Position numbers and translations under genes: made by a program
The notes under the pieces: model-generated
Seen by the model: the letters and a program-made list of their open reading frames with translations, nothing else
Database searches by the model: none
What the model was told of the DNA's origin: nothing
NCBI RefSeq assembly: GCF_949628265.1
Contig: NC_088789.1
Span: 31,117,883-31,181,882 of the forward strand
Length of the DNA stretch: 64,000 nucleotides
Source: Cloeon dipterum
Taxonomy: Eukaryota; Arthropoda; Insecta; Ephemeroptera; Baetidae
Reading direction: 5' to 3'
Part shown: positions 1 to 64,000 of the stretch, piece by piece
Numbering within the stretch: position 1 is the first letter of the stretch
How the letters are laid out: each line of letters begins with the position of its first letter

Positions 1-3000
1 CGGAGCTGGAGGCGGCGGGGACGGCAGGATCGGCTGACGGCTTCTTGGGCTCGTCGCCGCTCTGCTGCACCACGCGCTCGATCGTCTCGTGGACCGAGTC
101 CTTGCGGCCCTTCTCCTCCTCACCCTCCACCTCCGGCCGCTCCTCTTTCAACGCAGCCTCATCCTTTTTACTGTCCTGAAATTTAAATATAAAAATTAGA
201 AACGACGTCAAGTGACATGAGGAAGGTCATTGCAGGGAAAGAGTCACAAATGTTTGCCAAATGTGCTTGGAATTACTGAAAAAGTATCAAAAACCGGCCT
301 GGGATCGGATCTCAGGTCGCAGGGTACCCTGAAAAAATTCGTCAGGGTATTTCAGGTCAAAGCCCTGTTTGAGACGTGTCTAATGAGGGGTCTTGGGCAA
401 AGATCGTACGAGCGGCCGAATTTTAACAAAAATAAATTCATTTCTTTGGCTCAAAGTCGAAAAACCGGAAAAAATTAATTTTAATTTTTCTATGGGCGGG
501 AAAAATTCTAAAATTGGTTTCCAGACCGGCGGCGGACCTTTGAGTATGATAAAGTCGGTGGGAACCCATTATGGACCATAGTTTGAAAAAATGGTGAATT
601 TTGGATTTTCCATGCAAACCGAAAATTTTTAGTTTTATAAAATACACTATTTTAAACAAAATTAATAACAATTTTACAAAACGTGCTCCATCTATTGCCT
701 AGCTTGGATGGCGAAGCGGCATGTCTGGGAAAATCTGCGTCATGGTAAAATATTTTTGAAAATTTAAGTCTTTTTCCTAATTTTTGCAGGAAAAAAAAAT
801 GGTAAAAAATCGAAAAATGGTTCGATTTTGGTAAATTGCACACGGACAGACTTGCCCGTCTGAGGGGCATCGATTGGTACTGGAATCGGCGCCCTACGGC
901 CCATAGGGCGCCGCCTGGGCCCCAAATACAAAAATTCTAAATGTCACAAATCGCGTTTTTTTACACTTTAAAAATTTATAACTCAACTCCTATGGGTCGC
1001 AGAGTAAAAATGCAAAGTTTGTTAGACTTTTCGTAAAATTTCCCGTCAAATGGACCCTAGTTCAATCCCCGCCCGCCTCCAAATCCGCTCCATTTTAAAT
1101 TTCTTAATTATATTTATTTTTTAGATTCGCCTATTTGGATCAAAAGGTGATTCTGACTTGAAAAAACACCTCCCCACGACAAAAAGACGCAATTGCTTGA
1201 GTTTTGCGCTAATATTTGCTATTTTGCATACTTTAACGCGTCAAAATATGGAACAGGTTCGTCCAAGGGCCCTCACGGACTTGATTTGTAAAATATTTTG
1301 GCTCTGAGGACAATTTGGTTCCCAACCCTGCATTGTATCTCATACTAATATTTATTCTAACCTGCGAAGAGTCAAGTTCGAAGGGCAGTGGTGAAGAGCA
1401 GGCGGCGTCGGCGGCGGGGAGGTCGTCGTCCTCCTGCCCAGAGTGCGGATCGCCAAACAAATCAGTAGAGGCGTAGATCTGCTTTCTTCCGGACCCAGAG
1501 GCGGCGGGGGCGGCGCCGGAGGCGGCCGCGGGGGCCTCGTAGGAAGGGCTGAGGCTTTTGAAGGAGTCGGCGCTGCCGGCGGACCAGTCGAGCGAGTCTT
1601 CGGAGGGTTTGGGGGCGGCACGGCGGCCCCGCTGCTGCTTCTCCGGCTCGGGCAGGTCGATGCTGCTGGTCGACTCCTTCTTCTTGCGGCCCTTCGGCGT
1701 CGTCGGGGTCGCCGGCGACTTCTTCAGCTTCTCATCGGACAGTTTGAGGCGCGTCTCCGGCTTGAACGGCTCTGGCTCTTTGAACTCGTAGATGTCGTCG
1801 TCGTCCAGCGAGAAGAGTTCGCCCGGCTCAGACTTCGGGGGCGTGGATTCCTGCGGCTGCGGCTCGCAAGGGGCGTCCGTCGAGGACGACGCTTCCGAGG
1901 ACTTGACGGCCTTGTCGAAGCCGCGCATTTCCGAACGCAGCTGGCTCAAATTGAAGTCGCGACCCTTTCCTTGCTCGTCGTCCTCTTCCGAGCCTTTATC
2001 TGTCAAATCCGCAGGGCATTAATTTTTTTTAATTTTAATTTTACAACTGGTCCTGATTTTTTTTAAAGTCAGGGTGAACATTTAGATCTTATTATTAATA
2101 TTTTTAAAATTGAAAAGTATAAAAATTTTGAATTTCAAGTTGGAATTTAGTTTCTCTCCGAATTTTTGCGAACAGGGAAATTAAATTACCTTTTTCCTTC
2201 CGTTCCTCGGCATCTGACTCCTTGGCCTCATCATCCTCGTCGTCCTCCTCCTCCTCCTCAGGCTCCTCCTTGATCTTCTTGACCCTGGGGGTGGAGTCCC
2301 TGCGGAGCCTGGCGCCGCGGGGCGTGGGCGGCGGCGCCGAGTCCTCTTCCTCGTCGGATTCGTCCGACTCGCTGTCCGAGTACTTGTCGTCGCCGCCGGA
2401 GGTGCGGCGAGGCCGCTTCTGCCGCTCGGACCGCTTGACTGCGCGCTGCGCCCGGCTGCTCTGGCCCGCCGCCGGAGACTTGGTCCTGCTCGACGACGAC
2501 GTCACGGAGGACGGCGTCGTTGACCGCGTTGAACTCTCCTTGCCCGCGCGGCTCGGACGTCCTGGTCCCGCAGACGACGATCCCACGCTCGTTTGCTTTT
2601 GCAGACTCTGCGGTTGAATTTATTTGTTAAAATAGGAAGGTTGGGTTTTTAATTAAATTTTCTGCAGGCGTATTGTCAGAATTGAAAGATAACATGATTT
2701 ACAAAGTGCTCGAAGTTAGCCATTTTTTTGCAAATATTGTTACAGAAAAGATAAATTGTTTAATATGATTTAACGCCCAACAAAATTGCCACGTTGACAA
2801 ACTTCCTAGGTCAAAGGAAAAGTCACTAAAATTTGACCAAAGATTTAAAAATTTCCTGCATTCCAAAAGGAACAAAAACTTTAATTTAGAAATAGCCAAA
2901 ATGAGCCTCATTTAAAAAGAAATAACATTTTGAAAAATGGTGGCAATTTATTTGCATATTTGTGAAATTTGAATTAGAATTATTTAAAAATAAAATCTAA

Positions 3001-6000
3001 TTAACAACATTTTTGCTTTGATTTGGATCCGTTTTGAATAATTATGAATTTTAGAGGGGGTTGAATTCAACCCTGGCACTCCCAGAGGGTGAGCTTTCTT
3101 GATTAATTAAATTTGGCTGAATTAGCACGTCATTAGTGTCGTTTCTTAAGTTTTCCACCCCCCAAAAAACCAATTCAGAAGCCATTTTCTTGTTTAACTT
3201 GCTTCCTCCACAATGGAGTAATTCAGCATGAATTTTATCTCGTTAAAAATGGCTTAAAATTAAACAAAATGAACGGAAATTATCTCATTCTTGAGCAAAA
3301 CAAAAACAATGTGAGAAAAAATAAAATCTTAAACCAGAATAAAGAGAAATTTTCTTATATTTAAATAATTTGCTACTATTTTTAACTGATATTTTTGTAT
3401 TTTAATTTTTAATAAATATTCAGCTGAAGTTTATTTGTAAATGAAAATTAACAAAAGAAATATTATATATAAAAAAAATACCTTTCGTGCTCTCTTATAA
3501 ATTTTTCCACGGACCTTGTTCAGGGGACTGGCGTTTGTGGAGGGGCGGCCGGTGCGTTTGGCCCTGGCGGGCGTCCAGCTGAGGTTGCTGGCGATCCTGG
3601 CCCTGGGCACCCACTCATCGTAACGCGTGTTCCAGCCAGTGTAGTGCACCATGTACAAATCTTGAGCTGAGTCCACTTCAATCACCTGAAAACACAAAAA
3701 TTTTCAGAAAAAGAATTTTTTTATTTTAACAAGTGGCTTGCGGGGGGAATCTCAGGTCACGCGACCTGAGTATGGTTGGTTTAAGGCAAGAAGCCGAGAA
3801 ACACTAAATAATGTGCTCGATAATACTGAAAAAATATCAAAAAACAGGCCTGGGAGCGGCTCTCAGGTCGCGGGGTGCCCTGAAAAAGGTCGTTTAAGTA
3901 TCGCAGGTCAAAGCCCTTTCTGAGACGTGTCCAATGAGGGGTAGTGGTCAACGATCGGATGAACGGCTGAATTTTAACAAAAATAAATCCATTTTTGTCA
4001 CGCAAAGTCGAAAAACCGTACAAAATTAATTTTAATTTTTCTATAGACGCTGAAAATCTGAAACCTTTTACAAAATTTACATTTAATACCTAGCTGAGGT
4101 TGATAGGTGGCATACCCGGAAAAATTCGTTTCAGAGAGAAAAAAATTTATTTTTTGAAAATTTCAACTTTTTCGAAAATTTGGCAGGAAAAAATTCATGA
4201 AAATTTGAAAAATGGTCCAATTGTGGAAAACCATACACGGGCAGACGCGCCCCAAAGAGGGGCATCGATTGATACCAAAATCAGCGCCATCCGGCCCATA
4301 GGGCCCCACTTGGGTCCCAAAAACAAAAGTTGGCAATTGTCACAAATTCTTTTCAAACTTTTTAAATGATATGATTAGTACCTTAGCTTCGTAGGTGACT
4401 TTGGATTCCTCTTGAGGTCCGTAGTACACCTTCAATTTATCACCAACTTGAACTTGAATATCACTGGACAGGCACGCGAGTCTGCAAGACAAAATTTAAA
4501 TTAAAAAAAGACTGAAATGCGCGAGGAAGAGACTCACTCTTCGACTTTCTCGCTCTCCTTCCGCTTCCTGCCGCGCTTCTTGGCCACATTCGCTGTACTG
4601 GGGGTGCTCGTGGAGCTGCTCGAGTCGTCTCCGTCCTTTGACTTCGGCTTGGCCGGCACTTTCTTTTCCTCACGCACCGGAGGGCCGTCGGAGCTTTTCC
4701 TGTCCGGAGTCCCACTCTTTTTCTTGCTCTAAAAATGGCGAATTAAAATAAAAATTCATTCCATAGACTTTAAAATTACCTCTTCCTCAGTGGTCCTGGT
4801 CTTGATTCTCTTGTCGCGTTTGTCCTTTTGCTCGTCGTCGTCCGAGCTCTCCTCCGTCTCGACCTTCCGCTTGGCCACCACCTTGGGCTCGGGCGTCAGG
4901 GCCGGCGGCTCGGCTTTCACCACCACTGGCGCCGCTGCCGGCGCCGCAGGGGCGGCCGAGGAGGGCCCGGCGCCTTCCGTGTCCGACTGGCTGTCGTCCT
5001 TCCACAGCCGCTTCTTGCTGCCGGCGTCGTCCTTGCGGTTCTGCAGCCGCTCGCTGCGAGCTTTCTTGCTGCTCGACTCGCCGTCCGTCGACGCCGCAGC
5101 GGAGGCGGATTTTTTCGCCTTTTTCTCGGTTGTCTTCTTCTCGGCAACTTTGGGGGTCGGCGAGCGCGCCACTGGCTTTTCTTTTTCGGCAGGGAGTGGC
5201 TTCGGGATGGGCGTCGAGCGGTCCCTCTCGCGGATGATGCTGCGGCCGCCCGTCCGCCGACGAGACTTGCTGATCGGCGAACTCTGCATCGTGCACCCTA
5301 GCTTCCGGTTGAAGTCTTCAAAGCCGTGTAAATACCTAGAAAAAAATAAAATTTTAGAGATGAAACGTGAAAACCAAGGAAATTAATTTCTAATTTTCCT
5401 GTGTTAAAAAAAAATAGCAAAGAATTTTTCCACAAAACCCAAGAAATAAACGCGTCTCATAGCAGGGAGGCGTAATTTCAAGTCAGAAACCATAATATCC
5501 TTCCAAAGGTGAATTTATAAAAATTTATTAATCCCAAAATATTAAAATAGTGCAGATTTTGGGGGTGTTGGTGGCGGGCGGGGGTGGAATTAAGGTCCAT
5601 TCAACGCGAAATTTTACGGCGAGTTTAAATAACTTCAAATTTTTACTCTACGACCAGAAAGAGCTGAGTTGTTAATTTTTAAAGTAAAAAAACGCGAAAT
5701 GTGACATTTTCGAATTTTGATTTTTGTGGCCCAGTCGGGGCCCTATGGGCTGGACAGCGCTAATTTAGGTACCAATCGACGCCCCTTGATGAGATGCATT
5801 CACCCGTCTTAAATTTTTCAAAATCAGATCATTTTTCAAATTCTTAGAAAATATTTTCAGCCAAATTTCTACAAAAGTCGAAATTTACAAAATTTCAAAA
5901 AATAGCTCTCAAATTGGCGCGAAATTCGTCTGGGATAATTTACAGACTAAATCTGATCAAAAACCTAGGAGGAGAAAATTTTTAACATGGAAAAACATGA

Positions 6001-9000
6001 TTTTTACACTTCCTCCATAAGGATAACATTGGAAATTAAATATTCAGTTTTTTTCTCAACGGTGCTAACTTTAAATTTCTTACTGACTCCATCGCACGCG
6101 CTGGACCGCCACTGGTCTGGAAACCAATTTTTAGATTTTTCACGCCCATATATTAATTAAAATTATTTTTTTACGGTTTTTTTACTTGGCGCGACAAAAA
6201 AGGTTTTATTTTAGTTTAAATTTGGCTGTTTGTCTGATCGTCGCCCACGACCCCTCATCAGACAGATCTCGGAGGGGGCTTCAACCTGGGGTACCCTGAC
6301 GACCTTTTTCAGGGTACCCCGCGACCTGAGATCCGCTTCCAGGCGTTTTTAATTAATTATCAGTCATTTTAAGCAAATTTAATTGTACTTAGCGACGATT
6401 TTATACTTTAAACCATATTCTATCACCGACCTTCCTCAGGTCACGCGACCTGAGGACTGTTAAATAACGGTTTCCTCAGCTCCATCACTTATTTCCTCTT
6501 AATTTAGACAATTTCGCCGCTTCAACAGACAGTTAAGGGCCCAAGGGACGCAAGCCACTTGTTTTTTGTTTTAAATTTCAAAAATCAACACTCACTTTTT
6601 GTACAGATTCTTGACAAGATTGGCTGAGGTGGTGTTGGTGGTCACGTTGATGAAGTTGAGCTTTTGCGTTACCACCTTCCACTGGTTTTGGCCGGTCACT
6701 TTGTTGTAGCCGCCAAGTCTTTCCACCACCTGCAGACAAAATTAAAATAAAGTAACAATCTTAACAGTTAAAGAGCAAACTCTGACTTTGAACAGTTTGT
6801 GCAGGTCGACGTCCTCGTCATAAATTGTCGGAGCATTGTTAATCGGAGAACCAAAGTCCTCCATGAAGGTGAACAGCTTGGCCACAAACTGGTCTTTATC
6901 CTCCTGCTTCTCACACTGAAAATAAAATTCAAGTGTTAATAAAACTCGGAAAAAGGCGATTTTTAAACTTTGAAGGAGTGTATTTTGAAAACTATTGGTT
7001 TCTAAATCATAAAATTTACTAGGCTTATGATAAACAATAAGGGCAACGTTTTTTCCTATAGCTGGAAAACAATTTATGAGGGAAAATTGTTGATATTCGA
7101 AAATTGGGAACAAATTAAAATATTTCTCAAATTTGGAAAATTCAAAATAATAAAACTTGTCGGCCTTTAAATTAGGCAGCTTTTAAGACCAAATTTACAG
7201 ATTAAACTTATTTAGAACTCGAGATATTCACGATTTCGTCAACTCCACCGCTGTTTCAACAATTTTCACTGCGATTTTTCCCAAAAATATTTCCTCACAT
7301 CCCAGGAAATATTACTAACCTCCGAATCAGATCCTTCCGAGTCGGTGTCATCGGAGCCTTCGATGCCGAAGAGCAGGTCGCGGTCCCAGTGCGGCGGCAG
7401 CTCGTCTTTCGCCATGAACAATTCCGCCTTTTCAATGGCCGCCTTCAAACTGTGGTTCTCCACTTTCTCCCCAATGGCTTTCGTGTAAACAGACGCCTCC
7501 TTCTTCGGCACCGTGTAACTGAAAATTAAAAATTATTAAATAATAAATTGATTTTAATAATTTTGACTCACTATCTGCCATCCTTGAAGGATCGGACGAG
7601 GTATTCGTCCTTGACGTTGATCTTGACCGTGTCCTGCGCGGTCGGCTCGACCACCAGGCCCGGAAACCAGTTGTCCTTGACCTTCTTCTTGTCGCCAACC
7701 TCGACGCACACCACCTTCCGGATGTCCACTTCGCGCTCCTCGCGTTTCTTGCCCTTGTTCGAGCTCTCCTCGTCCAAGCTGTCATCACTTCAAATTTATT
7801 TTTTATTTTGAGCAAAGAAAGAAGAGACAGACCAGATTTCAAATAGAAGACGTGCAAATTTTGATGATTAAATGTTGTTTGATTTAAAAAAAAATAAAAC
7901 ACTTTAGGAATGGAAATGTTGACCAATTCAATTAATAAGAGGATTTTCAGTTGGATTTGTCAAAATTAATTCGTAAAAAAAAAGAAAATTTCTGCTTATT
8001 TGTTTTTATTTAGGGCAGTGTTTTTTCCACCTTATTTCAAAATGAAAGCTCTAATTTAAACACATAATTAACAATAAAGAAAAAATAATAATTTGGCAGA
8101 AAAAAAAATTCTCAAAATTGATTTTTGGGGAAAAGAACCGTAAAAAAAATAGAAAATTCCTGCTAATGTATTTAATTAGAGCAGCGTTTTATTCTCCTTA
8201 TTCCAGAATAGAGGCATAAACTTCAAAACAAAATTAAGAAATTTAAAATTAAATTTAAGAGATAAAAATTAAAATTCCCACAATTATCTATCAGGGGAAA
8301 TATTCCTACAAAATGGAAAATTACTGCTTATGTTTTTATTTAAGGCAGTGTTTTACCCTGCTAATTCCTGAATAGAAGCAAGATTTTCAACGAGAAATTA
8401 ACAAATTTTATAAATTAGCTGACAGAAGAGTAAAATATCAAAATTAATTTATTTCTGTAAATAAAAATGGATGATTCCCGCCAGAGTATTTTCAGGGTAG
8501 TGTTTTATTCTCTGTATCCCAGAACGAAGGCATTAATTTCAAACACAAAACAAAGAAATTAAAAGAAAATAGCCAAAAATAACATTACCAAAATTATTTA
8601 TCTGGGAAATATCCGTAAAAAATTCCTGCTTGTATTTTTATTTGGGGCAGTGTTTGATCCTGCTTATTCCAGAATAGAGGCAATATTTTCAACACGTAAT
8701 TAATAAATTTTAAAAATATGGCCGGAAATAAAAAAAAAATATCCAAATTAATTGATTTTCTGGAGATTCTGTAAAAAAACTAGAATTTTCCTGCATATGT
8801 ATTATTATGGGCAGCATTTTTTTCTCCTTATAACTGAATAGAGGAATTAATTTCAGCGCGCAGTAAAAAAAATATAGCCAAAAATTAAATTACCAAAATT
8901 ATTTATCTGGAAAAATCCGTAAAAAATGAAAATTTCCTGCATTATGTTCGTTATTTAGAGCAGTGTTTTATTCTCCTTGTTCCAGAAATGAGATATTAAT

Positions 9001-9976
9001 TTCAACAGAAAACTAAGAAATTTAAAAACGTTAGAGCTAAAAATTACCAAAATAATTGGGAAAAAGTCGAAAAATAAAAATGGAAAATCCCTGCTTGTGT
9101 TTTAATTAAGGGCAGTGTTTGATTCTGCTTATTCCACAATAGAGGCATTATTTTCACCACATAATTAACCGTAATTAACAAATTTAAAACAATAAAATTT
9201 AAGAGACGAAAACAAAAATTACCAATTAGGAAATTCTGTACAAAACTGGAAATTTCCTGCTTATCTCTTTAATTATGGCAGTGTTTTATCCTCCTTGCCC
9301 CCAGTACAGAGGCACAATTTCCACAAATAATTAACAAATTTAAAAAAAATAATTTTAATTCTGATTTAATTTTAAAATTATAGGAAGCAAAGAGAGGTTT
9401 AAAAAAGAATTTCTCACTGTGCTTGTCTGCTGCGTCTGCCCCTGCGGTGGTGCACGACGGGGTTGCTGAAGTGCTCGGGGTGGGTGAGGGGTAGTTTGTC
9501 GAGCGTGTCGCCCTCGGCAAAGTGGCGGCCGCTCTTGAGGCAGAGGGCCGTCCGGCGCAGGGTGGTGATGTCGCCGTCGTCGAACACCACCGTGTACTGG
9601 CTGCAGTCCTGGATTTTCACGATCGTCGCCTCCACGAAATCCTTTTTGTCCGGCAGTTTCACTTCGACGTTTGCACCCGTCTGCAGACAAAAATTTAAAT
9701 TAAAGAACACAATCATAATTGACAGAAAGAAAAACTCACCAAAAGAACTCCTTTAATCTGGTCGTCCTGGACGACCGTGGTTCCCCCGCCTTTCAGGGTG
9801 ACCTGTGGACACTCGGGGTGAGAAAATCCGGCTTTTAAGGGAATTAATACAACCCTTACCCTGCATTTGACGGAGTGGACCACCTTGCGCACCTTTGCCT
9901 CGCAGAAGGCGCCTTTGTACTTGGCGCTGACCTCCGTGCCCTCCGTGAGGAACGGCGGCTCGTCGCCCTGCAACAT
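1..9976 (-). CDS. ARID4: ARID4-like chromatin protein (3' end outside window)
   Basis: Fourteen exons seen: 9976-9860, 9802-9740, 9680-9418, 7787-7572, 7518-7320, 6915-6787, 6730-6597, 5335-4780, 4728-4538, 4481-4382, 3685-3482, 2607-2190, 1999-1362 and 175 to the window edge; phases agree throughout, giving at least 1134 aa. The start at 9976 (MLQGDEPPF) lines up residue for residue with the vertebrate ARID4A start. Domains in order: Tudor region (about 1-145, with VVFDDGD and LRRT), RBB1NT region (about 150-285), ARID DNA-binding domain (about 287-390, with LGGYNKVT), a long basic/acidic Ser-rich stretch, a chromo-barrel (about 625-690, with VHYTGWN and DEWV), then acidic low-complexity tail. 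Vertebrate ARID4A/B act in Sin3-HDAC corepressor complexes and bind RB; a nuclear corepressor role here is inferred. The C-terminal part lies left of the window. Large introns hold R1 repeats and a tandem repeat. Confidence 0.93.
213..1180 (+). repeat. R1 repeat copy a
   Basis: In an ARID4 intron. It holds the family's ordered blocks: AAGGTC near the palindromic end, CTCAGGTCGCAGGG with ACCCTGAAAAA, TGAGGGGTC, CCAGACCGGCGGCGG, GGGGCATCGATTGGTAC, the GCCCATAGGG block and CCTATGGGTCGCAGAGTAAAA. No coding capacity is seen. The family is not one I recognise. Confidence 0.75.
3735..4345 (+). repeat. R1 repeat copy b
   Basis: In an ARID4 intron. It opens with the palindromic terminus CTCAGGTCACGCGACCTGAG at about 3751, followed by the GCCTGGGAGCGGCTCTCAGG and TGAGGGGTAGTGGTC blocks, and ends after GGCCCATAGGGCCCC. 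A middle part found in copy a is missing. Confidence 0.75.
5452..6470 (-). repeat. R1 repeat copy c
   Basis: In the ARID4 intron that splits the ARID-coding exons, in the opposite orientation to copies a and b. It runs from CGCGTCTCATAGCAGGGAGG to the palindromic end CTCAGGTCACGCGACCTGAG at about 6436-6455, so about 1.0 kb. It includes the CCTATGGGC block, CCGCCACTGGTCTGGAAACC and CAGGGTACCCCGCGACCTG. It is one of the fullest copies here. Confidence 0.75.
7930..9330. repeat. ~157-bp degenerate tandem repeat, about 9 units
   Basis: Inside the long ARID4 intron 9417-7788. A recurring core reads roughly TTTCCTGCTTAT..TTTATT, then GGGCAGTGTTTTATTCTCC, then TTATTCCAGAATAGAGGCAT. It recurs near 7991, 8153, 8320, 8472, 8620, 8786, 8930, 9086 and 9250. 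Spacings are about 144-167 bp. Units differ at many sites, and the intervals between cores are AT-rich, so the array is old. No reading frame spans it. Confidence 0.85.
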
Positions 9977-10960
9977 TAACTATCATTTACATGCATGCGG
10001 GGCGGAACGTTTCCTGCGACTTACATCTCTTCTTCGTCCTGACGCGTGCATCTCTGCAGCTTCACAGCATGGCCTTCCTGCGGAATTTCGGCAAATTTAG
10101 TCAAAGAAAACATATGGCGTCCGCGACTTCGGACGGCTCGCCGAATTTCTCTCGCAAGTCTGCGTCGGGCCCCCTCCGGGGGCCCGGAGACACACCCCCG
10201 GAGGCGGATGGAACCGTTTAAAGACCGTGAATTGGGTTTTTGGCCTGTGGAAGAGACCCGGAAGGCCTCTTTTTCCGAATTCGTGTCACGGGGGGAGTGG
10301 TGTGAACGCTGCGAGCCGCACGTCCGCCGAAACAAGCGTCCCAAAGGGCCCACTCACCTGGCTCAGTCGTCCCTTCGAGGGTCTATGCTGGCAGCAAGCC
10401 GCGGCGTCGCTAAATTCGGCCCTTTATCTCTTGCGGGTCGACATTTTCAGCTAGAAAAACGCATCCGCCAAAAGAAAACAGTTGTTGTAGGCCACGGAAC
10501 GAACAAGCTGACGAGAGACGAGGAGGAGGGGGAACCCCGCTAACGCCGTTGACCAGACAGCTGGCAAAATGGTTCCTCGTCCGCGCGTCAGTGACGCGTT
10601 GATCGCGCTCTCGGCCAATCAAGCACGTTCACGCTGCTGACAGCGCCACGAACGAGTAAGGCAGAAACAAGAATTTCTCGTTACCAGAGAAGGGGGGCGG
10701 AGTGCATCGATACCTGCTAGCCGCGGCAGGCTGTGCTGCCAGCTGGTGACGTCACGCGGAGGGGGACGGCCCGCGGCAAAACAATCTCTGCCGCTAGCCC
10801 GGGAAACCCCGTCGATCCGATGCACAAGCAGCGAATTCTTGTGCAGCCTCCCGTCGCGCGGCCTCAATGCTGATCTCATGAGTCTCGGTAGCCACTCGCT
10901 ACAATTGTAGCGCTTTTATTTGCATCATTACTTTGCAGTGTGGTTATATAATGCATTCCA
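9977..10960 (-). promoter_or_regulatory. ARID4 upstream CpG-rich promoter region
   Basis: A GC- and CpG-rich block lies just upstream of the ARID4 start codon, in sharp contrast to the AT-rich flanks. It holds a perfect GC palindrome near 10168-10188 (GGGCCCCCTCCGGGGGCCC). The open frames crossing it show no family similarity and are best seen as CpG-island chance frames. Promoter function and a 5' UTR exon are inferred from position and composition. Confidence 0.5.
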
Positions 10961-11224
10961 ACCGAATCGGAACTTCCAGTGCGCTGGGAGCGTGTAATAA
11001 TTATGTGGTACATCTTCCAGATTGATATTCATTTGTTTTTTAAAACAGAAATTCATTCCAAAAATTAAAAAATTGACATTTTTGATAATAGGTAATAATA
11101 TTGCATGCCAAAAATACCGATGGTTGGCACCACAGAATTATTTCTTCTTGGAAAATTAATATTTCCTAATAAAAAACCTAAAAATAAATTCGATAAATTC
11201 ATGGTTGAACAAAAATTTGAGCAG

Positions 11225-11560
11225 AAAAAAAACCTGCAAATTTAATCAGATTTCTGAAAGTAGGCAATTTTTGACGCTACTATCAACGGGTGATTTTTAA
11301 TCAGGCCAAACACACCCCTTTCGAAAATTGCAATTTTTGAAAAAATAAATAATTACTTTCAAGACTCAAAAGAACTATTTTTTATCTTCTCGCTATTAAA
11401 TTTTTTATTATTTTTTTCAGCCCGGAAACTTAATTTTGCTTTGCTAAAAAAGTGGGCGTAACCGGTAAAATTCGAAAAACTGGATTATGGGGCATTTTTG
11501 GTCAAAAATTGGTTAGTTAGGGTTCACTTTTCATTTCTCATCACTTTTTAAATACAAAAA
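11225..11560 (+). repeat. R3 repeat copy 1
   Basis: Between ARID4 and RPB5. Shared blocks are TTTAATCAG, GGCAATTTTTGACGCTAC, CAGGCCAAACACACCCCTTT, TATTTTTTATCTTCTC, GTGGGCGTAACCGGTAAAAT and GGTTAGTTAGGGTT. The stretch 10960-11831 shows no gene. Confidence 0.65.
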
Positions 11561-11831
11561 ATTCAATAACCTACCAATTTAATCAGAAAAAAACATAAAA
11601 AGTGATGTTACCGTCTTTCCGAATTTTTTAAATATTTGAAAAACGTATTTTATTCACCCTAAAAATATATTTTAGTTCCCATGGTCTAATTTTTTGATTT
11701 TAACTAGTTATATTCGTTCAATTTAATTTTAAATCTTCTTACAAAATCAGGGGGAAAAGTAACAAGTAGTTATTTTTTTATTTCGACATTTTCCTGTTTT
11801 TATTTTTAAATGTAATTAAGCTAAATTTCAC

Positions 11832-12749
<918 letters not shown>

Positions 12750-13482
12750 GATTGAAATTTGTGATTTAAAAGGGGTTTTGTTACAGTTTCAGACGGGAAA
12801 ACTAATTTTTCTTCTAGAGCGTGTTTGTGAAGCGGTGGTAAACAAGGCAGAACACGCTGCTCATCTGTTTTACTGATACCGGTTTGTTTAAGATTTAAGA
12901 ACCGGTTTTTTTCGGCTAAGAATTTTAGGTAATTTCAATCAAAACGAGCCTTACAAGTGTTTTTTGAACTAATTTAAGAAAATAAAACTAAATAATGATG
13001 AATTTAGACTGAAAAATCTTGATTTATTACAGAAAACTGAAATTCTTCATCTATTTAACCGGTTATCAGTATAAAACAACCGGTTAAACAAACAGATCTA
13101 CGCCCATTTTGGCTCACAGCACTTAGCACGACTCCCATTGGCCAACGTCGCAAACAAGCGCGCTGATTGGCCGGAGCGAATGAGCAACCTACCGAGCTAC
13201 TAGATAATCACCCCCGCTTTTATCGTTTAACAAGCGGTGATTTCGGCTGCGGTAGTGAAATTCTCCATCCATTCATTCATTTGCTGGCTGACGTGCAGCC
13301 ACCCACCCACACCCGCCTCATCAGCACCTCTCAAGCTAGGTCAGCAGGTAAAAGACCCTGCGGAGGCAGTTGGCGGCCACGCCCCCCCTCGCAGCTCACG
13401 CATCCCTCATCCGTGATTTATCATAATTCCTGCTGTTGTTTGTGTTTTATTGATGCAGTTCGTGCGGCGACTGGCGGCCACG
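12750..13482. promoter_or_regulatory. Shared RPB5 / UMP-CMP kinase promoter region
   Basis: Divergent intergenic region. It contains four ACCGGT sites, near 12870, 12901, 13060 and 13079; the last three have the full AACCGGTT palindrome. Inverted CCAAT boxes (ATTGG) lie near 13136 and 13164. AACCGGTT is the known Grainyhead-type consensus. A likely 5' UTR intron of the kinase runs from CAG|GTAAAA at about 13348 to GATGCAG| ending at 13458. Regulatory function is inferred from motif and position. Confidence 0.5.
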
Positions 13483-15119
13483 ATGACGTCCAAGCCGGGA
13501 GTGGTGTTCGTGCTGGGTGCGCCGGGCTCCGGCAAGGGCACCCAGTGCGAAAAGATCGTCGACAAGTTCGGCTTCGTGCACTTGTCGGCCGGCGACCTGC
13601 TGCGCGAGGAGCGCAACACGCCCGGCTCGCAGTACGGCGCCCTGATCGAGGGCCACATCACCGCCGGCACCATCGTGCCCGTCGAGATCACCTGCAGCCT
13701 GCTCGAGAAGGCCATGCTCAAGTCCGGCGCAGACAAGTTCCTCATCGACGGCTTCCCCCGCAACCAGGTATTGATCTCGCCCTTGAACTACTTTTCGCAC
13801 CCGCCACCACCCCCGTTGCTTGGATGGCTTCCCTTAATGCGATGTGGATGGAAATTTTTGAAAAATAAATTGTTTTCCTCGTCTCTAAATTATAATTTTT
13901 TATTTTTTATAAAAAAAAATTGACAAGAAAAAGAAATAAAATTTAATATTTTCTTTAGAGGTAAAAAAAACCTTAAAAAATATTTTTTTAGCTATCTACA
14001 CATTTTAATTTTTATCTCTGACGTCAGCAGATTAAAATAAAAGAGGTCTGCAAGGTGCGATTTTGTTATTTTTTTTAAATTTAATTTTTGCTCCTGGAAA
14101 TTCAAGGTTTCTAGATTTTTCCCTTCTAATTCAAATATTTTTTTGCGAACACGCCACGTGAAAAAATCTAGTTTCCGGCCTTTAATTTTGCAACGTTTAA
14201 ATTGCCCTAAATTTCAACTTGTCAAGCACGATTACTGAAAATTCCGAAATTTCAGCTTGGAATTTTTAATATTTGTGTTTTTCCATATATTTTTGTTATA
14301 ACAATCTGGGAACAGTATTAGTTTTGATGTTGTCTTAAAATTATTTATCTAAAACATAAAATTGTTTTTGTTTTTCTTCCGTTTTATCTTTTCTTACAAC
14401 TGTAAAAGTTAATAAATAAAGTAGCTCTCCCGATTTAATATTGTAACAGATAAAATCAGACAAAAAGCAAGATTATTTAACTGTTTTTTTTTTTTTTTTT
14501 TTTTTTTTTTGAGGAAAAAACCGGAAATTTAATCTGCTTTCTTAATATAGGCAGTTTTTGACGTTACTTTCAACTGCTGAATTTTAATTAGGCCAAACAC
14601 AGACCCCTTTCAAAAATCTGCAATTAAAAAAAATTACTCCGGATTTAAAAGTTTTTTTCTCAGCTAACTTTTCATAATTTTTCTCACCCCTGAAGCAATT
14701 ATTTAATTCTTTAAGCTAAAAAAGAGGGCGTAACCGGTAAAATTACTGGACTAGAAAATTTTTAAAAATTTCAATAAATTGTAAAAATAACATTTTTGTA
14801 ACATTTCTCAAAATTCTTGTTGCAGAACAACCTTGACGGCTGGAACAGCGCGATGGGCGACAAAGTGAAGCTGCTGTTCGTGCTGTTCTTCGAGTGTCCG
14901 CAGGAGGTGTGCACGTCCCGGTGTCTGCAGCGCGGCGCCGCCGGCAGCGGCCGCTCGGACGACAACCCCGAGAGCTTGGCCAAGCGTTTCGTGACCTACA
15001 TCAACGCCACGATGCCCATCGTGGAGCACTACCGCGCCCTCGACCTCGTGCGCACCGTCACCGCTGACAGACCGCCCGACGAGGTCTTCGTCGACGTCTG
15101 CAAAGCATTTTCCGAGTAG
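13483..15119 (+). CDS. CMPK1: UMP-CMP kinase
   Basis: Two coding exons, 13483-13767 and 14826-15119, give 192 aa (the family has about 196). It transfers phosphate from ATP to UMP, CMP and dCMP in pyrimidine nucleotide synthesis. Visible motifs are the P-loop [20 protein letters not shown], the DGFPRNQ strand and GRSDDNPES in the lid. The intron falls exactly after PRNQ. The start at 13483 has a good context (GCCACGATG). An in-frame ATG ten codons upstream (13453) has a poor context and overlaps what looks like an acceptor, so it is probably removed by splicing. It would add [10 protein letters not shown], a short basic leader. Poly(A) signals cluster at about 15437-15455. Confidence 0.96.
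14483..14770 (+). repeat. Poly(T) run and R3 repeat copy 2
   Basis: In the UMP-CMP kinase intron. A run of about 30 T lies at 14483-14512. It is followed directly by an R3 copy with GGCAGTTTTTGACGTTAC, TTAGGCCAAACACAGACCCC and GGGCGTAACCGGTAAAAT. The rest of the intron (13768-14480) is AT-rich and shows nothing recognisable. Confidence 0.6.
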
Positions 15120-16523
15120 AAAAGAAATATCTTGACCCCTTTGGCACCGTTTTTTCGATGATTAATTTAATTTTTGTGCTTTTTTGATGAATTGTTTGTA
15201 AATCCGTGCCATTTTTTGGTGTTTTACCAAAAAAATAAGTCCCCTTTCTTCTATTCCACGTTAACTCTATTTCAAAGGTTTGGCTGTGAGCGTTGCTTTG
15301 CGTTTTTTGCTCGTGTCGACGAATGGATGTTTTTAATTTTTTGTAGTTGCAATGAAATCACGCATTTACTCTTCCCAAACTATTACCCGTTTGTTTCGGT
15401 TTTAATTTATTGCTTTCCGATCCCGCACTGCCAACGTAATAAATAATAAAATATAAAAAGTCGTTGTTGATGTTGCCCAATGGCATTTTAACTCGAACAC
15501 ATTTCCAACATCGCTCGCAGACGTTTCCGTTAAAAAGACGCCGAGCGTGATTTATGTGCTAATAAAAATATGTAAATAGAAAATTCTGGTCTTTTTTTAA
15601 TAGAAAACCTTCATCCTGATAGATTTTTGGATTCAATTTTGTTACGAAAGCATCAAAAATAGAAATAAATCATTATTTTTCAAGACACTTCTCAGGTTGC
15701 GTAACCTGAGGAAGGTCGGTGAGAGGTAAGGGTCACGAATGATCGCCAAATGTGCTCAAAATTAAATAAAGTACTGAAAAAATATAAAAATTGGCCTGTG
15801 AGCGGATCTCAGGTCGCGGAGTACCCTGAAAAAGGTCGTGAGGGTACCGCAGGTCAAAGCCCCGTCCGAGACCTGTCTGATGAGGGGTCATGGGCGACAA
15901 ACGGACGAACAGCCGAATTTTAGGAAAAATAAAACCATTAAGTCGAAAAACCGAAAAAAAAATAATTTTAATTTTTCTATGCGCGCGAAAAATTTGAAAA
16001 TCGGTTTCTAGACCGGCGGCGGTTTTTGGCGTGCGATGGAACCAGTGGGAACCCATTATGGGTCCTTGATCGGAAAAATTTGTGTGTTATTCTTCAGGGG
16101 AAAGCAAAAATCACGTTTTCAAACTTCAAAATTTATTTAGTCCTAGAATTTTGATTAGATCGGCTCGAATTTGGTCTCATAATGTTCCTAGATAAATTTT
16201 GCATTGTTTAATCGTGTGGTGTACCGAATATTTTCCCAATTCGCGAAATTCATGGCGACCAGAAGCCAGAAATTGCCATTTAAATTGAAAATTTGGACAT
16301 AATTTTTTTATATTACAAAATGGTCTGATTTTTTGCTCTAATCCACTTAAAATGTTCTCAATTTTAATAGGAATTCATCAAAAAGTAAATTTTCAATTTT
16401 TAAACATAACCTTTTCGCTTTACAAGCAATTTATTTTAAATACAACTAAAAAAATCGGCATTTTTAATTTTTTAAATTCAATAAAAAATCAGTCTTGATT
16501 TACTTAACAGTATAAGGACACTC
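15120..16523. other. 3' UTRs and convergent intergenic region
   Basis: Lies between the 3' ends of UMP-CMP kinase (+) and the unrecognised minus-strand gene. 15120-15600 is kinase 3' UTR with several AATAAA signals. 15683-16075 is R1 repeat copy d. 16076-16520 is AT-rich with no supported frame; a reverse AATAAA near 16430 could serve the minus-strand gene. Confidence 0.5.
15683..16075 (+). repeat. R1 repeat copy d (partial)
   Basis: Starts with a variant palindrome CTCAGGTTGCGTAACCTGAG at about 15692. It runs through GATCTCAGGTCGCGGAG, ACCCTGAAAAAGGTCGTGAG and TGAGGGGTCATGGGCGAC to CTAGACCGGCGGCGG, then stops. The second half of the family consensus is missing. Confidence 0.75.
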
Positions 16524-18704
16524 TCACTTCTGAAAGGCAGACATTTTGTGGACTAAATCTTGCAGGATTTTCATATACGTCTCCAGCGGAATGCTTTTCC
16601 TGCACATCTGCTTTTTGCTTTTAATCAGCGCCACGTCGTTGGCAATTGTCCTCTTCTCGGAGCCCTTATCGTCGATTTTCCCGATTGAAACAGGCAATCG
16701 ACTCAACAGCCGCTTCAGCATTTCCAGTTCAGACACACCCCTGAAATTCAAAATAACATATTATATTTAATTTATTTATTAAAATATTTTTTTAAACCTG
16801 TAGCAGACTAGGGCTGAATTTTTGCTGCGTCGTTCTACGAAAATTGTTCCCGGAAGGTCAGCACTCGCAGAGCTGGAAATGGAACAGGTCACGTCCTCCA
16901 GGAGGTTGGTCAAGGACAGCGTCGTCCGCAGCCGGTCCACCGACAGGTTGTTCCACTGCACCTGCAGTTTATGGCCACTGCCAAAATTCAAAACCTTCAG
17001 ACAGTCCTCCACACCTGACAATAAAAGAAATTAATTAATTTTTAAATTATTTATGGTGATTTTTCTATTTTAAAAATTATATAACAAGAAAATTAAGCCT
17101 AACCGACCAATTTTTTTTAATTTAATTCCGGTCATAAGTGCCCCAAAAATTCATTTTTTCGAATTTTACCGGTTACACCCTCTTTTTTGAAGCCGGAATG
17201 TTCGGGAAACGCCAAAACGACCCCCATATTTAGCAAAAAATAGGATTATTCAGCCAGTTTTGTCCGAAATTTGACAGTTTTACACATGATTTCGTTTTTT
17301 GCCGCGGAAAATTGGCCCATCACTCGCCCCGCCCACTTTTAAATATCCCTCTGCATCGCGCGCAAGTCAGCTGATCGGATTGAAATTAGCTCTATCTGGT
17401 AGACCTCTCCTAAAGCTAACTTCACTCGTGCGCCAGCGATGCAGAGGGAAATTATAAAAGTGGGCGGGTGAGATGGGCCAATTTTCCGCGACACAAACGA
17501 TTTGGAATCCTCTGATTGAGATCTTATTGACAGTTTAGAGTCTTTCTTTGGGCAAATGCGCAATTTCAGTGAAAATTAATGTATTTTTTAACTGTAAATT
17601 ATCCTCAGGACCTAATTTGATTCTTACCGAGTATTTTGAGTTGCTGGTGGAGGTTTTGCGTGTCCGGACAGACCAACGGGAGGTGGAACTGCGAGTCATT
17701 GGCTTTGTACTGCACCGAGAGGGAGCTAGGCGGAAAAGGGGAGGTGCAGATCCCCATCAACAATGCGCTTTCCTTCGTGCGCAGGGTGCAGAGCGGCAGG
17801 GGCTGCAGCAGAGCCGCGTTTCTCTCTGAAAAGGCCGCTAGCCTCAGGTCCTCCACAGGAAAACTGTTTTAAATTAAAATTTAATTCTTAAAAATATAAA
17901 AATTGTATTATTTTTTCTCACTCGTATTGATTGACGACCTTCGCGGTGTAAACCAACCTTCCGTGAAGGTAAAAACAGCCGACCTGACTGACTTTTAAAT
18001 GCTTCGTGAAGTCTCTCTCCAAAATCGTGGCCGCCCTGAGCAGTTTTTTCTGTCTAAGCGCCTGTTCCAGGAGCTGCAGTCTCGTTTCGCACTTCTGAAA
18101 TTCGGTTTAAACCCCTAATACATCAGGATTATTAATTTTAATACCTTCAGGGTGCCTTGCAAAGCTGGGGAAACGGCTTCAACAGCTCCGGTGTCGTTCG
18201 AGAGAGCGACGGCTTTCACGCCATTCGGCTCAAAAAGCAGATTTTCCCAGGATTTGTTCCCAAACTTGATTCTACACTCGGCACGTCCGGCAGAGTCACG
18301 AATTTGAACCTCAGAGACGTTATTCAGGGTCGAAACAACCTTCAATACATAGATATAATTATAATTTCTGGTCAAAGCTCATGATTTAATTTTTACCTTC
18401 AGTTTGGGGTCTCGTTCGACGACATACAAATTATTTTTAGCGTCGATAATCAGATAATGGATTAGCACGCGGTCCACCTGGTACGAGGGAAACACCTTGA
18501 ATTTCTTCACCGAGCTGTTGGCGGGCAGGTGCAGTTTTTCGTGTACGCCGTCCGAGCCGACTTCAAGCAGCACGTTTCCGTCCAAGACGGCAACCTCTCT
18601 CGGCAGCCGGAAACCTGATGTCAACGGGGAACACAGGTAATTTAAAGAGGCAATTTTATCATGGCTTCAAAACCTGGATGAAAAGCTGGAAATTCGTATC
18701 GCAT
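16524..18704 (-). CDS. Unrecognised 428-aa protein, possible beta-propeller
   Basis: Seven exons: 18704-18674, 18614-18397, 18339-18145, 18094-17922, 17863-17628, 17014-16798 and 16740-16524. All phases agree. I do not recognise the family. The first 160 residues alternate short hydrophobic beta-like stretches (VLLEVGSDGV, YLIIDAKNNLYVVERD) in the manner of a beta-propeller. A charged helical segment follows (CETRLQLLEQALRQKKLLRA), then more strand-rich sequence. The last 70 residues are helical and basic. No signal peptide or membrane segment is seen. A DNA-repair scaffold of the FANCB/FAAP100 kind was considered, but there is no motif to support it. The final AAG TGA GAG also resembles a splice donor, so a further 3' exon cannot be excluded, though none is visible. 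Intron 6 holds R2 and R3 copies. Confidence 0.7.
17090..17260 (-). repeat. R3 repeat copy 3 (partial, reversed)
   Basis: In an intron of the unrecognised minus-strand gene. It reads as the reverse of the R3 3' half: AACCGACCAATTTTT, GCCCCAAAAATTC and ATTTTACCGGTTACACCCTC. Confidence 0.55.
17289..17503. repeat. R2 foldback MITE copy 1
   Basis: Inverted-repeat element. The left arm has GCCGCGGAAAATTGGCCCAT, CGCCCCGCCCACTTTTAAAT and CCCTCTGCATCGCG. The right arm is its reverse complement, ending near CCGCGACACAAACGA. A directional centre reads GCTCTATCTGGTAGACCTCT. It lies in the intron just upstream (higher coordinates) of exon 17014-16798. Confidence 0.75.
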
Positions 18705-19160
18705 TTTGTTCTTGAAGTATCACAACTGTGACCAGAATTAATGCTCCTCCATGAGTTCTTGTGTGTTTGTTTACATTCTTGTTCGCCACGCCCACTAAGA
18801 GGCTAGACGTACTTGCTGCAAACTGCGTTAACAGAATGAGGTTAATAAAAGGAGTTAAAAATTAATTTCAAACCTTTTTTTATAAACTATGATCAAGAAA
18901 TAAAAATATAAATGAAAATGAGCAAAAAAATACAACTGTCATGCTTAGTTAAGAATTTTTCTTGAAAATAGGGTAAAAACACTTACTAAGTAGTTTGAAA
19001 CTTTCTTCTCCTTATCTTACTCGCTACTCAGAAAAGAGGCGGAGCCGGAGATCATTCCAAGCTGGTTTGTATTCATTCATTAACTACTTAAATCTGGCTA
19101 AAATCGCCGAATGTTTAACAGAAAAGCTTTTTAAAGCATTCATTTTTGAATCACATAACG
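18705..19160. promoter_or_regulatory. Divergent promoter region
   Basis: About 450 bp between the start codons of the unrecognised minus-strand gene and the plus-strand zinc-finger gene. It must hold both 5' UTRs and promoters. No clear motif stands out apart from a GC-box-like CCACGCCCAC near 18790. Confidence 0.4.
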
Positions 19161-21166
19161 ATGGACAGAACCAGAAGAGTGGAAAAAACGCCGATTCAAA
19201 AGCCGCTGTGCAGACTGTGCGAGTGTCCGACGTCGGACGGCCACGTCCTCGCGTCGCAGGTGGACAGGTTCAAGCTGAGGAAATGGGCCATGGAGGTCAT
19301 GAACCTGACGGAAGAAGACGAAAACCTGCCGGAAGTGGTCGAAGAAGACGCTTTGATCTGCTATTTTTGCATCTGGCAGGCCGAGTGGGTTTTTTCACGA
19401 GATTAAAAATTATTATTTTGATTTTAACGCGTGTTTTAGGTTTGGGGATGAGTCTGGTGACGAGGCTGTTGCTTGGTGGCCGAAAAATCTCGATTTGGAA
19501 GAAAACGCCAGGGTGCTGCGGGAGAATTATTCAGGTACTTGAGAATTTTTAATAAAAATATTAATCCGAGTTATATGTATTGATTAAAATTTACAGTCGG
19601 AGAAGTAGAACAGTGTTGGGTGCAGTTGGAAGAGGTTGATCTGGCAAAATACACAAAGAAAATCCCTGATAAGAGGAGAGGAGTGTGTTTTTACTGCGGC
19701 ATCGATTACAAGGATCTGATGCAGCACGTCAAACTGATGCACAAAGAAGCCATCAAATGCGGAACTTTGGGCTGCAGGACATTCTTTCACACCGAGGAGG
19801 AAAAAGAGCAGCACATGCAGCAAGAATTACTCGAGAAACGGAACAAACCATGCGAAAGCGGGAAAATTCGTTGCAACTATTGTAAAATCGGCAGATTTTA
19901 TTGCACGCTACAATTGTGGAGGCGGCACATGAGACTCAACCATCCGGAACTTCCGGTGCGGTGCTCGCGTGTAGGCTGCAACGAGTATTTTAAATCCAAG
20001 TCCGAAATGATTCTCCATATCAACTCGCACAAACGAGCCATAAATAAAGAAATTTTCCAGTGCAAGCATTGCGAGTTTTTCACCACAAAGAAGACCAGGT
20101 TGAGAGAACACGAAGGGACGATGCACATGCCAAAGATCTTCAAATGCAACCTTTGCGGCAACAAATTCGGCTCGAAATGGACAGTGAATAATAGAGCGTA
20201 TTCAAGAAAGGTTTTTCTGTTCCTGTCCTGACCTGTTCCGGGAAAAAAATTTCCTGTCCTGTCCTGTTCCTGTTCCAAAATTGGATTTCCGGTCCTGTCC
20301 TGTTCCTGTTTTTTCCTGTTTTTTTTTCTTTAATTTAATTCAAATTTACAAAATGGTCTTCTAATTCTTCCATATTAATATTTATACCTGTTTTTTGTTT
20401 GCTTTTAATTATTTGAGACTTCCATTTGACAGATTTTCTAAGTGTTTAAATTTTGATAGAGAATATAATTTCTAATTCATCTAATTCCCCTTTATGAACA
20501 AAACGGAAAAAATAATATGCACCCCGCACAGAATTTAGTATCCAACAAAAAGTATTTCAAATAGTGCTTAAAATGAAAAAGAATTGCAGAAAAACCCTAA
20601 AAAAATGTTAATTTTTGATACAGTTGATTGTTTCCGTATGACGCTTGTTTTTTCAAACACCACTGACTATAATTAAAGAGTTGTGCATTTTAATTCAAGC
20701 TTTAGAGCAAAATTGTAAACATCGTCATAATTGTTAGGTTTTTTTGGAAAAATATTTATAGTTCATGAAAGAAAGTAAACATTGTAAGGCAGTATCAAAA
20801 TGAAAAGTAATGCTGTCTATTAATGAGGTATATTTGATATAAAATAGACCAAGAATGGAATTGTTTTGAAACAAAATTCTTGTCTTGTCCTGTTCCTGAA
20901 AAATATTTTCCTGTCCTGCCGGAATTCCAGGAAAAAGCAGGAATTCTTGTTTCCTGTTTCAGTTTCCTGTCTTGGAATACGCTCTAGTGAATAACCACGT
21001 CAAACAAACTCACACGTCCGACGAGTGCAAATCTTGTGGCCAGGACGTGACTCTCGGGGCTATAGCAGTCCACAGAAAGCCATCGGTTTGCTGCAGATGC
21101 AAACTCAGTTTCGAGTGCTTGGGTTTGTATCAATTGCATAGGAAGAGCTGCCATAAAACCATGTGA
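19161..21166 (+). CDS. ZAD-type C2H2 zinc-finger protein interrupted by a hAT element
   Basis: Proposed exons 19161-19384, 19440-19534, 19597-20210 and 20963-21166 (378 aa). The N-terminus has a ZAD-like CxxC (CRLCEC) and, about 50 residues on, CYFC, the arthropod-specific zinc-finger-associated dimerisation domain. The middle and C-terminal parts carry C2H2 fingers (for example CKHCEF..H, CNLCGNKF..H) and a last C-rich module (CKSC, CCRCKLSFEC). Such proteins are usually DNA-binding transcription factors. A 795-bp hAT-type insertion lies inside the last coding region. It supplies a donor (AAG|GTTTTT at 20210) and an acceptor (TTTCAG| at 20962) that are both in phase 0, so splicing would keep the frame and add 17 codons. 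Unspliced, the frame stops six codons into the element. Downstream remnants suggest the protein was once longer. The locus may be a functional shortened gene or a decaying one. Confidence 0.6.
20192..20986. mobile_element. Non-autonomous hAT-type DNA transposon
   Basis: 795 bp flanked by a perfect 8-bp target duplication GTGAATAA (20184-20191 and 20987-20994). The terminal inverted repeats are TAGAGCGTATTC(C)AAGA, matching the YARNG start known for hAT ends. Subterminal arrays of TCCTGT-rich repeats occur at both ends. There is no transposase frame. Removing the element and one duplication restores an uninterrupted zinc-finger codon series (W T V N N H V K), which shows that it landed in coding sequence. 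Confidence 0.9.
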
Positions 21167-21924
21167 AGAATTGAAACGCCACGTGGAACATGTCTAGGGT
21201 GTAGCATGTTTGACACAACGGTTCTCGTTAGATCATCGAAGTTACATTGCGTGCAGTCAGTAGGTGGATGGCTGACCGCCTGCAAGCTGGCTGCATATAA
21301 CTCGCTACTTGCTGGTTTGCACCTTTCCAGCATGCGTGATTTGGCTTCACGGGATGAATGTCTAGCGTTTCATTGCAGTCCTCGGTGCGGAGGCAAGTGG
21401 TCCTTGAGTGGGCTGCGTCCCTGCTGGCGGCCTGGTGCGCCCATGTTATCCGTTCGCGGTGTTATTGGGACCCAGGTTTCAGCTTTCGTGCCAGTGCAGT
21501 GCGCGCCCTTCCCGGTCCGAGAGGACAGGGATAACAAGAGCAAAAAAAAAACAAGAACTGGGACTTTTTGCTGGGACTAATCTACATTCACTAAGCAACG
21601 CATGGAGAGTGGCACATACAACGAAAACATTTTTCCAAGACGATTAAGTGTGAAGAGTGCAACCAATTGTGTACCTGCGAATATTTTCTCAAGCGTCACA
21701 AGCGCAATTCGCACGAATTTGTTCGCTGCGCAGAATGTGCGCAGGAGATGCGCCGTCAAACCTTGTTTAGACACCGGCAAGTCAAGACTTGCCGCCGCTG
21801 TAAGTGCAAGTTGAAGTGTTCAGGACTTCTTGCAAAGCATAAGAAGAAATGCCAGAATAGAGAAATTTTTCTTGAAACAGTGCCAGATAATTTAAAGCCT
21901 GAAGTTTCGTTTGAATTCATTTAA
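21167..21924 (+). pseudogene. Decayed 3' zinc-finger extension
   Basis: After the TGA at 21164-21166, zinc-finger coding remains in another frame: about 21162-21191 reads KPCEELKRHVEH, a finger tail with an HxxxH pair. Beyond the SINE, 21616-21924 reads IQRKHFSKTIKCEECNQ and on through CAEC, CRRCKCKLKC and HKKKCQ to a TAA at 21922-21924. This last module resembles the one ending at 21166 (CCRCKLSFEC..LHRKSC). At least two frame changes plus the SINE separate it from the upstream gene. An alternative terminal exon is less likely but possible. Poly(A) signals lie near 21960. Confidence 0.55.
21192..21608 (+). mobile_element. 5S-rRNA-derived SINE (SINE3 type)
   Basis: The head (about 21205-21297) matches 5S rRNA, including ACGGTTCTCGTTAGATCATC followed by GAAGTTA (box A region) and GGTGGATGGCTGACCGCC (box C region). 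A non-5S body and a short A-run (about 21542-21551) follow. An imperfect flanking repeat, GTGGAACAT (21183-21191) versus GTGGCACAT (21609-21617), fits a target duplication. It interrupts zinc-finger remnant sequence. Confidence 0.75.
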
Positions 21925-24408
21925 CACCTGGGAGAACATTGATGCATAAATTTTGTCAAAATAAAATAAGCATCTGCATTGCGAAAAATTCTTGCGTACG
22001 AAATTATGAAATTCTACCAGAATATTGTCCCTTTAATAGTAATTTTGCTACAGGTCCTGATTTTTTGGTGTTTTTCGTAACATTTTCCATGTTTTGATAA
22101 ATATACATAGTAGTGATAAGATATTTATATGCTAATATTATTTAATGTTCAAAATAAACTGAACATCCCGAAAAGTGTGGTCGGGGTGATATCGAAATTC
22201 CAATGGTTTTTGTGCAAAAAATTTCAACCCTTTTACGGAAAATAGTGGTTTGGTCGCTGTCACCCCAAATAAATCCAAGTTTGAAAACTGCTTCTTTTAC
22301 TATGGAATCCTAGCACTTGTTTACCACTTTGTAAAAAATTTCAATAATTTCTTATCATGTAAAAATTTTATCTAGACCAAAATTTTAGCGCTGACTCCGA
22401 ATTTGACATGATGAGGTCTATATTATTTTGTTTTGGTGGCCGTAAGGGGTTGACTTGGTTCGTGGGGTAGCTTATTTTGGCTGACGGGATGACGGTCAAC
22501 GTCAAAGTCAGCAAATAAAGTTGTTGCAGTGTCACACATGTTTCCGCAAAATCCAGATATGATTTTCCCGCTGTCGCGTAAAGCATTCATTACGAAATAC
22601 TAAAAATAATATCAGAGGAATCCACGAAGCCAATCAGATCGCGCTGAGCGCTGATTGGTTGCATCCTGGCTACGACCAGGTTGTTGATTTTGAGTTAAAA
22701 TAACCGGTATAAGAAAAGAAAATTCTTTCGTACTAAAAAAGCTCCTGATTTATCTGTTTTAAGATTTTTGCTATTTTGACCTTAAAACCGCTGAATTTAT
22801 TGTCGCAACAGATAAAAATCCGTATGTTGATGATTAATTTATTTACCGATTTTTAATATTGAAATACCGGTGGTTCAGATTCTCAGTCTAGCCAATGAAC
22901 GATTGGATTTTTTATTTTCTGCCAGTTCAGAAAAAGGCGCCACTTTGTAGTATTACGACCAAGCTTCAAACCTGAAGCATTATTTGATTTTTTTCAGGAT
23001 GTTCTTTTTTCTTTGAGGTGTGAATTACCTCGATTGAAAGAGTAAATGTGCATAATAGCTTTGTGGACATTTTTTACTTCTACAAAAGGAAGTTTCGTTC
23101 GCTTGAAAGGAAAGCTTGACAGAAAATTTGTGTTGATTTTACCGGGATTAACCTCTGTAAAAGTTAGAAAAAATGCGAAAAAAGATAAGAATTTCCAGGT
23201 TGCCGTTTAATTCTTTGAATGAGGAATCCAATCGGCTCATAAGTTTGCATGTTAATAGACGCATTGTCTCCTTACTGTAAAAATACGATTTATTTCATAA
23301 TTTAGCGAAATTTTCCTCGAAATTCAAGCAGAACAACCATTAATTTGGCACAGTTTGAAACTTAATTGTTATTTAACAATAATGAAATCATGCGAGCGCA
23401 GTAATTTCATAGAAACAGAACTCTCGTTCAAGCAAAAGGCAGCACTAGCCAATCAGAAGTCAAGATTTCGTGTCTAACCAATGAAAAGGAGCCAAACTCG
23501 TCTCCGATTGGTCCGTTAGTTTTGTCGATGATCAGAGATAATGGATTTAGGCTGGTACCTGATGACGTTCCTTCTGTAAGGTAGCCACCAGATGGTAGCA
23601 AGGAATCGTAGTGTCGGCGTGAAAATAAATTAGAGTTGGGCAGAAAGAATGAATCCTATTAGACGAAAAACCGAAAATTCGTATCGAATTTTTGACGGAT
23701 GCGTGTCGTCAAACCCGCTCTGAAAAGTCTCTTATAAGATCATGTCACGTGTCTTATAGATGACATTTTCAGTCAAAGCCACGCCCATAAGATGGCTGCG
23801 ATCAGGATTGTGCGTCAATAACCGGTACACCAGCAAAAAATGTAAAATTCTTGATAGCACATATTTTTAATTAAATATTACCATAATGTATTGAATTTTA
23901 CGACAATTCTTTTGTATTAATTCAAGTTTTACGTCTGTTCTAAATTTTATAGATTTAATTTCTGCGTTTCAGTTAATTTTTCTACCGTTTGACCCCTTAT
24001 TTACCGGTTTATTTGTAAGTCAACCCTTGAAAATGGTACAACACAAATGTCACGTCATCCAAATCACCACTTCTTCATTTTTTTCAGGAATTTTTCAGAG
24101 AAACGAAAATTCTCATCCGATTATGTAAATTCTTAACAGGGAGATTGTGTTCCTGTTGAATTCCTTTCTGCTTTTTTGGAAGGGATTTCAATTAAACGTA
24201 AAAACACGCTTGTCAATTTTTCATTTTGAATTTCCCGCGTATTTCTCCCCTAAGGGGTTTCATTACCTACCCTGAGAGGGCCGTAAAACAGCTGTTTCTG
24301 GACGCATATATGCCAAACGTCACACGCGTGTTTCTCCTGCTTGTGTGAGGTAGTTTCGTGAAATTTCCAGATCGGCTAATTCTAGATCGACTATAAACCA
24401 GGAGAAAA
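21925..24408. other. Intergenic region with CCAAT and ACCGGT motifs
   Basis: No supported gene. CCAAT or ATTGG boxes recur, near 22630, 22655, 22892, 22903, 23450, 23478 and 23507. ACCGGT sites lie near 22703, 22869, 23821 and 24003. The right end is the likely promoter of the LRR gene. The rest is AT-rich and holds no frame or RNA gene that I recognise. Confidence 0.4.
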
Positions 24409-26524
24409 ATGCCCGCCGGAAAGAAAAATAATCGCAAAGAGAAGAAAGAGAGGAGCAACCAGCTGAAAATCAGGTATGATGATCATAAAAATAGATAATC
24501 AAGGGATGCTTGGGAATTCTCTGTGGCTGTTCCAAAAAAAAGGCACATTTATTCGTTTTTTCTTTCACCTCAAGCGCTTTTCTGAAATATGATCACTTCT
24601 TTTAGCGATGATGCGGTTTCCAAGGACCAAGCTGAGGTTGCTAAAGAACAACCGCCGGTATTGAATAAGTTTAAAAATAACAGAAGGCAAGAAGTTATGA
24701 GTCTGCAAAATATCATCATAAAGTATATCCTGGAAAATATTACATTGTTTTGCGACAAAGACAAATTCTTCACGAATTTGCAAAATCTTTGTGAGTAATT
24801 ACTATACAACGTTTTATAAATAATAGTCTAAATATGTTTAAATTGCAGCGAAAAATGTTCGAAACAAAATATTAGAAGGGTTGCCAGCTGAGAAGTTGAA
24901 ATGTAAGGGTCGCAAGCCGGTAAATTTCAAGGGATTTTCGCTTCTTTTAAATGATAAGACACAGGAATTGCATCTCGACAGACTGGTGTCTATCTTCCCG
25001 AAAAACGCGGCTTATCGGCAAGACCAGCAAGTGAAAGTATGTAATTTGGCATGGAGAAATAATTTTGAGAAACTAAATTAATTATTTCGTGTAGATTTTG
25101 ACGCTGATAGCAACTGAAGCTTTTAATGTCTCGACATTGGACGTGGGCAGAGGCTTCTGCTTTGACTTTCATCACGAAGGTCCGAGTAAAACCGCCATTT
25201 ACAAAATGCAAAATATTGAGACGTTAATCATACAAACCTGCCACCTGACCTACCCTTCCCTCATGGACCTGTGCAAAAATCTGCGAAACCTGAAATATTT
25301 GAAGTTCAGCCACCTTTACTTCCCCCTGAACTGCGATTTAAGCAACCTGGAAGAATTCAAAAGCTGCTTGTCTGGGCTCAAGGAGCTTAATTACGTCCCT
25401 GATGAGATGCTACCTGATTTTCATTTAGCTCTCGATGAACAACTGTATCGGAATTGTGTACAACACCTACCCCAGATAGAAATTGTTCAAGTCCGTGCTG
25501 ATGCCCTTCAATGGATGGTTTTGAGCGACAGATTGGTATCACCCTGGAGCATCAATCAACTGCCCGAGGGACCTTCTGCCCTGCGTCACCTGAGCACGAC
25601 TCCCACCTCGACACCACTGCACACAGCCTTTCCAGAAGTCACTCATCTAATGGTAAATATGATTATCTGTTTATTTGGCCTGCAGCTTTCTCTTTCTACA
25701 GTTATTGCTTCAAATTTAACGGACTTTTTGTTCTGATTTCAGGTCACATGGAAAGATGACTGGTTTCTGAACAGGAGCGAAACTGGACTGTTGCCACTAC
25801 TGCAGTTTTCGAAAATCGAGACCCTCCAATTGGTGAACCCTCCATCAGCCTCAATAGTGGATCGATTCTTGAAGTCCTACGGACCAGGCTTGCAAACTCT
25901 AATTATACACCAAGCTGCCGAACCCATCACGTTCGACAGGACACTGCCACGACTGACCCAGCTTAAACTGAATCTCACGCCCCTGTCAAACTTGGGATTT
26001 GATTCTCAAGAGGTTTTTCCTCAGTTGAAGGAACTTGAATGGACACTTGCTGAGCAGTAAGTTATAGGTCTGAATTTTTACTTAAAAAATTGTAACAAAT
26101 TTTTATTTATAGGCCCCTTGTCACGAATGCATTCCGCTTGTCTTTCATCCTTTCGTCTCCCACGCTGAGAAAGGTCAAAATCCACCGCATCTACCCAGAC
26201 ATTTTCCACCTACTAGATCTGCAGTACATTTCAGTTGCCATGAATGACGAGCAACCGATCCTTCGGAATTTAAAAAACTTGAACCTTGGCTTTTATTGTG
26301 AATATTGTTTGGTAAACTTGCGCACCAAGAGCTTCTTTCAGGCTGCTGCCACACTGGTCAAGAGCGCTTGCAACCAGCTGACGAACCTGTCAACCGTGGA
26401 GTTCACCGTTCGACCAGGTGGCAAGAAGCAACTGCTACGTGCTCGGATTGAAGAACTTAAAAGATTTGTCGACGATGATCAGGAATTCTTCGACTGCCTC
26501 GTCAATTTCAGAATCGGCGCCTGA
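24409..26524 (+). CDS. Leucine-rich, F-box-like protein
   Basis: Six exons: 24409-24473, 24606-24790, 24849-25036, 25095-25652, 25743-26056 and 26113-26524. Phases agree, giving 573 aa. The N-terminus is strongly basic (KKNNRKEKKER), a possible nuclear or nucleolar signal. Residues of about 45-100 form a helical F-box-like segment (LQNIIIKYILENI..LPAEKLKC). The remainder is an irregular leucine-rich array (IETLIIQTC, LRNLKYLKFSHL, IETLQLVNPP, LQTLIIHQ, LTQLKLNL, LKNLNLGF) of the kind that forms a solenoid. Such proteins often choose substrates for SCF ubiquitin ligases, but that role is inference. I do not recognise an orthologue. AATAAA follows at about 26601. Confidence 0.8.
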
Positions 26525-27462
26525 CTTTCGTAGATTTGTATTATAAATACTTAATGCAAAAAATTCCGTGCGGTTTTTCTTGAGATACATTATTTATAAA
26601 AATAAATTAAATTCTATATTCAAGATGGCGACCCACAAAATGGAGAAAATATTAGCAATCGAATATCGAACATTATAAATTAAAATTGGCCTCTATTTCT
26701 ATGATCTTTTGAAGAAAAAATACATAAAAGTGGAAACTATACACACACAAAAATAAAAGGCAGCTATCACTATCATACCTGACAAAGTCTCGAAGAATTG
26801 CAAGAATTTGCATTTGAATGGGCGGGAGGCGGAGCTTAATTCACATACGCGGTCTTATCACCATCCCCGTGGCACCCGTGAATAAAAAAAATCGCGCGAT
26901 GAAATGTGGAGCAATGACTTCTGATCTCGAAAAGAAACAAAAAGAGATTTATGGTGTGGAATGAAGCAACTTGCCAGTCCTGTGCGCCATGCCAGCTGAC
27001 TATGACTATGACTACTGACTAATTGCGATATTTAGCCTTTGTTTTTAATGCGACAGGAGTCGAGGAGTCGCACTAGCCAATGACAGCATCAAGAATTTGA
27101 ATCCAACCAATGAGAAAGAGCTAGTCTGATTGCTACTTGAAAAACCGGTATTTCTACGTAAGAACCGGTTGTAAATTAAAAAATTCTTTCACAAAGTAGA
27201 AGAATAATACATATTTATCCTCTAAATAAGAATTCTATATAAAAAAATAATGCATTTTTATTTGAAATATTGATGTAATGTGAGGTATAAAACCAATTCT
27301 TTTAAAAAACCGGTATCTCACAGCTAATCGGTACCGTAAACAAACAACAAACAGCTGATACGTTCATGATGCAAAGCACTCCGCCAAAATCTTCGAATAT
27401 TTTTTTGTCGGCATGAAACTTGGAAAAATGAGTTAATATCCTTCCTCTCAGAACTTGCAAGA
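26525..27462. promoter_or_regulatory. LRR gene 3' region and RECQ5 promoter
   Basis: Holds the LRR gene poly(A) site near 26600. Towards RECQ5 come CCAAT boxes near 27077 and 27106 and ACCGGT sites near 27146, 27163 and 27310; the 27163 site is AACCGGTT. No gene is seen. Confidence 0.45.
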
Positions 27463-30400
27463 ATGTCGAAAGGAAGTAATTCCTCCTCGAACATCGACAA
27501 GCTGATGCGAAACACGCTGAAGAATGTCTTCAAGCACCAAAAATTCAAGAGCAAAACGCAAGAGCAGGCGATCAGGACCATTTTGCAAGGTAAACACCGA
27601 ATTTCGGACATTGTCACGGTCTGATTTCCTGTTTACCAGGCAAAAATGACGTCTTTGTGTCCATGCCGACCGGCTCGGGCAAGTCGCTGTGCTTCCAACT
27701 TCCTGCCGTCGCGCGTGCAGACAAAATCACCATCGTCTTCTCGCCTCTGCTGGCCCTCATGAAGGTAAATTCGCGGGTTTCAGGGTTGATTTGTATGTTT
27801 TAATGTATGAAATGTGCAGGACCAGTTGGATTTTTTAAATGAGAGGAAAATTGACGCGCGGACGATCAACAGTAAAATGACGAGCGTTGAGAGGAACGCC
27901 GTCCTGATGGACCTGAGGAGTGTCAAGCCAAGCACACGGCTCCTCTACATCACCCCTGAACAGGCCACAACCGACACATTCAGGGTAGGAAATTCTACAC
28001 CTATTTTAGTTAGTAATTTTAACAAATCCGGCCAATTAATGACACATTCCCTATCTTCCTATGTAAAAAAATCAGCAAAGTTGTGAATTTTTCGCGCAGA
28101 AACCGAGCAATAGACGCGGTTCATCGCGGGAAGGCGTATTTTCAAGTCAGAAACCGAATGTGGTCCATAGGGGAATTTTTAAAAAATAAATAAGACTGAA
28201 AAATTAAAAACAGCATAATTTTCGGGGGGGATGGGGAGACAAAGTGACTAAAATTACGTAGAAATTTACGGCGAGTCTGAAAAACTTTGGTTTTTTAATG
28301 TATGGCCCATAGAAGTCAAGTTATTAATTTTCAAAGTCGGAAAATCCCGATTTGTGACATTTCAAATTTTTGTTTTCGGGGCCCAGGCGGAGCCCTATGG
28401 GCCAAAGGGTGCCCATTCAAAAACCGATCGATTCCTCTCAGTTAGGCGCGTCCGCCCATGTGCGGTTTTCCAAATTCACACCATTTTTCAAATTTTTACG
28501 AATTTTATTCGTTTAATTTTTGGAAAAAGTCAAAATCTTTCAAAAAATTAGTTTTATTTTTATTTAAATTCGGCCGTTAATCTGATCATCGACCACGACC
28601 CCTCATCGGACACGTATTGGACGGGGCTTTAACCTGCGGTACCTTAACGACCTTTTTCAGGGTACCCCGCGACCTGAGATCCGCTTCCAGGTCGGTTTTT
28701 AATGATATTTTGGTAATTCCGAGCACATTTTGCGATACTCAGCGATATTTCATCCTTCCCTGTCACCGACCTTCGTCAGGTCGCGCGACCTGAGGGCCAT
28801 TTTTTGCGGTTTTGGTCAATTTTACTGGCACGACGGCGAATTTTACGATTTTTTTTTAAAAGGAAATATGGAAAATATTCCCAAGCGCAATATTTTAGGA
28901 TTCAAACTGAAATTTCACTGTTTTGTTTATAGGAGTTGGTGCAGAAGCTTTACAAAAGTGAGAAACTGGGCAGTTTCGTGGTGGACGAGGCGCACTGCGT
29001 GAGCCAGTGGGGCCATGATTTTCGACCGGACTACCTGAAACTGGGCCGACTCCGCCAGCTGTGCCCTCGCGTCCAGTGGGTCGCCGTCACCGCCACCGCT
29101 GGAAAGAATGTAATTTATTTTTATTCAATCGGTATTATTATTTATTTATTTTTATTTGTCGCAGGTCCAGAAAGACATTTACGAGCAGCTCAAACTGCAG
29201 AACCCTGCGGCGTTCAGGGTGTCCTGCTTCCGGAGCAATTTATTTTACGACGTCGTCTTCCCGGACACCATGGAGGGCCAGGAACTGGCTGATTTGGTCG
29301 ATTTCATGGATTGTGCGGCTGAGGATGTGAGAAAATCTAAATATCTGAGCCGTGAAATTTATATTTGATTTTTTCTCAGCCGAAAAACGTGTTTATTGAC
29401 CAAAAATTATGTCTTCAGGGCGACCGAGCCAGCGGAATCATCTACTGCCGCACGAGGAACCAGACCGAGGAATTAGTCTGTCGGTTAGGCTCCGTCGGCG
29501 TGTTCGCGCTCGCCTACCACGGAGGTAGAGAATTTTATTCCCTGAGAAATTTCCTAATTTCAATTTTCGTCACCGGTTTATCAGGCCTGAAAGACAAGGA
29601 GAGAATCAGGGTGCAAGACGATTGGATGCAGGAGAAATGCAAAGTGATCGCGGCGACTGTCAGTTTCGGCATGGGCGTCGACAAGGCCAACGTCAGGTGA
29701 GTTGCAAGTCTCCACACAAATAGATTAGGTCCTCAGGAACTTATTCCAGGTGTAAATTTGTCGGGAAAAATCGGCCTGAAAGTTAGGATTGTTTTAAAAG
29801 AAGAATTTTCACTGAATATGCGCTTTTTCCCTAAGAAAAGACTCACACTGTCAGATAGATCACGATGAGACGGTTCCAAATCGTTCGTGCCGCGGAAAAT
29901 TGGCCCATCTGCCCATTTCTCGCCCCGCCCACTTTTATTACTTCCCTCTGCATCGCTGGCGCACGAGTGAAGTTAGCTTTAGGAGAGGTCTACCAGATAG
30001 AGCTAATTTCAATCCGATCAGCTGAATCTTGCGCAAGATGCAGAGGGATATTTAAAAGTGGGCGGGGCGAGAGATGGGCCAATTTGTCGCGGCACGAACG
30101 AAATCATTTGAGAAAACTGTGAATTTTGGAAAAAACTAAAAATAATATGATTTTTTGCCAATTAAGGGGGATTTTTATCGCTGTTTAAATTAATTAGCAT
30201 TTTAATTACGTTTCCATTATAAAAAATATGACATTTTCGCACGTGGGAAGCAATAAATCTGTCTTTGTTTATTAATAAAAATTTTCTTGTGTCATGCGGA
30301 GTCTCTGATAGTCATATGGGTCCGAGTTTATCTCTGAAAATCATAGAAATAAATTAAATGAAAAAAAATAATTTTATCGCGATGATTCTCGAATAAATTA

Positions 30401-33400
30401 ACTTAATTTTGGGTATTTTTACTTTCCTAAATAAAATTTAAAGGTCTTTTGACAGCCACGTGAAATTTTCTGGCAATTTTTTTGCGAAAATAGTAAATTT
30501 TAGAAAAATTTGTTCAATAGAAAAAATCTGGAAATTTAATCAGCTGTCTAAAAATAGGCAATTTTTGACGCTGCTCATAAATACAAAAAATAACTTTTAA
30601 GAATCAAAAGTACTATTTTTTATCTGCTCACTATTAAACTTTAAAAGTTGAAAAAAAATTGATTTGTGACATTTCAAATTTTTGTTTTTGGGGCCCTATG
30701 TACCACAGGGTTCTCATTCCAAAACCAATCGATTCCTCTCGGTTTTGTGCGTCCGCCCATGTGCGGTTTTCCAATTTCTGACTATTTTTCTTATTTTCAC
30801 GAATTATTCGGTCAATTTTTCGAAAAAATCAAAATTTTCAAAAAATTGGTTTTATTTTTATTTAAATTCGGCCGTTAGTCCAATTGTCGACCACGACCCC
30901 TCATCAGACGCGTCTCGTCTTTGACCTGCGGTAACCTAACGACCTTTTTCAGGGTAATTCAGGCGGTTTTTTACGCTACAATCGACTGCTGAATTTTAAT
31001 TATACCAAACACACCCCTTTCGAAAAGCAGCAATTTTTTAAATACATACAAAATACCTTTCAAGACTAAAAAGTAATGTTTTTTATCTTCTCACATTATA
31101 TATTTTCCTAATTTTTCTCACCCCGGGAGTGCTCAATTAATTTCCTTTGCTCGAAACAGGAAAATTTCGAAAAATTGGATTTTGTTGCAAAAATTGGTCG
31201 GTTAGGGTTTGCTTTTCATGTAATTTAATTTTTTTTAATACTTATAAATTTCCAGGTTCGTGGTGCATTGGGGCCTGCCGCAGAACGTGGCCGGCTACTA
31301 CCAGGAGTCGGGTCGAGCGGGGCGCGACGGCCGGCCTGCGCGCTGCCGCATTTATTATTCGCGGCAGGAGCGAGACGCGGTCACGTACCTGCTGCAGAAG
31401 GCGCTCTCGGAGCAGACCAAGGAGATCAAAAAGCGGCAGGCCAAGGCGGCCATCGACAGCTTCCAGTGCATGGTCCAGTACTGCGAAAACTCCAAGTACC
31501 AAGCCTGAAAATTATTAATTTTTAAAAAAATGTTGACATTTTCGTGTTTTAGATGTCGACATTCTGTGTTTACTGATTTTTTTGGTGACGATCCGCCGGA
31601 ATGCGTGGATAAATGCGACTGCTGCGTTAACGCCAAGGCTGTGGAGAAGAAAATCACGGATTTTCGCATGAAGAGCGTCAAAACTGGCGGCGGCATCGGC
31701 AAGGCGGACTCGTACGACGCTGATTTGTACGGCGGAGGCAGAGCCGGACAAAAGAGGTCAATCTTCCATGAATTTCCTTTATTTTAATGGTTAATTTTCA
31801 TCTAAAAGGAAAAAAATCCGTTAAAATAATTAAATTTTGCCTCCAAACCTGGCCAATCAACGCCTTTGGGTGTCAATTGAAGGGAAATTAAGTCAAAATT
31901 ACCCTCCAGCCCTAAGGTAAATTTAAAAAATGGACCGCTTTTGGGTTAATTTGATGCAGAATTGCAGCACGAGTCTAACAATCATTGGTTTTTTACTCTA
32001 CGACCCATAGAAGCCGAGTTATTGATTTTTTTTAAAGTTAAAAACGTGTTGTGACATTACAAAATTTTGGGTTTCGGGACCCAGCCCGAGCCCTATGGGC
32101 TGGAGGCCATTTATTCTGGCACCAGTCGACGCCCCTCGGTCAGGCACGTCCCCAGTCTCCATTTTTTCCAAAATCTAACTGTTTTTCTAGTTATTTTGAT
32201 TTTTTTTTAATGTCGAAAGTTGGGAAATTCAAAATTTTGAAAAACATTTACCTTGAACCAGATTTCTCTTGGACATGACGCCTAGCCATCTTGACCAGGT
32301 AGTGAATGAACTTCATTTTCTGGGATTTTTATGTTAATTGCAAGGATATTTTCCTACATAAGTGGAATTTTGAGTTTTTCCGACCCCTTTTAGATTCCCT
32401 CAGCAAAATCTCCGGTTTGGGACAAAAATTCAAATATCTATAAATAGGACCTTCTGTAGAATTTAATTGCGCGTCTTTTGACACCTAATTCGTCCGTTTA
32501 TCTTGAAAACTGAGGCGCTACATAGGTTTCTTATTTTGTAGTTCGAGAAACTTGTGTTTTGGACGCTATCCATAAGGAAAATTCGCCATTTTTCCCGCAC
32601 TGAGACCCAGAATGCGATCTTTACCTTTCCATCACACAAGCAAGCCCGACGCCGGTCTGGAGACTGATTTTGAGGATATTCCTACCAATAGAAAAATTAA
32701 ATTTCTTTTTTTAGTTATTTATTTTGGAAAGTGCACAGCCGAAAATGGTTTTCTTTTTGTTAAAATTCGACGGATTAATGGATTTCAAGTCAAGAGGTCT
32801 CAAACGACTCTTCTTGATGAACCCTACCAACTGACCTGCCATGACGACCTTTTTCAGGGTACCCAACCCTGAAATCGGCTCCAGGGTCACATTTCGCGAT
32901 TTTTCCGACGCCGCCGGCCCTTCTTTTTCTTTCAACAACCTCACTCCAATAAATCCAGTCTGAAATTCATCCTATTTTGTTGCAGGGAGACGGATGAGTA
33001 CAACTCAAGCGTTTCTTACGAGTCGAGCAACGAAGGAACGGCCAAGTCGGCCATGAGCAGCTTGATCGGCAAGCAGTTTGCGATGCGCAAGGCGCCGCAC
33101 TCGATCAGCGCCAGGGAGCCGCTGCCTGCTGACTGCACCAACGGCTCCAGCAGGGTCAGGGCGGCCGCTAGCACCGTCACCAAGATCAACGGCCTCACCG
33201 TCCAGGTGAGAGATAAATTTTCAGTAGCCGCAGCCGCTTCTCTATCTTCATGTGTAAAAAAACCTGCCAAAAAACGCGAATTTCGTCGCAAAAATCGGGA
33301 CCATCGACGCCTTTTGGGGCCATGTGAGGGGAAATGAAATGAAAATCACATTCCGGCCCATAGGTGAATTTAAAGAAAAAAAACAGAAGAAAAAAGGAAC

Positions 33401-36084
33401 CTTTTTGGGGGCTTTTGGGCCGGTGGGGGCGCGCGGGGTCGCTTTTGGGTCCATTCAACGCAGAATTTTACCGTGAGTTCAACGAACATTGGTTTTTTAT
33501 CCTCCGACCCATAGGAGCTGAGTTATTAATTTTTAAAGTCGAAAAAACGTGACTGGGACATTACTAAATTTTGGTTTCCGGGGCCCAGCCCGGGCCCTAT
33601 GGGCCGGAGCAAGTTAATTCTTGCTTCAGTCGATGCCCCTCGGTGGGGCACGTCCCCCCGTGTTCGGAATTCCGAAATTGGACCATTTTTCGAATTACTA
33701 CGATTTTTTGAATGTCCAAATTTAAAAAAAAAACTATAATATTTCTCAAAATTATTACTCTTGAACCAGATTTTTCCCAGATATGACGCCTGTTCACCTT
33801 GGATTGGCATTTTTTTGGGATTTTTGTAACGAGAATCAAAAACATTTCGGCAGGTTCCCTTTTAAAATAGAATTTCGTTTTTTTATTTTTTTTTTACCAT
33901 TTTGGCTTCTTCGGTTCAGGACAAAAATTCGACATAGTGAATCCCTAATCGACGGAGAATTTATTGGGGAGTGTTTTGACACCAATTATATCCCGATCGG
34001 ATAAAAATTGTAGGACAAGTTAATTTTTGAAGTTAAAAAATCGCAGTATTTTGGACATTTGCAAGGGAAATATTTAGAATTCGCCATTTTTTCTGCAACA
34101 GGGACCAGATTTTGCAATCTTTACTGTTCCGTCAAACACGTAACCTCGACGCCGTTCTGAAGACCGATTTTGAGCTTTTTCGCGCCCGTGAAAAAATTAT
34201 TTTTTTATTTTTTCGGTTTTTCGCCTGAAAAGGTGGAAATTTATTTTTTGCTGTTTAAATTCGACGGGTTGACGGATTTCAAGTCACGAAGTCTCAAATG
34301 ATAGGTCTCGATGAGGCCTTCCACCTGATGACCTTTTTCAGGGTACCCCACCCTGAGATCGGTCCCGGGGCCACTTTTCCCAATTTTTCCGACTCCGCTG
34401 AATTTATTCAAGCTCGCCAATAAATATAATTTCAGTCGAGGGAAATGTACCTGTCGCTGGTGGAGGAGGCGCTGAAGAAGAACAGCGACTTGTGCCACGA
34501 AGGCCCGGAGGCGAGGCCGGACGAAAAGACGATCGGACAAATTGCTGTGCAATTGGAGTACCAGGCCTTCAGCTCCAACAAAGTGGCTTCCATCTACAGA
34601 AAAATGCTCATGGACATGGTCAGTTCCTTGAATTGAACTAGAGTACGAAAATGTCCCTTTTCAATGCTTTCAGATGTCAAAAATAAAGAAAAACACATCG
34701 AACCTGTTGGCCGACCCGAGTCTGCAGACGCGCGTCGAGACGAAAGAAGAGCCGCTGGCGAGAACTGCGCCGGTGGAAATCAAGACCGCAACTCAGGTTC
34801 TCGCCGAGCGGACCAAAAAATCGGAGAACGGCTACACGAGCGCGTCGAAACTGCTTCCGAAGGAGCCCTCGGGGGCGGAGGCGAATAAGAAGCCCGTCGA
34901 GAGCGGCAGGAAAACGAACAAGCCGGGCAAGGACAACAAGCAGCAGCTGTCCATCGTCAGTTTTTTCGAGCCGAAAGCAGCTCAGGGGAAAAAGGAGGCC
35001 AAGCCGCAGGAGAAGAAGCGGAAAATGGCGGCGGTTCAGGTGGAGCTGGCGAGCAAGAAGAGCAAACAAAGCGGCAGCTCGCCGAGCAAAGCTGTTCTTG
35101 CCGAGAGAATTATCAAACTGCTCAATCCGCACTACAAGACTGGCAAAATCAAGTCCAAGGAGGCCTTCAAGAAGATTGCCCGCATCCTTTCCCACCACCT
35201 CTCGCAGCAAAATACAACAGGTCAGTTTAAAATATAAAAAAAGAAAATTTGCCGATTTTTAGGGGCTTTTGGGTAGGAGGGGGGCGCGTGGGGGTTGCTT
35301 TTTGGTGTAAATTCGACGCAGAATTTTACCATGAGTACAACGAACATTGGTTTTTGGCTGTATGTCCCTTAGAAGCCAAGTTATTGATTTTTAAAGTTGA
35401 AAAAACGAGATTTGGACATTACTAAATTGTAGTTTCCGAAGCCCAGCGGGGGCCCTATGGGCCGGAGTCAGTTTATTCTCGCTCCAGTCGATGCCCCTCG
35501 GTGGGCCACGTTCCCCCGTGTACGGAATTCCGAAATCAGACCATTTTTCGAATTACTACGATTTTTGGAATGTCCGAATTTTGACAAACTCAAAAATTTA
35601 AAATATTTTTTCTCAAACCTGAAATTTTATTTTAATTTCTACAGCCTCCGTCAAATAGATCTCGATCAGAGCATTCCAAATCGTTCGTGCCGCGGCAAAT
35701 TGGCCCGTCTCTCGCCCCGCCCACTTTTATAACTTCCCTCTGCATCGCGCGCGCATGAGTGAAGTTAGTTTTAGGAGAGGTCTACCAGATGGAGCTCTCA
35801 TCAGCTGACTCTTGCGCGCAATGCAGAGGGATTTAAAAGTGGGCGGGGCGACAGATGGACCAATTTGCCGCGGCACGAACGAATTCATGTGAGAATCTGG
35901 CAAAAATCGCGTGATTGGCCATCAGAGCGGGGCGTGTCACTAAGGGCTTACGCGATTGGTGAATTTTCAGTATTTTAAATTGCAGTTATTTGTTTCAGAT
36001 GAGGAGACGCTGCAAGCAACCGTCTTTTCGTATTTGGACCAAAAGAAGGAGTTCCGAACGGAAAAAGACGTTTTCGATCTGTGA
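27463..36084 (+). CDS. RECQL5: RECQ5-type ATP-dependent DNA helicase
   Basis: Thirteen exons: 27463-27589, 27640-27764, 27820-27984, 28933-29109, 29165-29326, 29419-29524, 29585-29696, 31256-31495, 31553-31756, 32986-33205, 34436-34618, 34674-35220 and 35999-36084. They give 817 aa; an alternative acceptor at 29379 for exon 6 adds 13 in frame. RecQ5 unwinds DNA 3' to 5', dismantles RAD51 filaments and binds RNA polymerase II. Visible motifs: Walker A MPTGSGKS (about 51-58), DEAH (157-160), [21 protein letters not shown], zinc-binding CRH..CDCC, the RECQ5-specific [13 protein letters not shown] segment, a PIP-box-like QLSIVSFF for PCNA, and a C-terminal SRI-like module ([20 protein letters not shown]) that in human RECQL5 contacts RNA polymerase II. 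There is no HRDC domain, as expected. Several long introns carry R1, R2 and R3 repeats. Confidence 0.97.
28088..28800 (-). repeat. R1 repeat copy e
   Basis: RECQ5 intron 3. It runs from CGCGGGAAGGCG through GGAGCCCTATGGGCC, CCACGACCCCTCATCGGACA and CAGGGTACCCCGCGACCTGA to the palindromic end near CAGGTCGCGCGACCTGA at about 28778. Confidence 0.75.
29874..30108. repeat. R2 foldback MITE copy 2
   Basis: RECQ5 intron 7. The left arm is TCGTTCGTGCCGCGGAAAAT plus GGCCCATCT and CCCCGCCCACTTTTA. The right arm is the inverse, ending GTCGCGGCACGAACGAA. The centre AGGAGAGGTCTACCAGATAG is in inverse orientation to copy 1. Confidence 0.8.
30520..30655 (+). repeat. R3 repeat copy 4 (partial)
   Basis: RECQ5 intron 7. 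Matches the R3 left half: AAATTTAATCAGCTG, AGGCAATTTTTGACGCTGCT and CTATTTTTTATCTGCTCAC. It joins R1 copy f directly. Confidence 0.55.
30655..30955 (-). repeat. R1 repeat copy f (partial)
   Basis: RECQ5 intron 7. Contains GGGGCCCTATG, CCAATCGATTCCTCTCGGTT, CGACCACGACCCCTCATCAG and ACGACCTTTTTCAGGGTA. It then breaks off at an R3 copy, which suggests nested or adjacent insertion. Confidence 0.7.
30960..31240 (+). repeat. R3 repeat copy 5
   Basis: RECQ5 intron 7. Blocks: TTTTTTACGCTACAATCGAC, CAAACACACCCCTTTCGAAA, TGTTTTTTATCTTCTCAC, TTCGAAAAATTGGATT and GGTCGGTTAGGGTT. Confidence 0.6.
31840..32950 (-). repeat. R1 repeat copy g (divergent)
   Basis: RECQ5 intron 9. Contains TACTCTACGACCCATAGAAG, CCCGAGCCCTATGGGCTGG, GTCGACGCCCCTCGGTC, CGACGCCGGTCTGGAGAC and GACCTTTTTCAGGGTACCC. 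It is diverged from copies c and e and resembles copy h. Confidence 0.65.
33225..34430 (-). repeat. R1 repeat copy h (divergent)
   Basis: RECQ5 intron 10, about 1.2 kb. Contains TCCGACCCATAGGAGCTGAG, GGGCCCTATGGGCCGGAG, GTCGATGCCCCTCGGTGGG, CGACGCCGTTCTGAAGACCG and GACCTTTTTCAGGGTACCCC. Same subtype as copy g. Confidence 0.65.
35232..35600 (-). repeat. R1 repeat copy i (partial)
   Basis: RECQ5 last intron. Contains GGGGGCCCTATGGGCCGGAG, CCAGTCGATGCCCCTCGGTG and CCCCCGTGTACGGAATTCCG. Same subtype as copy h; only the first third is present. Confidence 0.65.
35680..35890. repeat. R2 foldback MITE copy 3
   Basis: RECQ5 last intron, just after R1 copy i. Arms: TCGTTCGTGCCGCGGCAAAT and its inverse ending GCCGCGGCACGAACGAA. 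Inner arm CCCCGCCCACTTTTATAAC and CCTCTGCATCGCGCGCG; centre AGGAGAGGTCTACCAGATGG. Confidence 0.8.
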
Positions 36085-36903
36085 ATTCATTGTGTTAAAA
36101 GTGTTTCTAGAAAAAACCTTGTTGTGCGCCTGTCTCATATGGACGCTCTCTCATTTCTTTGTTGGAAATCAAATACATTTGCATCATTATTAATTTAACA
36201 AATCACCTTGCCAGTTTTAATTCTTCTCTACATAAAAAACCGGAGCAGTTAATCGCTTGGTCATGATTTATGTCCTTTGGATCCAACAGCCTTGATAAAT
36301 AAAATTAAACAGTTCTATAACGGAGGCAAGATGCGAGTCAAAACTCTTTCCCAGGAATTCAGCCGCCGGTGGTTTTAATTAATTTAAGAACAAAACTCTC
36401 TACACTTAACGGACTTTAAATAACCACCATTATTTTTTATCTGATAAAGAGAACAATGATTAGGTCTATTTGAAAACATTGATAATTTTTATTTAATTCT
36501 TCGTCCGTATCTGTGAAAAAGATTAATTTAAAAATGCAAAAATAACTCTTAAAAAAGGGGGGCTCCTATGCTGGCAATGAGAATCACGTGCACTCGAGAT
36601 GAAAGACAAGGCTTCAGATGCGAGTCTGGCTTGATTTTGAACTTCGGTCTATTCGCGCCGACCTCCACGCAAGGCAGCGACAGATAATATGTATAAACGA
36701 AACCTATACTTACAATTAGCAACAAAATAGCAAGGTCCCAGCGAAAAATGATAAATTTTATTTGAAAAAGAGAAGTTTCTCGAGGTGTTTGTACTCTGCA
36801 AGTGAGATAATGTTTAATTATGGTCACAATTTTTTTAATTTGTAATCAAAAAGCCATTCCATCAAGAAACAAATATATTATATATATTTGTAATTTATAA
36901 TAT

Positions 36904-36969
<66 letters not shown>

Positions 36970-37244
36970 AAATCATTGTTCCCCAAAATCTAAATTAACT
37001 ATCAAATATTGTCAGTAAGTAACAAGAAAAATTATTTGTTCAAAAATTATCCAGTTTGTTTCGCAATTTTTTGCGATAAGCGAGTGACGCAATTTATTTA
37101 GAGGTCAGTCGCCAATAGGGGCCAAAAGGCCGAAAGTATCGTTTGCAGTGTCAACACTTGATAATTTAATCCGACTCGGAGTGCTGTGCGTGACGGTCGG
37201 AGCAGCAGCAGCCCTGGTCCACCGCGCGCAGAGAAGAAATCACG
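36085..37244. other. RECQ5 3' region, AT microsatellite, protease promoter
   Basis: AATAAA near 36297 can serve RECQ5. 36590-36690 is nearly repeated at 44395-44480, marking the left edge of the protease tandem duplication. 36897-36966 is mostly a pure (AT)n tract. A TATA-like TTTATTTAGAGG lies near 37091, with a TATATATAG counterpart in the second unit. Confidence 0.55.
36897..36966. repeat. (AT)n microsatellite
   Basis: An uninterrupted run of AT dinucleotides covers most of this interval. It is absent from the equivalent place upstream of the second protease unit, so it expanded after or independently of the duplication. Confidence 0.9.
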
Positions 37245-40200
37245 ATGAGGCTCGGACTTTTCGTCCTCCTCAGCCTCGCGGTTTGCGCCGCGCAAACGCC
37301 TGGCAATCAGAACGACGTCTACATTCCACCTCCATGTAAGCATTTCTCAATTCTTATTTTGCACTCTTTAACTTGCTCATTAATTAATAATGTTCAATAT
37401 AAATTCGGCCCTGCATAATTTATTGATGGATCTTATAAAACTATTTTCCGAATCAATAAAATATTTTTAAAAAATGCAAAAAGAAACCAATCAATTAAAA
37501 TAAGCAGCCACTCGATTTAAAAAGACCTAAACGTAGTATTTTGCTATCACGAAGTTCTATTTTCGCCTCACAGATTTTGACGAAGGAGAAAACTTGAGCA
37601 TTCAGAACTGTGGAAATAACGAAACAACTCGGAAGCAATCGACCGTTTATGTTCGAAACACACGTAATCAACGTGGGTGCTACAATTTTATAGCTATTTC
37701 TCAAAGGACTTTTCTTAAAATAGGTAACATGAAAATCTCGCTTAAGAATATCAAAATCATTATTTATTTTCTAGATCCTCATTGCCCTTTCAATAAAAAT
37801 GATACAGCTGATCTACGGGTCATTCCGGAATATTGTTCAAAGTTCAAAACAGAAGAGGAATGCACCAGATTGTCCGTCAAAGTAATTATTTTACCATTTT
37901 CAGCAAAACCGTTGCTATTCATCGTTTGTTTATACAATGACTTTTTCAATTATTTAAGGTACTGGATGTAATCAAAATTGCCATAAATCCAGATGGTGAT
38001 TATAAATTGACGATTATGATAACCGAGAAAATGCCGAGTGTGGAAAGTCCCATTTGTTTGTTTAACCGTGACAACGCGATGGACTCGCAACTTCAAAGAG
38101 AATCAACCTACTTCCAATGGTCAGCATTTCCAGTTCGTATTTTCAAACTAATTTCTGCAGTTACTTGGACTTATTTTAAATCTATTTTTATAGGGCGATC
38201 CACTTATCCCAGGTTAGTTTGTTAAATATAATTTTACAAACTTATTTATTGTGACAGCAATTTAATCTAAAATTATCGGAGATAGAATGAAACAGGTATA
38301 TTTACGCACATTTATAGCTTAAAAAATAAAAAAATAATGTGAATCTAATTTTTCAGTTTTTTCTCCTTTTCTGAACTGATTCAAATATATTTTTACTGTT
38401 TAATATTCCCATAATAATTGAAATACACTAAGAACAAAGATTTAATAGTATTAAAATATTAAATTATATAAATTTTGCAACAATCGGAAAATATATACTG
38501 GTGTTAATCTTTTTGCCACAATTATTTATTGCATATTTATATGGAAGAGTGCTGAATTTTTTATTTTCATAAAATGTTGCATTTTCACAACATTGATGGC
38601 TTTGTGAGTTTCATATTGAAATTGACCAGTTGCATAAACCCTTAGTGCTCGAAGCCGCTAACAGATGGCGCAACTATAGGCTTTCCTAAAAATTTAGTTT
38701 TAATATGCACTTCCGATTCGATTTCAGACTCAATCTAGCTACCGTGCATTCTTCACTAAATATGTTTTCTTTTGACGTTCTGAAAACCAAAAATAATTCA
38801 GCCAATCGCGGTAGAATCGTAACAAATAACAAATATTTTCCAACGTTTCTACGACGAATGGCTGGACTGATTTTGGGTTTCAGAACGTCAAAAGAGAGCA
38901 TATTTAATGAAGAATGCACGGTAGCTAGAATGAGTCTGAAATCGAAGCGGAAGTGCAATAAAACTAATTTTTTAGATAGTTGCACCATCTGTTAGCGGCA
39001 TCGAACGCTAAGGGTTTGTGCAACTGGTCAATTTTCGTAAATTTATTTTTTTTTGTCTCCTTTGTTTTCTATTTAAAATTCAATTTTGTGTTACTCTGAA
39101 GAATTGTAATAAAAAATAAACACAAAACAATCAGAGATTTTGCCAGAAACATAAGAAAATTTCCAGCGAGCGTGGAAAGGTAACAAAATCTATATGAATG
39201 TTGGAAAAATTATATTAATTTAAATAAATTTTAAAGTGTTAACGATTATAGACTGTTGGGGCGATAGTTTTTATGATTTCAGTCAGTTTGAAACTATTTC
39301 TTCTGTGTTTAGTCGCATTCAAATGTATTTGTTAATGCCATTGACACGATTTTGCTTCCTTTTTGCCAATTTTTACAGCAAATGTGACGAGCCAAAGCAA
39401 CTGTAGCAGAGTTCTAAACAGTAATGAATTGTTAACATTGAAAGTATATGAAATTCCCATCCAGAATATCCTGTGTGTCGAGGAAACCAAAGAGGGTAAG
39501 ATATATTGAAAAATACATTTCATTCAATTTCAATGATTGTCATTTAATGCCACACAGGTTATGTTTTTCTGATCAATTTCTACAAAGGCCGGTATTTCTT
39601 GAGAGGTCTAAAATATCGTTGGAACGGACGTTTTTACCTTGATATATTGCCATACATTAACGAGATCGCAATGCACGCAAAAGACATTTCTGCTCTACGC
39701 CCAATTCCGGAAATAAAACAACCGAGAGGTAATTTACCACGAAAATTAAGCTCCCATCGATTGAATTTATCTTCAAAAAAGGATTCTCCGTGCCAGTGAA
39801 CCTCAGTTTCCAAAACTGCGGAAGGAAACCGACGTCAACAAGAAGGAAACAAGAAAATGACGATTCTTCCACAGAATTACCATCGATCACTGGTCAAATA
39901 TTCGGTGGAAACATAGCTCAGACAGGTGACCATCCTTGGCACGTTTACTTTGAGAATGAGGTGACAGGAGGAGCCTGCGGCGGGACATTGATTTCGCCGA
40001 CTGTAGTTTTGACTGGTAGTGAAGCGAAGAAATGATTAATTTCATGACTTTTTCGTTTTAAAATGTTCATTTTAGCTGCACATTGCATTTATGGATCCAA
40101 AGCAAAGGACTTCAGAGTTTCTCTTGGGATGTATGATAAAAGAAAAAGAAGAGCCCCTGGTGTTCAAAGAAGAAAGGTTTCACCTTGCAGGAACAGTATT

Positions 40201-40912
40201 CTTATCGATAATAATTTCGAAAACATTTTAGTCCAGCAGTCTGATTGTGCACCCGAAATATGACTCTGCGGAATTCATTAGTGACGTCGGACTCGTGATT
40301 TTGAAGAAAAAAGTAAATATTACTGACAATGTCCGTCCGATTTGCTTGTGGAACGACGACTCTGACTCAAACTTGGCTCACGTCGCTGGATCCAAAGCTA
40401 TGGTAATATCGGATATGCGAGAATTCGAATTCGAAAAATAGTTTCTAATATTTGTTTTTCATTCTCGTGAAGGCGGTTGGATTTGGGCTTGCTGACAACT
40501 ACACGTTGCCTGATAAATTGCAAGAGGCTCGACTTCCGATTAGAGGTCACAAGGAGTGCTATTTATCAAGCAGGAGGTTTTTCGGGAAATATTTGCGTCC
40601 GGGAGACAACTTTTGTGCCGGCTACACGAATGGTTAGAACCTCCTAATTTAGTAATTGCTGTTTCCTCAATTTTATTAATTAATTCAGGAACGACCACCT
40701 GCAACGAAGACATCGGAGGCAGCCTATCGGTGGAAAAATACGGCCGCTGGTTCATCAGGGGCATCGTCAGCTTTGCAATGGCGAAAAAAGTGGAGTTTGA
40801 GGGCAAAAATACTTCGTTGTGTCACCCTAATCAATATTCCTTGTTCGCTGACGTCGCAGGTTACGTGGACTGGATCGTGGAAAACACGCCGGACATTTCA
40901 TTCCGAAATTAA
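37245..40912 (+). CDS. Serine protease homologue, catalytically dead (tandem copy 1)
   Basis: Twelve exons: 37245-37335, 37574-37723, 37775-37881, 37959-38132, 38194-38212, 39379-39495, 39558-39728, 39782-40015, 40076-40176, 40232-40402, 40473-40632 and 40689-40912. They give 572 aa. A signal peptide (MRLGLFVLLSLAVCAA) marks secretion. Two unrecognised N-terminal cysteine-containing modules (each roughly 110-140 aa) precede an S1 trypsin-fold domain beginning IFGG. The catalytic His (TAAHC) and Asp (SDVGLVIL) are present, but the serine motif reads CNEDIGGS: the nucleophile is Ile and the oxyanion-hole Gly is Glu, so it cannot be an active peptidase. Position 189 is Thr, not Asp. Such secreted homologues often act as cofactors or regulators in immune protease cascades; that is inference. 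Copy 2 keeps the full triad. Confidence 0.85.
38627..39030. repeat. Foldback MITE, ~400 bp
   Basis: Intron 5 of protease copy 1. The two halves are inverted copies: ATTGACCAGTTGCATAAACC at the left end, its near-perfect inverse at the right. The arms hold CGCTAACAGATGG, CTTCCGATTCGATTTCAGAC, TGCATTCTTCA and TTGACGTTCTG. The equivalent intron of protease copy 2 lacks it, so it entered after the duplication. A half copy lies at 62235-62415. Confidence 0.8.
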
Positions 40913-41449
40913 ATGTGGGTTTTGAAAAAAAAAATTAGCAAAAGGACAGTAGTAATTCAGTAGAAAAATTTTAGATGGACAGCATAATCTTTTATCAAAA
41001 TATTTTTGCAATGGGGTTTTTATAATAAATGGTTATAAAAATTTTAAATGCTCGGCTTTTAATATTCATCCCACAAACACGAACTTGTATATCCGCCTCT
41101 GCTTGGTGCTTACCACACATTTGGGAGAAGAGAAAGAGGTCAAATCCGTGACCTTTCGTCCGTGGCCTAGTCTTCCGTCTTTATCATCTTGTATGAGAAT
41201 CAACTCTTCTGTTTTTGCAACCACACTTGGTATTTAATTAATCCGACAATTCAATAAAGTAAAAATTGAGTACTGGAAACAATTGGTTAATAATTTTACA
41301 GCGTCTCACGTTTGCTATCAGAAAACCTATTTAATTTTCATTTATGTTATTTTTATGCTTTTTCCAAGTTAATTAGCCATATTTATTTTATTTCATTATT
41401 ATTTACTGGTTTAATAAATTGATTGTATATTGCCTCTAGCTATTTAAAC

Positions 41450-41689
41450 TGTAGGGGCGCCGTGATTGGCTCGGCGCTCAACAATAATTTTCAACAATCA
41501 ACACGTTGTTAGATTTTAAATAAAAGGCGAGAGAAGATTCGGCGACAATCATTCATTAACCAGAACCAGAGGCTAACAAGATCTGAAGAAGACGAGCCGC
41601 AGGGCCGAGTCAGCGACACGCAGCCATCCAACTCCGCCAATAAACTTCCTTTTCATACGGAAGGTCATTCTCTCATTTAGTCCCCCATA
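41450..41689. mobile_element. Possible solo LTR (fossil)
   Basis: About 240 bp beginning TGTAGGGGCG and ending CCCCCATA, flanked by AAAC on both sides. It has an internal TTAAATAAAAGG promoter-like site and an AATAAA near 41640. Length and signals fit a lone LTR of a retrotransposon, but there is no internal region and the family is not identified. It is absent from the matching region after protease copy 2, so it is younger than the duplication. Confidence 0.4.
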
Positions 41690-43599
41690 AAACTATCCAT
41701 ATTTTTGTTATTTATTTCAATTAGGTTGAATTTAATTAATATGCTGCTGCCTCTCTGATTCTGTTTTTGTCTAATTTTTTTTATTAAAACCTGAAGTTTT
41801 TTTATTAATTTCAAACAACGAAAGAACACCAGCTCTTGCAGTTCCTGGGATCAACGCAGTTTTCTCTCTCTTTCGAGAAATTGGTTGTATTACGCTGTCT
41901 TTATGTAGCTAATTAGAAGAGAAACAAATTAAGTTGAAGGAGTGCGTGATCAGCGACACGAGCAGCAAAAGAGATTTTGCGCCGAGAGTGAAAACCAGGT
42001 CAAAAAGTCATCAGTGTGGCGCCGTGGCGGACTCTGGCTCGAATCTCGGTCTCTTCTTCTTCTTCGCGATGGATGAGCAAATTGCTACCAATTTCTTTTT
42101 TGCCAATTTTTAATCGTCTAAAAACACTAATAATTAGGCGATGCGAAAATCCACATTGGCATCTGTACTATTCAGGGACTAAAGCGCGATAACATCGAGT
42201 TTGTTGTTTAAAAATTGATATTTAATTGGATATTTTCGGGACAATATTTTTACAAGAAAAATATTCCCAAGATGAAAGCGGAAATTTCCTATTTGTATTT
42301 ATTAAAATAATTAGGCGTTAGGCTTTGGGAAATAATTGTTATTTTACCAGTTTTAAATCTAGTCACTCGAATTAGTTGAAAAATCGACTGCATTTACTGA
42401 AATTCATCTAGAGATATAGAAATAGCAAGTTCTAGAGGTCATAATTTATAATTATTGGTCGTTTCAAGATGCGAAATTCAGTTCATTAGTCACGACCGCG
42501 CTGCGCCGAGACTTGCGAATTTAAAGCGGCTCAATATTTGATTTTAGTTCAATCAAATTTGAGTGAATGGATAAATTTTGTAAATTTGCTCAACGCCCGC
42601 ACGTGAATATCATAAAAGGCAGACTATTATGCCGACAGTGACCTCTACTGGTACTTTTTAAAAGCAATGAGCGCTTGAGAAAAGCGAGGAAATAGAGCTG
42701 CCGAATGTGCTGCCCGGCCGCTCTTTTGAGACAAAAAAATGCAGAGATAGTTTTCGCTGGAGAAGAGCTTCGTGATATTGCCAGAGATGGCCGGTTTTTG
42801 CATTTGAAAGGCAAAAGTTTGCAACCTGCTGGACGCCGGAGCAGCGCCGGATGTTGGCTCTCGTCAATTCAGCTGCGAGAAGCGAGCATGAGCATACACA
42901 GCTGATCAGCCGCTGCTCCGTGTCTATTATTAATCATTTTTTTTCTGATTAAATTCGCGAGGATTTCGACTAAAGTAACATTTTTGGAAAGACCGAAGAA
43001 TTGACTTTGATTTTTGATTAGGGGCTCATTTACAACTGCGAACCAAAGGAAGTAAAAATTATAGACAGAATCTCTTCCGTGACAGCTATAGTGGCCATCA
43101 ATAATTCAATAATAAAAATACAACGATTAAAAACTTTCCCGCGATTTAATAAAATATTTTATATTATTTGCAGTTAACAATTTTTGTCATTTAATTAAAT
43201 AAATCTTTATCGTGATTTTTTTTGGCGAAGAGAAGACGTTCGATTAGATAAAAGAAATCACGCTTGAGCGGCGGCGAGAAAAACATCGTTTGCTTCATCT
43301 GGCGGGCACCGCGGCTCTGCTAACGACTAATGTGCAGCCTGAATCCCGTCGCTCGCTGCTGCTCCATATCCACGAACAGGAAATTCAGCAGCCGCGCAGC
43401 CACCGCAAAATGGGCAAAACTCTATTCTCATTGTGAGGTGCACGAAAAGAAAGAATTGTGTCCAAACATATTAATATTTTTTAATCAGATTCTAAAGGCG
43501 TGAGGGATCATTTATTCAGTAACTCACTTGCTCATTTTAACACAATGATTTTCTTTTCATATTTAAACATCTGCGTAAAAAATAATGATATTTACTCAG

Positions 43600-43960
43600 A
43601 GCTAGTTGGCGTAAATACAACAATATCTCGGTGCGAAATTAATTGTCGAGCAGTGAAAATCACCCTCCAGTCTGAAGGTGAAATAAGAAAAAAAAATCAG
43701 GAGCAAATGTTCAAAATCGCGCGGTTTTTTGGGCACAGGTGGCGGCGGGGGGGGGGGGAGAATTTGTTTTCAACGTAATTTTCTAGAAAATCAAAAATTT
43801 GTGATAACTCGGACTTTCCCGTTTTCCCGGACATGCCGCCTAGAAATCTGACAGCTAGGCATTAGATGAATCAACTTTTTCAGGTGGTTGATTTTTTACA
43901 GTAGTGGCATTTCGCGTTTTTTTTCGGAAACTTCAATAAAAAATCCAAGGTGGCGGTGAA
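43600..43960 (-). repeat. R1 repeat copy j (weak, partial)
   Basis: Contains CACCCTCCAGTCTGAAGGTG, a GGTGGCGGCGGGGGG tract and TTTCAACGTAATTTT in the same order as the left part of copies g and h. It is much diverged. Confidence 0.45.
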
Positions 43961-44712
43961 TTTTAACGTTTCTTTTGGAATAAATATTCACATACTCAAA
44001 AGAAATTAAAATTCAGTTTTGTGTTGGTTAGTTTTTTAGGGATAAAAAATTCAAAATGGCGGAGAGTTGACGTTTCCTTTAATGCAGATATTTTTTTAAT
44101 TTGTCGAAACGTCCTTTAAAGCCATAATGTATTTTGTGATTTAGCGCGAAAGCAGAAGCCAAGTCCGTGGGGAACCTGAGAAAAAAGGGAAAGTCAACGC
44201 TGATGGTCCTAGAGGAGGAGGAGGAGGAGGCGGCGGCTCCGCACGAGCGGCGCCACCGCCTGTGAAGCAGCCCAAGGAGGCGGCGCCGGAGGCCGACGAG
44301 CCGTGTCTGGTGGCGCTTTCCCGCACGACTGGAGTCGCAAACCGAGTGAAAAGCGGGGAAAAAGATAAATTTAAAAAATGCTGGCGAAAGAAAACAAGGT
44401 CGCGGATGCGAGTCTGGTTTGACTTTGAACTTGCGGTCTTTCGACCTCCACGCAACACTGCACAGCGACAGATAATCGAAACCGAACCGTCTTAGCAACA
44501 AAATAAGAAGGGAAAATTAAAAAAAAATATTAACCCAGTTTGTTTTGCAATTTTTGGCGATAACGGAATGACGCAATTTATATATAGAGGTCAGTCGTCA
44601 ACTGGGGGCAACTGGCCAAAAATATCGTCTGATAATTTAATCAGACTCTGAGTGCTGTGCGAGACGGTCTGAGCAGCATCCCTGGTCCATCGCGCGCAGA
44701 GAAGAAATCACG

Positions 44713-47600
44713 ATGAGGCTCGGACTTGTCGTCCTCCTCAACCTCGCGGTTTGCGCCGCGCAAATATCTTGGAGCAACGCCTACTTTCCAGCTCCGGGTA
44801 AACATTTCTCATTTACTATTTTGCACTCTTCAACTTGTTCATTAGAAATTTGGCCCAACATTAATTGATGGATCTGGGTAAAACTAATCGATTCTCGGTA
44901 AATATGTAAAAAATAAGGATCCGATGAATTAAAATGGACAACCACTCGATTTAAATAGACCAATTGCTCTCTTGAAGTTCTACTTTTCCCTCACAGTTTT
45001 TGACGAAGGAGAAAACCTGAGTAGCCACAACTGTGGAAACGAAACAGCTCGGAACCAATGGATCGTTGATGTTCAAAACACACGTAATCAACGTGGGTGC
45101 TATAATTTTAAAGCTATTTCTCAAAAGACTATTCTTGAACTAGGTAACGTGAATATCTCGCTTAAGAATATCAACAATAGAGATTCTTTATTGTCTAGGT
45201 GATTGCTCTTTCACTAAAAATGATACAGCTGATCTACGGGTATTTCCAAGAAATTGTTACATGCGCGAAACAGAAGAGGAATGCATCAGATTGTCCGCCA
45301 AAGTAATTATTTTACCATTTTCAGCAAAACCGTACAATTCACCTTTTGTTTATACAATGACTTTTTCAATTATTTAAGGTGCTGGATGTAATGAAAATTG
45401 CCGTAAGTTCGACTTCTCTTTATAAATTCACGATGATGATAACTGAAGAAATGCCGAGCGTGGTAACTCCCATTTGTTTGTTCAACCGTGACAACGCAAT
45501 GGACTGGAAACCCTACTATGAATTTTCACCAAATAGCGTTCGTATTTTTAAACTAATTTGTGCAGTGACTTAGACTTATTTTGAATCTATATTTTTACAG
45601 ATCATACCACCCAGGCAAAGTAAGTTTGTTAAATTTACTATTAGAAACTTATTTCCGACAGGATATTTAAATCTAAAATTATATCGGCGCTAGAAATAAA
45701 CAGATTTATCAAACATATAGCTGAAAAAAGTTAAATCTATAAATTTATTCTGCTGTCTCCTGGCTTTCTATTTAAAAATCAGCTTTGTATAATGTTATTT
45801 AAAATGAATACATATAGAAAGACTAAAATTGAGAGTTATCTCATATCATAATAAAAACCATATTTAAAATCATTCCCAGCGAACGGGGAAATAAAAAGTA
45901 AATGTTTCGAATATTTGAAATAAAAATTTAATTTTAATAAGGTTTAAAGTGTGAACGATCAAAGGCTATTTTTGGACTAGTTTAATTACTCACATAATAA
46001 ATGTTTTCATCTGAATGATTTTTGTAAATACCATTGACATGACTGCTTCGTTTTTGTCAAAATTTTACAGCAAATGTGATGGAGCAAGGCCACTGTAGCA
46101 GACTTCTACACAGCACTCAATTGTTGAGACATTTGCAATATTTCAAAATTCCCATCCAGAAAATCCTGTGTGTCCAGGAAAGCAATAAAAGTAAGATTTG
46201 TAGTAAAATGCATCTCATTCAATTTCAATGATTGTCATTTAATTCCACACAGGTTATGGTTTTCTGATCAACTTCTACAAAGGCCGCTATTTCTTGAGAG
46301 GCCTAAAATATAAATCGGATGACCGTTTTTACATTGACATATTGCCATTCATTGACGTGTTCGCAAGGAATGCAAAAGACATTTCTGTTCTACGCCCGAT
46401 GCCGGAAAAAAAGCAACCGAGGGGTAATTTCACACAAAAAATTAAGCTTACAGCTGTTTTGTATATCTTTAAAAAAAGGATTCACCGCGCCAAACAACCT
46501 CAGTTTCCGAAACTGCGGAAGGAAACGGGCGTCAACAAGAAGGAAACGAGGAAATGACGATTCTTCCGAAGAAGTACCACTGAATAGATATATTTTCGGT
46601 GGAAACATTTCTCAGACAGGCCACCATCCTTGGCACGCTTACATTGAGAATGAGGTGACTGGAGCAGCCTGTGGCGGGACATTGATTTCGCCGACTGTAG
46701 TTTTGACTGGTATTGAAGAGAAGAAATGATTAATTTCATGACTTCGATTTAAAATGTTCTTTTAGCTGCTCATTGCATTTATGGATCAGAAGCAGAAGAC
46801 TTCATAGTTGCTCTTGGGATGTATGATAAAAGACAAAGAAGAGCCCCTGGTGTTAAGAGAAGAAAGGTTTCGCCTTCCATATAAATTATTTTGATCCAAT
46901 TATAATTATTTTGAAAACATTTTAGCTTAGCAGTCTGATCGTACACCCGCAATATGATCCTGAGGAATCCATGAGTGACGTCGGACTCATGATTTTGAGC
47001 AAAAAAGTCGAGATATCCGACAATGTCCGACCGATTTGCTTGTGGAACGACGACTCTGACTCAAACTTGGCTCGGGTGGCTGGAACCAAAGCTATGGTAT
47101 CGGATACGCCGTGAATTCGAAAAATATATTCTAATATTTGTTTTTCTTTTTTCTGAAGGCGGTTGGGTTCGGGCTTGCTGACAACTACACGCTGCCAGAT
47201 GAGCTGCAAGAGGTTCGACTGCCGATTTTAGCTCACAAAGAGTGCTACTTGTCGAAAAAGAGGTTTTTCGGGAAATATTTGCTGCCGGGAGACAACTTTT
47301 GCGCTGGCTATACGAACGGTTAGCACACCCGCATTTAGCCATTTTTGATTTTTTTAATTTTTGTAAATTAATTCAGGAACGACCACCTGTAACGGGGACA
47401 GCGGAGGCAGCCTTTCCATCGAAAAAGACGGCCGTTGGTTCATCCGGGGCATCGTCAGCTCTGGAATGTCGAAAAAGGTGATGTTTGAGGGCGAAGAGAG
47501 ATTGTTGTGTCACCCAAATCAATATTCCTTGTTCGCTGACGTCGCAGGTTACGTGGACTGGATCGTGGAAAATACGCCGGAAATTTCATTCCGAAATTAA
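44713..47600 (+). CDS. Secreted serine protease (tandem copy 2)
   Basis: Twelve exons: 44713-44797, 44997-45143, 45199-45302, 45379-45537, 45601-45619, 46071-46190, 46253-46423, 46479-46709, 46766-46866, 46926-47096, 47159-47318 and 47377-47600. They give 563 aa, with the same exon structure as copy 1, including a 19-nt microexon. Signal peptide MRLGLVVLLNLAVCAA; two unrecognised N-terminal modules; S1 domain starting IFGG. The triad is complete: TAAHC, SDVGLMIL and CNGDSGGS. The residue at the S1 base (189) is Thr, so cleavage after Arg/Lys is unlikely and a chymotrypsin- or elastase-like preference is inferred. The residue before IFGG is Tyr rather than Arg/Lys, so the activating enzyme would not be trypsin-like at that bond. 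Likely extracellular (haemolymph); its substrate is unknown. Confidence 0.88.
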
Positions 47601-49951
47601 ATGTGGGTTTTGAAAAAAGTTTGGCAAAAGGATTTATGGTTATTCAGTTAAAAAATGTAGATTGTTTGCATAATCTCTAATAAACGCATATTCTTGCTAT
47701 GTTTTTTTTTATAATAAATGGTTTTAAAAGGTTTTATTTCTCGGCTTTTAAAATTAAACCCGCTAACACGAAATTAATTTGGCCGCCTCTGCTTGTTGCT
47801 TATCACACATTTGGGAGAAGAGAAATTAAGAGGTCAAATCCATGACCTTTCGTCCGTGGCCTGGTTGCCCGTCTTTATCGTCTTGTGAAAATCCTCTCTT
47901 CTGTTTTTGCAACTACACTTGGTAGGTAATGAAGCTGATAATTCAATAAATCAGAAAATTAGTACTGGAAGGAAATAACAATGTCTTACGTTTTCTATCA
48001 AACGACTGCTCAATATTTTTTTTTTTAATAAATTCAGGTTATATTGACATGATGAATTTTCCATGAATGTAATTTACCGCTAGCTCATGCACCGTCAATT
48101 ATCAACGCAGTCTATCTCGCAAATAAGAAGAAATAAAGTAATTGGTCGACTGCGTGATCAGCGACACGAGCACCAAAAGAGCGAAAGAAAACAAGGTCAA
48201 AGTGTTATCAGTGGGATGCCGTGGCAGACTCTGGCTCAAATCTCGGTCGCTTCATCCTCTTCACGATAAATAACCAGAGTTACCAATTTCTTCTTGCTTT
48301 AAATCGTCTCAATAAATACATAAAATATAGCCGACGCGAATCCACACATCAGCCTCCACATCTACTTCACGGACTAAAGTGGAAAAATCTCTAATAATTT
48401 GTTGAATAAAAATTTAATTTGATAAATTTGTATCGATAATTTTAATGCAAACGATTTTAATTGGATGAACTCCTAAGGGTAATTAACGATTTTAATTTAA
48501 AGATTGAAGGGATTCTGTTATTTACTCGTGAATCGGCAATTTAATTAGGTGAAACAGCAACTGAATTTTTTGAAATTGGACTAAATAAACGGAGCATGAA
48601 ATTTATAGAGATCATAAAAGTTCTCGCGGCTGGTTGGAGGCGTTGCCATGTTGCCATGCATCAGCGGGGAAAAATAGCAAATTTTAATTAAATATCTTTG
48701 AGATATGCAACCGGCGCGAAAAGCGTGCTCGGCGGAAAGAATAAACAATGAGATTTTCAGGCGCTGACAATTAATTAGAGAAGGGTAAAAATATAATTTA
48801 CATTCTTGTCCATTTGCTTCACGAGTTTCTTTGAGTTTGTCTTTTGCGACGCCACCCTAAATTATTTATCCACGCACTGTTGCTACTGCTGAATTGAATT
48901 TTTAATTCCTGTTTAACGCACGTTTTTCACCCCCGACCCCGACCGCCCAGAGGGAACACAGCACTGAAGGAAGAAGGAAGGACATCTCTCGGCGGCGAAT
49001 CACTTTGCTCGCAGTCAGCATCAATCAGCGGAGTGGACTTTCGCTCTTTTTCGAGAAAATATCGTTGATTTGCAAAAAGGAAATGCGTATGAGCTTTTCC
49101 GAGAACTGAAAAATGCGTGGGGCTGAATTCACTCCGATTTTTGTTTGATAAAATGAGGAATTTGTGGCCGGCTCTCAGCCCCAAAAAGAGAAGTAACCTG
49201 CGCAAAAGTGTGTGTAGCATTTGGCGGGAAAATGCCGAGAGTCAAAGTTCTCGCGGCGAGATTAACGCGCGGATAAATTAAGGAAAATAAGCATTTTGTT
49301 GCTCTGCTGCTCGGCCGACGTGAAACTTTTGGCGTGCGCGGCACTCTCTTTTCACGCCACCTTGCTCCTGCAGCTGCAGCATTCTCCCAGTTAGAGTCTC
49401 GCTGCTCGTAGTGGGGGGAGGGGGTGGCGGGCCCCAACTGATGAGCGAGAAAACTGCACCTTCGGCACCTCTACCTTTTATTTAATCTCTCCCAGCGCCA
49501 CCCTATTTAAACTGAATTAAATTTTTAAAAAGATTTAAATATTTATTCTGGTATTATTGCCGTTGCCAATAGAAAGAGTTGATAAGCCAGAAAAGAGTCA
49601 ATCGCTATCCGATACTGCGTCAGTCCAAGAGTCCTTATCTCATTATCATACCGACAGGCTTTATAGCTTATTGCAATCTTATTGTGCCTCGCACAGATTA
49701 AAACGTTAATCATACACCTCACCATCCAATTCAACGAATTATTTAATACTTAAGCTAAAAATATAGATTAATGACGAGAACGTGTGCCAAACATTCCAGC
49801 AAGATAAATACTCATCTTTATTTAATTTCAAGTTCAATAAATATTTGGTCCGACGGTATATCACACGTCCTAATGCGTGGAATGGATTACAATTTAAAAA
49901 ACAATTACGGAACATATTCTGCTTTTTCTAAACAAAGAAAATAATCGCCTA
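47601..49951. other. Region between protease copy 2 and RCC1-BTB gene
   Basis: 47640-48400 mirrors the 3' flank of copy 1. 48400-49950 shows no supported gene. A moderately GC-rich patch at 48930-49440 has open frames without recognisable motifs. Nothing else is identified. Confidence 0.45.
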
Positions 49952-52324
49952 TCATTTTTTAAACGCTTCATGCTGTGCAGCTTGAAGGACGAAATCTCTC
50001 ATGACATCTTCCTTCAAAAGCTTGAAGGCTTCGCTCTTCACGACAGCATTTGTATTCTTCATACAAAAGTTGAAAACGAACTCTTTAAGCTCCTGAAAAG
50101 AAATGAGGGTCCAAAACAAAATTTTTATTTTAAAAAAGGATCAAGGAACCTCAGCAGCAAGTTGTATTGCTTTCTCGTAAATCGACGCTACATTTTCCAC
50201 GGTTACGCCTCTTTTGATAATTTTCAAGCACTCCTTTTGCAGATCAGCCATTTGATAGAAGTGGGCCAAGGCGAAAAGCTCTTTGTAAATGAAATATTCA
50301 AAAACAGGAATCAACAGCGATTCGAATTCTTAACCAAAAGCCAAATCTGGCTGCAGATCAACCTCGTTGGTGTAGAAGAATCTCAAGAAGGCGTAAAATA
50401 CATCGTAGCTGTGATGCTCGATAATTTGCTCCCTTTTAAACATAAGTTTTGATTTATAATTACTCACAAGTTAAGTTACCTTTGGTTGCTCTCTTTCCAA
50501 CCACCTAGGAACATCGCCCTGAAGAAATTGCATCGCATTATCAGAATTGTTTTGTGCACGTGGATTTTCTTTCCCTCGACATTGAAAACAACGTCAGCAG
50601 TATCCTTAAATCAGTGATATATACAATTGTTTATTATTATTATTATTATTCCTTACGGCGTCATCAAAAGAATTCTGTAGCCATTCCGGACTTTCGTTAG
50701 CAGTGTTCATTTCTTCTAATAGCTCATCAAGTTTTGGACGCAACGGTCGGAATGTCAAGGCCGGAGTTGGGAGTTTCGCAAAAACTTCATCCAGGGATGC
50801 GAATGAGGTTTTTGTCGGGCCCAAAATTTTACTTTCTAATAATTTAATATGTGATGATTATTGTTTTTAATTATATCATAGACGAACCGTTTAATTCGCC
50901 CCAAATGTATACTTCATCAGCTTCTGTGACTGCCGCATTAACTCTGCAACAGTAATTAGCAGCTAGGTCTCTTACCCTGCCAGAACACAATTTTTATCGT
51001 ATAATATACTTTTATAATGTTCATCTTACCTGCCATAAATTCCAGCTTTCAAAGTTGGTTCATGTGAATTTTCGGTGGTTCCATTTCCAAGCTGGCAAAA
51101 TTCATTCCCTCCCCAAGAATAGATTTTTCCATCGCTAGACAAAGCCAGTGCGTGATTTTGGCCACAAACAATTCTTTTAATCGTGATGCCTTCCAAGCCT
51201 GGCACTTTGCGAGGAATTGTTTGCTCCCTCACGTCGTCTGCACTATGGCCCAAAATGCCATCGGCATTTTTCCCCCAAGCCAATACCTTTAAATTGAAAA
51301 ATCCAATAATTAACCAGAGGTAAAAGAAATTTCAATGTTATATTTTTATGAAGAAATAATTGAATATACAATCAAAAACCCGTAAAATGAAATGATTTTC
51401 ACCTCTCCTGAGTCTAGGAGTGCAACAGATGATAAATATAGACAAGCGACGGATGTCACATTTCTCCCAGCCGAAGGAAAGTCCAATTCGATTGGAAGTT
51501 TTTGGCTTTTTTTGTGTCCCAGTCCCAACTGCCCGCTATCGTTACGACCAAAGGAGAAGACCTAATTAGAAATTGTGAATTAATTTGAATGACATGTATT
51601 TTATTTAAACCTCTCTATCTGAAGTTAATGCCAGAGTATGGTAAGTGCTGCAGGCAATTTGCACAACTCTTTTTGTTGCCAGAATTCCTTCTATTTTGGT
51701 TGGGATCAAGGTTTCTTGTTTCGTACCCAGTCCAAGCTGGCCGTGATTATTGAATCCCCAGGCAAAAACTGAGCCGGAAGCAGAAATCGCGAAAAACGTA
51801 TAGTTTGCGAATTGCATTCCTAAAAAATAATATAATGAATTTCTTTGGGAGTCGCATCAATAAATTTCCTTAAGCTTCACCTTGGATATTTTGTCCGCAC
51901 AATTGTTCAATTTTCGTGTGCACTGTGCGTGGTTCCCTGTCGCCAGTGCCAAGGAATCCTTCTTCGTTTTTGCCAAAGCCGAAAACTTCATCATCTTTCG
52001 TCACGTAAATTGCACTATCATCTTTAAATGTTAATTATAGTTAAAGATGAGACAAAGGATGTTTGTAATTCTGAGGAATTATTATCAAAGCCTTCAATTT
52101 ATAGAATAAGCGGGCAGTGGAAACTAAATAATAGTGAATGAACACCAACAACAGCCATTCAACATAAAAACATAAATTTTCTTATCAGAAAAGGCCAGTT
52201 CAAGCTTTGTGAAACATAATAATTAATCTAAAAGCTTACTAAATGTGACTGCAAGCCTGATATTCCGATTCAGGTCGTCGCTCAGCTCCTGAAATATTTT
52301 CCATTTATCCAATCTGTCCGACAT
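49952..52324 (-). CDS. RCBTB1: RCC1 repeat and BTB domain protein
   Basis: Eleven exons: 52324-52240, 52021-51881, 51819-51611, 51561-51403, 51286-51030, 50943-50888, 50835-50657, 50604-50480, 50432-50335, 50280-50150 and 50092-49952. They give 526 aa, close to the 531 aa of RCBTB1/2. RCC1 repeats occupy about residues 35-335 (AWGFNNHGQLGLG, SFGRNDSGQLGLG, AWGKNADGILGH, SWGGNEFCQLGNG). A BTB domain begins about residue 363 (DTADVVFNVEGKKIHVHK) and is followed by a BACK-like helical end. BTB proteins commonly serve as CUL3 ubiquitin-ligase adaptors; a substrate-adaptor role is inferred. It could be a divergent insect paralogue rather than the strict RCBTB1 orthologue. Confidence 0.9.
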
Positions 52325-52988
52325 CGCGGCAGCAGCAGCCTCCGCACCAAATCAAGTTCGTTTCAGCACTGCTTGCAAGAAAAGCATTCGATTTGAGTGT
52401 TTTTTATCTCTTTTTGGCGACAAAGCAAGCTTATCAACGAGTTGGTTGGCGTCTGTCTACCTGCCTGACTGCCGCGCGCAATCAAGTTTTAATCTTATGA
52501 TAAGAAAACAAGTCACCTTGATATGAGAGCAAGGAGGAAGACAAGTCCTTCTATTGAAGGACAAAAAGATAATTAATCAGAATTGGTTATCTTCCGATCG
52601 ATGCCCTCCCTGCGAAAAATTTTCATTGTTTTAATATTAGGGTAACATTATTTCCCAATAACCATTGTTGTTTTAATATTGGCGTCTAATGTTATACCAA
52701 TGTGAAAATGTGACTTTTTTCAATATTGTTCTAATATTGGCAACAATATTGGCCCCTATCATTGTGTTATTATTAATTTCAAATGGAAATTAAATGATGT
52801 CCTAATTTCCGTAGATTATTGGTAATTATGGGTTTTCTGAATGAGAAACATATAGTTTTATTTGATTATTTTTTTATTTATTTATCATTGCTATTTTTTG
52901 TACCATTTGGAGATTCATATCACAAATTTACTTAGATCTAAAACACAGTCAGGTTTCTCTTATCAAAATTCACATAAGGTTTTACAAA

Positions 52989-55040
52989 TTATATTGAATG
53001 AACAGCAGGGAATGAGACTAGTTTGTCTAAGTAGGGAAGTACATAGAGCTTACAAGAAATTCTATTTATGGGAGAAGTAATAACTCTGTGAGTCGCCTTG
53101 ATAACAAAAATTTCGAGGAGAGATGAATCAATCGGAGAAACAAAAAATGGCTTTTCAATGGCGTAAACTCGTCCTGAAAGTTTACAATCAGAATTTTCAC
53201 CATTGACTGACGAAATTTGAACGATGCAATCATCGATTTTACAAAAACTATCATTTAAAGAGTCAGCTACAAAAGACGAGTAATATAACTTAAATTTGGT
53301 TACTTTTCCATTTTTGCTCTTCTCTAACAATGGACTTTCGTGGTAAATTTTGTACATTTTGTAATATCTATCTACTTCATGCAATCTTTTTTCGATTTGA
53401 GCAATAGGCGTACTGGAAGATTTTACACGATCTCGGAGGGGCCTGTATGAATTTTCGAACGAGTATGTCGAAAGTTCATCAAGTGGCAACTTTGTGACTC
53501 TCACATCTGAAGTCAAGTGAATCAAATTGTGCACAGAATATACAGTGTCTCTATAGCCAACAATATCGTCATATTCATTTGAAAATTCGCGTAGAAGGGT
53601 TTCAGCGAGGTCAAGCATTGTAGAATTTGTGGAACAGCTGCGTGTTCGCAAAATTCTAATTCCAACGCAGTACTTTAAGAACGTTTCGTACACTCGAGAG
53701 CTCAAAAACGGCTTCAACAAGAGAAAGGCAAAGTATAGTGCAAAGTCCCGAAAAGTGCATGCTTTCCACTGTGCGAAGAATTTGATTGGAACTAACGGCC
53801 TCTGGAAATCACGGCTAACATAAGGTTTCATAGCAATCATGGCTTCATCCAACAGATCAATTTGATGTATGCTAAGTTGAATTCTACTTCCTCTGGAAGC
53901 TTTCCGGAAAAGCTTTGCGCAAAATCTTTTTGTAACTCCTTCGTCACAAAGGTGCAAAACATCAAGGAAAAATTGCGAAATAAAATTAAGGTTTTCAACT
54001 TTAACTAACGCAGGGAGGGACTTTTGATGGTCTGTGTACTCGAACTTTCGAAATGCGATATTGTCGCGTAAGTCAGAATCCTCACATGTTTTAAAGCACA
54101 TCACATAATTTATTTTTTCAGCAACGCAACGACAACGCTCGCAGCCTTGCTTAGAGTTGCTGCCTACAATCCCTTTGCAAAAACAGCGAGCTGGGGAGTC
54201 GCACGTGAATCCCACAATTCTAATTTTAATACGCACAGGTCCAATTTCTAAATATCCTAAAGTGATGACAGACAATTCATGGGCAAGATCAACTAGAAAA
54301 GCTTGAACGGGTTTTGACGAACCCTCAAAAATTGCAATCACAATAGGGGGAATGTTGTATTTGGTGGACAAAATTCTAAATGAAATAGGCCAGATGCCTT
54401 TTCTTGTGGTAGAACATTTATACAAAGCGACTCCATCAACTGATAACATAATTTCGAGCTCCTCATTAGAAAACAAGAAGTCCCTGAACTCAGCGTTATT
54501 TTCACAAATATACGTAAGACGAACAACTAGCCCAAAATACGCATAGAGACCAGGAGTGCCATCAAAATTACTCATTTTAGAGTATGAACTCTTTTTTAGT
54601 GATTGCAAAGCTGTTGAAGCTGAAATTGGCAGTTCAGGGTGGAGCGGGTGCAAGATTTTTAGCAGTAATGTGTAAGAATTTAAACTATGAGGTTGAGTGG
54701 AAATGAACCACTCATTTAAGGGGTCTAGTAAGCTTTGTCCTTGGCGTCTAGCTAACACCATGCTTAAGTCACAACTGGGAACCTCATCCTCAGACTCAGA
54801 TGACTCAACACTAATGCAATCATATTCAAGAGGTTGAGTGTCAGAAAGATCAACATCAAAATTAGTTTCTGATTCTGAGGATGACGATCCTGCAAAAAAT
54901 TCTCTCACGTCAGGATAAGAGTTGCCGCTCAAAACAGGTACAGAAGGATTTGCTTCATCATTTGCATTCAGATTAAGCAATAATCTATCTCTATTGAGTC
55001 TTCTAGCTCTCAAAAGACGCATTTTGTCTGTGCTACTCAT
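52989..55040 (-). CDS. Tnp2-like transposase of the EnSpm/CMC element
   Basis: A single open frame of 683 aa from an ATG at 55040. It resembles animal Tnp2/EnSpm-type transposases. It has SVDGVALYKCS (about residue 200), TCDSPARCFCKG, a cysteine pair CERCRC, the FLDVLHLCDEGVTKR segment, QWKACTFRDFALY, YSVHNLIHL and SFENSYRPLRDRVKS, in the order known for this group. The first 90 residues are Ser/Glu-rich. It would cut and join element ends in the nucleus. The start codon overlaps the stop of the upstream DUF4806 frame (ATGAGTAG), and the transposase frame stays open for about 140 nt upstream of that ATG. A spliced or re-initiated product is therefore possible. Confidence 0.85.
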   Translation of the reverse strand: MSSTDKMRLLRARRLNRDRLLLNLNANDEANPSVPVLSGNSYPDVREFFAGSSSSESETNFDVDLSDTQPLEYDCISVESSESEDEVPSCDLSMVLARRQGQSLLDPLNEWFISTQPHSLNSYTLLLKILHPLHPELPISASTALQSLKKSSYSKMSNFDGTPGLYAYFGLVVRLTYICENNAEFRDFLFSNEELEIMLSVDGVALYKCSTTRKGIWPISFRILSTKYNIPPIVIAIFEGSSKPVQAFLVDLAHELSVITLGYLEIGPVRIKIRIVGFTCDSPARCFCKGIVGSNSKQGCERCRCVAEKINYVMCFKTCEDSDLRDNIAFRKFEYTDHQKSLPALVKVENLNFISQFFLDVLHLCDEGVTKRFCAKLFRKASRGSRIQLSIHQIDLLDEAMIAMKPYVSRDFQRPLVPIKFFAQWKACTFRDFALYFAFLLLKPFLSSRVYETFLKYCVGIRILRTRSCSTNSTMLDLAETLLREFSNEYDDIVGYRDTVYSVHNLIHLTSDVRVTKLPLDELSTYSFENSYRPLRDRVKSSSTPIAQIEKRLHEVDRYYKMYKIYHESPLLEKSKNGKVTKFKLYYSSFVADSLNDSFCKIDDCIVQISSVNGENSDCKLSGRVYAIEKPFFVSPIDSSLLEIFVIKATHRVITSPINRISCKLYVLPYLDKLVSFPAVHSI

Positions 55041-57523
55041 CTCCTTCAGATTCTCCTGCTGTCGACTCCTCCGACGAGTTCTGATTGTTGAAATATGCAA
55101 GAAGTGGGTTATCACTCGTAGACCTAGCAGGGAGAGGCACGTCATTCTTGGCTGACTTGACTGTGGATCGTGAACTATCACAGCTCTCGTTGATAGGTCG
55201 GGGCACCTTCTTCTTCAAGCTTAGTGCTTTGGCCAGTGCTGTCGAGCCACTACGGTTCTCGACGCAAAAAGGGGATTGGGCAAACACTTCAGACATTCCA
55301 GCTGTCAATTTCTGAACATCACATTTCACGTTGAGTACTTTGCAACATGCCATCGAAGACTCTGAAATAACAGGTTATGCAATAAATTTTTAAATTATTT
55401 CGAATAATAACGTACCAACAATCGCCTCGAACAGCTCTGGAAATGCTTTCTTTAAAGAAGTTTTTCCATCTTTCTTGACCACTTGATTGCTAAGTTTGCA
55501 ACGGAGAGTCTCTGAGAAGCACTTTTTGGTGACAGACCTGGCCACATCTTTATCACTTTCACCAGTGCCGTATGCAACAAGCATTCGTGACTGCAATCAA
55601 TAAATTGAACGTACACACTTAATTAACAAGTATTTATCTAGCTTTAATCCTTGAGAGTGAGCGTGGGCTAGTTATAGGCGACCCAACGTCGTTTTTGTGG
55701 TATTCAAATCCAAAATTTGTTCCAAAAAATCCTAAAATTAGCAGTTCTTAAAAAAAGAGATTAATACACAACTTAGGTGTTTTAATGGTTTTTTAGGGTA
55801 GAGGTATAGTAAAATAGAATAGTGGTAGTCGAAATTCATTGGTGTGTAAACTTTCATTTTATAATTAGATGCAGTTTTTCACTGTTTTTGTTGAAATTAA
55901 TATGAATAAATGCGGTTCTTGGGGAATCAAATGGGTGCTAAGGGATTGACAGAGGCTTTTAGGTATTATAACAAATAAAAGAGAAAAAAAATAAAATTTT
56001 GAACCACGCATTCCCTAAAAATGCGCGAGATTACATCGACTTATTAACTATATGCCATTAGTCCTATTTTTGGGGTTGCGCAGGGGTTCTTTGAGGAGGA
56101 AATTTGAAGCAACTTCTTAATTTAATTGATCAACACTCAATTTCAAATTGATTTAATAGCACTGAACTCTCAAGGGTTAATTAAAAATATACACCTACCA
56201 GTGCGTCTTTCTCCCCGGCTTTGTTACTCTTTAAAGAGTTTGTAATGGCTTGGCATTCACCCAATGTGTCCAGAGGGAGTTTGTGTTGCAGTTTCGAAGA
56301 GACTAGAAGCGCTTTACCATCTTTAGAAACCAGTTTGATAGCCAAGTTGTCAAGCGACGCCGACATCTTCTTTACCATCTCTTGGACCTCTGTCAATTGG
56401 TCAGTAAGGGCAACATTTGCTCGTATGTCTAGAAGGGAAAAAATTATTTGAATATCATGATGAATTTTAATCTACCATTAATTGACTCACTGAATTCACA
56501 ACAAGTTTTGTTGCATGCCCCTTTATTATTTATTGAAAGGCCATCCATTGCAGTTTCTGGTTGTTTTGCTGGAGCAGCAGGTCTTGAACCTCTTCGCACA
56601 ATCGTAGGTGAGATTTCAGGCGTCTCTGGTGACGCTTGACTGAAGAAGGTGTCTGTGAAAATTGAACCTTTAAGTATAAAAACTAGGATATCTTTAAAGA
56701 CAATAATTTTACCCTGAGGTTCGTGGCTGACGTTAAAATTTTGGCTGTTTGCCACATCTTCGTGGTCCTCCATATCAGACGACACACTTGGAGAATTAGG
56801 AAAGGAAGCTGCATAATTCAAGAATAAGAATTTATATCACAATAATACGTTAAAAATCGAAATATTTTTACCAAATTCTCTGCACCCACCCATTGTCTTC
56901 TCACTGTCAACTTGCAAACGGGGTCTCTTTTCTGGACGAGAACCACCTAACACACACAATAAAAATACAGTCTACTTTTTACCAGCATTATTGTGTAAAA
57001 ATAAAATATTTATAACTAAATAACATATTTTTACCTTTATATCCTGAAGCTGAAGATACGAAGTCACTCTCAGCATCACCGTACTTTTGGGTGGGTTTTC
57101 GGAATCTGCCTTCAGCTTCGCTCTCCTCTGTGTCGCGGATTGGCTTTTGCATTGAGTAGAAACTCCTTACACGATCTTTCGCACTTAATTGCGTTGCTGA
57201 AACATACGGACCTGTAATTTAAACATAAAAAAATATATATATATATACTTACAAGACAATCTCACGAATGTAATGCGTCTTGTGACCATAGCAGACCCAT
57301 CACTAACAAGGCCTTTCTTGCCAGCATTCATCAATGCATCAAAAAATTCCATATTCTTGGGGTAAAAGCATTTGTCTTCTGAAGTAATCCATACTCTTGG
57401 CACAACCTCAATTATAGGCCGCTCATTGCGTTCGGCTGCAGTTTGGTCAGGGTCAATGAATTGAACAATGGCCCACGTTTTCCTAGATTGTCGGAGTTTC
57501 GTCATGAAGTCAACAGTGGCCAT
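55033..57523 (-). CDS. DUF4806 accessory protein of the EnSpm/CMC element
   Basis: Eight exons: 57523-57253, 57196-57035, 56946-56872, 56808-56713, 56652-56476, 56428-56199, 55590-55416 and 55361-55033. Phases agree, giving 504 aa. The N-terminal domain (about 1-90, with WAIVQFIDPDQ and VVPRVWI) is typical of the first protein of such animal elements. A Ser/Pro-rich middle follows. The DUF4806 region (LPLDTLGECQAITNSL, then MLVAYGT, FSETLRCKLS and KAFPELFEAIV) spans about residues 300-395. The role of DUF4806 proteins is not established; DNA-end binding or regulation of transposition is inferred from the constant pairing with transposase. It ends in TAG overlapping the transposase ATG. Confidence 0.8.
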
Positions 57524-58364
57524 TTTTGCTGCTCAAATCGAATCACTTGCTGGAAAGAGAAAGAATACTTAAAGTGATAATATTTTTTTTATATCTGAAG
57601 CGTTTCGGTAATTTTGTTGGAAAAGCACAGAAAAAATTGGACATCTTGATTTTTTTCTACATATTAGTTTGCAGAGTTTGCATGTTTGTGCACACAGCTG
57701 ACTTAATGATCGCCATTATATTAAGAGCGTTAATTATGTTTAAGATTTTTCATGAGCTTTTAAAGGTTATGCACATAAAATGTACTACGCATATTTGAAA
57801 TATTTTCGAATTATCTATACAAAAAATAAAAATAATACTCCGCAGAGGACTAAAATTTTGCCTTGCATTCGAAAATCGTCAGCCCAGTTGGGACACAGCG
57901 ACGCCGCGACTCTAAATAATAGGGTTAAAAATTGAGGCGTTTAATCGGCCAGATAACTTAAAATTCTTTCATGAAACTGCTATAATTTTTCCTTATCAAT
58001 GTGGCTCGTCGGGCCCAACGAAATCAACAAAACGTTCATCATCCAGGGGCAATGTTTTTTAACCCTGAACCCAATAGCTGTGCCCAACAAAAAGGCCCAA
58101 ACGCTTTGCAAACTAAAATGTTTAACGATGATGCTTTCTCACTTACCTCGATAGATTAACTGCTAGAACCGTGTGTATTCTATCGAACAACTCAGAAGAT
58201 TCTTCTGTTTGACATTCATCAGTCGGACTACATAATAACCACGATCAGGCCTTAATTTGAATTTTAATAGCGTTCATCCTTTTAGCCTCAACTCCTTTGT
58301 TTTGGTAAAGATGCGGTAATGGCGGGGGACAGAGCGGGAAAGAAAGCAGAGGGAAAAGGAAGTG

Positions 58365-58430
58365 ACGTAACAACTAGTGGATGCGCACGCATTCACGCAT
58401 GCGCACGCATTCACGCATGCGCACTGATAT
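58365..58430. promoter_or_regulatory. Tandem NRF-1-like sites in transposon 5' region
   Basis: ATGCGCACGCATTCACGC is repeated in tandem, giving several TGCGCA / GCATGCGC motifs that resemble NRF-1 (erect wing) sites. It lies upstream of the DUF4806 start inside the element, so it is a plausible promoter. Function is inferred. Confidence 0.45.
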
Positions 58431-58628
58431 CATTGGATTAACATTGGTGTAATATTAAAATAAGATTAAGATAATAACTTATTTACATTTATTTTTCATT
58501 ATTTTTTAAATATTACTGCAACATTGTGTTGCAATCATTTTTCGTTCATCATTTATTAATATTATTCCAATGAAGCTTATGATTAAATTATCATTGGTAT
58601 TATTGGCTAATGAAGATTTTTCGCAGGG

Positions 58629-59021
58629 CTATGGCTCGAAATGCATGAGAAAATTGTTGTAATTAATTTTAAAGGTTTGAAGTTATTTTTATCAGGCTGA
58701 AAATCGTGTAAGATAAAAAAACTACAGCATTCTATCGTAAGTTTTTATAATTTAATATAAAATCCATGCCTTTTCTGTTTAAAAAATTAATTCCCGAAGC
58801 AAGCGATTATTTTGCAAAATTTATTTATTATTTTTAATCTGCGCAAAGTTTTTATATTTTAATTATAGCCATTTTTTCCATGAGCAATTTGACCCTTTGA
58901 AGTTTGAAAGCCTTGAGTTTTTCTCTTCCCATTCCTGACAAAATGATTTCATCCTATATTCTGCTCGCATATATCTTTATTCAGCCGAAAATTACACTGA
59001 TTTATTGTGTTACATATATTG
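58629..59021. other. 3' flank of lectin-OBP gene
   Basis: AT-rich. Probably the 3' UTR and terminator of the minus-strand gene, with reverse AATAAA (TTTATT) near 58824 and 58978. No gene is seen. Confidence 0.4.
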
Positions 59022-62000
59022 CTATTCGCGTTCGGTGCAGACGAACTGGTAGGTGTCGGTGGTGCACCTGACCTCGGTGACCTTTCCGCTGAACATGGTG
59101 TTGTTGGCGGTGAGCGCGAGGCAGCGGTTGGTCAGCGCCGTCGTGTTGGACGATGCGGCGAACTGCAAGGCCGGGATCGCACGCTTCGACGGGCACCAGC
59201 CGAAAAACGAGACGCAACCCTCGTTGTTGCCGCCTAAGAAGAACAACTTGCCCGCCTTCGTCTTCTGCAGGGCTACGAAAATGAATTATATTTTATTTCG
59301 TTTTTAGGCGTTGGATAGACCACCATTGTCAGCCTGGATGAAGCAATTAAATTGGTCAATTGTGTAGAAAAAGGCCAGCGTCATGTTCAGCGTGCAGCAT
59401 TTGGTCGCGGCCCCAGCGTAGTCCAGCTAAAAATCAGATTTTTACCTTTTAGACGCTAAATTTATATATTCCAATCGATTCCTGAGGGTCGAAATAGGTG
59501 GGGTGAGTGATTTTTCCGGTCAAAAATGATTTCCTGGGGTCAGAGCAGAGGCGCAAAGCAAATCACACGTTCCTTTGGCGCGCAAAACGCTTGAATACTG
59601 TTTAAGCGTCTCCCCTCTGACGTCACAACCATGCTCGGTGCTTGGCTTTGGCGTCTGAATGAGAGAGTAGGCGACGGCAGAGACATCTGCTCATACCCAG
59701 CAAAAGCAGTGCAGCAGAAAAGTCACGTGGATCCCATTGGCCAAGAATCTCTTCGCTAACTCCTTTCCAAACTCCCTCCTAACAGTGCGTGCCTGCGCCT
59801 GCTCTTGGCCAATGAGATGGCGGGATTGAGTCACGTGACTGCTCCAGCTGCGTGAACTGTGCTTGCTGGGTAGCAGATGTCTCTGCCGTCGCCTGCTCTC
59901 TCACTCACAGTCAGCTGCCAAAGCCAAGCACCAAGCACGGCTGTGACGTCACAGGGGTGAGACTTGCGCAGTAGCGACTAAAAAATTCAAACCAACGTTC
60001 GTTTTCTGCTTATGCACGTCACAAAACCGTTTTCTATCGAATTAATTACTGATCCCACCTGTTTCGACCCTCAGGAATCCAATGGAATATAAATAATTTT
60101 AAATATCAAGCAGAAAACTATTAAAAATTGTCAGTCTTTTGGTATTTTCCTTACAAAAACTGTGGAGACGTAGTATCTTTTGCCACAGGCAGTGAGCGGG
60201 TAGCCATAAATGCTGCCGTAGTTGTCTCCTGCCGCGTCTGCACACATTTCAAATTAAAATCAACGGATTTATATATTAAAATTAAAATCAACTCTGTCCA
60301 TTGGCCAGGTTTGTCACGTCAGCAGTCTGCATCAAGAAACACTTAAATATTATTTTCCCAGCACAAATTACAATCTTACATTAATGTTGCAAGTCGGGTT
60401 GACGTTGCAGTCTACATTAGTGCACGAGACAGGCGCCCCTGACTGAAAGAAAAATTATTTTTAACCGGAAATTCGAGAATAATTAGGTACCGAAATGTCC
60501 TTGACCGACTCCTCCACCATTCCCGAGACGACGCTCGGAGATTTTTCAGCCGTGCACTGGAAAGCCTGGGCGATTGCCTCACAACCACCAGCTGGGGGAA
60601 AAATACAAAATAATTATGATTTAAAAAGATAATACGCACATTTTTTGTTTTTGCAAACGTCGAAAATGTCAAAGCTCTCCTGAAGGGCGTCGGTGTTCTT
60701 CGAGTTGGCCTCGACCATTTTCAGCACGTTTGCCGCATTTGGAACTCCGTTTTTGACCAAACCCAAACTGTCGCCCATGCACTTGAAATAGCACTGAAAG
60801 GAAATTTTAAAAGTGATCTAATTTTTTGGTCATAAAAGCGTCACTTTAAGTCTGGCTGAAAATGTTGTCGACGTGAAAATGTTTCCAAGCTCCGCTGGAA
60901 TTTTTTTATTTATTAAAATAATTTTTTTTAATTATAGAAAATCTCACAGTCGGTCACGTTAAATGCTTTCTGACACATTTCGCTCTTTGCTTTTGTCAAA
61001 CTGTCTCCGTTTGTATCGTCCATCTGCGAAAATAATATGTCCAATGTGAAAGTTTGTTTCTAAAATAAAAAAACATAATTAACAATTTGAAATAAAAACA
61101 TTAATTAATTGCGATTTTTATCTCTGTTAAAAACTAACCTACCAGGAAAATATCATTAAAAACTTTTTGGAGAGAGTTAAATTCCGAAAATTCCAAGAAT
61201 TTTCCAGCATTTTCAATATTAACAAATTTTCAAGACTTGACCTCGCAAATGTAGTCCGACCGTGTATCACAATTAACGGCCTGGAGGGAGGAGAGGGAGC
61301 CCGAGGCGGTCAGGGCGACCCTGACGCAGGTGTTGGCCTTGTCCGAGGGCGGCTGCGCGCTGCCCCAGCGCACGGTGCTGGCGTTGAAGAACTGGTCGTC
61401 GAAGGCGCACCACCCGAACTGGTCGTCGCAATCGAGGTAGGCGCCCGAGGTCCAGAACGAGCCCTGAAGGTCGGCCATGCCCCCGCGGGTCACGTTGTCC
61501 AGGCAGTCGACCTGGCTCAGGCTTTGCACAGACACCAGCCGCATCCCGATCTGCTCGCACTTGCACTTCGCCTCAGACCACGAAAGCTGTGTTTTTTATT
61601 TAATTTTATTTCTTTGATGAAGTTTTTTTTTAATTAAAAACCTTTTAAAAGTAAATAAAGTAAGGGGGGAAAAACAATTTTGAAATTTTCAGAGCACTTT
61701 TTAGTGCCTTTTTTGCTAAATTCAAATTTTAAAATTTAGAAAAAAAATTATTTTTGGATATTTTGTCTTTAATTGAAAATTACCTTTAAAATGAAATAAA
61801 AATTCTTATCTGATTGAATTTAAATATAATCAGTTGGACCAGGAAATAAAAATAGGTGACAATAATTATTTTTTAAGTCCGTATCTGATCCGATAATTTT
61901 TTCAGGTTGCACGCAGTCTGTAAAACAAACCGTCGAGTTGGAGTTTTTGTCTGTGAACATGAAGTATTTCTTGCATTGAGACGTCCAGCGGCCGTAACTC

Positions 62001-63463
62001 GTTGCATCTGCGTCGTTTATTATTAATTTATTTCCTTGAAAGGAACAAATATGATATCGAAAAATTACATTTCAGCTTTCCTCCTCCTTCAAACAGGGAC
62101 GCCTGTGGGAAGAAAGTTAATTTTTAAATAAAATTTCAACCCCAAATTCACGTTTTTGGGACAGCTTCTTGGGCAGAACGGTCTGAAGCACGGCTTGGGC
62201 GTTGGTGGACCCTGAAAACACCCAAATTTTTATCTTTTCAAACGTTTCTACGGCGAATGGCTGGACTGATTTTGGTTTTCAGCACGTCAAAAGAAAGCAA
62301 ATTAATTGAAGAATGCAAAATAGCTAGATTGAGTCTGAAATCGCAGCGGAAATGCATTAAAATAAAATTTATCACGAAAGTATACGGTGGCGCCATCTGC
62401 TGGCGGCTTCGAACACAAACTGGGGAGTTACCCTGCAGGCGAACATCTGCCTCGCGGTGCAATTTCGCATTCCGAGCGAGCTGTTGAAGTAGCTAGTGAC
62501 GTTATTGGTCGTCTTCGAAATCTGCAGCCCGACGCAGTCCCTGTCCACGTAGCTCAGGTTGCTCTGCCCCTCCAGGGCGATGCTGCTCAGGTTGACAAAC
62601 CTCTTCAGCGAACACCATTTGGGGTTTGCCGGCGAGTCGACGCGCGACCCAGACGTCCAGTAGTTCAGGTTGTACTGCCACCCTGAGTAAGGGGAGGGTG
62701 ATGTCAATTGTTTTATTTAAAATTAATGAGGGGAGGTTCGTATATACCCTTCAGGAGGGTGTCGAAGCACTGGAACTCCTGCGGCTCGTCCAGGAGGAAG
62801 GGGGTCATCCCCAGCTGGCAGCACTGGTCCCAGTTTTCTTGCCAGTTACCCTGGGACATTGGAGGGGAAATACTCGCAGTATGATTTATTAAATCTGTAA
62901 TAGAAAATTCTTTACCAGAGTTGTACCGAATAAAAACGTAAAGTTGCAGCTATTGATCCAATTTCCGTAACTCAAAGGGTCTAATAAAAACATATTTTTA
63001 TAAGAATTAAAATTTAACTAGGAAACAAACCAATCAAATTTCCCTTGCTGTTGAAAAGTGAGGTCTAAAGGGGTAAAATAATTAAACATCCTTTTTTAAA
63101 CTATAAATTGAATTAACACCTACATCTTTGACACATTCCTGAGGGCATGACGGCTCGAAAGACTGCAATTTTGAATTATTTCGTTCACGCCCTTATTTTA
63201 ATAATTAAAATAAAATGCCTCGCAAATGAAATTGTTGGGAGCGTTGCAGTCGGAAAACCGGAGTCCGCTCTTGGTGTCGTCGCCGGCGGTGAGGACGTAG
63301 GTGTTGCACTTGTCTGTTATTTTCGTCGCCGTCGTCTGCAGGCGGTTGATGGCCACGTCCACGTCAACCGAGTAGTTGTTCACGTTCGGACACCACACGC
63401 TCTGGCAGAAAGGGTCTGTCAACCCTGACGTCCAGAATGTTGTACCTGACTCTTTCAAAACGT
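59022..63463 (-). CDS. Secreted multi-C-type-lectin protein with an internal OBP domain (5' end outside window)
   Basis: Nineteen exons, 63463-63219, 63162-63124, 63064-63031, 62980-62916, 62850-62748, 62682-62432, 62211-62152, 62102-62069, 62007-61931, 61586-61242, 61023-60948, 60894-60845, 60793-60640, 60591-60491, 60442-60380, 60326-60293, 60237-60155, 59426-59324 and 59272-59022, with agreeing phases (about 721 aa seen). Order: C-terminal half of a C-type lectin domain (WTSG..C..FICE), a second and a third lectin domain (WTSG..WC; LSWSEAKC..YICE), an odorant-binding domain of about 115 aa with six cysteines (MCQKAF, CYFKC, DVCKN, GGCEA, FQCTA), and a final lectin-like domain ending CTERE. 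Cys-rich linkers (PSCPQEC, PFCPRSC) separate units. It is presumably extracellular; ligands are unknown. One intron seems to start GC rather than GT (63218). Upstream exons lie right of the window. Confidence 0.85.
59459..60092. repeat. ~630-bp foldback element with paired CRE and E-box motifs
   Basis: Intron of the lectin-OBP gene. Ends are inverted: ATTCCAATCGATTCCTGAGG on the left, its near inverse on the right. Most of the length pairs with itself: both arms hold TGACGTCA, GGTGCTTGGCTTTGGC, GCGACGGCAGAGACATCTGC, CACGTG and ATTGGCCAAG. There is no coding sequence. Confidence 0.85.
62235..62415. repeat. Half copy of the ~400-bp foldback MITE
   Basis: Intron of the lectin-OBP gene. Closely matches the right arm of the element at 38627-39030: TTTCTACGGCGAATGGCTGG, CACGTCAAAAGAAAGCAAAT, AATGCAAAATAGCTAGATTG and GGCGCCATCTGCTGGCGGC. 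Confidence 0.75.
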
Positions 63464-64000
63464 CTGAAAAAGATTTATAAATTGGTTTTCTGGGATCTCA
63501 AAATCAAGGGATTTGAGAATTTGGGAAATTCGACCTTTTGGACGCCATCAGGGTGCTCAGGTTAAACCCTGATGGCTTCCAAAGGGTCAAATTGTACATA
63601 TTCTGAAAGGTCTTGACTTGGCCGTTTTAAAGGTGTGCAGATCTGGCAAATCAAGACATTACAAAGCCCGTCAGGCGTCGTTTAAGTGTCTACTTTTCGG
63701 AATTTAATTGAATTGATCGCTTGAAGGCTGCCCTGATGCCAGGGTTCGATTTCTAATAAGTTCAGATGGTCTTATCTGTCCTCGGGAGTGATCTCCAGCA
63801 TTAATAATCATCCGATCATGCAATTTAGATTTTTCCTATGAGCTGTAAAACGCCCTTTTTTACCCTTTGACCTTTATTTCTCAAAAACTGAAAGGTTCCC
63901 CGCCCCTGAAAATTTCTAGGCATGTTTCACACACTTGGGGAAACATTTTGTCACATACTTAGAAAAATATTGAGCAAGCCGTTTTTAAAAGACATTCATA
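63464..64000. other. Intronic or upstream sequence of the lectin-OBP gene
   Basis: No exon found. A short perfect-looking hairpin lies near 63526-63592: GACCTTTTGGACGCCATCAG pairs with a downstream CTGATGGCTTCCAAAGGGTC. It could be a small inverted-repeat element. Confidence 0.45.

Follow-up and report, generated by a model that had tools for sequence, protein, structure and literature searches.

Vertebrate membrane proteins of the LY75 and C-type mannose receptor 2 family carry C-type lectin domains (CTLDs) in tandem. Odorant-binding proteins (OBPs), for their part, are known mainly as small stand-alone carriers, together with some OBP-OBP tandems. Passages of PMC3428353, PMC2258175 and PMC6123390 describe OBP-type modules within longer chains, namely the double-domain and dimer OBPs (Nasonia; Drosophila Obp83cd/ef) and the D7 proteins, and a passage of PMC5289563 describes mosquito serine proteases that also carry a CTLD. 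A fusion of an OBP with CTLDs does not appear in the passages cited here from the open-licence literature (PMC5289563, PMC12758981, PMC6275457, PMC4851354, PMC7330086, PMC5381652 and PMC6123390), and may still be published.

Here we describe a locus on the minus strand of a 64,000-nucleotide window (the whole stretch of DNA that was analysed), in which an OBP domain is encoded between CTLDs. The presence of an OBP points to an insect; the passages of PMC6275457 report none in the mites studied, with a table that gives 0 for other mites, a tick, a centipede and the water flea, and a passage of PMC7250882 credits a mayfly with a very large OBP family.

Results

Nineteen minus-strand exons, from 63463 to 59022, join into a single open frame of 721 codons followed by a TAG stop. 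We placed the exon edges by hand, working from the sequence, and part of the match in frame and splice dinucleotides follows from that choice; with these edges the frame is kept at all 18 joins, AG stands at all 19 acceptors, and 17 of the 18 introns are GT-AG. A GC-AG intron would be needed once, at the join of CTLD1 to linker A (63219/63162), where a GC donor (GAG/GCATTT) would serve in place of the GT of the other 17. The encoded order is the end of CTLD1, CTLD2, CTLD3, an OBP domain of 127 aa, a Cys-rich linker, and CTLD4 with its stop and two AATAAA poly(A) signals (59001..59006, the second beginning at 58981). Introns of 48 to 65 bases account for 14 of the 18, in keeping with a compact genome. 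An earlier note on this DNA had listed the motifs WTSG, WC, YICE, MCQKAF, CYFKC, DVCKN, GGCEA and FQCTA and had joined them in one exon chain with agreeing phases; the motifs lie on the minus strand at the places it gave and do join in one open chain. A search of the whole window for tRNAs (bacterial settings) gave none, and no Rfam family reached its gathering score there.

On its 5' side the chain begins with the last exon of CTLD1 (63219..63463; WTSG..WC..FICE), which has an open frame and an AG acceptor and is all that the window holds of this domain. ORFs in the 537 bases from 63464 to the window edge gave no match to four CTLD queries. As only this last exon is present and those bases hold no CTLD match, the gene probably runs past the window edge, with its start and the N-terminal part of CTLD1 outside the window; no signal peptide is seen because the 5' end of the gene lies there.

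The array that follows is built on a unit plan common to three units: linker exon 1, linker exon 2, and CTLD exons a, b and c. The first of these units consists of linker A (exon 1, SFEPSCPQECVKD, 63124..63162, 39 nt, phase 0-0; exon 2, 63031..63064, 34 nt, phase 0-1) and CTLD2 (exon a, 62916..62980, phase 1-0; exon b, 62748..62850, 103 nt, phase 0-1; exon c, 62432..62682, 251 nt, phase 1-0). Linker B (exon 1, GPPTPKPCFRPFCPRSCPKN, 62152..62211, 60 nt, phase 0-0; exon 2, 62069..62102, 34 nt, phase 0-1) leads into CTLD3, in which exon a (61931..62007, phase 1-0) is followed by a main exon of 345 nt (61242..61586) that replaces both b and c and ends with YICE in phase 0 at the donor GAG/GTCAAG. 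Beyond the OBP, linker C (exon 1, SGAPVSCTNVDCNVNPTCNIN, 60380..60442, 63 nt, phase 0-0; exon 2, 60293..60326, 34 nt, phase 0-1) precedes CTLD4 (exon a, 60155..60237, phase 1-0; exon b, 59324..59426, phase 0-1; exon c, 59022..59272, carrying the TAG stop), whose exons b and c return to the 103 and 251 nt of CTLD2. An inverted-repeat element is found within the CTLD4 intron. The three linkers were equated by eye, by length, phase, place and Cys content; exon 1 varies in length, and exon 2 has 34 nt in all three. CTLDs end in phase 0, the phase in which the OBP block both begins and ends.

Membership of the CTLD superfamily is direct for CTLD3, which matches Pfam Lectin_C with E 1.1e-7 (32.9 bits against a gathering score of 22.6) and again at 28.8 bits when the joined 721-aa chain is searched. 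CTLD2 and CTLD4 matched no Pfam family and belong only through their likeness to CTLD3 (E 6e-15 and E 2e-6 respectively, each a single BLASTP comparison), and CTLD4 is strongly diverged. The CTLD1 exon resembles CTLD3 weakly (phmmer E 0.0057 among window ORFs) and went unrecognised by Pfam in the joined-chain search. Comparison of linker A-CTLD2 with NCBIfam gave no match; the window ORFs held no convincing additional CTLD, the weak matches at 32810, 35231 and 51979 having E 0.012 or worse; and the CTLD3 main exon found no relative in the viral contigs scanned with it. A single-sequence fold of the same exon had a mean pLDDT of 41.5 and is unreliable. Against named proteins, CTLD3 matched LY75 (E 6.1e-6) and C-type mannose receptor 2 (E 1.7e-4).

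For sugar binding, the passages of PMC6275457 give EPN or QPD together with WND as the motif rule for lectins, with exceptions, and state that carbohydrate binding is absent from most CTLD proteins. EPN/QPD and WND are missing from all four CTLDs here, and the nearest match, EPS, lies in linker A, outside any CTLD. Hydropathy over 19 residues peaks at 0.99 in the 721-residue chain, and no membrane helix stands out there; the gene's 5' part falls outside the window. The receptor-like molecule that binds sugars, suggested in the earlier note, finds no support on either count in the part seen. From its disulphide-rich domains and N-glycosylation motifs we infer a secreted, disulphide-rich protein.

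The OBP domain occupies four exons (61023-60491, 127 codons) between CTLD3 (61242) and linker C (60442): exon 1 with C1 (60948..61023, 76 nt, phase-0 start), exon 2 (60845..60894, 50 nt), exon 3 with C2, C3 and C4 (60640..60793, 154 nt) and exon 4 with C5 and C6 (60491..60591, 101 nt, phase-0 end). Six exons had previously been assigned to it; the other two (60442-60380 and 60326-60293) form a linker pair like those in front of CTLD2 and CTLD3. A profile search had been named as a possible refutation of the OBP fold, and it supports the assignment instead: the domain matches Pfam PBP_GOBP (PF01395) with E 2.7e-10 and 40.8 bits, against a gathering score of 22, and at 35.4 bits in the joined 721-aa chain. 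Of the ten PDB chains listed by sequence, odorant binding protein 4 (6jpm_A, E 1.3e-4) ranks first and no other has E below 0.001; after it come four chains named as OBP or D7 together with mosquito AGAP005208-PA, which we take to be an OBP (E 0.011 to 0.11), and the last four are nucleotidases (E 1.2 or 1.3). The six cysteines are spaced 25-3-41-7-8, which satisfies the classic motif C1-X15-39-C2-X3-C3-X21-44-C4-X7-12-C5-X8-C6 as printed in the cited passage of PMC2707629 and bears out the six-cysteine layout described in the earlier note. This motif was kept in none of 20,000 shuffles of the OBP segment. Shuffling the whole Cys-rich chain produced it 856 times in 20,000 (21 times in 20,000 under a stricter form), which makes the motif by itself less telling than the profile. 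We reject a chance Cys pattern as the source of the OBP on the Pfam match together with the segment shuffles.

Codon use in the OBP is coding-like and similar to that of the CTLD exons: with log-odds trained on CTLD exons against introns it scores +0.49 per codon, compared with -0.18 +/- 0.12 for 500 shuffles (highest 0.22), and its other five frames have negative log-odds and 1 to 6 stops. Third-position GC is 0.60 in the OBP and 0.76-0.80 across the CTLD parts, a drop that a different origin would explain but that a separate gene would explain too. The window contains no second OBP copy. A comparison of the OBP with NCBIfam gave one match, of E 0.11, far below its cut-off, and the viral contigs scanned with it gave no relative. 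In the genome contigs so scanned one match was returned, to Bacillus fonticola L001 (query residues 1-54, 43% identity, E 3e-5 as calculated for candidate stretches only), which we judge to be chance.

Discussion

The locus is probably one gene, in which, as the gene model has it, an exon-shuffled OBP lies inside a secreted multi-CTLD protein. The OBP is a phase 0-0 block sited where the array places its linkers, and linker C and CTLD4 keep the unit plan of units 2 and 3 across the gap. The fusion of an OBP with CTLDs that the earlier note proposed stands as the best reading of the gene structure, with the OBP profile in support, while a nested or a separate gene remain candidates.

With the same phase at both ends, the block can be skipped without closing the frame, and CTLD3 joined directly to linker C reads through 594 aa; a nested OBP gene or a skipped cassette is therefore possible. 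In the former case a stand-alone OBP gene would sit on the same strand inside one of the CTLD gene's introns, with the transcript of the CTLD gene spliced from 61242 to 60442, and the two would yield separate proteins. OBP genes are normally single genes, which counts for this arrangement, as do the open join around the block, the behaviour of OBP exon 4, which if unspliced runs to a TAA after KDISVPNYSRISG, and an ATG at 61101, which stands 26 codons ahead of the OBP in the same frame and opens a hydrophobic stretch. That ATG is, however, cut off by one in-frame TAG, and its hydrophobic stretch may be left over from an OBP signal peptide or have arisen by chance. Ahead of the OBP, the 218-base gap contains no leader long enough for secretion: of its four ATGs, 61101 alone can be joined to the OBP in an open frame, giving spliced leaders of 6 or 9 residues, fewer than a signal peptide needs, and a third listed ATG-to-OBP join would require an intron of 24 bases. 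The same 218 bases have no match to TATAWA or an initiator, and the gap between the OBP and linker C no AATAAA or ATTAAA, although the variant hexamers AATATA (60277) and TATAAA (60273) occur downstream of linker C and weigh against a single gene. Nesting is further opposed by the splice sites at the domain edges, where the acceptor of OBP exon 1 has the top score of the 19 acceptors (leave-one-out 12.74) and the block closes with a phase-0 donor, although a phase-0 GT there could be chance. Taken together this makes a nested gene unlikely. Unless it is nevertheless right, the locus encodes a domain of OBP type and not an ordinary OBP, since the gap offers no useful leader and the model joins the OBP to CTLDs; in the gene model it neither has its own N-terminal signal peptide nor forms a small single-domain protein, as a classic OBP does.

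Division into two genes would have CTLD1-3 end as YICEVKS-stop (61230) and a second gene comprise OBP-linker-CTLD4; the product of this second gene would still combine an OBP with a CTLD, the OBP being N-terminal. The unspliced CTLD3 exon does run into this in-frame stop three codons past the domain, and its donor is weak, with a leave-one-out score of 1.62 that is the third lowest of the 17 GT donors (range 0.41 to 6.57) and close to the median of 206 unused GT sites (1.69), rising to 4.35 if the donor is included in the training set. Yet a second gene would find no leader of useful length in the gap. Twenty-two phase-0 first-exon candidates start in 62500-61023; the best of the 15 most hydrophobic, which were inspected, is ATG 62396, which lies in the intron from CTLD2 to linker B (hydropathy over 10 residues 2.06; donors 1.37 and 2.42) and would have to skip linker B and CTLD3. 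After the CTLD3 stop the gap holds no AATAAA or ATTAAA, only the variant GATAAA at 61122, and the linker-CTLD unit pattern carries on across it, all of which renders two genes decidedly unlikely. That the locus is decayed or misassembled, with the OBP exons or the array pseudogenic or wrongly joined, could be argued from the one GC donor, the inverted repeat in the CTLD4 intron and the divergence of CTLD4; against this, the 721 model codons are free of frameshift or stop, codon use in the OBP is coding-like, and all six of its Cys are kept, and we consider it highly improbable.

On the single-gene reading, the protein would be made of repeated units, each a Cys-rich linker plus a CTLD, into which an OBP domain without its own signal peptide would have been inserted as a four-exon phase 0-0 block between CTLD3 and linker C, presumably when mature-OBP exons were shuffled into an intron of phase 0. 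A signal further upstream would bring the protein into the secretory pathway. With its six Cys kept, the OBP domain may still fold and be able to hold a small hydrophobic ligand, and the CTLDs would serve as non-canonical, probably sugar-independent modules for binding or assembly, fixing the OBP ligand carrier to a surface or complex; we propose these roles for the two kinds of domain because sugar motifs are found in none of the four CTLDs and in view of the cited passages of PMC6275457. The OBP block could also be an alternatively spliced cassette. A more tentative proposal, about which we are doubtful, is that the locus represents a new class of insect secreted proteins, built on a multi-CTLD scaffold with the OBP as a splice-switchable cassette, one gene giving both a CTLD protein and a surface- or partner-fixed version that carries a ligand, and hence an exon-shuffled OBP outside the stand-alone carrier family.

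An OBP within a CTLD array, if real, is an unusual combination. It would mean that larger extracellular proteins can use the OBP fold as a module, and, because the CTLDs would set the place at which the ligand is carried, it would offer a handle on what OBPs do outside the antenna. With classic insect OBPs (PF01395) the domain shares its six-Cys spacing, profile match and mature-domain length, and it differs from them, in the gene model, in being embedded between CTLDs with no signal peptide of its own found. The tandem CTLDs recall LY75 and mannose receptor 2, from which the present chain is set apart by the lack of a visible membrane helix, by the Cys-rich linkers between its units and by the OBP domain. 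The double and dimer OBPs and the D7 salivary proteins, as their cited passages describe them, likewise use an OBP-type domain as a module of a longer chain, but the partner in the former is another OBP domain and for D7 one cited passage reports fusion with an unknown gene, whereas the partners here are CTLDs. The mosquito serine proteases of the cited passage resemble this locus in uniting a CTLD with an unrelated domain in one insect protein; there the partner is a protease, and here it is an OBP.

Alternative starts and joins

In the 19-exon model of the gene encoding C-type-lectin-like domains (CTLDs; minus strand, 63463-59022), an ATG lies 26 codons upstream of the odorant-binding-protein (OBP) domain and in the same frame. 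A hydrophobic stretch begins at this ATG (61101-61024) and is interrupted by one TAG; it is possibly a relic of an OBP signal peptide. Another ATG, with a moderately hydrophobic start, is found in the intron between CTLD2 and linker B, the Cys-rich exon pair preceding CTLD3 (62396-62286). Splicing of this stretch to linker B would keep the phase, and it is a candidate alternative start. Joining the first CTLD to linker A, the corresponding exon pair before CTLD2, would require a GC donor (63218-63213), and unspliced read-through of the first CTLD exon meets a stop after six further codons (AFYFNY).

Repeats and other open frames in the window

The intron between exons a and b of CTLD4 holds a 641-base stretch (59458-60098) with inverted arms of 75 nt that are 77% complementary, with inner pairs reaching up to 94%. 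It has the appearance of a palindromic element of the MITE type, of which no second copy was found within the window. Some 119 bases immediately preceding the first CTLD exon (63501-63619) are self-complementary, with 73% identity between the stretch and its reverse complement, and just downstream of the gene is a perfect 18-base tandem repeat of 2.4 copies (58381-58424).

A domain scan covered 10 of the window's ORFs. In it, a neighbouring minus-strand open frame at 52992-55214 (741 codons) matched DUF1258 with an E of 6.5e-6 and 26.3 bits, under the cut-off of 33.1, and our guess is a transposon-related gene. On the plus strand are an adenylate-kinase-family frame at 13417-13920 (ADK, E 5.1e-27) and, at 28933-35234, a DEAD helicase piece followed about 5 kb on by an SRI domain, which together hint at a RECQ5-like helicase gene.
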